Virus record (IMG/VR): IMGVR_UViG_3300025108_000115
Coordinates: 1-43,109 of that record
DNA from: a virus
DNA: 43,109 bases
Direction: 5' to 3' (one strand)
Shown: positions 1 to 43,109 of the stretch, one piece after another
Layout of the letters: every line of letters starts with the position of its first letter
How positions within the stretch are numbered: position 1 is the first letter of the stretch
Position numbers and translations under genes: made by a program
Notes under the pieces: model-generated
Told to the model about the DNA's origin: nothing
The model's database searches: none
The model's input: the letters and a program-made list of their open reading frames with translations, nothing else

Positions 1-1
1 G

Positions 2-2203
2 TTTTCCACTACAGCCGATGGTGCGTCATCACCAACCGAGCGCCTACGAATCGAGAGCTCGGGTAAAACTACCATTCAAGGCGTAACAGTTGGCCTTGGT
101 GGAAGTGCCGTTTCAACTAATACGGCGGTTGGTACTGATGCTCTAAATGCAAATACCACTGGGCTTTCTAATGTTGCCATTGGTTATGGTGCCTTAGAGT
201 TGAACACTACTGGCAAAAGAAATACGTCTGTCGGACTTAATTCTCTCAAGGCCAACACAACTGGTGATGATAATAGTGCTTTTGGCAGAGAAGCTCTCCG
301 TAATAACACCACTGCTAGTAACAACGTAGCTACTGGATACCAAGCTCTCTATTCAAACACTACAGGTACTGAAAATACAGCTAGCGGTTGGCAAGCTCTT
401 TTTACCAACACTACTGGATCGCATAGTACTGCCACCGGAGCTGCTGCACTCTATTCCAATACAACTGGAACTGGAAATACTGCGTTTGGAAAAACTGCTC
501 TCTACTCCAATACCACTGGTGCTAGCAACGTAGCAGTGGGAAGACGTGCTCTTGAAAACAACACCACTGCTGATTTCAACACAGCTTACGGAACATCTGC
601 TCTCTTTACCAACACTACTGGTACTGGAAACACAGCTACTGGAGGAGAAGCTCTCTACTCCAATACCACTGGTAATAACAACGTAGCCAACGGACTCGAA
701 GCTCTCCGTGCCAATACCACTGGGTATCAAAACGTAGCTGTCGGACAAAGAGCTCTCTATTCCAACACCACTGGTTATAGCAATATAGCTATTGGAGAAA
801 ACTCTCTACGTTCAAATACCACTGGACGGGAAAACATTTCTGTTGGACGGTGGTCTATGTATTACAACACCACTGGTAATAACAACGTAGCTACCGGATT
901 CAAATCTCTCCATTCAAACACCACTGGAGCTTGGAACACAGCTAACGGATACGACACTCTCCGTTTTAACACCACTGGCAGTGACAACGTAGCTACCGGA
1001 TCCGGTGCTCTCGCTAGCAACACCACTGGTAGTTCCAACGTAGCTAACGGAGTCAATGCTCTTGCTCTCAACACCACTGGTATTTCTAACGTAGCTACCG
1101 GACTCAGTGCTCTTAATTCCAACACCACTGGCATTGAGAATACATCCGTAGGACGTATGTCCATGTATAACAACACAACTGCTAGTGGTAATACTGCCCT
1201 TGGCACTAATAGCCTTTACAGCAATACTACTGGCGTTAGCAATGTTGCAGTTGGTCTTTCAGCTCTTTATTCCAACACCACAGGTAGTTTAAACGTAGCT
1301 AACGGATACCAATCTCTCTTTTCCAATACCACAGGTACTGAAAACGTAGCTTACGGACCTTATGCTCTTTATAAAACCACCACAGGCATTAGAAACGTAG
1401 GCATCGGAAGTCACGCTCTCTTTTACTCCACCACTGGTAGTTACAACACAGCAATTGGTGATTATGCTCTCCTTAATAACACCACCGCTTCCAATAACAC
1501 AGCAACTGGTTATGAAGCTCTTGCGTATAACACCACTGGTTCTAACAACGCAGCATTTGGTTATAAAGCATTAGAAGATAACACCAGTGGTTATAACAAC
1601 CTAGCTGTTGGACATCATGCTCTCAAATCCAACAACACTGGACACGCTAATACTGCGGTGGGTCAAGGTGCTCTATATGCTTGCACCGGAATAGGTAAAG
1701 GAAATACAGGCATTGGTCACGGTGCGCTTGCTAGCCTTACAACAGGTAGAGCAAATACAGAAATTGGCGGTGTTAATGTCAACGGTAGCTGGGCACCTGC
1801 TTTCACTGTCACAACACACGATAATCGCTTTGTTGCTGGGTCATCACTCGTTACAAACGCTTACGTCAAAGTATCTTGGACCGTTACCTCAGATGAACGC
1901 GATAAGATGAACTTTGCTCCAGTACCTCATGGTCTGGACTTTGTTAATCAGCTTAAGCCAACTGCATATCAGTTCAAGGTAGATCGTGACACTGAAGAGC
2001 CACATGGTGATGTCCGTTATGGCTTTAAAGCACAAGATATTCTTGCTTTAGAAGGTGACAACCCCGTCATTATTGATACCGAAGATGCTGACAATTTAAG
2101 GTATAAAGGCGAAAGCCTTGTTCCTGTACTGGTTAATGCCATACAAGAGTTGACTGCTATGGTCAAAGAACTTCAAACTGAAATCAAAACACTTAAAGGT
2201 TAA
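2..2203 (+). CDS. Tail fibre, C-terminal part (5' end outside window), with S74 self-cleaving chaperone
   Basis: The frame is open from base 2, so this is the 3' part of a longer gene. It is dominated by about 32 tandem 17-residue units of the type SNTTGxxNVAxGxxALY, which resemble the beta-roll repeats of trimeric adhesin heads. The last ~110 residues are an intramolecular chaperone of the endosialidase / peptidase S74 type: the cleavage-site motif TSDERDK (Ser codon 1889-1891), then LKPTAYQFK, YGFKAQDI and a C-terminal coiled coil (IQELTAMVKELQTEIKTL). In this family the chaperone drives trimer folding and then cuts itself off. The first ATG/TTG-type start in the frame (near 200) lies inside the repeats and is not the true start. 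The N-terminal half is probably the open frame at 42346-43109. The fibre should bind the host surface. Confidence 0.9.
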   Translation, partial: FSTTADGASSPTERLRIESSGKTTIQGVTVGLGGSAVSTNTAVGTDALNANTTGLSNVAIGYGALELNTTGKRNTSVGLNSLKANTTGDDNSAFGREALRNNTTASNNVATGYQALYSNTTGTENTASGWQALFTNTTGSHSTATGAAALYSNTTGTGNTAFGKTALYSNTTGASNVAVGRRALENNTTADFNTAYGTSALFTNTTGTGNTATGGEALYSNTTGNNNVANGLEALRANTTGYQNVAVGQRALYSNTTGYSNIAIGENSLRSNTTGRENISVGRWSMYYNTTGNNNVATGFKSLHSNTTGAWNTANGYDTLRFNTTGSDNVATGSGALASNTTGSSNVANGVNALALNTTGISNVATGLSALNSNTTGIENTSVGRMSMYNNTTASGNTALGTNSLYSNTTGVSNVAVGLSALYSNTTGSLNVANGYQSLFSNTTGTENVAYGPYALYKTTTGIRNVGIGSHALFYSTTGSYNTAIGDYALLNNTTASNNTATGYEALAYNTTGSNNAAFGYKALEDNTSGYNNLAVGHHALKSNNTGHANTAVGQGALYACTGIGKGNTGIGHGALASLTTGRANTEIGGVNVNGSWAPAFTVTTHDNRFVAGSSLVTNAYVKVSWTVTSDERDKMNFAPVPHGLDFVNQLKPTAYQFKVDRDTEEPHGDVRYGFKAQDILALEGDNPVIIDTEDADNLRYKGESLVPVLVNAIQELTAMVKELQTEIKTLKG
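149..1775 (+). repeat. 51-bp (17-residue) tandem repeats in the tail fibre
   Basis: About 32 consecutive units can be read, most starting with (S/N/T/A)NTTG and ending with (A/S)L(Y/F/R). The conserved positions are N-T-T-G, N-x-A-x-G and A-L. At the DNA level, phrases such as AACACCACTGG and GCTCTCTA recur but the units are not identical. Unit 31 is one residue longer and unit 32 is degenerate. Copy number could change by recombination. Confidence 0.9.
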
Positions 2204-2205
2204 TT

Positions 2206-2424
2206 ATGGAAACTCTTACTGCCGAACAAATTGCACAAAACTACAGTGCAGCTCTTGATAGCGTCACAGTTATTACTGAACTGATGGCTCTTGATTCACG
2301 TAATGCTGATCAAACAGCAACAGTTGCACGTAATGTTGAGCACCTTGAACTTATGGTCGCCAAAGATTACTGGACTACAGAAGATCTTGCACCACTTAAT
2401 GCAGCTATTACTGCTGGCTCCTAA
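2206..2424 (+). CDS. Small acidic hypothetical protein
   Basis: A 72-residue protein starting two bases after the fibre stop, so it is probably translated with the fibre. It is acidic and predicted helical (LTAEQIAQNYSAALDS, VARNVEHLELMVAKDYW), with no Cys, membrane segment or signal peptide. Its position beside the fibre suggests a tail or fibre accessory role, which is an inference from context only. I do not recognise a named family. Confidence 0.7.
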   Translation: METLTAEQIAQNYSAALDSVTVITELMALDSRNADQTATVARNVEHLELMVAKDYWTTEDLAPLNAAITAGS

Positions 2425-2440
2425 TTTAAAATAGACAATC

Positions 2441-2755
2441 ATGGCTACAACCACTACTTGGAACATCGCTTCACTTGACCGCGAAACAGCTGACGGTTAT
2501 GTATTTACCGCTCATTTTACTGTTAATGCTTCTGACAACACTTATAAGTCAGGAGTTTACGGTTCGGTTGGCTTTGAAAAGCCTGAAACCCTTGTACCTT
2601 TTTCTGATCTCACAGAAGAGACAGTTGTGGGCTGGGTAAAGGCAAAGCTTAACGAAGAAAACGAAGATACTGTTTCTAATATTGAAGCATCACTTCAAAC
2701 ACAACTTGACGAGCAAGCAGCTCCTACTAAAGCATCTGGTCTTCCTTGGTCTTAA
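2441..2755 (+). CDS. Conserved phage protein of DUF7936 type
   Basis: A 104-residue protein with the pattern WNIxxLDRETADGYVFTAHFTV, then GVYGSVGFEKPE, LTEETVVGWVKAKL and the C-terminus ASGLPWS. I recognise this from many marine phages, where it is carried near tail or lysis genes (DUF7936-like; the family name is from memory). No enzymatic motif is visible. It lies between the fibre and the endolysin. Confidence 0.75.
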   Translation: MATTTTWNIASLDRETADGYVFTAHFTVNASDNTYKSGVYGSVGFEKPETLVPFSDLTEETVVGWVKAKLNEENEDTVSNIEASLQTQLDEQAAPTKASGLPWS

Positions 2756-2774
2756 TTATAAATACAATTGACAG

Positions 2775-3446
2775 ATGTCTTTTCTAATTGATGCAGCTAA
2801 ATACTATTCTGCTCTACCCCATCAGGATGCCGCTTGGGAGTATCTTTGGGCATCAGTTGATGACTACACCCAAGACTGCTTTATAGATGCCTACAGGGAC
2901 GCCCCAGAGGCCCCTGAAGGTCTCATTACCTTAGACATCTTTGAACAACTCACAGGATACTCTGCTTCCTTGTTTACACAACAAGAGGCAGATGACTGTA
3001 ATCGTCTTCTAAGAGAAACTGAGTTTGATACTTGTATTGTTTCTACTCGGATGTTGATGGCTAACATCCTTCATGAGACTTGTAATCTCAAATATATGAA
3101 GGAGATTGCTGATGGTTGGGCCTACGAAGGTAGGTCTGATCTAGGTAATTATCAGCAAGGTGACGGACCACGCTATAAAGGTGCTGGTGTTCTCCAACTA
3201 ACAGGTCGCTACAACTATCAGCGTTTCTGTAATGATGTTGGTGACACGAGAGTAATGGAGGGTGTTGATTACGTCAGTAATGTTTACCCCTTCATGAGTG
3301 CTAAGACCTGGATCATAGAAAATAACTTACTGCATATCGCACAAACTGAAGGCTTCGATGCTGTTTGCCGTCGTATTAATGGGGGTTGGAACGGTTACGA
3401 CGATCGTCTAGCTAAATATAACATCTGCCGCCGTGTTATTTTCTAG
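2775..3446 (+). CDS. Endolysin, glycoside hydrolase family 19-like
   Basis: A 223-residue protein that should cleave peptidoglycan at lysis. The catalytic His-Glu pair of GH19 enzymes is at about H100-E101 (MANILHETCNLKY). The family signature RYKGAGVLQLTGRYNY is at about 133-148, and the conserved INGG at about 201-204. There is no signal peptide or membrane segment, so access to the wall needs a holin or another export route; small membrane proteins follow at 3531 and 4590. Chitinases share this fold, but a phage lysis cluster makes a muramidase-type role more likely. Confidence 0.85.
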   Translation: MSFLIDAAKYYSALPHQDAAWEYLWASVDDYTQDCFIDAYRDAPEAPEGLITLDIFEQLTGYSASLFTQQEADDCNRLLRETEFDTCIVSTRMLMANILHETCNLKYMKEIADGWAYEGRSDLGNYQQGDGPRYKGAGVLQLTGRYNYQRFCNDVGDTRVMEGVDYVSNVYPFMSAKTWIIENNLLHIAQTEGFDAVCRRINGGWNGYDDRLAKYNICRRVIF

Positions 3447-3530
3447 CTATTGACGCCCTTTGAGTCGAAATGTAGCAAGCGTATTTATACAACCTAGCTC
3501 ATAAATTATTACACTTTATTTATTATTAAA

Positions 3531-3761
3531 ATGATTGAAATCCTTGGGGTTAAACTTAGCCTAGAAGCTATTGGTTTCCTTGCTGCCTTTGTTGCTTCTG
3601 AAGTTATTGCTTCTTCAAAGCTCAAAGAAAACTCAATTGCTCAATTAGCTAAATCCCTTATCGATACCTTAAAGCCTTCTCGCAAGGAAGATGAGAAGGT
3701 TGCCGAGATCCGTAAAGCTACCGAGTTATTGACTCGCACCCTTCGTAAATTAGGAGAGTGA
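3531..3761 (+). CDS. Small membrane protein, holin candidate
   Basis: 76 residues with one hydrophobic segment (about residues 11-28, EAIGFLAAFVASEVIA) followed by a charged helical tail rich in Lys and Arg (LKPSRKEDEKVAEIRKATELL). Its size, single membrane span and place next to the endolysin fit a holin or similar lysis protein. It also lies directly before the small terminase gene, as the T7 holin does. Assignment rests on topology and context, not on a recognised family. Confidence 0.6.
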   Translation: MIEILGVKLSLEAIGFLAAFVASEVIASSKLKENSIAQLAKSLIDTLKPSRKEDEKVAEIRKATELLTRTLRKLGE

Positions 3762-3764
3762 CCA

Positions 3765-3995
3765 ATGACTAAAAGAGCTGGTGAAGAGCTATTTGATGAG
3801 TTGCATTCACTACTAACTACAGAGTTGCTTACCCGTATCAAATCAGGTGAAGCATCCACTGCTGATCTTAGAGCTGCCATTGATTGGTTATCTAAAAATG
3901 ACATCACGGGAGTAGCTTTTGAGGGTAGCCCCTTGGCCAGCCTTGCTGGTCTGATTCCTGAGCTGAACTTTGAAGATGTTCAGGAGCACATCTAA
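3765..3995 (+). CDS. Small terminase subunit (DNA maturase A, T7 gp18-like)
   Basis: 76 residues. The pattern MTKRAGEELFDELHSLLTTE, then IKSGEASTADLRAAIDWL and SKNDITGV, and an acidic end (ELNFEDVQEHI) matches small terminase proteins of T7-like phages, which recognise the concatemer and recruit the ATPase-nuclease. It follows the holin candidate by three bases and its stop overlaps the next ATG (TAATG). The partner is the large subunit at 6152-7873, unusually 2.2 kb away with small genes in between. Confidence 0.75.
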   Translation: MTKRAGEELFDELHSLLTTELLTRIKSGEASTADLRAAIDWLSKNDITGVAFEGSPLASLAGLIPELNFEDVQEHI

Positions 3996-4300
3996 TGGCA
4001 CATGCTGGAGGATCTAAATCTAGCCGAGCTTATAAGAAGAGCCCAAAAGCTGCAGCTAAGAAGCGTGCATATGATCGCGCCTACAGCAAAAAGATGATGG
4101 GCTCCAAGGCTGGAGATACAGCTACTAAACGTAAGCACAACAAAGAAGCTGCTGAGCGTTGGAAAGAACGCAAGAAACGGGGCATCGCTGGTAAAGGTGG
4201 GCCTGACATGAGCCACACCAAGAGTGGCCGCATGGTGGCTGAAAACAAAACAAAAAACCGAGGCCGGAATGGTAAGAACGGCAAATCAACCCGTAAGTAA
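3995..4300 (+). CDS. Highly basic small protein
   Basis: 101 residues, very rich in Lys, Arg, Ser and Gly, with GPDMSHTKSGRMV near residue 67 and a basic tail (KNRGRNGKNGKSTRK). Proteins with the DMSHTKSG phrase occur beside packaging genes in many phages; the function is unknown to me. The charge suggests nucleic-acid binding or a minor packaged protein. The start overlaps the previous stop (TAATG), so it is probably translationally coupled to the small terminase. Confidence 0.7.
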   Translation: MAHAGGSKSSRAYKKSPKAAAKKRAYDRAYSKKMMGSKAGDTATKRKHNKEAAERWKERKKRGIAGKGGPDMSHTKSGRMVAENKTKNRGRNGKNGKSTRK

Positions 4301-4317
4301 TTTTATTAAATGAGCCA

Positions 4318-4584
4318 ATGGATACTCCCCGAAGCCTCATGCATGATCTTCTCTGCTTTCGTTCTAGCGATGCTAAGCGTCTATTCAGAGAAAATATTAA
4401 GGCTCGGGATGGTTATATGTGTGTGTACTGTGGATCCTCTGAAAATTTAACGGTAGACCATATTCGCCCTAAATCCAAAGGTGGGGGTGATACTGCCGAC
4501 AATCTGGTGACGGCTTGTCGTCCCTGCAATCAAGCGAAGGGATCCATGCATGTTGACGTCTTTATGCAATCACAAATAGCTTAA
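4318..4584 (+). CDS. HNH endonuclease
   Basis: 88 residues with a complete small HNH fold: C35 and C38 (CVYCGS), the catalytic DH pair at D47-H48 (TVDHIRPKSKGG), Asn at about 62 (DNLV) and the second zinc pair C67/C70 followed by N71 (CRPCNQAKG). HNH nucleases beside terminases help packaging in several tailed phages, and free-standing HNH genes are also homing nucleases. Its place between the two terminase genes favours the first, without proving it. M8 (4339) is an alternative start. Confidence 0.85.
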   Translation: MDTPRSLMHDLLCFRSSDAKRLFRENIKARDGYMCVYCGSSENLTVDHIRPKSKGGGDTADNLVTACRPCNQAKGSMHVDVFMQSQIA

Positions 4585-4589
4585 TTAAT

Positions 4590-4799
4590 ATGTTAGAGGC
4601 CGCTGTTGCTATAGGCATCGCCGTTTCAACAGGATTAGGTGTGTTTGCTTCTCGAATTAATACCCGTGTAAATCAAATTGAATTACGTGTCGCGGAGAAG
4701 TATATCCCTAGAGAAGAAGTCTCTCTAATCCTCACTCGGTTCGAAGATCATATGGTCCGAATCGAATCCAAACTTGATAACCTTATCTCTAAAGATTAA
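4590..4799 (+). CDS. Small membrane protein with coiled coil, possible holin or spanin-like
   Basis: 69 residues: an N-terminal hydrophobic segment (about 3-20, EAAVAIGIAVSTGLGVFAS) followed by a long amphipathic helix (RVNQIELRVAEKYIPREEV, MVRIESKLDNLIS). This layout, one membrane anchor plus a soluble coiled coil, is common in marine podovirus lysis and packaging clusters. It could be a holin, antiholin or spanin; the sequence does not decide. Its stop directly abuts the next ATG. Confidence 0.65.
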   Translation: MLEAAVAIGIAVSTGLGVFASRINTRVNQIELRVAEKYIPREEVSLILTRFEDHMVRIESKLDNLISKD

Positions 4800-5018
4800 A
4801 TGTCTGCTGAAGTATTTACAGCTGTCGTCCGCCCAGCTACTACGTTCTCTACTGAGCGTAAAAAAGGTGGATCATATGTCCTCACTTCTACTGCCGTAAC
4901 CGCCCTGACTGCTGTTACTACAGCCTCTACAGTTTCTGATGTTTTGGCAATCCTGTCTACTGTGACTAAGGATTCCCATGCAGTGACTGCTACTTCCTTC
5001 GGCAAGGTGTCACGCTAA
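4800..5018 (+). CDS. Hypothetical Thr/Val/Ala-rich small protein
   Basis: 72 residues with a Thr/Val/Ala-rich middle (STAVTALTAVTTASTVSDVL) and a basic patch near residue 20 (TERKKGGSY). No known motif, cysteine or clear membrane span. It starts immediately after the previous stop and its stop overlaps the next start (TAATG), placing it in a tightly packed chain of small genes before the large terminase. Product unknown. Confidence 0.6.
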   Translation: MSAEVFTAVVRPATTFSTERKKGGSYVLTSTAVTALTAVTTASTVSDVLAILSTVTKDSHAVTATSFGKVSR

Positions 5019-5095
5019 TGCCAAACGGTAAAGGTACATATGGATCAAAGGTGGGCCGCCCCCCTACTAAAAAGAAAGGTAAAAAGAAAAAATGA
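5018..5095 (+). CDS. Tiny Lys-rich protein (25 aa)
   Basis: ATG 5018 to TGA 5095. It reads MPNGKGTYGSKVGRPPTKKK and then more Lys and Gly. The phrase MPxGKGTYGxxVGRPP recurs as a tiny gene near packaging genes of many phages (from memory). The start overlaps the previous stop (TAATG) and the stop overlaps the next ATG, which supports real translation. Very basic; role unknown. Confidence 0.65.
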   Translation: MPNGKGTYGSKVGRPPTKKKGKKKK

Positions 5096-5217
5096 GTCTT
5101 TACCGCAATATTAACAAGCGTAAGAAGGCTGGTACGTCTCGCTCTAAAAAGAAATCAACTGTATCGGCTAAGGCCTATTCAGCAATGAAGAAAGGATTTC
5201 CTAAAAAGAAAAAGTAA
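5092..5217 (+). CDS. Tiny basic protein (41 aa)
   Basis: ATG 5092 to TAA 5217. It begins MSLYRNINKRKKAGTSRSKK and ends in a Lys-rich tail. Similar short proteins starting MSLYRNI are common in marine phages beside terminases (from memory). It overlaps both neighbours by a few bases in stop-start junctions, a sign of a coupled gene chain. Confidence 0.65.
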   Translation: MSLYRNINKRKKAGTSRSKKKSTVSAKAYSAMKKGFPKKKK

Positions 5218-5501
5218 TGATTAAGTTCCGACTCAATGAGTTTCGGGACATTGCTAGATGGCTGGATAAGAAATTACCCGGCCCTCTGGCCTTTTTCCTG
5301 AAAGGCTGGTTATGGGGCCTAGAAGAGCGTTACATAGATGCCAAGGTAGATGCAGCCTTAGAGAAGGCTATCGCCCCTCACAGGCCCCCAGAGCCGACGC
5401 TCACGGCTCCTACGTTTACATCCACTCCCTCCGAAGTTGAGGGCTTAGATATAATTTCTTTGTCTTATAAAAATGGAATTCAAGAGGAACAGGAACACTG
5501 A
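5217..5501 (+). CDS. Hypothetical protein
   Basis: 94 residues, with an aromatic and basic N-terminal half (FRDIARWLDKKLPG, PLAFFLKGWLWGLEERYID), an amphipathic helix (DAKVDAALEKAIAPH) and a Pro/Thr-rich tail. PLAFFLKGWLWGL could sit at a membrane surface, but it is short for a spanning helix. It overlaps the following gene by 29 bases. No family recognised. Confidence 0.6.
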   Translation: MIKFRLNEFRDIARWLDKKLPGPLAFFLKGWLWGLEERYIDAKVDAALEKAIAPHRPPEPTLTAPTFTSTPSEVEGLDIISLSYKNGIQEEQEH

Positions 5502-6138
5502 CTATTTGTTTAACACTCTTACCTCAAATAAAATCAATCAGATGAGTGGTGGCAAGATCCCCAAGATGTCACCACAACAAGCTTCTGGTCTAATTGGCTC
5601 CTGGATGGTTGAAACAGGTGATCCAACTCTTCAAAACTTAGATGTTGTTGAAAAGGTAGCCGGAGCTGGTAGAGGGTTATCTCAATACACAGGCACTCGT
5701 CGTATACCTTATGACCTGCAACGCTCTCAAGCTTTATCTCAAGGGGTTGATGTTAATTCGCCTGAGTGGCAACTGCAATACTTTGCTGATGAATATGCAG
5801 GCAAGTTTGATCAGCAAGGACGCTCCCTTATCGGCTGGACTCAAAACCTAGAACGAGCTCCACAGAATCTTTCCCCTGCTGAATACGCTCAATACTATAC
5901 GGGTTCTGCTCAGGAAGGTAAGGGCTATTTTAGGCCAGGTGTTCCTCATACAGAACGTCGACGTCGAGCTGCTGAACAAGTGTTTAAAGCGTATGGAGTC
6001 CTACCTCCCCAACCAGAACAAACAATCTTAAATATCCCCCAGATTAAACAAGGTCCTCCTGTTAAAGCCACTCCTGCTGTTGAAACTAATCCCCTATCTA
6101 TTATCGTAGATTCTGCTAGAAACTTTCTAGGGATATAA
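5473..6138 (+). CDS. Phage tail-lysozyme-like protein
   Basis: 221 residues. The central region ASGLIGSWMVETGDPTL (about residues 37-53) followed by GAGRGLSQYTGTRR (about 65-78) and a WQLQYFADE stretch matches the 'tail lysozyme' fold of phage virion enzymes (PF18013 type), where the Glu in the first motif (METGD here) is catalytic. It then has RRRRAAEQVFKAYG and a Pro-rich tail. It probably opens peptidoglycan locally at infection or assists lysis. Its position just before the large terminase is not the usual T7 place for an ejection-core lysozyme. Confidence 0.7.
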   Translation: MEFKRNRNTDYLFNTLTSNKINQMSGGKIPKMSPQQASGLIGSWMVETGDPTLQNLDVVEKVAGAGRGLSQYTGTRRIPYDLQRSQALSQGVDVNSPEWQLQYFADEYAGKFDQQGRSLIGWTQNLERAPQNLSPAEYAQYYTGSAQEGKGYFRPGVPHTERRRRAAEQVFKAYGVLPPQPEQTILNIPQIKQGPPVKATPAVETNPLSIIVDSARNFLGI

Positions 6139-6151
6139 TTAGTGATAATGA

Positions 6152-7873
6152 ATGGACTTAAATGAACTAGACCAGAGGATGAAGGGTGACTTTAAAGTCT
6201 TTCTAACACTCGTCTGGCAAGAATTAAATCTACCCCGCCCAACTCGCGCTCAGTTATCTATAGCTGACTATCTACAAAATGGACCCAAACGATTACAGAT
6301 TAGTGCCTTCCGAGGAGTTGGAAAGTCTTGGATTACAGCTGCCTTCGTACTTTGGACACTCTACAATGACCCTGATAAAAAGATCATGGTTATCTCAGCT
6401 TCTAAAGAAAGAGCAGATAACTTCTCTATTTTCTGTCAAAAATTAATCCTTGATATCTCATGGCTGAACCACCTTGGACCCAAAGACTCCGATCAGCGAT
6501 GGTCACGTATCTCCTTCGACGTTGGTCCTGCCAAACCTCACCAGGCACCGAGTGTCAAGTCTGTCGGCATTACAGGACAGATGACTGGGAGTCGTGCCCA
6601 TTTAATGGTTTTTGACGATGTGGAAGTACCATCCAATGCCGCCACGGACATGCAACGTCAGAAGCTTCTCCAACTTGTAACTGAAGCTGAATCAATCCTT
6701 ACACCTGATGACGACTCTAGAATTCTCTTCCTTGGTACACCACAGACAACATTCACGGTCTACAGAAAACTGGCTGAGCGGTCCTATAGACCTTTCGTCT
6801 GGCCGGCCCGTTACCCCAAGAGTGATAGCGGATACGAGGGTCTCCTTGCACCCCAACTGGTTGCAGACCTTGAGAAAGGAGTGGAGAGAGGGACACCCAC
6901 CGACACCAGATTTAGTGACCTAGATCTTATGGAAAGAGAGGCCGCTATGGGTCGCTCTAACTTCCAACTTCAATTCATGCTCGACACTAGCTTGTCTGAT
7001 GCTGAGAAGTTCCCCCTTAAGTTCCAAGACCTAATCGTTACCTCCTTAGGTAATGAATGTGCAGAACGATATGCCTGGTCTGCTGATCCTAGATACATGA
7101 TCAAAGATCTAAACCCCGTAGGACTGCCCGGAGATCGCTTCTACGGGCCTATGTTCATTGATGAGGGTATGTGTGACTATCAGGAGACAATCGTCTCTGT
7201 AGACCCTTCTGGACGTGGCTCAGATGAGACTGTTGCTGTTGTTCTATCTCAAGCTAATGGGTATGTCTTCGTAAGAGATATGAAAGCCTTCAGAGATGGT
7301 TATAGCGATGCAACTCTCTCCGATATCGTTCGCCTAGGTAAAAAATACAAAGCATCTCGCCTCCTAGTCGAATCTAATTTCGGTGATGGAATGATCTGCG
7401 AACTATTTAATAGACACATTCAACAGATGGGAGCTAGCTTCTCTACAGAAGAAGTCCGAGCAACTGTCCGTAAAGAAGAAAGAATCATCGACACTTTAGA
7501 GCCGGTGATGAATCAACACAAACTAATTATTGATCCGAAGATCTTTGAATATGACTATAGTTCCAATCCTGAAGCACCTCCTGAGAAACGACTGGAGTAT
7601 ATGCTCGGATATCAGATGTCCCGTATGTGCAGAGAAAAGGGTGCTATTAAACACGATGATCGAATCGACGCCCTTAGTCAAGGAGTACAATGGTTTATCG
7701 ATAGCCTCGCTCAAAGTGCTTTCAAAGCTCAAGCAATACGAAAAAATGATGAATGGAAAGCAATGATGTATGCCTTCGAAAATGAACCTCAGATGGCTAC
7801 AGATGCTTTAGCTCTTGGTCAGTCCTTTAAACAACTTGCTTCGGTTGCTACGACTGGTGTTTGGGAGTGGTGA
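6152..7873 (+). CDS. Large terminase subunit (DNA maturase B, T7 gp19-like)
   Basis: 573 residues, close to the T7 gp19 size. The ATPase domain has Walker A RGVGKSW (about 54-60) and Walker B HLMVFDDVEVP (about 150-160), then a LFLGTPQT segment (coupling motif region). The nuclease domain has SVDPSGRGSDET (about 349), LLVESNFGDGM (about 407) and the acidic DDRIDALSQG (about 502). It powers DNA packaging through the portal and cuts concatemers. An ATG at 6148 is followed within a few codons by a stop, so the start at 6152 is preferred. The gene ends the packaging block; palindrome-rich non-coding DNA follows. Confidence 0.95.
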   Translation: MDLNELDQRMKGDFKVFLTLVWQELNLPRPTRAQLSIADYLQNGPKRLQISAFRGVGKSWITAAFVLWTLYNDPDKKIMVISASKERADNFSIFCQKLILDISWLNHLGPKDSDQRWSRISFDVGPAKPHQAPSVKSVGITGQMTGSRAHLMVFDDVEVPSNAATDMQRQKLLQLVTEAESILTPDDDSRILFLGTPQTTFTVYRKLAERSYRPFVWPARYPKSDSGYEGLLAPQLVADLEKGVERGTPTDTRFSDLDLMEREAAMGRSNFQLQFMLDTSLSDAEKFPLKFQDLIVTSLGNECAERYAWSADPRYMIKDLNPVGLPGDRFYGPMFIDEGMCDYQETIVSVDPSGRGSDETVAVVLSQANGYVFVRDMKAFRDGYSDATLSDIVRLGKKYKASRLLVESNFGDGMICELFNRHIQQMGASFSTEEVRATVRKEERIIDTLEPVMNQHKLIIDPKIFEYDYSSNPEAPPEKRLEYMLGYQMSRMCREKGAIKHDDRIDALSQGVQWFIDSLAQSAFKAQAIRKNDEWKAMMYAFENEPQMATDALALGQSFKQLASVATTGVWEW

Positions 7874-8227
7874 GGTCTATTGGGCCCATGTAAGCCAGAG
7901 GAGTGGTGCCCTTTGGTGTGGATATGCGGTGAGATTGGGATCCCTGTTAGTGAACTTTTACACGCAGGATCCCTTTCTCTAGCTTTCTAGAAAGACCAAA
8001 ATTAAATCAAGAACATCAAGGTTGTAATACCTGGGGTTGCCAACTGGCCCTAAAACTAAGTTGTATCCCTGTTAATAAAGACACAAATGAACACCCCAGT
8101 TGGGGTCTCGTAGACAACACGAGGAACCCCCCTGGGGTGACTTGGGTAGTCCCAGAGCTGGCAGAAGTGATATCAATAACCATCACCATCATCACAATGC
8201 CATATACATATATTCACTACTATTACT
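7874..8227. other. 354-bp palindrome-rich intergenic region
   Basis: No credible gene. It holds a Syn5-promoter-like 17-mer (7879-7895), the palindromes GGGATCCC (7937-7944), CTTTCTAGAAAG (7983-7994) and ACCCCAGTTGGGGT (8093-8106), and a near-palindrome ACCCCCCTGGGGT (8126-8138). GGATCCC recurs at 7967-7973. It ends in an AT-rich leader (CATCACCATCATCACAATG) before the next gene. Possible uses are a promoter cluster or DNA processing near the genome end; I cannot tell which. Confidence 0.6.
7879..7895 (+). promoter_or_regulatory. Candidate phage RNA polymerase promoter, copy 1
   Basis: ATTGGGCCCATGTAAGC, six bases after the large-terminase stop. It matches 12 of 15 positions of the Syn5 RNA polymerase promoter as I remember it (ATTGGGCACCCGTAA). 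The same 17-mer recurs at 12325-12341. Confidence 0.45.
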
Positions 8228-8536
8228 ATGAAGATAGAATCCTTCCCAGGTAACACTAGACAGTGTAACTTTGAGTACTTTAGAGTTAGGGAAGGCCCTA
8301 ATTACTTTGTCTCCTTCTATAAGGACTCTAGTCGTCTTCACTATGACCCTAAAGAGTGTTGGAGAGTTCTAGGTGTAGCTAAGTTTACTGATACTGGTAA
8401 AGCTCTTAAGACATGGGCTTTGGAGATGTATGAAAGCAATCTTCCAAAACTAGAACCTGTAGCTGATACATCCTTTGCTTCTGAGGCTATGGAAGAAGAG
8501 GAATCCCCGACAGATAACACAAAGATGATTACTTAG
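8228..8536 (+). CDS. Hypothetical protein
   Basis: 102 residues, with an aromatic N-terminal two-thirds (FEYFRVREGPNYFVSFYKDS, CWRVLGVAKFTDTGKALKTW) and an acidic low-complexity tail (SEAMEEEESPTDN). No known motif. Composition resembles the late genes more than the early block that starts at 9010. It may form a unit with the next gene, four bases downstream. Confidence 0.65.
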   Translation: MKIESFPGNTRQCNFEYFRVREGPNYFVSFYKDSSRLHYDPKECWRVLGVAKFTDTGKALKTWALEMYESNLPKLEPVADTSFASEAMEEEESPTDNTKMIT

Positions 8537-8540
8537 ACTT

Positions 8541-8735
8541 ATGGCGACTAATGAACAACTTCAGAGGGCTCTAGAAGCCGCTCAGAAGGCTAAGAACCCT
8601 GTGCTTGTTAGATCTATAAGGGCTGCTATGGAGGGACGTGTTATAGATCCTTTTGAAGGAATGTCTATTCATCCTGAAGTAGATCATCTTTGGCAGTTTG
8701 AGGTCCCTAAATGGGATAATTGGACCTCAGAGTAA
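8541..8735 (+). CDS. Small hypothetical protein
   Basis: 64 residues, with an N-terminal amphipathic helix (NEQLQRALEAAQKAKNPVLV) and a C-terminal segment with three Trp (LWQFEVPKWDNWTSE). No recognised family. It is the last gene before the G/C-run-rich 8736-9009 gap. Confidence 0.6.
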   Translation: MATNEQLQRALEAAQKAKNPVLVRSIRAAMEGRVIDPFEGMSIHPEVDHLWQFEVPKWDNWTSE

Positions 8736-9009
8736 ATTGACATAAATTTCTGAAGCCTATCCCCCTAGGGCCCAGGCCTGTCTACCCCCCTAGGCCCCCC
8801 TCCCTATGAAAAGGGGAGGCCCACCCCCTCCTAAGACCACGTTAGGCAGGGCAGGGGGTGAGATCTACAGACCAAATCCCTTGGCATCACTGGGATCTCA
8901 TTAGATATTGTATCTAGCGAGAATTGATGCCCCCGATTCTGACTAGGTATTTAGGCTCAGCACGGTACCGTGTCTGATCCGTGCCTCTTCTCTATATCTT
9001 CTCCCATCT
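8736..9009. other. G/C-run-rich structured intergenic region, possible genome-end or terminator zone
   Basis: A direct repeat CCCCCTAGG (8761-8769 and 8786-8794) is followed by a CCTCCC/GGGAGG hairpin near 8800-8818. A long imperfect hairpin has arms CACCCCCT (8822-8829) and AGGGGGTG (8853-8860) with an inner CCTAA/TTAGG pair. TGAGATC (from 8859) and GATCTCA (from 8894) form a third inverted repeat. Composition shifts here: genes after 9010 have more C-ending codons than those before. No gene is visible. Confidence 0.55.
8881..8909 (+). promoter_or_regulatory. Candidate sigma70-type early promoter
   Basis: TTGGCA (8881-8886), a 17-base spacer, then GATATT (8904-8909): five and four matches to the -35 and -10 consensus hexamers. 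It would give a leader of about 90 bases before the gene at 9010, placing it at the head of the early block. Confidence 0.45.
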
Positions 9010-9303
9010 GTGGCCAATCAATATTTAAGCATATCAACACACACATCAAATACGAATCCTTATCGCATGGACCAGAACAAGGTACAACGCTATGAAAAGA
9101 TCATCGTCGCTCAGACCACGAAAGTCTGGGAGCACCTATGCAGCAGGGTGGACACACTGCCTGACCTGATCGACATCACCGAGTGCAGCCAACAACAGCT
9201 TGATCTAATCAAAGACGTAATAGCTGTCGAGAAAGAATGGATCTTGGATAATGAGGCAAGACTTGAATGCAGCCTTCTCCAGTTCACAGATGACATGGAC
9301 TGA
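9010..9303 (+). CDS. Hypothetical early protein
   Basis: 97 residues from GTG 9010; ATG 9067 (M20) is an equally likely start and leaves a compact helical protein (MDQNKVQRYEKIIVAQTTKV, CSQQQLDLIKDVIAVEKEW). Acidic end (FTDDMD). No motif recognised. It is the first gene of the early block, behind a sigma70-like promoter, a position typical of host-takeover proteins in T7-like phages; that role is inference. Confidence 0.55.
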   Translation: MANQYLSISTHTSNTNPYRMDQNKVQRYEKIIVAQTTKVWEHLCSRVDTLPDLIDITECSQQQLDLIKDVIAVEKEWILDNEARLECSLLQFTDDMD

Positions 9304-9328
9304 TTACAACAATATGTAACAAGCTCAC

Positions 9329-9342
9329 ATCCACTTGACCAC
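9329..9342 (+). promoter_or_regulatory. CCAC leader element, copy 1
   Basis: ATCCACTTGACCAC in the gap between two early genes, 38 bases before ATG 9381. The adjacent ATG 9343 opens only a three-codon frame. Confidence 0.5.
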
Positions 9343-9364
9343 ATGAGGGTGTAGGATACGGGCA

Positions 9365-9380
9365 AGCCACACAACCAAAC
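9365..9380 (+). promoter_or_regulatory. CCAC leader element, copy 2
   Basis: GCCACACAACCAAAC directly before ATG 9381; a diverged copy keeping CCAC and ACCA. Confidence 0.4.
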
Positions 9381-9644
9381 ATGTTCATCTCACGCAACAC
9401 GTCACACCTCGGCGGCAACGAAACAGTGTTCATCAACACCAGCCTTGACGCCAAAGACACATGGGCCAATGGCATCTATCAGAACAGCCGCTTCGCCCAG
9501 TTCCGTTGGAATCCACGGGAGTTGAAGGTTGACCTGATCGCCAAGCACTACGAAATGCCTAAGTTTCGCAAGGCCAACGCCAAGACTGAAGACGAGGCTC
9601 GCGCCAAGGTTGACGCATACCTTGCCAAAGCTGCTTCAGTCTGA
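9381..9644 (+). CDS. Hypothetical early protein
   Basis: 87 residues. The N-terminal half is polar (MFISRNTSHLGGNETVFINT) and the C-terminal half basic and helical (AKHYEMPKFRKANAKTEDEA, ARAKVDAYLAKAASV). No recognised domain. It is preceded by two copies of the CCAC leader element, so it probably has its own control. Confidence 0.6.
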   Translation: MFISRNTSHLGGNETVFINTSLDAKDTWANGIYQNSRFAQFRWNPRELKVDLIAKHYEMPKFRKANAKTEDEARAKVDAYLAKAASV

Positions 9645-9648
9645 TATC

Positions 9649-9664
9649 ATTTCCACATAGCCAC
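9649..9664 (+). promoter_or_regulatory. CCAC leader element, copy 3
   Basis: ATTTCCACATAGCCAC, 13 bases before ATG 9678. Confidence 0.55.
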
Positions 9665-9677
9665 ATCATCAGCCTCC

Positions 9678-9851
9678 ATGAGCTACGAAGAACAGTTCCT
9701 CGCAACCTGCAACGACGAAGGCCAAGCACCTAGCTGGGCCATCAAGCAGATATTCGAGGAGCACAGCGCAGACCTTGACGAGTTCATCGGATTAGCCACA
9801 CCCCAGGAATGGGACAACGGTAAAACGATCCTTCACTGGCTGGGCTACTGA
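9678..9851 (+). CDS. Small acidic hypothetical protein (57 aa)
   Basis: ATG 9678 to TGA 9851. Acidic and helical (MSYEEQFLATCNDEGQAPSW, EEHSADLDEFI) with a Trp-rich end (PQEWDNGKTILHWLGY). The next leader element overlaps its last base. Small acidic early proteins of T7-like phages often inhibit host enzymes; nothing here identifies a target. Confidence 0.6.
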   Translation: MSYEEQFLATCNDEGQAPSWAIKQIFEEHSADLDEFIGLATPQEWDNGKTILHWLGY

Positions 9852-9866
9852 TTCCACTCAACCATC
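9851..9866 (+). promoter_or_regulatory. CCAC leader element, copy 4
   Basis: ATTCCACTCAACCATC, 9 bases before ATG 9876; its first base is the stop codon's last base. Confidence 0.5.
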
Positions 9867-9875
9867 TCAAACACC

Positions 9876-9944
9876 ATGATCACCGTCATCACCTTCTTAA
9901 CCCTCACTAGCGCTCTGTTCGCTGTTCAATACAGCCACCGTTAA
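9876..9944 (+). CDS. 22-residue hydrophobic peptide
   Basis: ATG 9876 to TAA 9944. It reads MITVITFLTLTSALFAVQYS then HR: one membrane-spanning stretch with a basic end. The preceding leader element argues for translation. It could be a membrane micropeptide; the call is tentative because of length. Confidence 0.4.
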   Translation: MITVITFLTLTSALFAVQYSHR

Positions 9945-9958
9945 AAAGTTGACCCATC

Positions 9959-9974
9959 ACTTCCATCTAACCAC
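9959..9974 (+). promoter_or_regulatory. CCAC leader element, copy 5
   Basis: ACTTCCATCTAACCAC, 38 bases before ATG 10013. A likely terminator hairpin lies between the element and that start. Confidence 0.45.
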
Positions 9975-9978
9975 TTGA

Positions 9979-10007
9979 CCCTCGTCCATCAGGCGGGGGT
10001 TTCTTAT
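9979..10007 (+). terminator. Probable intrinsic terminator
   Basis: CCCTCG (9979-9984) pairs with CGGGGG (9994-9999) across a nine-base loop, with one G-T pair, followed by TTTCTTATT. It would end transcripts of the 9010-9944 small genes and partly isolate the RlpA-like gene. Confidence 0.5.
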
Positions 10008-10012
10008 TGCTA

Positions 10013-10315
10013 ATGAATACACTCATCGCCACATCGCTATACATGCTGACCAGTTGGTACGGGCCAGGATTCCACGGGAGATTAACGGCCAACGGTGAGA
10101 TTTATAACCAATACGCCATGACAGCAGCCCACAAGACACTTCCATTCGGAACACGGCTCAAAGTCTGCCTAAATCGATGTGTAATAGTCCGAGTCAACGA
10201 CAGAGGCCCATACATCAGCAATCGTGATCTAGACCTCAGCTATGGCGCAGCGACTGAAATCGGTTTGATAGCAAGGGGTGTGGCCAACACGCAAGTTCTG
10301 CGCGTAAGACAGTAA
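10013..10315 (+). CDS. RlpA-like double-psi beta-barrel protein
   Basis: 100 residues from ATG 10013; TTG 10007 is also in frame but ATG is preferred. A short hydrophobic N-terminus (MNTLIATSLYMLTSWYG) may be an export signal. The rest is a nearly complete RlpA-type barrel: SWYGPGFHGRLTANGE, AMTAAHKTLPFGTRLKV, VRVNDRGPY and RDLDLSYGAA. RlpA proteins are cell-wall proteins, some being lytic transglycosylases that act on denuded glycan at the septum. Here it lies in the early region, far from the lysis genes, so a role in wall modification, division block or superinfection is conceivable but unproven. Confidence 0.8.
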   Translation: MNTLIATSLYMLTSWYGPGFHGRLTANGEIYNQYAMTAAHKTLPFGTRLKVCLNRCVIVRVNDRGPYISNRDLDLSYGAATEIGLIARGVANTQVLRVRQ

Positions 10316-10393
10316 TTGCAAATTTGACAATCCTTGCACTATTGGGATCAAATACCTATCAGCACTGCATAACTATAGGGCTATGTTTGACAC

Positions 10394-10633
10394 ATGGCTT
10401 CACATAGATCAAACCGAACACAGGTGCTGCTTACTGAGGCAGTTGATGATCAGGTCGAAAAGCTTGCAAAGAAAACTAAACGCAGCAAGTCAGCGATGTG
10501 CGCAGAACTGATCGAGTTCGCCTTGAAACACAGTTCTTGCAGAAAACCCTCAAGCAATCAAGACACTCAAATCGATGAACCAACCTTAATAAGGTTCACA
10601 AAGCTTATTAAATTACTAGACTCACTGGACTAG
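10394..10633 (+). CDS. Ribbon-helix-helix regulator (CopG/Arc-like)
   Basis: 79 residues. The N-terminal ~45 residues show a ribbon-helix-helix pattern: a beta strand (TQVLLTEAVDD), helix (QVEKLAKKTKR), turn (SKS) and helix (AMCAELIEFALKH). Such dimers bind short operators and often repress phage or plasmid genes. The C-terminal part is polar. Upstream are TTGACA hexamers (10324, 10387) without a convincing -10. Target unknown; with the MarR-like gene at 14020 and the integrase it could belong to a lysogeny-type control circuit. Confidence 0.7.
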   Translation: MASHRSNRTQVLLTEAVDDQVEKLAKKTKRSKSAMCAELIEFALKHSSCRKPSSNQDTQIDEPTLIRFTKLIKLLDSLD

Positions 10634-10734
10634 TTCGTGACTATATACACACCTAAATAGTTCATTTCAAACATAAATAGTTAAAAGCTGCTGGTATCAC
10701 TAGGGTTGTCCCTTTTTTGCCGTTTTTGCATGGC

Positions 10735-10763
10735 TTGCATAACCTACACTTTGTGTGTATAAC
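10735..10763 (+). promoter_or_regulatory. Candidate sigma70-type promoter
   Basis: TTGCAT (10735-10740), a 17-base spacer and TATAAC (10758-10763). This is the best host-type promoter I see in the window. It points to the gene at 10974 and on to the RNA polymerase gene. Confidence 0.55.
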
Positions 10764-10797
10764 TGATGCATCGACAGGCAACCCGCCCCGATCAAAT

Positions 10798-10898
10798 AGC
10801 TCAGCCCGAAGAGCTCATAGAAATGGCCCCGTTTTTGAGCCGACAAGTCAAAAACACCGCCCAGTTCCTACCGGAGGGCGTTTGAAATTGGTAGGAAC
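10798..10898 (+). ncRNA. Candidate structured RNA (three successive hairpins)
   Basis: AGCTC/GAGCT (10798-10815, 8-base loop), GTTTTTGA/TCAAAAAC (10831-10855, 9-base loop, 8 perfect pairs) and GTTCCTACC/GGTAGGAAC (10864-10898, 17-base loop, 9 perfect pairs) follow a sigma70-like promoter. No T-run marks an end on this strand, so it may be a structured leader of the 10974 gene and not a free RNA. No known RNA family recognised. Confidence 0.4.
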
Positions 10899-10938
10899 CT
10901 AAAAACAGGAAGAACAGACCGCAGGTTTAATGTTCATC

Positions 10939-10954
10939 ACTTCCACATAACCAC
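10939..10954 (+). promoter_or_regulatory. CCAC leader element, copy 6
   Basis: ACTTCCACATAACCAC, 19 bases before ATG 10974; close to the family consensus. Confidence 0.6.
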
Positions 10955-10973
10955 AAAACACGAGAGTTAAGCC

Positions 10974-11297
10974 ATGCGCTACTTGCCAAAAACGCTAAAA
11001 GCTCGACTCATCGAAGACCTAACGGACCAATCTAGAAATGCAACCAAAAATTGCATACAACCAGCCTCTCTTGGCTATGTCTGGTCACCTTCTCAGCTCA
11101 AGTACACCCCCACTAAAGATTCAATGACCAGCAAACCCCCAAGAACTTATGACGTTTATTTTGTTGATAAAAACAACAAACCAGCTAAGTGGGAGATCTA
11201 TGGAAACACCGCATTCAATGCCCGCTGTGTAGTTGAGGAGCTAAACCCCGGCTGCAAAATCAGGCGTGTGCTTTTACAAGACAATTCTGATTGGTAA
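10974..11297 (+). CDS. Hypothetical protein
   Basis: 107 residues. Basic N-terminal half (LPKTLKARLIEDLTDQSRN); the second half looks like a small alpha/beta domain (TYDVYFVDKNNKPAKWEIYG, TAFNARCVVEELNPGCKI). No family recognised. The leader carries a structured RNA and a CCAC element. The following gene starts two bases after its stop and the RNA polymerase gene is next, so it may be co-transcribed with them. Confidence 0.6.
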   Translation: MRYLPKTLKARLIEDLTDQSRNATKNCIQPASLGYVWSPSQLKYTPTKDSMTSKPPRTYDVYFVDKNNKPAKWEIYGNTAFNARCVVEELNPGCKIRRVLLQDNSDW

Positions 11298-11299
11298 AT

Positions 11300-11488
11300 A
11301 TGAAACGAATCCATAACACAAGTGAGTTAACCCAGGACCTAAGCGAAGCAACAGACTACGAACTAGCAATCGCTTATTACTGGGCTGATGAGGATGACGC
11401 CAAATATCCGCTCTATCTAATCAAAGAAGAGATGGATTATAGAGACCTAACCTTCAATGACTTAGAAGGAATGTTATTTGATTACTGA
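11300..11488 (+). CDS. Small acidic hypothetical protein
   Basis: 62 residues from ATG 11300; an in-frame TTG at 11291 would add three residues. Very acidic and aromatic (EATDYELAIAYYWADEDDA, EEMDYRDLTFNDLEGM). No motif recognised. The acidic profile is like T7 early inhibitors of host enzymes or DNA mimics, a comparison by composition only. Confidence 0.6.
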   Translation: MKRIHNTSELTQDLSEATDYELAIAYYWADEDDAKYPLYLIKEEMDYRDLTFNDLEGMLFDY

Positions 11489-11505
11489 TTTCCACCTAAC
11501 CAACC
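11488..11505 (+). promoter_or_regulatory. CCAC leader element, copy 7 (RNA polymerase leader)
   Basis: ATTTCCACCTAACCAACC, about 10 bases before ATG 11516, followed by CACGGGAG (11505-11512), which may serve as Shine-Dalgarno (GGGAG) for the polymerase gene. Confidence 0.6.
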
Positions 11506-11515
11506 ACGGGAGTTC

Positions 11516-13843
11516 ATGCCTGAAGACCTCAGCCTCGTTAGTCGTCAACTACAGCGCGAGACTCAATCACAAGAAGAAGCACGCATCCGCCTACAGACCA
11601 AAACCAGAGCAGCAGAGGACAAATCCTATGCATCCAGCACGATCTACGGGCAGAAAGCTGTCAAAGCCCTGCTTGATCCTGTAGCCACATGCATCACAAA
11701 AAGGTTATTCACACTTAGACGTGGTTCAGCTGCTGTTGATGCAGTTGAGGTCTACAAGCATTTAGCTGACGCCGATCCTCAATCTCTTGCATTAATCACT
11801 ATGAAAGTTGTTCTTGATGTATTAGGTAAAGAGCCCGAGCCTGGTTTGCAAGAACTGACCACAAAGATTGGGGCCGCTGTTCAGTTAGAGCTTCGGATGA
11901 TCTACTACTCCGAGCAAGAACCTGAACTTTATAAGAAAACTGAGTTCTTCTTCCACAAATCAGCTGGTACACAGCAAAAAGCAACCGTCTTTAAGCGTGC
12001 ATTCAATAAAGAAAAGATTGAATGGGAAAGGTGGACACGCACCACTAATCACAAGGTTGGAGCTTGGTTGATTGTCTGCCTAGCTGAAACCACGGGCTGG
12101 CTTGAACGAAAGACAATTCAACACGGCAAGAAAAAGAAGCGGGTGATGACATACACACGAGAGTTTCTCGAGCAGCGTGACACCATCATTGCTGCCGCTG
12201 AATCTTTTGCGTTCTGTCAATGGCCGATGCTTTGTCCACCAGTTGACTGGTCAAACGATCAATCAGGTGGCTACCTAACCGAATCAGTGAGGCAATCTAA
12301 CCCGCTAATTCGTAAAGCTGGTTCATTGGGCCCATGTAAGCAAGGCGACATTCCTTTGGCCATGTTGAACACTCTTCAACATCAGGCTTACAAGGTGAAT
12401 CCCTTGGTCTTTGCCGTAGCTGATCACTTCTACGAGCACAAGATTTCAGTTGGAAAATTCCGCTGTGATGCTCCGATGCCTCTACCAGAAAACACCCTCA
12501 CTGAAGATGCTTCTGAGGATGAGGTGAAGGTATACAAAAGAGCAAGGACAACGGCTGAAAACTACAACTCAATGCTCCCCCAGAAAAACTGGAGGACGAC
12601 TGAGGTCATGTATGTAGCTCGAAAATATGCCTCTGAAGAAAAGTTCTGGACACCCGCATCGTTTGACTACCGAGGCCGTGTCTACTTTCAAAACTCCGCA
12701 CTCAACCCACAAGGGACGGACTTCGATAAGTCTCTTCTTTTGTTTGCTGATGAAGGACCAGTTAACGAGTACTGGCTCGCCTTCAGCGCAAGTACGTGCT
12801 GGGGCTTGGATAAAGAGACGATGGCCACGAGAGTTAAATGGACCCGATCCAATACAGATCTAATCAAGCGCATTGCTGCTGATCCCATTCACAACCATGA
12901 ATGGCGTGAAGCTGACGAGCCCTGGTGCTTCTTAGCCTCAGCGCTCGAATACTCGGCATGTGTACTTGAGGGTACTAAGACCACATCCGGTCTTCCTATT
13001 GGTATTGATGCCACCTGCTCAGGTCTCCAACATCTCTGCGCGATGACTCGCGACGAGGCTGGAGCCTTGGTCAACGTCACACCAACCGAGAAACCAGCTG
13101 ATGGCTATCGAACTGTGGCTGAAAAAGCTAAGGAGTATCTACCTGAAAAGTATCACGAGTGGATGAACCGTAAGGTCACAAAACGCTCTGTGATGTGTAC
13201 GCCATACGGGGTGACTCAAAACTCAGCCCGCAACTACATAAGGCTAGCCCTGAGAGAGGAAAAGCGCGAGTTCGAAAGCACAGACCTGACCTCTATCACC
13301 AACGCAATATTCCGAAGGGCGATCCCCGAAATCTTCCCCGGAGCGATTGAAGTGATGAAGTGGCTTCAGGGTTCAGCCCTGGAAATCATGGATAGAGGAG
13401 AGGAAACCATCCAATGGACCACAGCTTCAGGCTTTGTGGTTACACAGGATCTCCGTCACTCCAACACAGTCGAGGTCAAGACCCGGCTTATGGGTGGAGC
13501 TCGAGTCAAGTCAATCATTGGTGATGGCTACGCCGGTCCAGACCGTGCTCACCACCGCTCAGCACTTGCGCCAAACGTAGTGCATAGCGCCGATGCTGCC
13601 CTCTTACATCTGACCTTCGCCTACTGGGACAAGCCCTTTTCCGTCATTCATGACTGTGTGTTGGGCCGCTCCTGTGACATGGATCAGATGGCCTCCGATA
13701 TTCGCCTGCATTTCTCCGAAATGTACAAAGGTGATGTGCTCGAGGACTGGGCAAAAGAGGTTGGCGTTCAAGTCCCCAATGGTTTGATTAAAAACACCCT
13801 CGACATCAACAGTGTCAACGATTCCCACTACTTTTTCTGCTGA
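11516..13843 (+). CDS. Single-subunit DNA-dependent RNA polymerase (T7-like)
   Basis: 775 residues, about 100 fewer than T7 RNA polymerase and near what I recall for Syn5. Diagnostic motifs are present: DYRGRVYFQN (D at about 384), the catalytic aspartate in IGIDATCSGLQHL (about D498, T7 D537), KRSVMCTPYG (K556, Y564; the T7 O-helix K631/Y639) and IHDCVLG (second catalytic Asp about D713). T7 has Ser after that Asp; this protein has Cys, as mitochondrial polymerases do. It should transcribe phage middle and late genes. Start ATG 11516 follows a CCAC element and a GGGAG. A Syn5-promoter-like 17-mer lies inside the gene (12325). Confidence 0.96.
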   Translation: MPEDLSLVSRQLQRETQSQEEARIRLQTKTRAAEDKSYASSTIYGQKAVKALLDPVATCITKRLFTLRRGSAAVDAVEVYKHLADADPQSLALITMKVVLDVLGKEPEPGLQELTTKIGAAVQLELRMIYYSEQEPELYKKTEFFFHKSAGTQQKATVFKRAFNKEKIEWERWTRTTNHKVGAWLIVCLAETTGWLERKTIQHGKKKKRVMTYTREFLEQRDTIIAAAESFAFCQWPMLCPPVDWSNDQSGGYLTESVRQSNPLIRKAGSLGPCKQGDIPLAMLNTLQHQAYKVNPLVFAVADHFYEHKISVGKFRCDAPMPLPENTLTEDASEDEVKVYKRARTTAENYNSMLPQKNWRTTEVMYVARKYASEEKFWTPASFDYRGRVYFQNSALNPQGTDFDKSLLLFADEGPVNEYWLAFSASTCWGLDKETMATRVKWTRSNTDLIKRIAADPIHNHEWREADEPWCFLASALEYSACVLEGTKTTSGLPIGIDATCSGLQHLCAMTRDEAGALVNVTPTEKPADGYRTVAEKAKEYLPEKYHEWMNRKVTKRSVMCTPYGVTQNSARNYIRLALREEKREFESTDLTSITNAIFRRAIPEIFPGAIEVMKWLQGSALEIMDRGEETIQWTTASGFVVTQDLRHSNTVEVKTRLMGGARVKSIIGDGYAGPDRAHHRSALAPNVVHSADAALLHLTFAYWDKPFSVIHDCVLGRSCDMDQMASDIRLHFSEMYKGDVLEDWAKEVGVQVPNGLIKNTLDINSVNDSHYFFC
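12325..12341 (+). promoter_or_regulatory. Candidate phage RNA polymerase promoter, copy 2 (inside the RNA polymerase gene)
   Basis: ATTGGGCCCATGTAAGC, identical to 7879-7895. Here it encodes part of SLGPCK. If active it would read through the 3' two-thirds of the polymerase gene into the integrase region. Confidence 0.4.
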
Positions 13844-13989
13844 TGGAACGTATTTACGACGACAACGCGACATTGGTTGAACGCATCATGGCCTACGTGG
13901 CGAATGATGAAGAAATCAAGGCCGCAGCACTCGCTAAAGTTGGTGACCACCTGGAAGAATGCTATACCTGGGAAATAGATTTCTATTAA
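13843..13989 (+). CDS. Small acidic hypothetical protein (48 aa)
   Basis: ATG 13843 overlaps the RNA polymerase stop (TGATG), so it is probably translationally coupled. Acidic and helical (MERIYDDNATLVERIMAYVA, NDEEIKAAALAKVGDHLEE) with an aromatic end (YTWEIDFY). No family recognised. A role as a polymerase partner can be imagined from coupling only. Confidence 0.55.
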   Translation: MERIYDDNATLVERIMAYVANDEEIKAAALAKVGDHLEECYTWEIDFY

Positions 13990-13997
13990 GGAATCTT

Positions 13998-14013
13998 ATT
14001 TCCACATGACCAC
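13998..14013 (+). promoter_or_regulatory. CCAC leader element, copy 8
   Basis: ATTTCCACATGACCAC, 6 bases before ATG 14020. Confidence 0.6.
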
Positions 14014-14019
14014 CGGACC

Positions 14020-14457
14020 ATGCCAAAGATCACGAGTGATCAAGCGTTTAGGGCCTTCCTAATCACTGAGCTCCTTCGATCCACGGGAGAAAAGGAGTTC
14101 CCAATGCAGCTTGCCTCAATCTTTTTCTGGATTGCTTCCCACAACGGATGCCGTCAAGAGGACGTATCAAAGGCTTGCAGCATTGCCGCTTCCACTGCGA
14201 GTCGGAACATCACCTGGCTCGGTCCTAGGCACAGGCTGGAGCATCGCTCTGGCTTACGGCTGGTCATTAGGAAACAGGACCCGAATAACCACCGGGCCTG
14301 GCGTTTGTTTCTCACGCCTAAAGGCGAGCAGTTCGTAAGGCTGCTGGAGAACCAACTCAACCTGCCGACTTCAACTTTGGAGAAGGCCGTCGTTTCTATC
14401 AAAGAGCAAATCTCACATGACAGCCCAGACGATCAAGACGATGGGTCAGGCGTATGA
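14020..14457 (+). CDS. MarR-like winged-helix regulator
   Basis: 145 residues. A winged helix-turn-helix of MarR type is readable: FPMQLASIFFWIASHNGC, the helix-turn-helix REDVSKACSIAASTASRNITWL (quoted as two parts: RQEDVSKACS and IAASTASRNITWL), then the wing (RLVIRKQDPNNHRAWRLFLT) and a C-terminal helix (GEQFVRLLENQLN). It likely binds DNA as a dimer. It sits directly before and overlapping the integrase, suggesting control of integration or of the early genes; the CCAC element upstream could be its own target. Confidence 0.7.
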   Translation: MPKITSDQAFRAFLITELLRSTGEKEFPMQLASIFFWIASHNGCRQEDVSKACSIAASTASRNITWLGPRHRLEHRSGLRLVIRKQDPNNHRAWRLFLTPKGEQFVRLLENQLNLPTSTLEKAVVSIKEQISHDSPDDQDDGSGV

Positions 14458-15268
14458 CTCGACATGGCGTCTTAAATGGCGACACTCAAAGGCTTGTAAG
14501 ACAGCCAAGATCAACGCCAAACACGTACTCGACTATGCAGGTCGGTCTCTTCCACTAAGCCGCGTGAAAAAAACTTCATGGTGGCTGGAGTTCATCTCTG
14601 ACCTCAGGGATGAGGGCCGCAACACGTCAACCATTAACCGCATCGTGAGTAACGCCACGACGATGGTTCGGTTCACCCGTGCTGCTGGCTTACACGAAAT
14701 CGACGTGCCTCCGTTCCTCCGTCCTAAGGAGGGCGAACACAGGATGACCTACTTCTCTAAGGAGCAAGTGCAGCAGCTGGCATTCACAGCTGTGGACATC
14801 TTCGACAACAAGGCATTAGCCGACGCGATCATCTTCTCTGCCTACACAGGCGTCAGACAAGGGGAGCTACTGAAGTTGAAGTCCGAAGACTTTGACCCGG
14901 CACTCAACCAAATATGGGTTGGTGGTAAGCCCGGACGCGATACCAAAGCAGGTGACTGTCGCAACATCACTTTGCATCCACTTGTAGAACCAATCGTTAA
15001 GGACCGATTAGCTCAGGCCTATCTCTTTAGAGATGACTGGACTAACAAAGATCAGCTGTACGCAGCTTTCAAAAAGGTCCGCAAGTTCTGCAGCATCACA
15101 GAGGACCACTGTTGGCATTCACTGAGGCATTCCTTCGGGACCTTCCTCGGCGAACAAACACACCCTCGCCAAATCATGGCGCTGATGGGGCACAAGCAAA
15201 TCTCAACCAGCTTGAGATACGTGAAGGCCACAGACGCTGCCACTAGATCCGCTGTTCTCGCTATCTAG
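14417..15268 (+). CDS. int: Tyrosine recombinase (integrase)
   Basis: 283 residues with all catalytic residues: Arg I in YTGVRQGELLKLK, Lys in GGKPGRDTKAG, the HxxR box in WHSLRHSFGTFLGE, His in LMGHKQISTS and the Tyr nucleophile in LRYVKA. The N-terminal ~110 residues form a SAM-like core-binding domain. The gene overlaps the MarR-like gene by 41 bases; ATG 14441 (MGQAYDSTW) is an alternative start with less overlap. A tRNA-Leu-like att candidate lies 85 bases downstream, the classical arrangement for tRNA-targeting integrases and the one described for P-SSP7. Confidence 0.93.
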   Translation: MTAQTIKTMGQAYDSTWRLKWRHSKACKTAKINAKHVLDYAGRSLPLSRVKKTSWWLEFISDLRDEGRNTSTINRIVSNATTMVRFTRAAGLHEIDVPPFLRPKEGEHRMTYFSKEQVQQLAFTAVDIFDNKALADAIIFSAYTGVRQGELLKLKSEDFDPALNQIWVGGKPGRDTKAGDCRNITLHPLVEPIVKDRLAQAYLFRDDWTNKDQLYAAFKKVRKFCSITEDHCWHSLRHSFGTFLGEQTHPRQIMALMGHKQISTSLRYVKATDAATRSAVLAI

Positions 15269-15352
15269 GCGGGACTAGCGTTTGTCAGAAAACACCCTTT
15301 TACCTGTCTGATACCATTCCACGGGAGACTCGGCCTCCGCTGAGATCCATTG

Positions 15353-15394
15353 GCCCATCTGGCGGAATTGGTATACGCGCTGGTTTTAGGTTCT
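15353..15394 (+). other. Candidate attP: 5' half of a tRNA-Leu gene
   Basis: GCCCATCTGGCGGAATTGG, then TATACGCGCTGGTTTTAGGT, reads as acceptor strand, D-arm and anticodon stem-loop (UAG anticodon) of a tRNA-Leu. The right half is absent: the 3' anticodon strand does not pair, and there is no T-arm or acceptor 3' strand, so this is not a working tRNA. Its place just after the integrase gene supports an integration site in a host tRNA-Leu gene, as reported for P-SSP7 with a 42-base match. Confidence 0.75.
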
Positions 15395-15424
15395 GACGCA
15401 GAGAAAAGGGCTTAGTGGAACTCA

Positions 15425-15446
15425 GGGGGCTTCGGTCCCCTTTTTT
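15425..15446 (+). terminator. Strong intrinsic terminator with UUCG loop
   Basis: GGGGGC-TTCG-GTCCCC (15425-15440) followed by six T. It closes the early/integrase block and isolates it from the replication genes. Confidence 0.85.
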
Positions 15447-15460
15447 ATTGGGCTTTTGGC

Positions 15461-15476
15461 ATTTCCACTTAACCAA
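15461..15476 (+). promoter_or_regulatory. CCAC leader element, copy 9
   Basis: ATTTCCACTTAACCAA, 20 bases before ATG 15497 and 14 bases after the terminator T-run. Confidence 0.6.
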
Positions 15477-15496
15477 CCAACTACATCTCGAATCTA

Positions 15497-15649
15497 ATGA
15501 GCGTCTTCTCTTCTGATTACGTCGAAATCGATGCCGGTCCTTTGGCATCACAGGCCCTAAATCTGACCGAAATGTTGGAACTTTTAGACGAAGAAACATA
15601 TGCCTACTTCCTCGCGTATGGAGAGCTACCTCCAAAAACTGATAGCTGA
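15497..15649 (+). CDS. Small acidic hypothetical protein (50 aa)
   Basis: ATG 15497 to TGA 15649. Acidic (SDYVEIDAGPLASQALNLT, LLDEETYAYFLAYGELPP). It opens the replication block just after the terminator, between two CCAC elements. No family recognised. Confidence 0.55.
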   Translation: MSVFSSDYVEIDAGPLASQALNLTEMLELLDEETYAYFLAYGELPPKTDS

Positions 15650-15692
15650 TACCCACCAAAGATTAATCGATTTACCGATTACCTACCCAGAC

Positions 15693-15709
15693 ACCCACCT
15701 AACAACCAA
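15693..15709 (+). promoter_or_regulatory. CCAC leader element, copy 10 (SSB leader)
   Basis: ACCCACCTAACAACCAA directly before ATG 15710; a diverged copy. Confidence 0.45.
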
Positions 15710-16288
15710 ATGGCTAACAACCGCTACCAGTTCACAACAACCCTTGAAGGCTTCATCCGTGTTGATGAGGACGGAGGAAAGTTCAACAACAGGGGTTTTG
15801 AGTTCACCATCCCTGCTGACTCACTAAAAAAAATTGAGGAAGATCGAATTGATCTTATCAACTGGATCAAATCAAAAGACTCCAAACGCCTTGCTGATGG
15901 CTTACCTCCCTGGAGTGATGCGGGGACAATTAAATACTATTACGGGCAAGGAGATGGCAGCCGCAAGCCAAAGCCTGAACCCGTGTTTGTGGACTCAACG
16001 GGAGTTCCTATTGAGCAAGCCGTATTAAAAAATGTCCGCAAAGGGACCAAAGTCAACATCATTCTCCAACAGAAACCCTTTGCGATGGGTGTGTTCAACA
16101 CGTCTGTTCGAGTAATTGGTGTACAAATCATCGAACTGGCTACCGGTAACGGTGCAGTTGATTCAGGCGACCTGTCCCCTGATGAAGTTGCTGGCATGTT
16201 CGGAGTTGTAAAAGGCTTCTCACAGTCCGACCCTTCTGTCCGCAAGGCAGAGGAGACCACAGGAGATAGCGAAAGCTACGACTTCTGA
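15710..16288 (+). CDS. Single-stranded DNA-binding protein (T7 gp2.5-like)
   Basis: 192 residues. The body reads as an OB-type ssDNA-binding protein (GRxxxIL-type strands such as RKGTKVNIILQQKPF and SVRVIGVQIIELATG), followed by an acidic linker and the terminal GDSESYDF. An acidic tail ending in Phe is the hallmark of T7 gp2.5, which uses it to contact polymerase and helicase. It is the first gene of the replication cassette in the T7-like order SSB, endonuclease, primase-helicase, polymerase. Confidence 0.85.
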   Translation: MANNRYQFTTTLEGFIRVDEDGGKFNNRGFEFTIPADSLKKIEEDRIDLINWIKSKDSKRLADGLPPWSDAGTIKYYYGQGDGSRKPKPEPVFVDSTGVPIEQAVLKNVRKGTKVNIILQQKPFAMGVFNTSVRVIGVQIIELATGNGAVDSGDLSPDEVAGMFGVVKGFSQSDPSVRKAEETTGDSESYDF

Positions 16289-16290
16289 AG

Positions 16291-16641
16291 ATGAACTACC
16301 GCTCCGGCCTCGAAGAGAGGCTGGGAAAGTTTCTAGACAAGACAGCTACTCCTTACCTTTACGAAGTAGAAAAGTTTGATTACATAACGAAGTCCAAATA
16401 TACCCCGGACTTTTTCTTACCTAATGGCGTAATCATAGAGGCAAAAGGTTTCTTCAAGCCTAGCGATAGGCGGAAGATGTTAGCAGTTAAAGAAGCTCAC
16501 CCCGAACAAGATATCCGTTTTGTATTTCAAAGGAACAACACTATTTCTAAGAACAGTAAAACCACCTATGGAGATTGGGCTGATAAGCACGGTTTCTTGT
16601 GGTGCATATTCCCAGACATTCCCCCTGATTGGCTCGTATGA
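16291..16641 (+). CDS. Endonuclease I / Holliday junction resolvase (T7 gp3-like)
   Basis: 116 residues. Active-site motifs of the T7 endonuclease I family are clear: RSGLEERLGKFLD, then YTPDFFLPNGVIIEAKG (Asp and Glu-x-Lys of a PD-(D/E)XK core) and VFQRNN. It resolves branched DNA and helps degrade host DNA. It lies two bases after the SSB gene, as in T7. Confidence 0.9.
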   Translation: MNYRSGLEERLGKFLDKTATPYLYEVEKFDYITKSKYTPDFFLPNGVIIEAKGFFKPSDRRKMLAVKEAHPEQDIRFVFQRNNTISKNSKTTYGDWADKHGFLWCIFPDIPPDWLV

Positions 16642-16784
16642 CCTCATCCACTTTTGAAGACACGCTCATCTACAGAGTCGATCGCTTTGTGCAATCGCTT
16701 GAGGCTGAGGGTAAAGAATTTGAGGTGATCCTCGATGCTCTCCTCGAATATGTAGACGTCTGCGATGACGTCTTTGGAAAATGA
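16638..16784 (+). CDS. Small acidic hypothetical protein (48 aa)
   Basis: ATG 16638 overlaps the endonuclease stop (ATGA) and the 3' end overlaps the primase start, forming a coupled chain. Acidic and helical (MTSSTFEDTLIYRVDRFVQS, EFEVILDALLEYVDVCDDV). No family recognised. Confidence 0.55.
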   Translation: MTSSTFEDTLIYRVDRFVQSLEAEGKEFEVILDALLEYVDVCDDVFGK

Positions 16785-18366
16785 ATCCGAATTTATCCGC
16801 CATGAACCGTGCCCAAATTGCAGTAGCTCTGATGCTTTCGGTGTATACACTGACGGTCATGGCTTTTGCTTTTCTTGTGGTCACTGGACACCGGGCTCCG
16901 AATACCAGTCCAATCCACCAAACACACATCGCCGAATGATTCAGTATGACGGGGACTTTGCTCCCCTTCGTAAACGCAAGATCACAGAAGAGACTTGCAA
17001 AAAGTTCAACGTCAGGCAACAGGGACCGGCTCTACGGTTCCCTTATTACTCCTCCACTGGTCGCGTTGTGGCCTACAAAGAACGGAGTCCTGATAAAAAG
17101 TTCACTTGGACAGGTAAGAACGAAGAGCACCAACTCTTTGGCCAACATCTCTTTGGTACTGGCAAAACTATTGTTATTACTGAGGGAGAACTAGACGCTC
17201 TAAGTGTCTGGCAAGCTCGTCCTAACTGGCCTGTAGTCTCTGTCCCTAATGGTGCACAGAGTGCTCGTAAAGCCTTGCAGCATCAGCTTAACTTTCTACT
17301 CGGTTTCGATGAAATCGTGTTGATGTTTGACAACGATGAGGCAGGCGTGAAGGCCACTGAAGAGTGCATCGACCTCTTTCCGTCTGATCAAGTATTCATG
17401 GCCACTCTAGGCCAATTCAAAGACGCCTCAGATGCGATACAGGTTGGTGATGCAGATGCGATTAGACAATCCATCTGGAACAAACGCTCTTATGTCCCTA
17501 AATCAATCATAGATGGTAGAAGTCTTTTTGATCTCGTATCTTCTCCTTTGCATGGTAGGGATGCTACTTACCCCTTTGATGGTCTTAATGAGATCACCGG
17601 AGGAATACGACTAGGTGAGTTAGTAACTCTGACGGCTGGCTCGGGGACGGGGAAGAGCACCCTATGTGGCGAAATAGCCACTCATTTAGTCAACCAAGAT
17701 CAGACCGTCGGATACATAGCACTCGAAGAGAGTGTTAAGCGTACCGGCCTAAGGCTGATGACAGTTGCCGCAAACAAACCCTTACACATTGACAACCAAA
17801 TTAATGATGAACTCTTTCGTAGATCCTTTGATAGTACTCTCGGGTCTGGTCGGCTTTTCCTTAGGGATGGTTTCGGCAGTTGTGATCCTGACAGCCTTTT
17901 AAATGACATCCGCTATCTCGTTAAAGCTAACGGGGTGCAGTGGGTAATCCTTGATCACCTGAGCATCTTGCTGTCTGGTAATGACAACCAGGATGAACGT
18001 AAGACCATTGATCTGACCATGACCAAATTGAGGTCGTTTGTTGAGGAGACAGGGATTGGAATGCTGCTTATCTCTCACCTCCGCCGACCACAAGGCGACA
18101 AAGGTTTCGAGGATGGAGCAACAGTCACCCTCAACTCACTACGAGGTAGTCAGGCAATCGCTCAACTGAGTGATCTAGTCATTGCTCTTGAACGTGACAT
18201 CCAGTCAGGCGATAACGCCTCAAAGCTTGTCGTGTTGAAGAACAGATTCAATGGACGTACAGGCCCAGCCGCAACCCTTGCCTATGGCCAGGACACAGGA
18301 CGTCTTCAAACCGCATCAGCAAACCCCTTCACTTCCACTCAGCCAAACAAAGACTATGGCTTCTAA
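16765..18366 (+). CDS. Primase-helicase (T7 gp4-like)
   Basis: 533 residues, near T7 gp4 (566). Domains in order: a zinc finger with C16, C19, C35, C38 (PCPNC, FCFSC); a TOPRIM primase core (VITEGELDALSVW about 136, MFDNDEAG about 190); then a RecA-like helicase with Walker A TAGSGTGKSTL (about 290), WVILDHLSIL (about 395), LLISHLRRP and the arginine-bearing C-terminal motifs (LKNRFNGRTG). It unwinds DNA and primes lagging-strand synthesis with SSB and polymerase. The start overlaps the previous small gene by 20 bases. The 3' end carries the thioredoxin gene's CCAC element within codons for STQP. Confidence 0.95.
   Translation: MTSLENESEFIRHEPCPNCSSSDAFGVYTDGHGFCFSCGHWTPGSEYQSNPPNTHRRMIQYDGDFAPLRKRKITEETCKKFNVRQQGPALRFPYYSSTGRVVAYKERSPDKKFTWTGKNEEHQLFGQHLFGTGKTIVITEGELDALSVWQARPNWPVVSVPNGAQSARKALQHQLNFLLGFDEIVLMFDNDEAGVKATEECIDLFPSDQVFMATLGQFKDASDAIQVGDADAIRQSIWNKRSYVPKSIIDGRSLFDLVSSPLHGRDATYPFDGLNEITGGIRLGELVTLTAGSGTGKSTLCGEIATHLVNQDQTVGYIALEESVKRTGLRLMTVAANKPLHIDNQINDELFRRSFDSTLGSGRLFLRDGFGSCDPDSLLNDIRYLVKANGVQWVILDHLSILLSGNDNQDERKTIDLTMTKLRSFVEETGIGMLLISHLRRPQGDKGFEDGATVTLNSLRGSQAIAQLSDLVIALERDIQSGDNASKLVVLKNRFNGRTGPAATLAYGQDTGRLQTASANPFTSTQPNKDYGF
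18331..18346 (+). promoter_or_regulatory. CCAC leader element, copy 11 (inside primase gene)
   Basis: ACTTCCACTCAGCCAA, 9 bases before the thioredoxin ATG 18356, embedded in the primase-helicase 3' end. Confidence 0.55.
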
Positions 18367-18640
18367 AGCAATCCTGTTCACCAAGGAAGACTGCCTCCCC
18401 TGTTCTCAAACAAAACTATTCATCTCTGATGTATGTGATGAGCAGCTTGTTCATGACTATCTAGTTGTAATGAAGAAGGAGAATCACTCAGCTCTTGTAG
18501 CTGCCTATGAGTTGGAATTGTTTCCCACCTTGCTGCTAGTTAATAGCCAGGGTGAGGAATCAAATCGAATTGTAGGTGGTAAGAACATCCGTAGAGAACT
18601 CCCCTACATCCTCCAAGGATTACAAGAGGCAGGTCAATGA
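18356..18640 (+). CDS. trx: Thioredoxin-like protein
   Basis: 94 residues from ATG 18356. An in-frame ATG at 18251 adds 35 unrelated residues and was rejected, because the thioredoxin fold begins at MASKAILFTKEDCLPC and a CCAC element precedes 18356. The redox motif is CLPC; the cis-proline region is ELFPTLLLV. In T7 host thioredoxin is the DNA polymerase processivity factor; here the gene is encoded by the phage and overlaps the polymerase start (ATGA). It could serve the polymerase, the phage RNR as reductant, or both. Confidence 0.85.
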   Translation: MASKAILFTKEDCLPCSQTKLFISDVCDEQLVHDYLVVMKKENHSALVAAYELELFPTLLLVNSQGEESNRIVGGKNIRRELPYILQGLQEAGQ

Positions 18641-20391
18641 GACTAGTCTTCGACATTGAAACAGATGGCCTACTCCGTGAGTTGTCTGTCATTCATTGCA
18701 TCGTTGCTCGTGACCTTGACACCAATCAAGAGTATCGATGGGACAACGGAGATATTCCTGGTGGCCTTAAGTTTCTAGGTGAAGCTGATGAGCTATGGGG
18801 ACACAATGTGGTTGGCTTTGACTGTGAAGCCATCAAGGAATTAAACCCAGACTGGACTTATAAAGGAAAACTATTTGACACACTCATCCTCTCCAGGCTC
18901 TTCTTCACCGACTTACTGGACAAAGACTTCAGAACTAAACCTGCCAATATGCCGGCCCAACTTTACGGCCGGCATTCATTGGAGGCGTGGGGGCACAGAC
19001 TCTCTGTCCATAAGTCCGAGTTTGGTAAGTCGCTCGACGGTGATTGGTCTACATATACGCCAGAGATGCTCGAGTATTGCAGCCAAGATGTGGCTGTATC
19101 AGTGCGGGTCTGCCGTATGTTTGAGCCTAAGCTTGAGCAATACAAAGATTGCATTGAGACAGAGCATCGAATTGCGTTGCTCATGGCGTGGCAAGAAAGA
19201 GAAGGGTTTCCCTTTGATGTTCAGGGTGCTCAGTTACTCGAATCAAAACTAAGGACAGAGCTAGATCAAATCTCAGACGAGATGCGAGATACGTTCTTGT
19301 TTGTTGATGGTGGCCTTTTCACACCCAAACGTGGTAACTCCACGAGAGGTTATGTTGAAGGTGCTGCTATGTGTAAGTTAAAAGAATTTAGTCCTACCAG
19401 TAGAGACCACATAGCGTGGGCCTTTGAGACATTCAGAGGTTGGGAAGCTACAGAGCGAACCCCATCTGGTAGAGCAAAAATTGACGATACCGTTCTTAAA
19501 GAGATCGGAACACCTGAAGCCCTTAAATTTTCCCGAATCCTTGAACTACAAAAACATCTCGGTCAGTTATCTGATGGCAAAAATGCTTGGCTCAAGCTCG
19601 AAAAAAGAGGCAGGATCCATCATTCCTGCATACTTAACACCAATACGGGACGTCAGGCACATCTTAAGCCGAATCTCGCGCAGGTCCCGTCGGCGTCAGA
19701 GTACCGGGCTCTCTTCGGTCCCGGAGATGGTCGTGTCCAAGTTGCTTCTGACGCCTCTGGTTTGGAGCTTCGATGCCTTGGTCACTATCTACATCCATTT
19801 GACAATGGCAAGTTCTCGAAAGAGGTAGTTGAAGGTGACATCCACACCTCACTAGCTGAGATCTACGGAACAGATAGGAAAACAGGGAAGTCTTGTACCT
19901 ATTGTTTGATATATGGGGGCGGCAATACAAAACTAGGGCTTACAGCTGGGGCCTCTAAGGCATCAGCAGCCCACAAAGGTAAGGAGATTAGGAAACGTAT
20001 CCTTGATGGATTAGACGGCTATAAACAACTGTCAGAGGCCATACAGGAACGTGCTACTGCTACCGACACTCTTAAGGGGTTGGATGGCAGACCTATTCGC
20101 CTTCAAGGTAAACATCACGCTTCCTTAAATTATCTTTTGCAAAGCGCAGGAGCAATAATTTGTAAATCTTGGCTGATAAGAGCCTACGAACTATTAGACG
20201 AAGCAGGCATTGACTATTGGCCCCTGGCATTCGTACACGATGAGCTTCAAATTTCAGTCTCGCCTAACCAAGTTGCAGAGGCTGAGTTCTTAATAACCGC
20301 TTCTTTAAAAGACATTGAGCACAAACTTAAATTTAGATGTGCCCTCGACTCAGAGGCACAACACGGAGCCACTTGGGCTGACTGTCATTAG
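18637..20391 (+). CDS. DNA polymerase, family A (T7 gp5-like)
   Basis: 584 residues against 704 in T7. Exonuclease motifs: FDIETDGL (4-11), HNVVGFDCEAI (about 56) and YCSQDVAV (about 147). Polymerase motifs: A, DASGLELRCLGHY (D about 372); B region, KTGKSCTYCLIYGG; C, VHDELQ (D about 535). TGRQAHLKPNLAQVP precedes motif A. The thumb insertion that binds thioredoxin in T7 is much shorter here: about 30 residues (GGLFTPKRGNSTRGYVEG region) before FSPTSRDHI against about 80. It replicates the genome with proofreading. Confidence 0.95.
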   Translation: MRLVFDIETDGLLRELSVIHCIVARDLDTNQEYRWDNGDIPGGLKFLGEADELWGHNVVGFDCEAIKELNPDWTYKGKLFDTLILSRLFFTDLLDKDFRTKPANMPAQLYGRHSLEAWGHRLSVHKSEFGKSLDGDWSTYTPEMLEYCSQDVAVSVRVCRMFEPKLEQYKDCIETEHRIALLMAWQEREGFPFDVQGAQLLESKLRTELDQISDEMRDTFLFVDGGLFTPKRGNSTRGYVEGAAMCKLKEFSPTSRDHIAWAFETFRGWEATERTPSGRAKIDDTVLKEIGTPEALKFSRILELQKHLGQLSDGKNAWLKLEKRGRIHHSCILNTNTGRQAHLKPNLAQVPSASEYRALFGPGDGRVQVASDASGLELRCLGHYLHPFDNGKFSKEVVEGDIHTSLAEIYGTDRKTGKSCTYCLIYGGGNTKLGLTAGASKASAAHKGKEIRKRILDGLDGYKQLSEAIQERATATDTLKGLDGRPIRLQGKHHASLNYLLQSAGAIICKSWLIRAYELLDEAGIDYWPLAFVHDELQISVSPNQVAEAEFLITASLKDIEHKLKFRCALDSEAQHGATWADCH

Positions 20392-20764
20392 TCCGAACCG
20401 ACTGGGGGATATAGCTGAGCAATACGTGAAGCTTCTATCTCACTGGAAAGGCTGCGAGGTCTTCCAAAACGTCGGCTGTACGGGGCAGACAGATATTGTC
20501 ATCATTCACCCAGAACGCGGGCAGCTGCAGATTGATGTCAAGTGCAGGACCTGGAGTCAAGGCTCTTGGAAATGCGCTAATGCCTTCATCGTCAATAAGC
20601 CCGTTTATCCAGTAGCTGTAACGCCTAAAGGCGATATTGCTGGCTGGGAAATCTCCTGGATTAGAGGCCGCATCCCTAAAGGTTGGGAGGACTTCTGGTC
20701 TAATGACAATCGCTTTTACAAAACCACTTCCACTCAACCACATGAACCCGCTTCTTTTAATTGA
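20339..20764 (+). CDS. PD-(D/E)XK nuclease-like protein
   Basis: About 141 residues from GTG 20339, or 149 from TTG 20315; both lie inside the polymerase gene and no ATG is available, so the start is uncertain. The core reads RLGDIAEQYVKLLSHWKG, then TDIVIIHPERGQLQIDVKCRTW: Asp, then D-V-K about 16 residues later, a PD-(D/E)XK arrangement with an upstream acidic helix. This suggests a small nuclease or resolvase-like enzyme. Its 3' end carries the exonuclease gene's leader element and overlaps that gene by 23 bases. Confidence 0.65.
   Translation: MPSTQRHNTEPLGLTVISPNRLGDIAEQYVKLLSHWKGCEVFQNVGCTGQTDIVIIHPERGQLQIDVKCRTWSQGSWKCANAFIVNKPVYPVAVTPKGDIAGWEISWIRGRIPKGWEDFWSNDNRFYKTTSTQPHEPASFN
20727..20741 (+). 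promoter_or_regulatory. CCAC leader element, copy 12 (exonuclease leader)
   Basis: ACTTCCACTCAACCAC abuts ATG 20742 with no room for a Shine-Dalgarno site; it lies inside the upstream gene, again encoding STQP. Confidence 0.6.
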
Positions 20765-21470
20765 TAGCGACTACTTCTTCTACAGAGCAGCTCAGGCCGC
20801 TGAGTACGAGATGGACTACAGCCAAGATCTCACCGTCATTGCAGGAGACTTCCGTCGCGGTAAGTCAATTGTCAATCAGGGTCTAAAGGATCTGAAGACA
20901 CGGTTCGACTCAGACAACATCCTTCTTACATGGACGGACCAAACCAACTTCCGTAAGACTGTCGACCCTAACTACAAAGGGAACAGGACAAAGCGTAAGC
21001 CTTGTGGCTACCTCAAGCTTAAGAACTGGGGTATGGAGACTTACCCCTCCGTCATGTATCCCGGCCTGGAGGCTGATGATGTAATGGGGATCTTGGCTAC
21101 CAATGGCAGCCTAGAGAACTTTGTACTTATCTCTCCAGATAAGGATATGCTTCAAATAGCTTGCCGTATCTACAACCTTAAGGAAGAGTTTACCCAGACA
21201 CCTGAAGCTGCTCACCGCAAGTTGTACGAACAGGCACTCACAGGGGATTCATGTGATGGCTATTCCGGATGTGTCGGAGTTGGCCCAAAGCGTGCAGGTG
21301 TGATCCTCGACAAGGTGAAAAACGGCGACTATTGGCCCGCAGTCATCAAGGCTTTCGAAGAAGCTGACATGACTGAAAAAGATGCACTCCGCAATCTTCG
21401 ACTGGCCCGCATCCTGCAAGCAGAAAACTGGGATGCAGAGAATCAACTACCCATACTTATTAACCAATGA
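20742..21470 (+). CDS. 5'-3' exonuclease (T7 gp6-like, FEN family)
   Basis: 242 residues from ATG 20742. The in-frame TTG upstream would add 35 residues that duplicate the neighbour's 3' end in another frame. Metal-binding acidic motifs: LLLIDSDYFFYRAA, GLEADDVMG, SPDKDM and TGDSCDGY, followed by a helix-three-turn-helix (GVGPKRAGVIL). In T7 the gp6 enzyme removes primers and breaks down host DNA for nucleotides. A CCAC element directly abuts the ATG. Confidence 0.88.
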   Translation: MNPLLLIDSDYFFYRAAQAAEYEMDYSQDLTVIAGDFRRGKSIVNQGLKDLKTRFDSDNILLTWTDQTNFRKTVDPNYKGNRTKRKPCGYLKLKNWGMETYPSVMYPGLEADDVMGILATNGSLENFVLISPDKDMLQIACRIYNLKEEFTQTPEAAHRKLYEQALTGDSCDGYSGCVGVGPKRAGVILDKVKNGDYWPAVIKAFEEADMTEKDALRNLRLARILQAENWDAENQLPILINQ

Positions 21471-21622
21471 GACTCACAGAGAAGGAGCTGTTTTGGGTAA
21501 GAAACAACTTACTCAGTGAACGTAGCTTTAGGGATCAACAGCTCCCATGTAATGCCGTTATCTGGGAAGACTGGAAAGACTCCTTTTTAAAAAAAATCAC
21601 TGACGAGCTTTACTATGAGTAA
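21467..21622 (+). CDS. Small hypothetical protein (51 aa)
   Basis: ATG 21467 overlaps the exonuclease stop (ATGA); the stop overlaps the next gene. It starts MRLTEKELFWVRNNLLSERS and continues with WEDWKDSFLKKITDELYYE. Helical with several Trp. No family recognised; coupling to both neighbours supports expression. Confidence 0.55.
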   Translation: MRLTEKELFWVRNNLLSERSFRDQQLPCNAVIWEDWKDSFLKKITDELYYE

Positions 21623-21935
21623 GCAGAATCCACAGCACTACCGCACTGGCTCTATTGAGCCTTGGGATTACATCGTTGACCAGAGGCTTAGCTATCTGGA
21701 AGGCAACGTAATCAAATATGTCACCCGAGCAGGTAAGAAAGATAGCGAGTCACGACTCGATGATTTGCTCAAAGCACAAGCCTACATCCACAAATTAGTT
21801 ACCACTGAATTAAACAATGTTATTCCAAGCACCAGATCTGATGGGTCAAGCGATCCAGTTCAGGAAAGTTATGAACCAGCCTATTGCGACGGAGAATGCT
21901 GTCGTCCACACCTTACAACTGAGGCTAATTGTTGA
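21615..21935 (+). CDS. DUF3310 protein (putative nucleotide-kinase-related)
   Basis: 106 residues. The N-terminal 60 residues fit DUF3310: PQHYRTGSIEPWDYIVDQ, LSYLEGNVIKYVTRAGKK and DDLLKAQAYIHKLV. T7 gp1.7, a nucleotide kinase, contains this domain. The C-terminal ~40 residues, with a CDGECC cluster, overlap the next gene and may be variable. The gene sits in a nucleotide-metabolism run with MazG and RNR. Confidence 0.8.
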   Translation: MSKQNPQHYRTGSIEPWDYIVDQRLSYLEGNVIKYVTRAGKKDSESRLDDLLKAQAYIHKLVTTELNNVIPSTRSDGSSDPVQESYEPAYCDGECCRPHLTTEANC

Positions 21936-22221
21936 AGAGTTTGAGGAGTTTGCTAACTCTTGCGGTATGTCATTTACTCAACTTGAAGAGTATGACACGC
22001 AGGTTGAACCTGACACCAACCAACTCAAAGAACTAGCTGACCTTGTATATGTCTGCTTCCAATATGCAGCTGCTAGAGGATGGCCATTAGATGAAGCTCT
22101 AGATAGAGTTTACGGCTCCAATATGTCCAAGCTGGTCGATGGTAAACCCCTGCGTCGTGAAGACGGGAAGGTGTTGAAAGGCCCTAACTACAAACCACCT
22201 TACCTAGAAGATTTAGTTTAA
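21817..22221 (+). CDS. MazG-like nucleoside triphosphate pyrophosphohydrolase
   Basis: 134 residues from ATG 21817; ATG 21841 (MGQAIQFRKVM) is an alternative. All-alpha NTP pyrophosphatase features: LRLIVEEFEEFAN (E-x2-E type metal site) and QLKELADLVYVCFQYAAARG (E-x2-D). The C-terminus has KLVDGKPLRREDGKVLKG and PNYKPP, as in phage MazG proteins. Possible roles are dNTP cleansing or lowering (p)ppGpp as proposed for cyanophage MazG. It overlaps DUF3310 by 119 bases and ends on the RNR ATG. Confidence 0.8.
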   Translation: MLFQAPDLMGQAIQFRKVMNQPIATENAVVHTLQLRLIVEEFEEFANSCGMSFTQLEEYDTQVEPDTNQLKELADLVYVCFQYAAARGWPLDEALDRVYGSNMSKLVDGKPLRREDGKVLKGPNYKPPYLEDLV

Positions 22222-23591
22222 TGTCCAAATACATTGCAAGAACAGGTCGAGTTCAGAGCTGGCTCGATAACCCTGAATCAAGGCTCCCAGTGTCATGCAC
22301 TGTGTTTGTTGTAGAAGACTCTATGGAGGGTCCAAATGGAATCGAAGCATCATGGCGATTCGTTAGCCACGCCTTACGGAATGCCGCTGGAGTCGCTGTC
22401 CATTTATCTAAACTCCGTCCAAGGGGTACAGAGAATGGAAAGGGTCTCGTCTCTTCAGGTCCAGTGTCGTTTGCAAGGATCTACTCTGGACTTAACGAAA
22501 CTTTAAGGAGAGGCGGACACTACAAAAATGGCGCTTGCGTTATTACATTAGACCTCAATCATAAAGACGTAGAGGAGTTCGTAGACGCTACCCGTCAAGA
22601 ACTTCCTTGGGTCAAAAAGTGTCTACAAGTTACTCCCAAATGGTGGCATGAAACCAGCGAGCTTCTCAGAAATAAGATCCTACGAGGTATCCAATCAGGC
22701 GACATCTGGCTCTCGAAAGTCAAGCATGATCAGAATGGTGAGCGAATTTTTTCGAATGTTTGCCTCGAGATCTTCCTCAAATCCAGAGGCACCTGTCTCC
22801 TTGAACACGTCAACGTTGGTAACTGTGAGATTGACGGGCTTGTCCCCGCTTTCACTCAAGGTATGTCCAACTTGTGCGGCCTCCATTCAAAGACAGGTGT
22901 CGGAGCAACTGGAGAATACCTCGCCCCTGAGGAAGATAAGCAAGTGGGCCTTGGAATCCTTGGGCTTGCCAACTTTCTACGGCGTCAAGGTGTTAGCTAC
23001 GCCGCCTTCGGAGAAGCCTTAAGAGATTTAGATGACCTTAATAAAGACTGGACTCCTGCTATCTGCCTTGCTACTGAGCTGCGTTCCGCCATTAATGTCG
23101 CTGCTAACATTGCACGTGCTCATGGGATGGCGAGAGCCTTTACTATCGCTCCCACAGCCTCCTGCTCCTACAACTACACAGACCTCGACGGTTATACAAC
23201 CTGCCCAGAAATAGCACCTCCTATTAGTCGTCATATTGATCGTGACTCAGGCACCTTTGGAGTCCAGAGTTATGACTATGGCGATGTGGAGATTGCTAGT
23301 GAGGTTGGTTGGGATGCATATAAATCAGTAGCTGATGGTATTTGTCAGCTCTTTACTAATACCGGCCTCTTCCACGGTTATTCATATAATTCGTGGAGCG
23401 ACGTAGTTACATACGATCAGGCTTTTATCGAGGATTGGTTTAACTCTCCTCAAACCTCGCTCTACTATGCCCTACAGGTGATGCCAGACACACTCCGAAA
23501 GGATGATGTCACATCGATCCTTGATGAGGACTACCACGATATTTTTGGAATAGAAGAGGAGGACAACTTTTGTCTTTCTTGTGCAGAATAA
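22221..23591 (+). CDS. nrdA: Ribonucleotide reductase, large (alpha) subunit, short class I type
   Basis: 456 residues, far shorter than E. coli NrdA (761), with no ATP-cone. Catalytic N179-C181-E183 (SNVCLEIFL), redox Cys C26 (VSCTVF) and about C219 (NLCGL), the radical-transfer Tyr pair Y415-Y416 (SLYYAL) and a C-terminal CLSCAE tail that accepts electrons from thioredoxin-like proteins. The Tyr pair and the adjacent beta-subunit gene argue for class I; cyanophage homologues were once called class II. It makes dNDPs for phage DNA. Confidence 0.88.
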   Translation: MSKYIARTGRVQSWLDNPESRLPVSCTVFVVEDSMEGPNGIEASWRFVSHALRNAAGVAVHLSKLRPRGTENGKGLVSSGPVSFARIYSGLNETLRRGGHYKNGACVITLDLNHKDVEEFVDATRQELPWVKKCLQVTPKWWHETSELLRNKILRGIQSGDIWLSKVKHDQNGERIFSNVCLEIFLKSRGTCLLEHVNVGNCEIDGLVPAFTQGMSNLCGLHSKTGVGATGEYLAPEEDKQVGLGILGLANFLRRQGVSYAAFGEALRDLDDLNKDWTPAICLATELRSAINVAANIARAHGMARAFTIAPTASCSYNYTDLDGYTTCPEIAPPISRHIDRDSGTFGVQSYDYGDVEIASEVGWDAYKSVADGICQLFTNTGLFHGYSYNSWSDVVTYDQAFIEDWFNSPQTSLYYALQVMPDTLRKDDVTSILDEDYHDIFGIEEEDNFCLSCAE

Positions 23592-24311
23592 ATGTCTAAG
23601 TACACACAAATCTTGTCTAGGAAAAGAACCTGGACCCCAGTAGCAGTTACAGCGGGCGAGCTAAAGCCTGGATCGGAGGAAACAATCTACCGATGCTTAG
23701 CTCTCCGCGCGCTCGAACTTCCGGTGAAAGAGATGTTGGCCCAAGGTCTTGAGCGCCACCTACCTGATGACCCCGGAGTTCTACCCGCACTTCAATCCAA
23801 CATGGCCGATGAAGACAAGCATGATCGGGCTCTCAATTTTATCGTTGACGTTCACGGCGTTAACGATGGAGCTGAAAGGGAGGCCGAAAGAATCCGCGAG
23901 GCTTGGCTCAGCGATCCGTCACATCCGATCCTCAAGACGGCAATTCTTGAGCGGTCAGTCTTTTTCGTACTCCTACCCTTCTTTAGGTTTTGTGGAGACG
24001 TCGGAATCCGTACAGTTGCCAGCGACATCTCACGGGACGAGCAGACCCATACGGCTCTCCATGCAATGTGTGCCCACGACATCGGAGAGAAGACCACACC
24101 TGCCCTCAACAAGCTCCGACGAGCCACTGTTGCTTGGGCTATGGATAAGTTAGGCCACTCCTCAGACAAGCACCTTAATAAGGAGTTCTGGATGAGACAG
24201 TCGGACTCTCTTTATCATCAAGGTAAAGCCCCAGGACTCGTTGAAACTCAGCGAGCCAGGATGCCTTGCTTCTTTGAAACATCTAACGTTAATTTACCGC
24301 AATATGGCTGA
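23592..24311 (+). CDS. nrdB: Ribonucleotide reductase, small (beta) subunit, no standard radical tyrosine
   Basis: 239 residues against 376 in E. coli NrdB. Two ExxH metal motifs are clear, E74-D-K-H77 and E150-Q-T-H153, with further acidic ligands likely at E42 and E120 (ILERSVFF). Four residues after H77, where E. coli has radical Tyr122, this protein has Leu (HDRAL), and no Tyr lies in that helix. A published reannotation of the cyanophage (P-SSP7 type) RNR describes such tyrosine-less class I beta subunits. The gene starts directly after the alpha subunit's stop. Confidence 0.78.
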   Translation: MSKYTQILSRKRTWTPVAVTAGELKPGSEETIYRCLALRALELPVKEMLAQGLERHLPDDPGVLPALQSNMADEDKHDRALNFIVDVHGVNDGAEREAERIREAWLSDPSHPILKTAILERSVFFVLLPFFRFCGDVGIRTVASDISRDEQTHTALHAMCAHDIGEKTTPALNKLRRATVAWAMDKLGHSSDKHLNKEFWMRQSDSLYHQGKAPGLVETQRARMPCFFETSNVNLPQYG

Positions 24312-24489
24312 TTTAGAAGCTGATGATGTCTTTGGGACTGGAACGCCCCTAGATAAATTATGCGATGAACTGTCTAATATGTATCCACCCACTAACCCTT
24401 CGCCTACTGATGATGACCGATTGATAATGTATCGATCAGGACAACGTTCAGTAGTGGAATATATTCTCGCTAAAAAAGAAAATGTGTAG
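24304..24489 (+). CDS. Small acidic hypothetical protein
   Basis: 61 residues from ATG 24304, overlapping the RNR beta stop. An in-frame TTG at 24241 would add 21 unrelated residues and is rejected. Acidic N-terminus (MADLEADDVFGTGTPLDKL), then TDDDRLIMYRSGQRSVVEYI. Similar small proteins sit just before the portal region in T7-like phages. It overlaps the next gene by eight bases. Function unknown. Confidence 0.65.
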   Translation: MADLEADDVFGTGTPLDKLCDELSNMYPPTNPSPTDDDRLIMYRSGQRSVVEYILAKKENV

Positions 24490-24892
24490 TTCTCCTAGAC
24501 CCCCAAGCCAGCCTAAGTATGAGGCCCCTGAACCACTACCTGCTCCACCTCCTCCAGCACCTCTACCCCTACCCCCACCACCAGCTCCACTCCCTCCAAT
24601 GGTGGCGGCCCCTCCAGCCCCTCCGGTTGCTCCACCGGCTCCACCGCCAATGGTGCCCATGATGCCTCCTCCTCCTCCAGCTCCTGTTCTTGCTCCTCAG
24701 GCTGCTCCCCCTCCGACTCTTACTGGTCAGGATGATGAAACTCCTGTAGTGAAAAGACGTAAGTCAAAACGTAAGGAACTACAGCAAGCTTCCGGTGGAA
24801 CTGACGCTTTGAGGATCCCTCTGGATAAGTCAAAAGCAATTGGTGCCGGTAAAGGTAGTACTGGTTCAACTGGTTTAAATATTCCTAAATAA
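24482..24892 (+). CDS. Proline-rich structural-type protein upstream of portal
   Basis: 136 residues. Residues 4-78 are mostly Pro and Ala (runs such as PAPPPPAPLPLPPPP), then a basic patch (VVKRRKSKRKELQQ) and a conserved-looking end (GGTDALRIPLDKS, TGLNIPK). The RIPL...GLNIP ending is common in small proteins beside portals of podoviruses (from memory). It may be a virion or head-tail accessory protein. The Pro-rich part should be extended and poorly structured. Confidence 0.65.
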   Translation: MCSSPRPPSQPKYEAPEPLPAPPPPAPLPLPPPPAPLPPMVAAPPAPPVAPPAPPPMVPMMPPPPPAPVLAPQAAPPPTLTGQDDETPVVKRRKSKRKELQQASGGTDALRIPLDKSKAIGAGKGSTGSTGLNIPK

Positions 24893-24895
24893 CAA

Positions 24896-26527
24896 ATGAA
24901 AGACTCTGCCCAATCGAGATATCAATTTCTCACATCGGACAGGGAACAATTCCTAGAGATGGGCCGACGGTGTGCCTCCCTTACGATCCCCTATCTTCTT
25001 ACTGAAGAAGGGTTATCGGAGGGTGGTCCCTTACATACACCGTGGCAGTCTGTTGGAAGCAAGGGCGTAAATGTGCTCTCATCCAAGATGATGCAGAGCC
25101 TATTCCCCATCACGACGAAGTTCTTTAAACTTCAGATTAACGATGCTGAGCTGGCTTCTATGCCAGACATGGATGCAACAGTTAGATCTGAGATCGATCT
25201 CTCCCTCGCCAAGATGGAGCGGATCATCATGCAGCAGGTAAGCGAGTCAAATGACCGTGTGTACCTTCATGCTGCTATGAAGCACTTAGTAGTAACAGGC
25301 AATGCACTTGTGTATGCCGGGAAGAAAGCCCTTAAAACGTTCCCCCTAGATAGATATGTCATCAACCGAGATGGCGATGGAACAGTAGTAGAGATCGTCA
25401 CTAAAGAAGTAATTGCACGGGAGTTACTGCCCGCCGAGTTCCAGAAGCCTGCTGTTGAGCGTGATGCCAATGCAGTCGGAGAGGATGGTCCAAAGTTCGG
25501 CGTGGTTGACGGTAAGGGACGCAATGGTACTGATGACGCTGTTGTCTATACCCATGTAACCCACTCTGATGGCCAACACAAATGGCATCAGGAATGTGAC
25601 GGTAAGGTATTACCAGGAAGCAAGTCTTCTTCCCCCATTGGTTCATCCCCCTGGCTTCCCCTCCGCTTTAATGTGGTGGACTCAGAAGCATATGGACGGG
25701 GACGAGTAGAAGAGTTCCTAGGTGATCTGACCAGCCTTGAGTCTCTGATGAAGTCCTTGGTCCAAGGTTCAGCAGCTGCTGCAAAGGTTGTGTTTATGGT
25801 TAGTCCTAGTGCTACCACTAAGCCACAGTCTTTAGCCCAAGCTGCAACAGGAGCAATTATCCAGGGTCGTCCTGATGATGTTGGTGTAGTTCAAGTTGGT
25901 AAGACAGCAGACTTCAAGACAGTTCAGGACATGATCTCAAACCTCACTCAGAGGCTCTCAGATGCGTTCCTTGTGCTGTCTGTTCGACAATCTGAACGAA
26001 CTACCGCAGAAGAGATTAGAGCCACCCAGCAAGAGCTTAACGAGCAGTTAGGCGGTATCTTCGGTAACCTTACCGCAGAGCTATTGCAGCCTTATCTCTC
26101 ACGCAAGCTACAGCTATTAACACGATCAAAGAAGATCCCATCCCTACCTAAAGGCTTGGTTCTTCCTACCGTAGTGGCTGGCCTGAATGGTATTGGCCGT
26201 GGTCAGGATCGTCAGGCATTGATGGAGTTTGTAGGGACTATTGCACAAGCAATGGGGCCTGAAGCTTTACAGGCTTATATCAATCCCCAAGAGTTCCTTA
26301 AGCGTCTTGCAGCTTCCTCAGGTATTGACAGCCTTGGCCTAGTCAAAGGTGAAGAGCAATTAGCTCAAGAGAAGCAGCAGGCACAGGAACAAGCAACACA
26401 ACAACAAGTAATGGGTCAAATAGGTCAGCTCGCTAAGAGCCCTATGGCCGAACAAATGATGGGACAACAAACAGATGACGGACAGCAACAACCAACCCCC
26501 GAAGCGCCGCCGAGCCCGGCAGGGTGA
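24896..26527 (+). CDS. Portal / head-tail connector (T7 gp8-like)
   Basis: 543 residues, the T7 gp8 size. The N-terminus (RYQFLTSDREQFLEMGRRCA, TPWQSVGSKGVNVLSSKMMQ, SLFPITTKFFKLQI) is typical of podovirus portals, as is GRGRVEEFLGDLTSLESLMK. The C-terminus is Gln-rich (QEKQQAQEQATQQQ). It forms the dodecameric ring through which DNA is packaged and ejected. It heads the virion cassette. Confidence 0.92.
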   Translation: MKDSAQSRYQFLTSDREQFLEMGRRCASLTIPYLLTEEGLSEGGPLHTPWQSVGSKGVNVLSSKMMQSLFPITTKFFKLQINDAELASMPDMDATVRSEIDLSLAKMERIIMQQVSESNDRVYLHAAMKHLVVTGNALVYAGKKALKTFPLDRYVINRDGDGTVVEIVTKEVIARELLPAEFQKPAVERDANAVGEDGPKFGVVDGKGRNGTDDAVVYTHVTHSDGQHKWHQECDGKVLPGSKSSSPIGSSPWLPLRFNVVDSEAYGRGRVEEFLGDLTSLESLMKSLVQGSAAAAKVVFMVSPSATTKPQSLAQAATGAIIQGRPDDVGVVQVGKTADFKTVQDMISNLTQRLSDAFLVLSVRQSERTTAEEIRATQQELNEQLGGIFGNLTAELLQPYLSRKLQLLTRSKKIPSLPKGLVLPTVVAGLNGIGRGQDRQALMEFVGTIAQAMGPEALQAYINPQEFLKRLAASSGIDSLGLVKGEEQLAQEKQQAQEQATQQQVMGQIGQLAKSPMAEQMMGQQTDDGQQQPTPEAPPSPAG

Positions 26528-26732
26528 CGGTTCTTTTAGAGCCGATAATCCAGCAACCCCTCATAACGAGGCCTGGGAAGCAGTCGACTTGGCGGGAAGT
26601 GTGTCCACAAAGGAAGTAAAACACACAATTAAACAAAAGGTAGGTGGTACATCTGAAGCCACCCCTGGTAAATATTCCAAGAAAAAAAAGATCCGGCCCA
26701 CCTTCGGATCAGTCACTACCGTATACAACTAA
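26475..26732 (+). CDS. Small basic protein overlapping portal 3' end
   Basis: 85 residues in a different frame from the portal; overlap 53 bases. Basic N-terminus (PPKRRRARQGDGSFRADNP), a middle (KEVKHTIKQKVGG) and a basic end (KKKKIRPTFGSVTTVYN). It precedes the scaffold gene by three bases. Similar small basic proteins occur between portal and scaffold in T7-like marine phages; the role is unknown. Confidence 0.6.
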   Translation: MTDSNNQPPKRRRARQGDGSFRADNPATPHNEAWEAVDLAGSVSTKEVKHTIKQKVGGTSEATPGKYSKKKKIRPTFGSVTTVYN

Positions 26733-26735
26733 ATT

Positions 26736-27578
26736 ATGGCTACCACCACCTTCGATCCTTCAGAAGGACCATCACCCGAGCAGATTGCTGCTGAGACATC
26801 TGCTTTGGAGCAAGGCGAAAAGATCGCCCAGATGCAACAGGAGGATCGTGATCGTGCATTCCAACAAACAGAAGGCGAGAACGATGACGTCAGCCTTATT
26901 GGGGGGAAGTTCAAATCTCAAGACGACCTCCTAAAGGCCTATGAGCAACTTCAACAGAAGCTAGGGCAGCCATCAGAAGAAGATACAGAAGAAGGCACAG
27001 AAGAGTCTCAAGTAGATGAGGTCTCTGAAGACGAAGCCCCTGTAGAAGAAGCTGTAGAGGTTACCGAAACTGTCAGCTATATGCATGAGCTGAATAAAGA
27101 GTTTTCAACTCAAGGTGCCCTATCTGAGGAGGCTGTTGATCGATTGTCTTCGATGGATTCTAAGGATCTAATTAAGGCCTATCTTCAATATAATCAGCAG
27201 GCTCAGTCAGCTCGAGTACAACAGTCTGAGATTGATTCCATTCAGGAATCTATCGGTGGTCCTGATGCATATTCTGAGATGATTGCATGGGCAGCTGAGT
27301 CTCTACCTGCAAATGAAATTGCTGAATATAATCAAGTCACTAATTCGGGAGACCCTGTAGCAATTAAGTTTGCTGTGGCTGCTCTCCATAACCGTTATAC
27401 CGGGCAGGTTGGAAGTGAGGCTCCACTAGTAACTGGACGCAAGGCATCATCAACCAGCAAAATATTCCGCTCACATGGTGAGCTAAGCCGTGCTATTGCT
27501 GACCCACGTTATTCGACAGATGAAGCCTATCGTCAAGATGTCGAAGCTCGCCTTGCTCGTAGTAAAGACCTTTTGTAA
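26736..27578 (+). CDS. Scaffolding protein (T7 gp9-like)
   Basis: 280 residues, strongly acidic with low-complexity Glu/Asp runs (EEDTEEGTEESQVDEVSEDE) and predicted coiled, as for scaffold proteins. It carries GGKFKSQDDLLKAYEQLQQK, a phrase common in this family, and a basic C-terminus for capsid contact. It directs capsid assembly and leaves before DNA entry. Position between portal and capsid matches T7. Confidence 0.88.
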   Translation: MATTTFDPSEGPSPEQIAAETSALEQGEKIAQMQQEDRDRAFQQTEGENDDVSLIGGKFKSQDDLLKAYEQLQQKLGQPSEEDTEEGTEESQVDEVSEDEAPVEEAVEVTETVSYMHELNKEFSTQGALSEEAVDRLSSMDSKDLIKAYLQYNQQAQSARVQQSEIDSIQESIGGPDAYSEMIAWAAESLPANEIAEYNQVTNSGDPVAIKFAVAALHNRYTGQVGSEAPLVTGRKASSTSKIFRSHGELSRAIADPRYSTDEAYRQDVEARLARSKDLL

Positions 27579-27587
27579 TCCATAGTT

Positions 27588-27660
27588 CGTTCATCCCATG
27601 AAGCGCTTAGTTTGTGCTATTCGCTTCATACGGACGCAGCCGCCTTTTCATGGAACGGGG
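27588..27660 (+). ncRNA. Candidate glutamine riboswitch (Downstream-peptide type)
   Basis: CGTTC (27588-27592) pairs with GAACG (27653-27657) as P1. An 8-bp hairpin ATGAAGCG/CGCTTCAT (27598-27629) follows, then ACGGACGCAGCCGCC and CATGGAACG. The phrases CGTTCATCC, GGACG-cAG and GGAACG match my memory of the Downstream-peptide / glnA RNA class, which binds L-glutamine in cyanobacteria. A strong Shine-Dalgarno (GGGGGAGAGG) begins at the 3' edge of P1, so ligand binding could control translation of the short gene at 27669. Confidence 0.65.
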
Positions 27661-27668
27661 GAGAGGTT

Positions 27669-27782
27669 ATGGATTTACCAATGACTGAACTACAAGTAAA
27701 GCAAGCGTTACGCCTTCAGAAGGCTGCCCAGAAAACAACCAAGCTCACCTATAGAGGTGTCCAATACTTAATGACTAAGTAA
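27669..27782 (+). CDS. Short DUF4278-like peptide (37 aa) under the riboswitch candidate
   Basis: ATG 27669 to TAA 27782, with GGGGGAGAGG 3-12 bases before the start. It begins MDLPMTELQVKQALRLQKAA and ends KLTYRGVQYLMTK. The KLTYRGVxY motif is the core of DUF4278, a cyanobacterial small-protein domain found, as I recall, in the nitrogen regulator PirA and in peptides downstream of glutamine riboswitches. Inserted between scaffold and capsid, it is not a T7 gene. A role in altering host nitrogen or arginine metabolism through PII is possible but inferred. Confidence 0.6.
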   Translation: MDLPMTELQVKQALRLQKAAQKTTKLTYRGVQYLMTK

Positions 27783-28033
27783 GCTTATCTAAATTTCCTT
27801 GTAAAACTCCCAAGGATGGTTACGGACCCAGGTATGGAAAGCCTGGGTGTCTGCCAGATGGTGTAGGAAGGGTTCGACTCCCTTCCCTGGTATAGCCCTT
27901 TGAGCCCGCTACGGTGGACAACTCTCTGGGTGCTAGCGCCCCGACTATGGCCTAAATAGTCAAACCTTAAAATAAAAGCTTTTTAAAAATTGAAGGATCC
28001 ATAGCTTATAAGAACTTACTTACTTTTAATTAA
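27783..28033. other. Hairpin-rich capsid leader (251 bp)
   Basis: No gene seen. Hairpins in order: ACCCAGG/CCTGGGT around 27827-27849; GGAAGGG-TTCGACT-CCCTTCC (27866-27886), which resembles a tRNA T-arm including the GGTTCGA box; GGGTGCT/AGCGCCC near 27929-27942; GACTAT/ATAGTC near 27944-27962. AT-rich sequence follows to the capsid ATG. It could be a structured leader of the most expressed gene, a processing site or a decayed RNA gene. Confidence 0.5.
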
Positions 28034-29056
28034 ATGACAAACATCAATACGGGCTGGGTAGGCCCTAACGTTGCTAACGGCGGACGTACATCTGCTCAGA
28101 ACTACGATACCCGCTACGCAACCGCGCTTAAATTATTTTCAGGCGAGGTGTATAATGCGTTCAATGATGCAACTATCTTCAAAGGATTAGTCCGTAACTA
28201 TTCACTTAGAGGAGGCAAATCAAAGCAATTCTTGTTCAGCGGGAAGCTCGAAAGTGGCTACCACACACCTGGGACCCCAATCCTTGGTGATGCTGGACTG
28301 AAGTCGGCTGAGAAAACGATCATCATGGACGACCTGTTGGTCTCCAGCCAGTTCGTCTACAGCCTTGACGAGATTCTTTCTCAGTGGTCCACACGCAGCG
28401 AGATAAGCAAGCAAATCGGTGAGGCATTAGCCATTCACTACGATGAGCGCATTGCTCGCGTCTTGGCTGCTGCCTCCGGCGCTGCTGCTCCTGTAACCGG
28501 CCAAGATGGCGGCTTCCAGGTGAAGATTGGTGCCTCCGGTACTAACGATGCTCAGGCAATCGTCGACGGTTTCTTCGAGTGTGCAAGCGTCCTCGATGAG
28601 CGTTCAGCCCCTCAGGACGGGAGATGCGCGATTTTGTCGCCTAGACAATACTATTCCCTGATCTCTTCTGTAGATACCAACATCCTGAACCGTGAGATCG
28701 GTAATAGCCAGGGTGACATGAATAGCGGCAAGGGCCTCTACTCAATCGCTGGTATTCGCATCTACAAGTCCAACGTTCTTGCTTCCCTCTATGGAGTGGA
28801 TCTGAGCGTTGATCCTGGTGATTCAACTTCCAGCGGTGAGAACAATGGTTCCTACCGTCCTTCCATCGACAACCTCGCTGGCCTCGTCTTCCACAAGGAA
28901 GCTGCTGGTGTTGTTGAGTCGATTGCTCCTTCCATCGAAACGACCTCCGGCTCGTTCCGTGTCCAGTACCAAGGCGATCTGATCGTCGGCAAGCTCGCAA
29001 TGGGCTGCGATCATCTCCGCACTGGTGTGGCAGGTGCCTTCTTGGCAGCTGACTGA
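28034..29056 (+). CDS. Major capsid protein (T7 gp10-like)
   Basis: 340 residues (T7 gp10A 345). Typical phrases: ALKLFSGEVYNAFNDATIFK, RGGKSKQFLFSGKLESGYH, PGTPILGDAG, VYSLDEILSQWSTRSEISKQ and YSIAGIRIYKSNVL. It builds the icosahedral shell (HK97 fold). Codon use is richer in C-ending codons than its neighbours, consistent with high expression. A hairpin terminator follows the stop, as Tphi follows gene 10 in T7. Confidence 0.93.
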   Translation: MTNINTGWVGPNVANGGRTSAQNYDTRYATALKLFSGEVYNAFNDATIFKGLVRNYSLRGGKSKQFLFSGKLESGYHTPGTPILGDAGLKSAEKTIIMDDLLVSSQFVYSLDEILSQWSTRSEISKQIGEALAIHYDERIARVLAAASGAAAPVTGQDGGFQVKIGASGTNDAQAIVDGFFECASVLDERSAPQDGRCAILSPRQYYSLISSVDTNILNREIGNSQGDMNSGKGLYSIAGIRIYKSNVLASLYGVDLSVDPGDSTSSGENNGSYRPSIDNLAGLVFHKEAAGVVESIAPSIETTSGSFRVQYQGDLIVGKLAMGCDHLRTGVAGAFLAAD

Positions 29057-29070
29057 TAAGTAAATCCTTT

Positions 29071-29087
29071 GGCCCTTCGGGGCCTTT
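29071..29087 (+). terminator. Terminator-like hairpin after capsid gene
   Basis: GGCCC-TTCG-GGGCC (29071-29084) followed by TTT only. The T-run is short, so it may act as a partial terminator that sets capsid above tail gene expression, similar in position to T7 Tphi. Confidence 0.65.
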
Positions 29088-29113
29088 GGACTTCCCATTT
29101 CCTAAGTAAATTA

Positions 29114-29710
29114 ATGGCAACTACTAAATCAAACCGTCTATCAGCGGTAAACATTATTCTTTCAAATATCGGTCAAGCTCCAGTAACAGTGCTTGATTCA
29201 GGTAACCCACTCGTAGAGATGGCTGAGCTGACCCTAGATGAGATCACTAGAGCTGTTTTGGCTGAAGGTTGGGAGTACAACACAGAGCGCAATTATCCCT
29301 TCACACCAAATACTTCTGGCTTCATCACCATCCCTGCTAATGTCCTAGCTATTGATGCTAAGCCAGGTAACGGTCAACAGACTGTCATTCGTGGTGGGAG
29401 ACTATATGACCGAGTTTCTCATAGTTATGCCTTTTCAGGCGAGCAATTTCTAGATGTCACATGGTTGTTTGAGTTTGATGATCTCCCTGAAGCATATAAG
29501 AACTACATCACAATTCGTGCTGCCAATGTATTTGCAGGCCGCTCTGTAGGTTCTAAAGAAGCGGTCCAATTTGGTCAGCGCGAAGAGACTGTTGCTAGAG
29601 CAACCATGCTTGAATATGACACCCAACAGGGTAACTACACAATCTTCCAAGATGCTGATGGGGGTGATACTTACCAGCAGCGTGCTTATCGTCCATTGGG
29701 AACAGTATAA
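29114..29710 (+). CDS. Tail tubular protein A (T7 gp11-like)
   Basis: 198 residues from ATG 29114; an in-frame TTG at 29069 lies inside the terminator region and is rejected. Typical opening (SAVNIILSNIGQAPV), then LDEITRAVLAEGWEYNTERN and FDDLPEAYKNYITIRAANVF. It forms the upper tail ring between portal and nozzle. It is 12 bases from the next gene, tail tube B. Confidence 0.9.
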   Translation: MATTKSNRLSAVNIILSNIGQAPVTVLDSGNPLVEMAELTLDEITRAVLAEGWEYNTERNYPFTPNTSGFITIPANVLAIDAKPGNGQQTVIRGGRLYDRVSHSYAFSGEQFLDVTWLFEFDDLPEAYKNYITIRAANVFAGRSVGSKEAVQFGQREETVARATMLEYDTQQGNYTIFQDADGGDTYQQRAYRPLGTV

Positions 29711-29722
29711 AGGTTTTAAATT

Positions 29723-32700
29723 ATGGCAGCAATCTCACAAGTAATACCTAATTTATTAGGTGGTGTCAGTCAGCAACCAGATCCATTAAAACTACCGGGG
29801 CAAGTTCGAGAGGCTGAAAACGTACTGCTAGATCCTACTTTTGGTTGTAGAAAACGACCACCAACTCAGTTTATCGGTAAGTTGTCTTCTGATATCCCAA
29901 CCAACGCTAAGTGGTTCCCAATCTTTAGAGATGGGGTTGAACGGTATGTGATCACTATCTATAAGAATAGTGCTGGTACGACTGTTGTAAAAGCTTTTGA
30001 TACCTTAACAGCATTAGAAACCTCTGTGACAATAGATGCTTCTGCTGTTGATTATCTAGATATATCTGATGTAAAGCACTTTGAACAACTCACGATTAAT
30101 GACTACACCCTTCTAGCTAATAAAGAAAAGATCGTATCAATGGATACGTCTACCTCTGATCCTCTTAAGCAAGAGGCTCTTGTAAACGTTAATCAAATTG
30201 CTTACAATACTACTTACAATATTGACTTTCTTAAGGATGGGGACACTGTAACTCCTGAGAAAAGGTACAGAGCTAAATCAATTAGTGTGTCTCCTGCTTC
30301 TTTTGAAACAGATGATGATAGCTGTGCATTTGCGGGTGCTCAGAACTTCATCTTAAATGGCTCTGGCGATAAGGCTGGACTTAGTTTTAGGCTTACAACT
30401 AATTGTACACCTACTTCAGATGTCACTACAACCCCAGGTGTGACCTATCCCACTGGTCTTAGCTATACTCTTTCTTCTCAAATTCAAAAGTTTTACGTTC
30501 CTATTTTTGGATCAGCAAGTCAATACGGTGTGGGTTCAACTCTCTATACAGACCGTCAGACAGATAATGGCAACTTGGTGGTCAGGATTGTTGCAAGAGT
30601 TGGTTCTTCAGAGTACGGGAACAGATATGACACTTTAAGTACTTCTATTGTTAGTTATGTTGCGGGTGAAACAGGGTCTAAGCAACAACCTTGGGCTGTT
30701 GGTAATGGTGGACTTATAGTAAGTGGGGGCGTAACAATGGTAGTTAAAGTGACTAGCATTGGGACTACATCACCAACCCCCGATTATGATTATAAGTCTG
30801 TTTACAGCGCAAGCGTAACCTTAAATAATGGTGGTGCTAATTGGCGTGTCGGGGATACTGTCACAACTACGATGAATGGTAAGTCATATACAATCACTGT
30901 GACAGGTGAAGCTTTCGGATACTCTTATGTTTCTGAAGCCAGTGTCTCTTATACAACAGCTGCAACTGTAGAAGATGGGGCTTTAGATGTTGGACAGATT
31001 GTCGGGGGCCTCGTACAGGAAATTAATCTTCTATCTAATTACACTGCCACCCCTATTGGAAGTACAATTTATATCGAACGTAATGATGGTAAGGAGTTCA
31101 ATATCCAAACCCGTGGTGGAACAGCAGATAATGCATTGACTGGGGTTAAAGGCTCAGTCAATGATATCTCTAGCTTGCCTGAGCAGTGTGTTGAGGGTGT
31201 TGTCTTAAAGGTTAGGAATACTATTGATTCTGATGCTGATGATTATTATGTAAGGTTTGTACCTGCATCCGGTGATATCCCTGGGCAAGGCTCTTGGGAG
31301 GAAACCGTCAAGCCAGGCATTAAAACGGACCTCAACCCATTTACAATGCCTTTAGCGTTGATTAGACAGGCTGACGGTACTTTTGTTGTTAGACCTCTTT
31401 CTGTAGAGTTTGACGAGGTTCTTAGCTACGCACCACGTGAAGTAGGTGATGATGCTACTAATCCTCAGCCATCATTTGTAGGTAAGTCTATTACAGGAAT
31501 GTTCTTTTTCTCTAATCGGCTTGGGTTCTTATCACAAGATTCAGTCATCCTTAGTCAGCCTGGAGATTACTTTAATTTCTTTGTAGGCTCAGCTATTGCT
31601 GTTAGTGATGCTGATCCAATTGACATGACAGCTAGCTCAACCAAGCCAGCAACTTTGAAGGCAGCTTTAGGAACTCCTAAAGGGCTTTTATTGTTTGCTG
31701 AAAATAGTCAGTTTCTTCTTTCTACTTCAGAGGCAGCCTTTGGCCCAGCTACTGTAAAATTAGCAGAGCTTTCTAACTATGCTTACTCCTCCAATGTCCC
31801 ACCTTTGGAGACAGGGGTATCAGTTCTATTTTCCACTGAAGCTGAAACATTCAGCAAGGTGTACGAGATGGCCGTTGACTCCATTGATAATCGACCCTTA
31901 GTATCTGAAAATACCAGGATTATTCCTGAATATATCCCACCTAATTTGACTATAGCAGCCTCCAGTCCTAATAACTCGTTAGTTGCTTATGGTGATGGGT
32001 CTGATCTTCTTTGGATATTCAAATTCTTTAATACCGGTAATGAAAGGAGTTTAGCTGGTTGGAGTAAATGGCGTATGCCCTCACCTGTGCAGATGCTAGC
32101 CTTTGATCATGATACTGGTTATTTTGTTTGTAATAACAATGGGGATACGGTACTGCTAAAGCTTGAGATGCTGGATGATCCCAGAACTTCTCCTATATCT
32201 GCTTTCGGTTTTAAATTTACGCCTAGGCTTGATCACTCTTTATTCAAATCCCAAGTAACTATTGAGGCCGATACAGATCCTAAAAAGCGAGTCATTCGTT
32301 TTCCAGTGGGATCTTATGTTGATGCCCCCTCGGGTGAGGGTACTCCTGCCACACCCTGTATAATTTTAACCCTAGACGATAACTCAACTCTATTTAGAAC
32401 ACCTGAAATACAGGAGGATAGTACGGGATATTATGTTGTTGTTGATACAGAGATTGCAGGGACTGACTTTATCCTCGGCCTTGAATATATGATGAAGGTT
32501 GAACTGCCTACTTTCTTTGTATCCGAGAATAAAAAGGCTGACCGTAGGAATATCCCTATGGTTGAAAATGTATATCTTGATCTCTACTACTCAGGCCGCT
32601 ATAGCGTGACGATCGATCGTACTGGTTACCAACCTAGAACTGTTGATCTGAACGTCACTAACTCAGATATTTACTTTGCAAATAGTGCAGCTATTGATGA

Positions 32701-32842
32701 ATTGTCAAGTAAAGGCGTCCCAGTTTATTCAAGAGGGGACTTTTCCAAGCTAACTATTAGAGCTTTAGATCCACTTCCCTCCTCTATCACTTCATATCGA
32801 TGGGAGGGTCACTACAATAATAGAGGTATATCGATTGTCTAA
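29723..32842 (+). CDS. Tail tubular protein B (T7 gp12-like nozzle)
   Basis: 1039 residues, longer than T7 gp12 (794). The N-terminus shows the family pattern VIPNLLGGVSQQPDPLKLPG, then REAENVLLDPTFGCRKRPPT; later SITGMFFFSNRLGFLSQDSV and the beta-rich C-terminal YLDLYYSGRY. The extra length lies mainly in a Thr/Ser/Gly-rich beta insertion around residues 180-480. It builds the tail nozzle that carries the fibres. Confidence 0.92.
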   Translation: MAAISQVIPNLLGGVSQQPDPLKLPGQVREAENVLLDPTFGCRKRPPTQFIGKLSSDIPTNAKWFPIFRDGVERYVITIYKNSAGTTVVKAFDTLTALETSVTIDASAVDYLDISDVKHFEQLTINDYTLLANKEKIVSMDTSTSDPLKQEALVNVNQIAYNTTYNIDFLKDGDTVTPEKRYRAKSISVSPASFETDDDSCAFAGAQNFILNGSGDKAGLSFRLTTNCTPTSDVTTTPGVTYPTGLSYTLSSQIQKFYVPIFGSASQYGVGSTLYTDRQTDNGNLVVRIVARVGSSEYGNRYDTLSTSIVSYVAGETGSKQQPWAVGNGGLIVSGGVTMVVKVTSIGTTSPTPDYDYKSVYSASVTLNNGGANWRVGDTVTTTMNGKSYTITVTGEAFGYSYVSEASVSYTTAATVEDGALDVGQIVGGLVQEINLLSNYTATPIGSTIYIERNDGKEFNIQTRGGTADNALTGVKGSVNDISSLPEQCVEGVVLKVRNTIDSDADDYYVRFVPASGDIPGQGSWEETVKPGIKTDLNPFTMPLALIRQADGTFVVRPLSVEFDEVLSYAPREVGDDATNPQPSFVGKSITGMFFFSNRLGFLSQDSVILSQPGDYFNFFVGSAIAVSDADPIDMTASSTKPATLKAALGTPKGLLLFAENSQFLLSTSEAAFGPATVKLAELSNYAYSSNVPPLETGVSVLFSTEAETFSKVYEMAVDSIDNRPLVSENTRIIPEYIPPNLTIAASSPNNSLVAYGDGSDLLWIFKFFNTGNERSLAGWSKWRMPSPVQMLAFDHDTGYFVCNNNGDTVLLKLEMLDDPRTSPISAFGFKFTPRLDHSLFKSQVTIEADTDPKKRVIRFPVGSYVDAPSGEGTPATPCIILTLDDNSTLFRTPEIQEDSTGYYVVVDTEIAGTDFILGLEYMMKVELPTFFVSENKKADRRNIPMVENVYLDLYYSGRYSVTIDRTGYQPRTVDLNVTNSDIYFANSAAIDELSSKGVPVYSRGDFSKLTIRALDPLPSSITSYRWEGHYNNRGISIV

Positions 32843-33290
32843 ATACCGTCGTGAGGCCACCTATAGGGATGGTCTCTTGGTGCTTAATAATATACGTCCA
32901 GAAGATAAAGCCGAAGTTGAGGGCATGGGTCTTGAACCGCTCCATGTCCCTTTTGGTGTTCTTGCTTGTGATCATCCCACATATTTTCATGTAGATGAGA
33001 AGCCAGCAGGCATAGCTGGAATAGTCAGATTAAGCCCAACAGAAGGCCAAGTATGGATGCTTTGCACTCCACTTATAGCCGAAGTGCCTCATACATTTGT
33101 ACGTGAGGCTAAAAGATGGATGCGAAGTGTTGAAGGGGAGTATCAACTCCTATGGAACTACGCAGACGCCAGGAACCATGTCCACCACAAACTACTAAAA
33201 CATCTTGGTTTTAAGGCTCTTAGAGAAGTGCCTTGTGGACCATATCAACTTCCATATTTAGAGATAGTAAAACTATGTGTACAGGAATAG
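32835..33290 (+). CDS. GNAT-like internal protein (T7 gp13-like position)
   Basis: 151 residues from TTG 32835, overlapping the tail tube B stop by eight bases; no ATG precedes the conserved part. It shows an acetyltransferase-like fold pattern (GIAGIVRLSPTEGQVWMLCT, HTFVREAKRWMRSVEGEYQL, ADARNHVHHKLLKHLGFKAL). Small GNAT-like proteins occupy the gp13 place in many T7-like phages and help virion assembly. No substrate can be named. Confidence 0.75.
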   Translation: MSKYRREATYRDGLLVLNNIRPEDKAEVEGMGLEPLHVPFGVLACDHPTYFHVDEKPAGIAGIVRLSPTEGQVWMLCTPLIAEVPHTFVREAKRWMRSVEGEYQLLWNYADARNHVHHKLLKHLGFKALREVPCGPYQLPYLEIVKLCVQE

Positions 33291-34135
33291 AAGTAGCTGT
33301 AGCTTCTTTAGCTATATCTGCGGTCTCTACTGCAGCATCAATTGGTACAAGTGTTTACTCAGCCAGTCAACAGGCAGCTCAGGCTCAGGCTCAGATGAAC
33401 ATGCAGGCCTATCAGTCCCAAGTTCAGATGCAACAGCAACAGGCTATGCAAATGCAGCAAATGCAGCAGCAGCAAGCCCAGATGGCCCAAGCTCAACAGC
33501 AGCAAAGGCAAAGTCAGATTTTCCAGATCCAACAACAACAAATACAAAATTCTCTACAACAGCGGCAAATGCAGCAACAGCAAGCTCTACAAGTAGAGCA
33601 AGCTAATGTGCAGATTGCTAATCAGTACAGCCAACAGCGCCGACAGGTGACTATGGAGCGTGAGCAACTCATGCGTAAGTATGAAATAGACCGACTTGGA
33701 TATAAACGAGATCTACAAACAGCTGCTGATCAGAAGAAATTTAACGGTGAAGCTGCTAATGCAATTTATAAGCAAGAGCAGATCAAGATCCAGGAGGCTA
33801 AGAAGAAAGCAGCTTTTGCACAACAAACAGCCCTTGCTAAGAGTATCGGCGCTAGAGGCTCAATCCTTGCAGCAGGTCGAACAGGTCAGTCCATCGGACT
33901 ACTGGTGAATGATGCTGAAAGGCAATCAGGATTCGAGCAGGCACAAGCTGATGCAACGCTAGATAGCCAAATTCAAATGGCAACTATCGGTATGGATCAA
34001 GCTTTCTTGCAGAATCAAAATGCTGATCAAAAGGCAGATAACAACGTTGGTTTTGATCCACAACTTCCATATATGCCTTCTATGCCTGGTATCCCTAACT
34101 TTATTGATCCATTCCGAAACGCGCAGCCAGCATGA
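33275..34135 (+). CDS. Internal core protein B (T7 gp14-like), Gln-rich
   Basis: 286 residues from ATG 33275; an in-frame TTG at 33233 lies in the previous gene. The N-terminal 25 residues are hydrophobic (VAVASLAISAVSTAASIG), followed by a long Gln/Met/Ala-rich stretch (about residues 30-125) and a helical basic part (REQLMRKYEIDRLGYKRDL). T7 gp14 is ejected first and forms an outer-membrane pore; the hydrophobic start fits. The Gln-rich stretch is the odd feature. Confidence 0.85.
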   Translation: MCTGIEVAVASLAISAVSTAASIGTSVYSASQQAAQAQAQMNMQAYQSQVQMQQQQAMQMQQMQQQQAQMAQAQQQQRQSQIFQIQQQQIQNSLQQRQMQQQQALQVEQANVQIANQYSQQRRQVTMEREQLMRKYEIDRLGYKRDLQTAADQKKFNGEAANAIYKQEQIKIQEAKKKAAFAQQTALAKSIGARGSILAAGRTGQSIGLLVNDAERQSGFEQAQADATLDSQIQMATIGMDQAFLQNQNADQKADNNVGFDPQLPYMPSMPGIPNFIDPFRNAQPA

Positions 34136-36951
34136 GTAGAATTTACAAATCAGAAAATAAGGGTACTACCTATCAAGGTGCTGCCCGTTCTATTGGATTC
34201 AATCCACGTCAAGCAGCTGATCAATCAAAGAAAACACAACAGCTTAAGCAGGCTATCGTTGCTGATGGTGAGACTAAGTCACGGGAGATTCAGCGCGTAC
34301 AGCGTGCTGAGAACACCGTACTCCAAGCACAACAAGAGGTTGATCGTTCATCCCAAAGGATTGATCAAACAGCCGCTAAGAATAACCTAGGCATAGTTCA
34401 AGCTACTGCTAAGGGTGATTTCGCAAATAATTTACTCTTTGACCAGAACCTCCTTAAGTCAGAGCAAACCTACGATACTAATGTATTAAAGGGTGAGCAG
34501 ACCGCTCAAAACTTAGCCATGAGGCTCGATGCTTCACAGCAACAGCTATCCAATCAGGTTAGTAATGCTAGGACTACGTTAGTTAGTAGCACTATCAATA
34601 GCCTCCTAGACTTTGGTGGTTCTGTTGTTAAGTACCAAACGGCACAAGTAGAGGCAGCAGAAGCGGCTAAGATCAAGGCCCAGGAAGAAGCTGAGATAAA
34701 GTTTCAAAACTCAGCCCTTCTAGGTGATAACTTCTTTAATGGTGGTGATGTTTCTCCAGAAGTAGATGCTGTAAGTAATGCCAATACAGCAGCTAGTACA
34801 GCTGAAGTTCAGGTTCTTAACGAAGTAGCTGATGACATTCAGTCTGGTAACACTGCTGAAGACTATTTCGTTGCTGAACAAGTCCGAGGTGATAGCAATT
34901 GGTCTCGCTCCTCTGATTCTAGGCAAAACGTCTATGCAGCCCGTTCCCAATATCCAGCCTTCATTGCTGAGGCTCAAGCTAATGGATTAATCCGCCCCGG
35001 TGCTCAGGGGTGGGAAGACATTCAAAGACTCACACAGAAGTTTGCTAAGGCTTCAGGGTTAAACCTGTCTGACCCTAAGTTAGTTGCTGATGTATTCTCT
35101 AAATCCGCTTTAGGTGCTGCTCAGAATGCACTTACAGCTGTTACTAATCAGGCAGCTACAGAGCTAAAGGAGGCTAGAGAGTCAAACGTTGGTAGCAGTG
35201 TTACTTCAATCACACAAGGCGTACCTACCAAAGGAGTAACTACCGAAAGTGTGGGTATGCTTTGGCAGCAGGCTGAGGGTGAGGTTGTTAATGGTCTATT
35301 TAAGGGTAGGCGATCTAGCCAATCTAGTCGGGAAACTACCCAGCAGTTTGCTGAAGCTCTAGCAGCCTCAGGTAATGCTGATGGTCTGAGGGCTTTAGAA
35401 CGTTATGCACCTAATCCAGACACCCCTAACTTGACTTTAGGAAAACAGTTTCCTGAGATATTCCAAGAGCAGAAGATTAAAGCTAGGCAGGCAGCACGTA
35501 CTGAATACAACCTAGGCAAAGGTGAACTTAACCGTCAAGCTGAAACTCTCCTAAATAATTATTGGTCGGGTGATGCTAGCCCAGAAGCTCTCAGGAAGAC
35601 AGAAAGAGACCTTAGGAGGATCAACACCCCTCAGTCTCGTGCGATGGCTGACAACCTAGTACAAGAGGGTTACAACTACGACAGTGATGTTGCTAGAGAT
35701 GTAGCCAGAGCTCGAGGTACTGAGAATGAGTATTCAGCAGCTCAGATTAAAGACTTTGTAAGTAAAGGTACGATGTCAGCTGCTGAGGGTAAGGAAGCCC
35801 TTAAGTATGCACCTGATGCAAAAGTACAGGCTAAAATTGATGAGGGCCTAAAACTTTATAAGCCTGAGGCAGGTATTAGGTCTAACGCCGTTCGCGTGGA
35901 TAAGGATGGTAAGACTTCACTAAGTCCAGATGGTAAACCTATCCCTAAGGATTATCAAGCTAGATTCGCTAGTAATGCCTTTAAGCAGGCCCTTCGCATG
36001 AAGGAAGCCCGCTTCAAAGTTGAGCTAGGTAGAAGGCTTCAGACAGTCCTTAGAGATAACCGAGATCTAGACCCTACGTCTGTTGAATTCCAGCAGATTA
36101 TGGAGAAGGAAACTGCTTATTTATTGAAGCAGGATCGATTCTCTATTAATTTTAATGTCGGGAGAGGGGGCTATTCCTTTGGTGTAACTTTAGACCCTAA
36201 AGGACGTATTGACCAGTTGACAGTGCAGCCAGGCGTCCAAGACGTGACTGGAATGACTGCTACTGATGTATTCCAAACGTCTGGGATATCTAAAGCTGTA
36301 TTTGATCCATCTCAGGATCGAATCATAGAACCGCCAGACCTTGAGAAAGATAGTCTTGCTGTATTAAACGGCGAAAAGGTAAGTAAAAGAACCAACGATT
36401 GGGCGGCAGCCCTTGGTGTGAGTTCTAAGGACTTAATTAATGGACAACGCATGATGTATGACATGCCACCACTGGATCGTCTCGCTTTAGAGGCACCAGC
36501 ACCTAGCAATGTTGTGGTTCCTGGTAATAAGACAGCCGGAATGAAGGCACTTACTAAGTACTTCCCAATTAGGGGAGCTGCTTATATGGCCTCGGCTATT
36601 GATCATGAATCAAACTGGGCAGCTCAGAGACCTTCATGGGATCTAGGCGCTCTTGATAATGCTGGTCGAAATGGTGGACTACTTTCTTGGAACAGAGGGC
36701 GACTGAGCAATCTTGAGGCGCGCTACGGCAGACCTATTGAACAGATCACCGAGCAAGAGCAACTCCAGTTCTTGCATGATGAACTAAGAACAAGCTACAA
36801 AGATTCCTACGCAATATTTATGGATCCCAATGCCTCGTCTGGTGACTTGGAATGGGCTACATGGAACTATATCCGTTGGAATAAAAAATATACCGGTACT
36901 CGTTGGAGTGTGGCTGAGAATCTCATCCGCTGGGGTAACCGGAATCTCTAA
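34132..36951 (+). CDS. Internal core protein C (T7 gp15-like) with C-terminal lysozyme-like domain
   Basis: 939 residues (T7 gp15 747). The N-terminal and central parts are helical and polar, as expected for the ejected core. The last ~120 residues look like a phage tail-lysozyme / transglycosylase domain: MASAIDHESNWAAQR (candidate catalytic Glu about 826), GGLLSWNRGRL and WATWNYIRWNKKYTG. In T7 the transglycosylase lies at the N-terminus of gp16, so the wall-cutting function seems to sit in a different core protein here. It starts ATGA-coupled to gp14. Confidence 0.82.
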   Translation: MSRIYKSENKGTTYQGAARSIGFNPRQAADQSKKTQQLKQAIVADGETKSREIQRVQRAENTVLQAQQEVDRSSQRIDQTAAKNNLGIVQATAKGDFANNLLFDQNLLKSEQTYDTNVLKGEQTAQNLAMRLDASQQQLSNQVSNARTTLVSSTINSLLDFGGSVVKYQTAQVEAAEAAKIKAQEEAEIKFQNSALLGDNFFNGGDVSPEVDAVSNANTAASTAEVQVLNEVADDIQSGNTAEDYFVAEQVRGDSNWSRSSDSRQNVYAARSQYPAFIAEAQANGLIRPGAQGWEDIQRLTQKFAKASGLNLSDPKLVADVFSKSALGAAQNALTAVTNQAATELKEARESNVGSSVTSITQGVPTKGVTTESVGMLWQQAEGEVVNGLFKGRRSSQSSRETTQQFAEALAASGNADGLRALERYAPNPDTPNLTLGKQFPEIFQEQKIKARQAARTEYNLGKGELNRQAETLLNNYWSGDASPEALRKTERDLRRINTPQSRAMADNLVQEGYNYDSDVARDVARARGTENEYSAAQIKDFVSKGTMSAAEGKEALKYAPDAKVQAKIDEGLKLYKPEAGIRSNAVRVDKDGKTSLSPDGKPIPKDYQARFASNAFKQALRMKEARFKVELGRRLQTVLRDNRDLDPTSVEFQQIMEKETAYLLKQDRFSINFNVGRGGYSFGVTLDPKGRIDQLTVQPGVQDVTGMTATDVFQTSGISKAVFDPSQDRIIEPPDLEKDSLAVLNGEKVSKRTNDWAAALGVSSKDLINGQRMMYDMPPLDRLALEAPAPSNVVVPGNKTAGMKALTKYFPIRGAAYMASAIDHESNWAAQRPSWDLGALDNAGRNGGLLSWNRGRLSNLEARYGRPIEQITEQEQLQFLHDELRTSYKDSYAIFMDPNASSGDLEWATWNYIRWNKKYTGTRWSVAENLIRWGNRNL

Positions 36952-36958
36952 TTAAACA

Positions 36959-36985
36959 CCCCTGCTACGGCGGGGGTTTTATTTT
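36959..36985 (+). terminator. Intrinsic terminator between core protein genes
   Basis: CCCCTGC-TACG-GCGGGGG (36959-36976) with one G-T pair, then TTTTATTTTAT. It lies in the 43-base gap before the largest core gene. Confidence 0.8.
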
Positions 36986-36994
36986 ATCTATTAC

Positions 36995-39900
36995 ATGGAT
37001 CCCCTAGAAAACGATTATTCAGTAGACCAGCCTACTCAGGCTGAAAAGAATCAGACACTTCTACAGAAATTCATAGAAGAAGATCGCTTAGAGGCTGAGG
37101 AGAAAGCCGCCGCAGACGCAGCTGCTGCACCCGCACCCGTTGAAGAAGAAGAAGCGGCAACACCTAAAACAGATAAAGCCATGCAGATGGCTGAAGAGAC
37201 TGGGGAGTTGCCAGTTATCAGTGCGGTTGGCGATTTACTTGGATCAGCCTTAGATTCATTTTCAGATGAACGCAGTGAAGAGCAGGATTCAGAACGGGTA
37301 GCTGGTAAAGGTGGTGATGTTCGTAATCCCATTGATACCGCTGTTGCTTGGGTAGCTGATCAAGTTGATAACACCTTTCAAGGTGATCAAAAGACTTACG
37401 AGGAGATTAGAGATAAGATTGATAAGGGTAAGGCTGACAAGGCTAAGAAAGATGCTGAGGCTCCAGCAATACAACGTGCCTTAGCTGAGCCATTACGTGC
37501 TTTCGATGGTTCCTTGGTTGGAGCAGCTGAAAGTGCTTTGGAAGCGGCAGAGATTGTCGGTGATACTGCCAAAACATTTGCCTCAAAAGTTAATCTAGTC
37601 GGATACGATCCAAAGGATGATCCCTTCTCTAGTAAATACAGCTGGGCTAGCTGGAATCTAGGTAAGGATGATATTGGAGCCCAGACAGGAGTTGGCAAGA
37701 TCACCCAAGGCTTTGGAGAGTTCTTTGTAGCTTTTGCAGGCACTGGTGGAGGTTCTGCTACTGCAAATCTATTTAAGACTGGAGCACAGGGATTAGGTAA
37801 AGCTGGTAAGGCTAAGGCAGTACTAGGCACTATGGGCCGTGAAGCCCTAGAAGGTGTAAAGGCTGACCTTATCTTAGCTGCATCAGGTGAAGGCAACCTG
37901 TCCAACCTGATCAAAGAGAATGCTCCTGATTGGTATCCAACATGGTTATCTGCACTATCAGTTGAAGAGGATGACAATCCCTATGAGGCTGCATTTAAGA
38001 CAGCCTTTGAAGGTGGTCTATTAGGTGCTCCTATTGGGGGTATTGGTGCCTACATCAAAGGCACTCGTGCTATTAACAAGCTTAAAAAGCTGAAGCCTAA
38101 TGCTACTGAAGAGGAGTTAGGTAATGCTGCTATTGAGGCTATTCAAGGAGAACTTAACCTTGGATATACTCCACCTCGTCCTGAGCGCCCTACGATGGCC
38201 TATGACGTTGCTCCTGAGGTACTTAATCTTGATGTTTCTAATGTTTCCAAGTTAGACGCTACTGAACTTAAGAAGCTAGAAACTGAATATGACGTATTTG
38301 CGTTCGATCCAGATATTCAAGATGAAGTAATCCGTAATGCCAACCCAGAAGCCGCTATGGAGGCTTTCGGTAGGAACATCACAGTCAAAGAACTTCCTAA
38401 TGGAACCAAGATTGATTGGGTTCAGCGGGATATTAGTTCGGAATTTAGTCGCGATATAGTTGGTGATTTGACTTATCGTCAAGATGCCATAAACACGCTC
38501 ATTGGCGAGGGTATAGAAAACCCATCTAATGAGCAGATTGAAGATGCCATGCAAGTAATCTTTGGTTTAGCTCCTCAGGGCAACCCAATGGCAGGTCAGA
38601 AGGTAGTCCGTATTGATTGGGAGAGTAATGGTGGCGAGCTAGGTAACTACGGGACTAAACTCTATAAGCAGTTTGGTGAGATTGCTAAGGATCAGAAACC
38701 TGGAACTATTATCCAGGCTGAGGCTGCTGCTGATGGCTATGGCTCAAAAGGACCGTCTGCCTCTCAGAACAGCTCTTTTGATTCTAATATCAAAAAGGTT
38801 AATGCTGAGTGGAGTGAAAAGTATGGCTTAGAAGAGTGGCAGAGACAGAACCCCGATGTAGACCCTGCTGAAGTCAAGGCAGATTGGGAGGCAAAAGATC
38901 GCCAGTCTCAAGAGAATATTGTTCGCACTGGTATTAATCAGGGGACCATCCCAGCAATCCCTGCCGATAGATTTGAGGTATCGAGCATCCGTGAAAAGCT
39001 CTACATGAGAGCTGGCCTAAGTGAGACTAACGGTGAAGGCATGATGTATGGCATCGTCAAGTACAGACCCGATGGACGCCGTACTATGGTGCCTCTCGAT
39101 TCCACTAAGCCAATCCAGGAACAGATCGATTCAGCTAAGGAAGTACCTCTCCAGCGTGAATTAGATCTCCGTCAGTTTGATGCCCAAGCATTAGATCAAC
39201 TCCAAGCATTACAAGCAGAGGCTATTCCTTCTACTTGGGATGATGTTGCTGCTGTTGTGCCTCAGCTATTTACTCCAGGTACACGTCAGATTTCAGCTCC
39301 TGAGTTCTCACCAGAAGCTGTTAATAGGCTTATGGATCTAGATCCTACTAACCCTGATGCTACTGCTATTGCCAACCCATTTACAGGAGAGCAGCCTACT
39401 AGTGGTTCTATGGTTAATGTAGATGGTGCTGTATTAGATGAAGTAGATGATCCTGAAGCTGTAGCCGGCTTTATTGGTAAATACTACGATATCCTTACCC
39501 GTGAGGATGCCTTCCTTACATCTAGTATTTCACCAGATTCAGGTCGCCCTACCTTTGAAATTAGCCGCTTAGTTGCTAATGGTGATGAGGCTATTTCTCT
39601 TGGCAAGATCTTTGACCAGGAAGGTGTATTTCGTCTTGATGATGGTAATTACATCAAAACAGGTGGCCTAGATCAACTGAAGAGAACGCAAGGTGCCAAC
39701 CTTAAATCAATCTCTACACGTGCTCCCCAGTCAACACCAGTAGACCCTCAGAGGGCTGCTACTCAGACCTTAAGGGGAGAACAACAGATCTCACCCAACA
39801 CGGGTACTCAGAGGATGCTGACTGATAATCAGGTAGCTCGTCTGGGTTCTGCAGGTCCTACAAGAACTGCTGAATTACTTGAGGAGATGGTTGTAGGTAG

Positions 39901-42346
39901 CAAGATTGATTTGTCTGAGCTAGCTGCTGAGGCCAATATGTCTGAGCTAGATATCGTCCAAGATGCTCTATCAAAGCTTGGTGATAACTTTGACTTTGTA
40001 GCTGCTGATGTATCTAAGCTTGACTTAAATGCAGAGGGTTACTTATCCCGTACAGGCATCGTTCAGAGCCGTATGGTGATGCAGGAGCTTTCCTCCCGCT
40101 TAGCACAGACTGCATTTAATGCTAATGATGCTACAGCTAAAGGTCTAAACAACCTAGATAAGGTTGAGCAGATGACTGACACTCTTAAAGCCTATATGAA
40201 GGCTTATAAGATTTCAGCTAACCTCAACTCTAAGCGTCTATCTGCTGGTGGTATTGAGTTACCCGCTGAGTTTGGTGTCGACGGTAGTCAAGTCAAAGGC
40301 TTGTATTCCCGGAATCCTGACCCAGAAGCCCTAGTCAAGGCTTTTGATAACTCAGAGAAGATGATCAATAAGATGGTTGAGGGCTTAAAAGGTAATAACC
40401 CTAAAGCACGTAAGCAATCCCTACAGGTAGCTGCTCAACTAGAACTACTAGGTGATCAGCCTTACAAGCTTGCACAAGGCATCTCAACCCTAAGTGAGAT
40501 CGGTACTAAGTATGGATTGAAGATCATGTATAACAGTATGCTCTCAAGCCCCGCTACTCATATTATTAATACTACTTCTAACGCTATTGCTTTAGTACTT
40601 AGACCTCTCGCAGCTGCTGCTGGTGGAGATCTTAGGAGCCGTAAAGCCGCAGCCGCTAGTCGTTATGCCTTAGGTGAAACTTTGTCTGACGCTATGACTA
40701 TGGCTAGGCGTAAGTGGAACACTACAGCTGATCAGAGTGCAAAAGGTATTGATGTATCCACGGGAGAAGCATCTCTAGCTTTAGATGAACTTAGGCTTAA
40801 AGCTGAGGAGTCTGGAGATATTGCTCTCCAAACTGGTGTGACTGTGATGTCAATGATCGAGGGTATTGCAAACCTTCCTGGTATTGGCCTTCCCACCCGT
40901 ATGCTTACCACTGCTGACGAGTTCTTTAAGGTAGCTGTTCAGCGGATGGAATATAACCGCATGACGATGGAGGAGGCTATTGACCTCAATGGATCTGATC
41001 TACAAGCCAATTTTAAGTATCTTTTAGATAAGAATAGGAACCTGAACTTCACTAAGTCAGGTGAAAGTCTTAATAAAGAGCTTAATCGTATTGCTAAGGA
41101 GGTTACTTTCCAGGGTGATCTAGAAGGACCTGCTAAGAGGTTTGGTGAATGGGTTGAATCTTTCCCAGCTCTCCGTGTCTTCTTCCCCTTCGTCCGTACT
41201 GGCCACAATGTGGCTATGTACACCGCAAGCTATGTCCCTATTCTAGGTGGCAAGCTGGCCAAGATGGAAGGTAAGCTCACTGACCCTAATGTCAGCTCTT
41301 ATGAGAAGGCAATTATTAAAGGGCGTCAGCGTTTAGGAGCGGCTTTTGTTGCTGCTTCTGGTTTGATGGCTGCTAATGGGATGCTCGTAGGTAATGGTCC
41401 TATGGATCCTCAAGCTAGAGAGCGTTGGTTAGAAACTAATCAGCCCCGCTCTATCAAGATTGGGGATAGATTCATCTCCTTAGATCGTATGGAGCCCTTT
41501 GGTCCCATCCTTTCTGCTGTAGCTGACATTCACTACGCAGTATCTGAAGGCACGATGAAGCAGGAACGAGGTAAGTGGATGGTTGGGTATTTAACCCAAG
41601 CTATTGCACTAAACATCACCGATAGAACCTTCTTCCAGGGTTTCCAGGACATGGCTAAGTTCATTAGTCCTAGAGGTACTGTAGGAGAGAGTATGGTCGC
41701 CTTCTTTGCTGATACAACTAACAATTTGATCCCTGCCGCAGGCTTACGCAGGACTCTCACTAACATGATTAACCCTTATACACAGGAGTTTAATAGTCAG
41801 TGGGATCGTTCTCTCTACAATGCCTCTGGGGGTGTATTAGGTGATACAGCTACTAAGCGTGACTTCATTACTGGTGAAGCTATCAGCTCTATGAGTGGTG
41901 GTATTAACTCACTGCTTCCATTTAAGATCAATAAGAAAGAGCAGAACCCAGTTAAGACTGCTCTGATGCGTATTGAATATAATTCTGATCGTATTGTTGA
42001 GGAGTTAGGCCGTACAGGTCTAAAACTTAAGCCCGAACAGATCTCTAAGCTCCAAGAGATGATGGGTAGTGGTGGTCTAGAAAAAGAACTCAAAGCTATT
42101 GTCACAGCTCCTGACTGGATTGAAGCTGTTGATGCTTATGAGGAGAAAGTAAAGAAGGGTCACCGTGTAACCCGTGATGCTCAGCTTTTCTATTCTGAGA
42201 TACATGACACCATGTCCAAATATGCAACCGATGCTATGGATCAATTGAAGTACGAGTACCCAGAACTCGAAGAAGCTCTCGATGGATACCAGCAAGCTAA
42301 GGATGCTGACCGTTACGGCGGATTAACTGACTACTACAAAGAGTAA
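36995..42346 (+). CDS. Internal core protein D (T7 gp16-like ejection protein)
   Basis: 1783 residues, longer than T7 gp16 (1318). Acidic, Ala-rich N-terminus (LEAEEKAAADAAAAPAPVEE); no transglycosylase motif recognised at the N-terminus, consistent with that domain being in gp15. The C-terminal third has the conserved ejectosome part: LRVFFPFVRTGHNVAMYTAS, LGAAFVAASGLMAANGMLVG and SIKIGDRFISLDRMEPFGPI, with hydrophobic segments that could enter the membrane. It should form the periplasm-spanning DNA-ejection channel. The stop overlaps the fibre ATG (TAATG). Confidence 0.88.
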   Translation: MDPLENDYSVDQPTQAEKNQTLLQKFIEEDRLEAEEKAAADAAAAPAPVEEEEAATPKTDKAMQMAEETGELPVISAVGDLLGSALDSFSDERSEEQDSERVAGKGGDVRNPIDTAVAWVADQVDNTFQGDQKTYEEIRDKIDKGKADKAKKDAEAPAIQRALAEPLRAFDGSLVGAAESALEAAEIVGDTAKTFASKVNLVGYDPKDDPFSSKYSWASWNLGKDDIGAQTGVGKITQGFGEFFVAFAGTGGGSATANLFKTGAQGLGKAGKAKAVLGTMGREALEGVKADLILAASGEGNLSNLIKENAPDWYPTWLSALSVEEDDNPYEAAFKTAFEGGLLGAPIGGIGAYIKGTRAINKLKKLKPNATEEELGNAAIEAIQGELNLGYTPPRPERPTMAYDVAPEVLNLDVSNVSKLDATELKKLETEYDVFAFDPDIQDEVIRNANPEAAMEAFGRNITVKELPNGTKIDWVQRDISSEFSRDIVGDLTYRQDAINTLIGEGIENPSNEQIEDAMQVIFGLAPQGNPMAGQKVVRIDWESNGGELGNYGTKLYKQFGEIAKDQKPGTIIQAEAAADGYGSKGPSASQNSSFDSNIKKVNAEWSEKYGLEEWQRQNPDVDPAEVKADWEAKDRQSQENIVRTGINQGTIPAIPADRFEVSSIREKLYMRAGLSETNGEGMMYGIVKYRPDGRRTMVPLDSTKPIQEQIDSAKEVPLQRELDLRQFDAQALDQLQALQAEAIPSTWDDVAAVVPQLFTPGTRQISAPEFSPEAVNRLMDLDPTNPDATAIANPFTGEQPTSGSMVNVDGAVLDEVDDPEAVAGFIGKYYDILTREDAFLTSSISPDSGRPTFEISRLVANGDEAISLGKIFDQEGVFRLDDGNYIKTGGLDQLKRTQGANLKSISTRAPQSTPVDPQRAATQTLRGEQQISPNTGTQRMLTDNQVARLGSAGPTRTAELLEEMVVGSKIDLSELAAEANMSELDIVQDALSKLGDNFDFVAADVSKLDLNAEGYLSRTGIVQSRMVMQELSSRLAQTAFNANDATAKGLNNLDKVEQMTDTLKAYMKAYKISANLNSKRLSAGGIELPAEFGVDGSQVKGLYSRNPDPEALVKAFDNSEKMINKMVEGLKGNNPKARKQSLQVAAQLELLGDQPYKLAQGISTLSEIGTKYGLKIMYNSMLSSPATHIINTTSNAIALVLRPLAAAAGGDLRSRKAAAASRYALGETLSDAMTMARRKWNTTADQSAKGIDVSTGEASLALDELRLKAEESGDIALQTGVTVMSMIEGIANLPGIGLPTRMLTTADEFFKVAVQRMEYNRMTMEEAIDLNGSDLQANFKYLLDKNRNLNFTKSGESLNKELNRIAKEVTFQGDLEGPAKRFGEWVESFPALRVFFPFVRTGHNVAMYTASYVPILGGKLAKMEGKLTDPNVSSYEKAIIKGRQRLGAAFVAASGLMAANGMLVGNGPMDPQARERWLETNQPRSIKIGDRFISLDRMEPFGPILSAVADIHYAVSEGTMKQERGKWMVGYLTQAIALNITDRTFFQGFQDMAKFISPRGTVGESMVAFFADTTNNLIPAAGLRRTLTNMINPYTQEFNSQWDRSLYNASGGVLGDTATKRDFITGEAISSMSGGINSLLPFKINKKEQNPVKTALMRIEYNSDRIVEELGRTGLKLKPEQISKLQEMMGSGGLEKELKAIVTAPDWIEAVDAYEEKVKKGHRVTRDAQLFYSEIHDTMSKYATDAMDQLKYEYPELEEALDGYQQAKDADRYGGLTDYYKE

Positions 42347-43109
42347 TGGCAACTACAACAGAAAATAACTATGTAGGGAATGGTTCAACCACTCTCTACT
42401 CTTTTACATTCCCATATATTGAGGTCAGTGACGTCTATGTCAGTATTGACGGCGTCGATCAGACCATTACAACTGAATATTCCTTTGCCAGCGCTACAAC
42501 AATTGAGTTCGTAACAGCCCCTACTAGTGGGGCTGATATTCGTATCTATCGAAGCACATCATCAGAGGACTTGGTTAGCGTTTTCTTTCCAGGATCTGCT
42601 ATTAGGGCTAAAGATCTGAATGATAACTTTGTTCAGAATCTTTATGTAACCCAAGAGTCTGTTACCAGTAGTAATACCGCTACAGATGCTGCTGTAGCAG
42701 CCCAGGCTGCAGCCAGTCAGGCAGAAACGGATGCAGCTACCGCCGCAGCTGATGCCGCTTCCGTTGTAGTCATTGCCAACACAGCTAACACAAATGCTAG
42801 TGCGGCTGTAACCACAGCTAATGCTGCTTCTACAACTTCGGCTGCTGCCGCTGCTATTGCAAATACGGCTTCAACTGATGCCGCTAGTGCGGTTACAACG
42901 GCTAACACGGCAAATACTACTGCCGGTACTGCTGTAACTACAGCAAATACTGCAGTTAGTACGGCTAACAGTGCTGTTAGTTCTGCCACTACGGCTAATA
43001 CAACAGCAGGTAATGCAGTTACAACTGCTAATGCAGCTACAACAGCAGCAGCAGCAGCTCAAACAACAGCAAACGGAGCTGTTACTACAGCAAACAGTGC
43101 AGTTACTAC
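42346..43109 (+). CDS. Tail fibre, N-terminal part (3' end outside window)
   Basis: Open to the window end: 254 full codons plus two bases. Residues 1 to about 110 match the T7 fibre nozzle-binding domain (NYVGNGSTTLYSFTFPYIEV, DVYVSIDGVDQ, IRIYRSTSSEDLVSVFFPGS, AIRAKDLNDNFVQNLYVTQE). From about residue 110 it is an Ala/Thr/Asn-rich repeat (TANTAVTT-type units), a likely coiled-coil stalk. The two leftover bases AC plus G at window base 1 make a Thr codon and continue into the C-terminal frame. Confidence 0.92.
   Translation, partial: MATTTENNYVGNGSTTLYSFTFPYIEVSDVYVSIDGVDQTITTEYSFASATTIEFVTAPTSGADIRIYRSTSSEDLVSVFFPGSAIRAKDLNDNFVQNLYVTQESVTSSNTATDAAVAAQAAASQAETDAATAAADAASVVVIANTANTNASAAVTTANAASTTSAAAAAIANTASTDAASAVTTANTANTTAGTAVTTANTAVSTANSAVSSATTANTTAGNAVTTANAATTAAAAAQTTANGAVTTANSAVT

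Follow-up and report, generated by a model that had tools for sequence, protein, structure and literature searches.

A viral genome carries a short open reading frame that encodes a thioredoxin and overlaps the start of a T7-like DNA polymerase gene, which raises the question of what a phage thioredoxin does at this position. The first-pass annotation, made from the sequence alone, offered two options: either a dedicated thioredoxin docks on a reduced thumb loop of the polymerase, or the loop has lost binding and the thioredoxin serves the phage ribonucleotide reductase (RNR). We analyzed the whole stretch of DNA (43,109 nt, hereafter the window), which belongs to a Syn5-like cyanopodovirus of marine clade A (MPP-A), as placed by polymerase phylogeny and by a gene order around the polymerase in line with that of Syn5.

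Results

Gene organization around the phage thioredoxin

Three replication genes and two motifs define the locus:

16765..18366, plus strand, T7 gp4-like primase-helicase, 533 aa (PHROG 239, E 4e-183; Pfam DnaB_C and Toprim)
18356..18640, plus strand, thioredoxin-fold protein, 94 aa, with CLPC, cis-Pro57 and a KENH motif (AF2, Foldseek, Syn5 gp25 orthology)
18392..18403, plus strand, CxPC redox motif, C13-L-P-C16
18476..18487, plus strand, KENH motif, K41-E42-N43-H44, just before the cis-Pro loop
18637..20391, plus strand, family A DNA polymerase with 3'-5' exonuclease, T7 gp5-like, 584 aa

The start codon of the thioredoxin gene lies inside the 3' end of the helicase gene (TAT GGC TTC TAA, with the helicase stop at 18364-18366) in the +1 frame, and its stop codon overlaps the polymerase start as ATGA, as the first-pass annotation had recognized for the CLPC protein and the polymerase. 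The two overlaps therefore chain the three replication genes. The same annotation placed the thioredoxin under its own leader element, which does not agree with a start codon within the helicase gene. Near that start we found no sigma70-like promoter, plus-strand terminator, Syn5-type promoter match, Rfam match or inverted repeat, and RNA folding there was not beyond that of shuffled sequences (z -0.54). Far upstream, an identical 15-mer, ATTGGGCCCATGTAA, occurs at window positions 7879-7893 and 12325-12339; the copies are possible phage promoters, three mismatches from what we take to be the Syn5 RNA polymerase promoter consensus, and the number of such matches in the window is weakly above chance.

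Elsewhere in the window, two ORFs, one small and regulator-like (14020-14457) and one integrase-like (14417-15268), fit the arrangement of genes in Syn5 and S-TIP28, which includes an integrase. A 667-aa ORF at 200-2203 has NTTGxxNxAxGxxAL-type repeats and an end that resembles an intramolecular chaperone, and is probably a fibre protein.

A divergent thioredoxin with invariant cysteines

The 18356-18640 product was modeled by AF2 with a pLDDT of 94.6, and its best PDB matches by Foldseek are thioredoxins, many of them at a probability of 1.00. The CxxC motif (CLPC) and the cis-proline (P57, in FPT) are in place and the Trp that precedes the motif is missing; scores against the curated profiles fall short (PF00085, 16.7 bits versus 23.5; TIGR01068, 18.2 versus 96.8). 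By its predicted fold and its motif, rather than by sequence profile, the protein is thus a divergent member of the family. Orthologs are Syn5 gp25, the S-TIP28 protein annotated as 'thioredoxin', and proteins of S-CBP42 and P60. That the ORF arose as a mere chance reading frame was ruled out by fold, conservation and selection.

The CxPC motif and the cis-proline are invariant across 50 non-redundant Cys-type homologs, down to approximately 35% identity, and H44 of the KENH motif is 96% conserved among them. We read this as selection on redox in the Cys-type lineage; a structural clamp would need no cysteines. W31 and G74 of E. coli thioredoxin, which we take to be contact sites, align with D12 and L55 of the window protein.

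A thioredoxin in most clade A phages and none in clade B has been published (PMC9381782), and from 2003 on such thioredoxins were proposed to serve marine T7-like replication as a universal accessory cofactor (Hardies 2003, as cited in PMC2784036); the occurrence of the gene as such is therefore known.

The gene travels with the replication module

We searched viral contigs with a motif taken from the thioredoxin itself and recovered 55 loci. The gene stands directly before the polymerase gene, with at most one small gene between, in 52 of the 52 loci that have enough downstream sequence, the contigs of the other 3 ending inside or just after the gene. An RNR accompanies the thioredoxin wherever a locus extends 3.5 kb or more past the polymerase. 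Since the thioredoxin-bearing phages form one clade, common descent rather than function may account for both links. The small gene of Syn5, gp26 (L001:8753-9004), occurs in some clade A phages, where it leaves a gap of about 245 nt, is absent from the window and gave no convincing Pfam or NCBIfam match.

Exchange of the thioredoxin between close phages is indicated by sequence identities: L009 and the window share 90% identity in the polymerase and 87% in the helicase versus 44% in the thioredoxin. Thioredoxin distances track those of the helicase (partial r 0.275) and not those of the polymerase (0.077) or nrdA (0.069), the latter two not being significant. As a means of finding a partner, this mirror-tree comparison was set aside: the helicase scored best, but the signal is confounded by gene neighborhood, neighbors traveling together.

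The polymerase thumb carries a short hairpin

The window polymerase, 75% identical to Syn5 gp27 and 72% identical to that of S-TIP28, is of the T7 type in fold and family (T7 gp5 match, E 3e-74; Foldseek TM 0.88). Its thumb differs from that of T7:

19285..19386, plus strand, short thumb hairpin, polymerase residues 217-250, 34 aa, at the site of the 76-residue thioredoxin-binding domain of T7

The hairpin consists of two strands (residues 222-228 and 245-250 in the AF2 model). In the alignment, T7 gp5 residues 258-333 (76 aa) correspond to 34 aa, so that the thioredoxin-binding insertion of 71-76 residues is not there; the hairpin retains its base (FTPKR...GY) and lacks the central ∼45 residues of the T7 loop. 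The shortening that the first-pass annotation estimated, to about 30 residues, is thus real.

Loop length was surveyed in 208 non-redundant polymerases. It is 34 residues in all 53 polymerases with a thioredoxin neighbor, and also in four without a thioredoxin match, SS120-1, L042, L043 and L139, the contig of L139 being cut before the thioredoxin slot. Other thioredoxin-less marine groups have loops of 19-53 residues, SIO1 among the phages measured having 46, and T7-type phages have 65-86 residues; one outlier of 77 residues (L195) is poorly aligned. The compared stretches of SIO1 and VpV262 carry no annotated thioredoxin gene. A tie between loop length and thioredoxin presence was therefore rejected over the 208 polymerases. 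Judged from these alignments, the short hairpin is the common state outside T7-type phages, and the long tip of T7 looks like an elaboration of it. Accordingly, short hairpins being usual, the shortened loop drops out as an argument, and the suggestion that the loop has lost binding finds no support.

SS120-1 is nested among thioredoxin-bearing phages, but its helicase gene abuts the polymerase gene and the thioredoxin is absent. Where the other polymerases are 97% or more conserved in an alignment column, that of SS120-1 has no change peculiar to it. With loop length unlinked to thioredoxin presence, this polymerase unchanged and CxPC invariant, docking of a dedicated thioredoxin on the reduced loop is not supported.

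We therefore consider it quite improbable that the phage thioredoxin acts as a T7-like processivity factor, tethering the polymerase to DNA from the reduced hairpin in place of host thioredoxin. The constant position directly before the polymerase and the cofactor role proposed by Hardies (2003, as cited in PMC2784036) speak for such a factor, as does the persistence of the fold in a Cys-less clade described below, redox being likewise dispensable in T7 (PMC3997047). However, the docking tip of T7 is missing, the 34-residue hairpin recurs in SS120-1, L042 and L043, none of which has a thioredoxin, other phages without one have comparably short hairpins, the SS120-1 polymerase was left unaltered at conserved columns by the loss, the thioredoxin has been swapped between close polymerases, and the invariant CxPC would go unexplained.

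Among polymerase genes of the comparison set, the ORF lies in two reading frames in the genome records of S-CBP42 (L087:8001-9763) and P-SSP7 (L091:5983-7748), whereas a separate S-CBP42 pol record (EF535234) gives a match in one piece; split or frameshifted polymerases of the P-SSP7-like kind are common in clade B.

The RNR tail as a candidate redox client

Downstream of the polymerase lie the genes of an RNR:

22221..23591, plus strand, class O (zero)/Cyano SP RNR alpha subunit, 456 aa (7urg, S-CBP4 alpha, E 3e-204; YY dyad, no ATP cone)
23571..23582, plus strand, CLSC tail motif of RNR alpha, a likely thioredoxin substrate
23592..24311, plus strand, ferritin-like RNR beta subunit (PHROG 6799, E 1e-112)

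The minimal alpha subunit without an ATP cone, the YY dyad, the double-cysteine tail and the adjacent ferritin-like beta subunit assign this enzyme to class O (Cyano SP), and the alpha subunit ends in FCLSCAE, in keeping with the CLSC tail described in the first-pass annotation. Class O RNRs have been placed as ancestral to classes I and II; their tails are CXXC or CXC, and their reducing partners were left to be identified (PMC9531940).

We scored the tails of 114 non-redundant class O alpha subunits and counted loci in which the helicase-polymerase slot is visible. A CXXC tail is found in 27 loci with thioredoxin and in one without (SS120-1), and a CXC tail in 31 loci without and in none with. 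On the RNR tree the tail type changed once and thioredoxin presence twice, so that the association, which favors RNR as the redox client, is suggestive only and amounts to one evolutionary split. Across the class O tails (L360-L439), CXC is CDC in 78 of 79 and CXXC is CSSC in 22 of 35. The proposal that the thioredoxin serves the RNR is thus supported by constant co-occurrence with RNR and by the CXXC and CXC pattern, subject to that single split, and is the better of the two original options.

Some observations weigh against the RNR as client. SS120-1 keeps a CXXC RNR without a thioredoxin, and the thioredoxin gene lies ∼4 kb from nrd and is never beside it.

A Cys-less sister clade retains the thioredoxin fold between helicase and polymerase

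Neither of the original options foresaw a sister clade in which the cysteines are lost. In 12 distinct genomes with a class II RNR (S-CBP2, L140, L141, L282, L285-L287, L293, L298, L300, L302 and L349), a thioredoxin-fold ORF stands between helicase and polymerase with both cysteines gone. The H44-like residue, Y51 and the (F)PT cis-Pro strand are kept in the best-aligned members; for the most diverged (L298, L302 and L349), homology rests on profile E-values near 1e-10 and on position. These ORFs are under purifying selection: L140 and L141 differ by 31 synonymous and 4 non-synonymous changes (omega 0.025), other pairs with estimable dS give omega values of 0.025-0.28, and wrong-frame controls give values above 10.

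On the polymerase tree the Cys-less clade is sister to the Cys clade, the Cys state changing once and the RNR class three times. Raw counts (class I RNR with cysteines in 34 of 34, class II Cys-less in 12 of 14, setting aside L024 and L128, whose contigs are cut inside the gene) might suggest that the switch to class II RNR drove the loss. This was rejected on the one Cys change versus three RNR changes and on P60 and S-CBP42, members of the Cys clade that acquired a class II RNR there and still have CxPC. The thiols may, given these two phages, serve another client.

One such client would be host redox-regulated enzymes (Calvin cycle, peroxiredoxins), the thioredoxin acting as an auxiliary metabolic gene. 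A passage on auxiliary metabolic genes names thioredoxin among the gene differences between clades A and B (PMC9381782), and CxPC is invariant though the RNR class varies. The gene is, however, locked in a replication operon, its cysteines were lost in a whole clade, and the host targets are putative, which leaves this explanation a slender chance.

All 12 Cys-less ORFs are in the +1 frame to the helicase, and 9 of the 12 have no in-frame ATG near the helicase stop, versus 3 of 44 Cys-type loci. The nine S-CBP2-like ORFs (L089:7444-8004, L140, L141, L282, L293, L298, L300, L302 and L349) include some with TTT TAA or TTT TAG at the helicase stop. Such ORFs may be expressed by frameshift as a fusion or from a non-standard start codon.

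Because the fold persists at this position in the sister clade after loss of the cysteines, the family probably has a further role in replication that does not depend on redox. This bears on the simpler explanation that reduction of RNR is the only function and that the Cys-less clade was repurposed for something unrelated. The invariant CxPC, the RNR that is always present and the CXXC versus CXC tails are as that explanation would have them, but the helicase-polymerase slot is kept even where the RNR type was replaced, and the Cys-less homologs retain the slot, the H44-like residue, Y51 and the cis-Pro strand. We regard it as a doubtful explanation, though one to be taken seriously.

Discussion

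The explanation that we prefer, and to which we give about an even chance, is that the window thioredoxin is a redox partner of RNR with a second, redox-independent role, and not a T7-type clamp. It would be a dithiol protein that the phage encodes as part of the clade A replication module, translationally coupled with helicase and polymerase. Its CLPC would re-reduce the CXXC tail of the phage class O RNR and so make dNTP supply independent of host reductants. With the docking tip absent, it would not clamp the thumb loop in the manner of T7; retention of the fold in the Cys-less clade points to a redox-independent role, probably in the replisome. The explanation draws on gene anatomy, the absence of the loop tip, the invariance of CxPC, the tail association, and the Cys-less clade and its selection; from these we infer RNR as the client and the replisome as the site of the second role. 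The distances that follow the helicase, rather than nrdA or the polymerase, count against it.

A bolder version, which we consider unlikely, holds that the slot protein of clade A is a true replisome subunit with need of neither the T7 loop nor thiols. The Cys-type protein would double as reductant of the CXXC class O RNR and tie dNTP supply to the fork, and the Cys-less clade would be structural only, maybe as a +1 frameshift helicase-thioredoxin fusion or through a non-standard start. The Cys-less clade amounts to a set of natural mutants with which the redox and the structural roles of phage thioredoxins can be told apart, a problem that dates from when these proteins were called replication cofactors.

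The window differs from each of the known systems that it resembles. It shares with T7 gp5 and E. coli thioredoxin the fold and family of the polymerase and the thioredoxin fold of the partner, but its thumb insertion has 34 rather than 76 residues and its thioredoxin is phage-encoded, short and divergent. In Syn5 and S-TIP28 the helicase gene is likewise followed by an ortholog of the thioredoxin, annotated as such in one of them, and the polymerase is the same; in these phages an extra small gene (gp26) lies between thioredoxin and polymerase, whereas the window genes overlap directly. The Prochlorococcus siphovirus P-SS2 likewise has a phage thioredoxin in an RNR-bearing genome, placed directly before a class II nrd gene rather than before the polymerase (PMC2784084). 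The RNR resembles the class O enzyme of S-CBP4 (7URG), which the window alpha subunit matches, with the YY dyad and the beta gene alongside. The S-CBP4 tail, however, is CNC and no thioredoxin homolog was found in that phage, in contrast to the CXXC tail and phage thioredoxin of the window. The phage thioredoxin that accompanies the CXXC-tailed subset is a concrete candidate for the reducing partner of class O RNRs.
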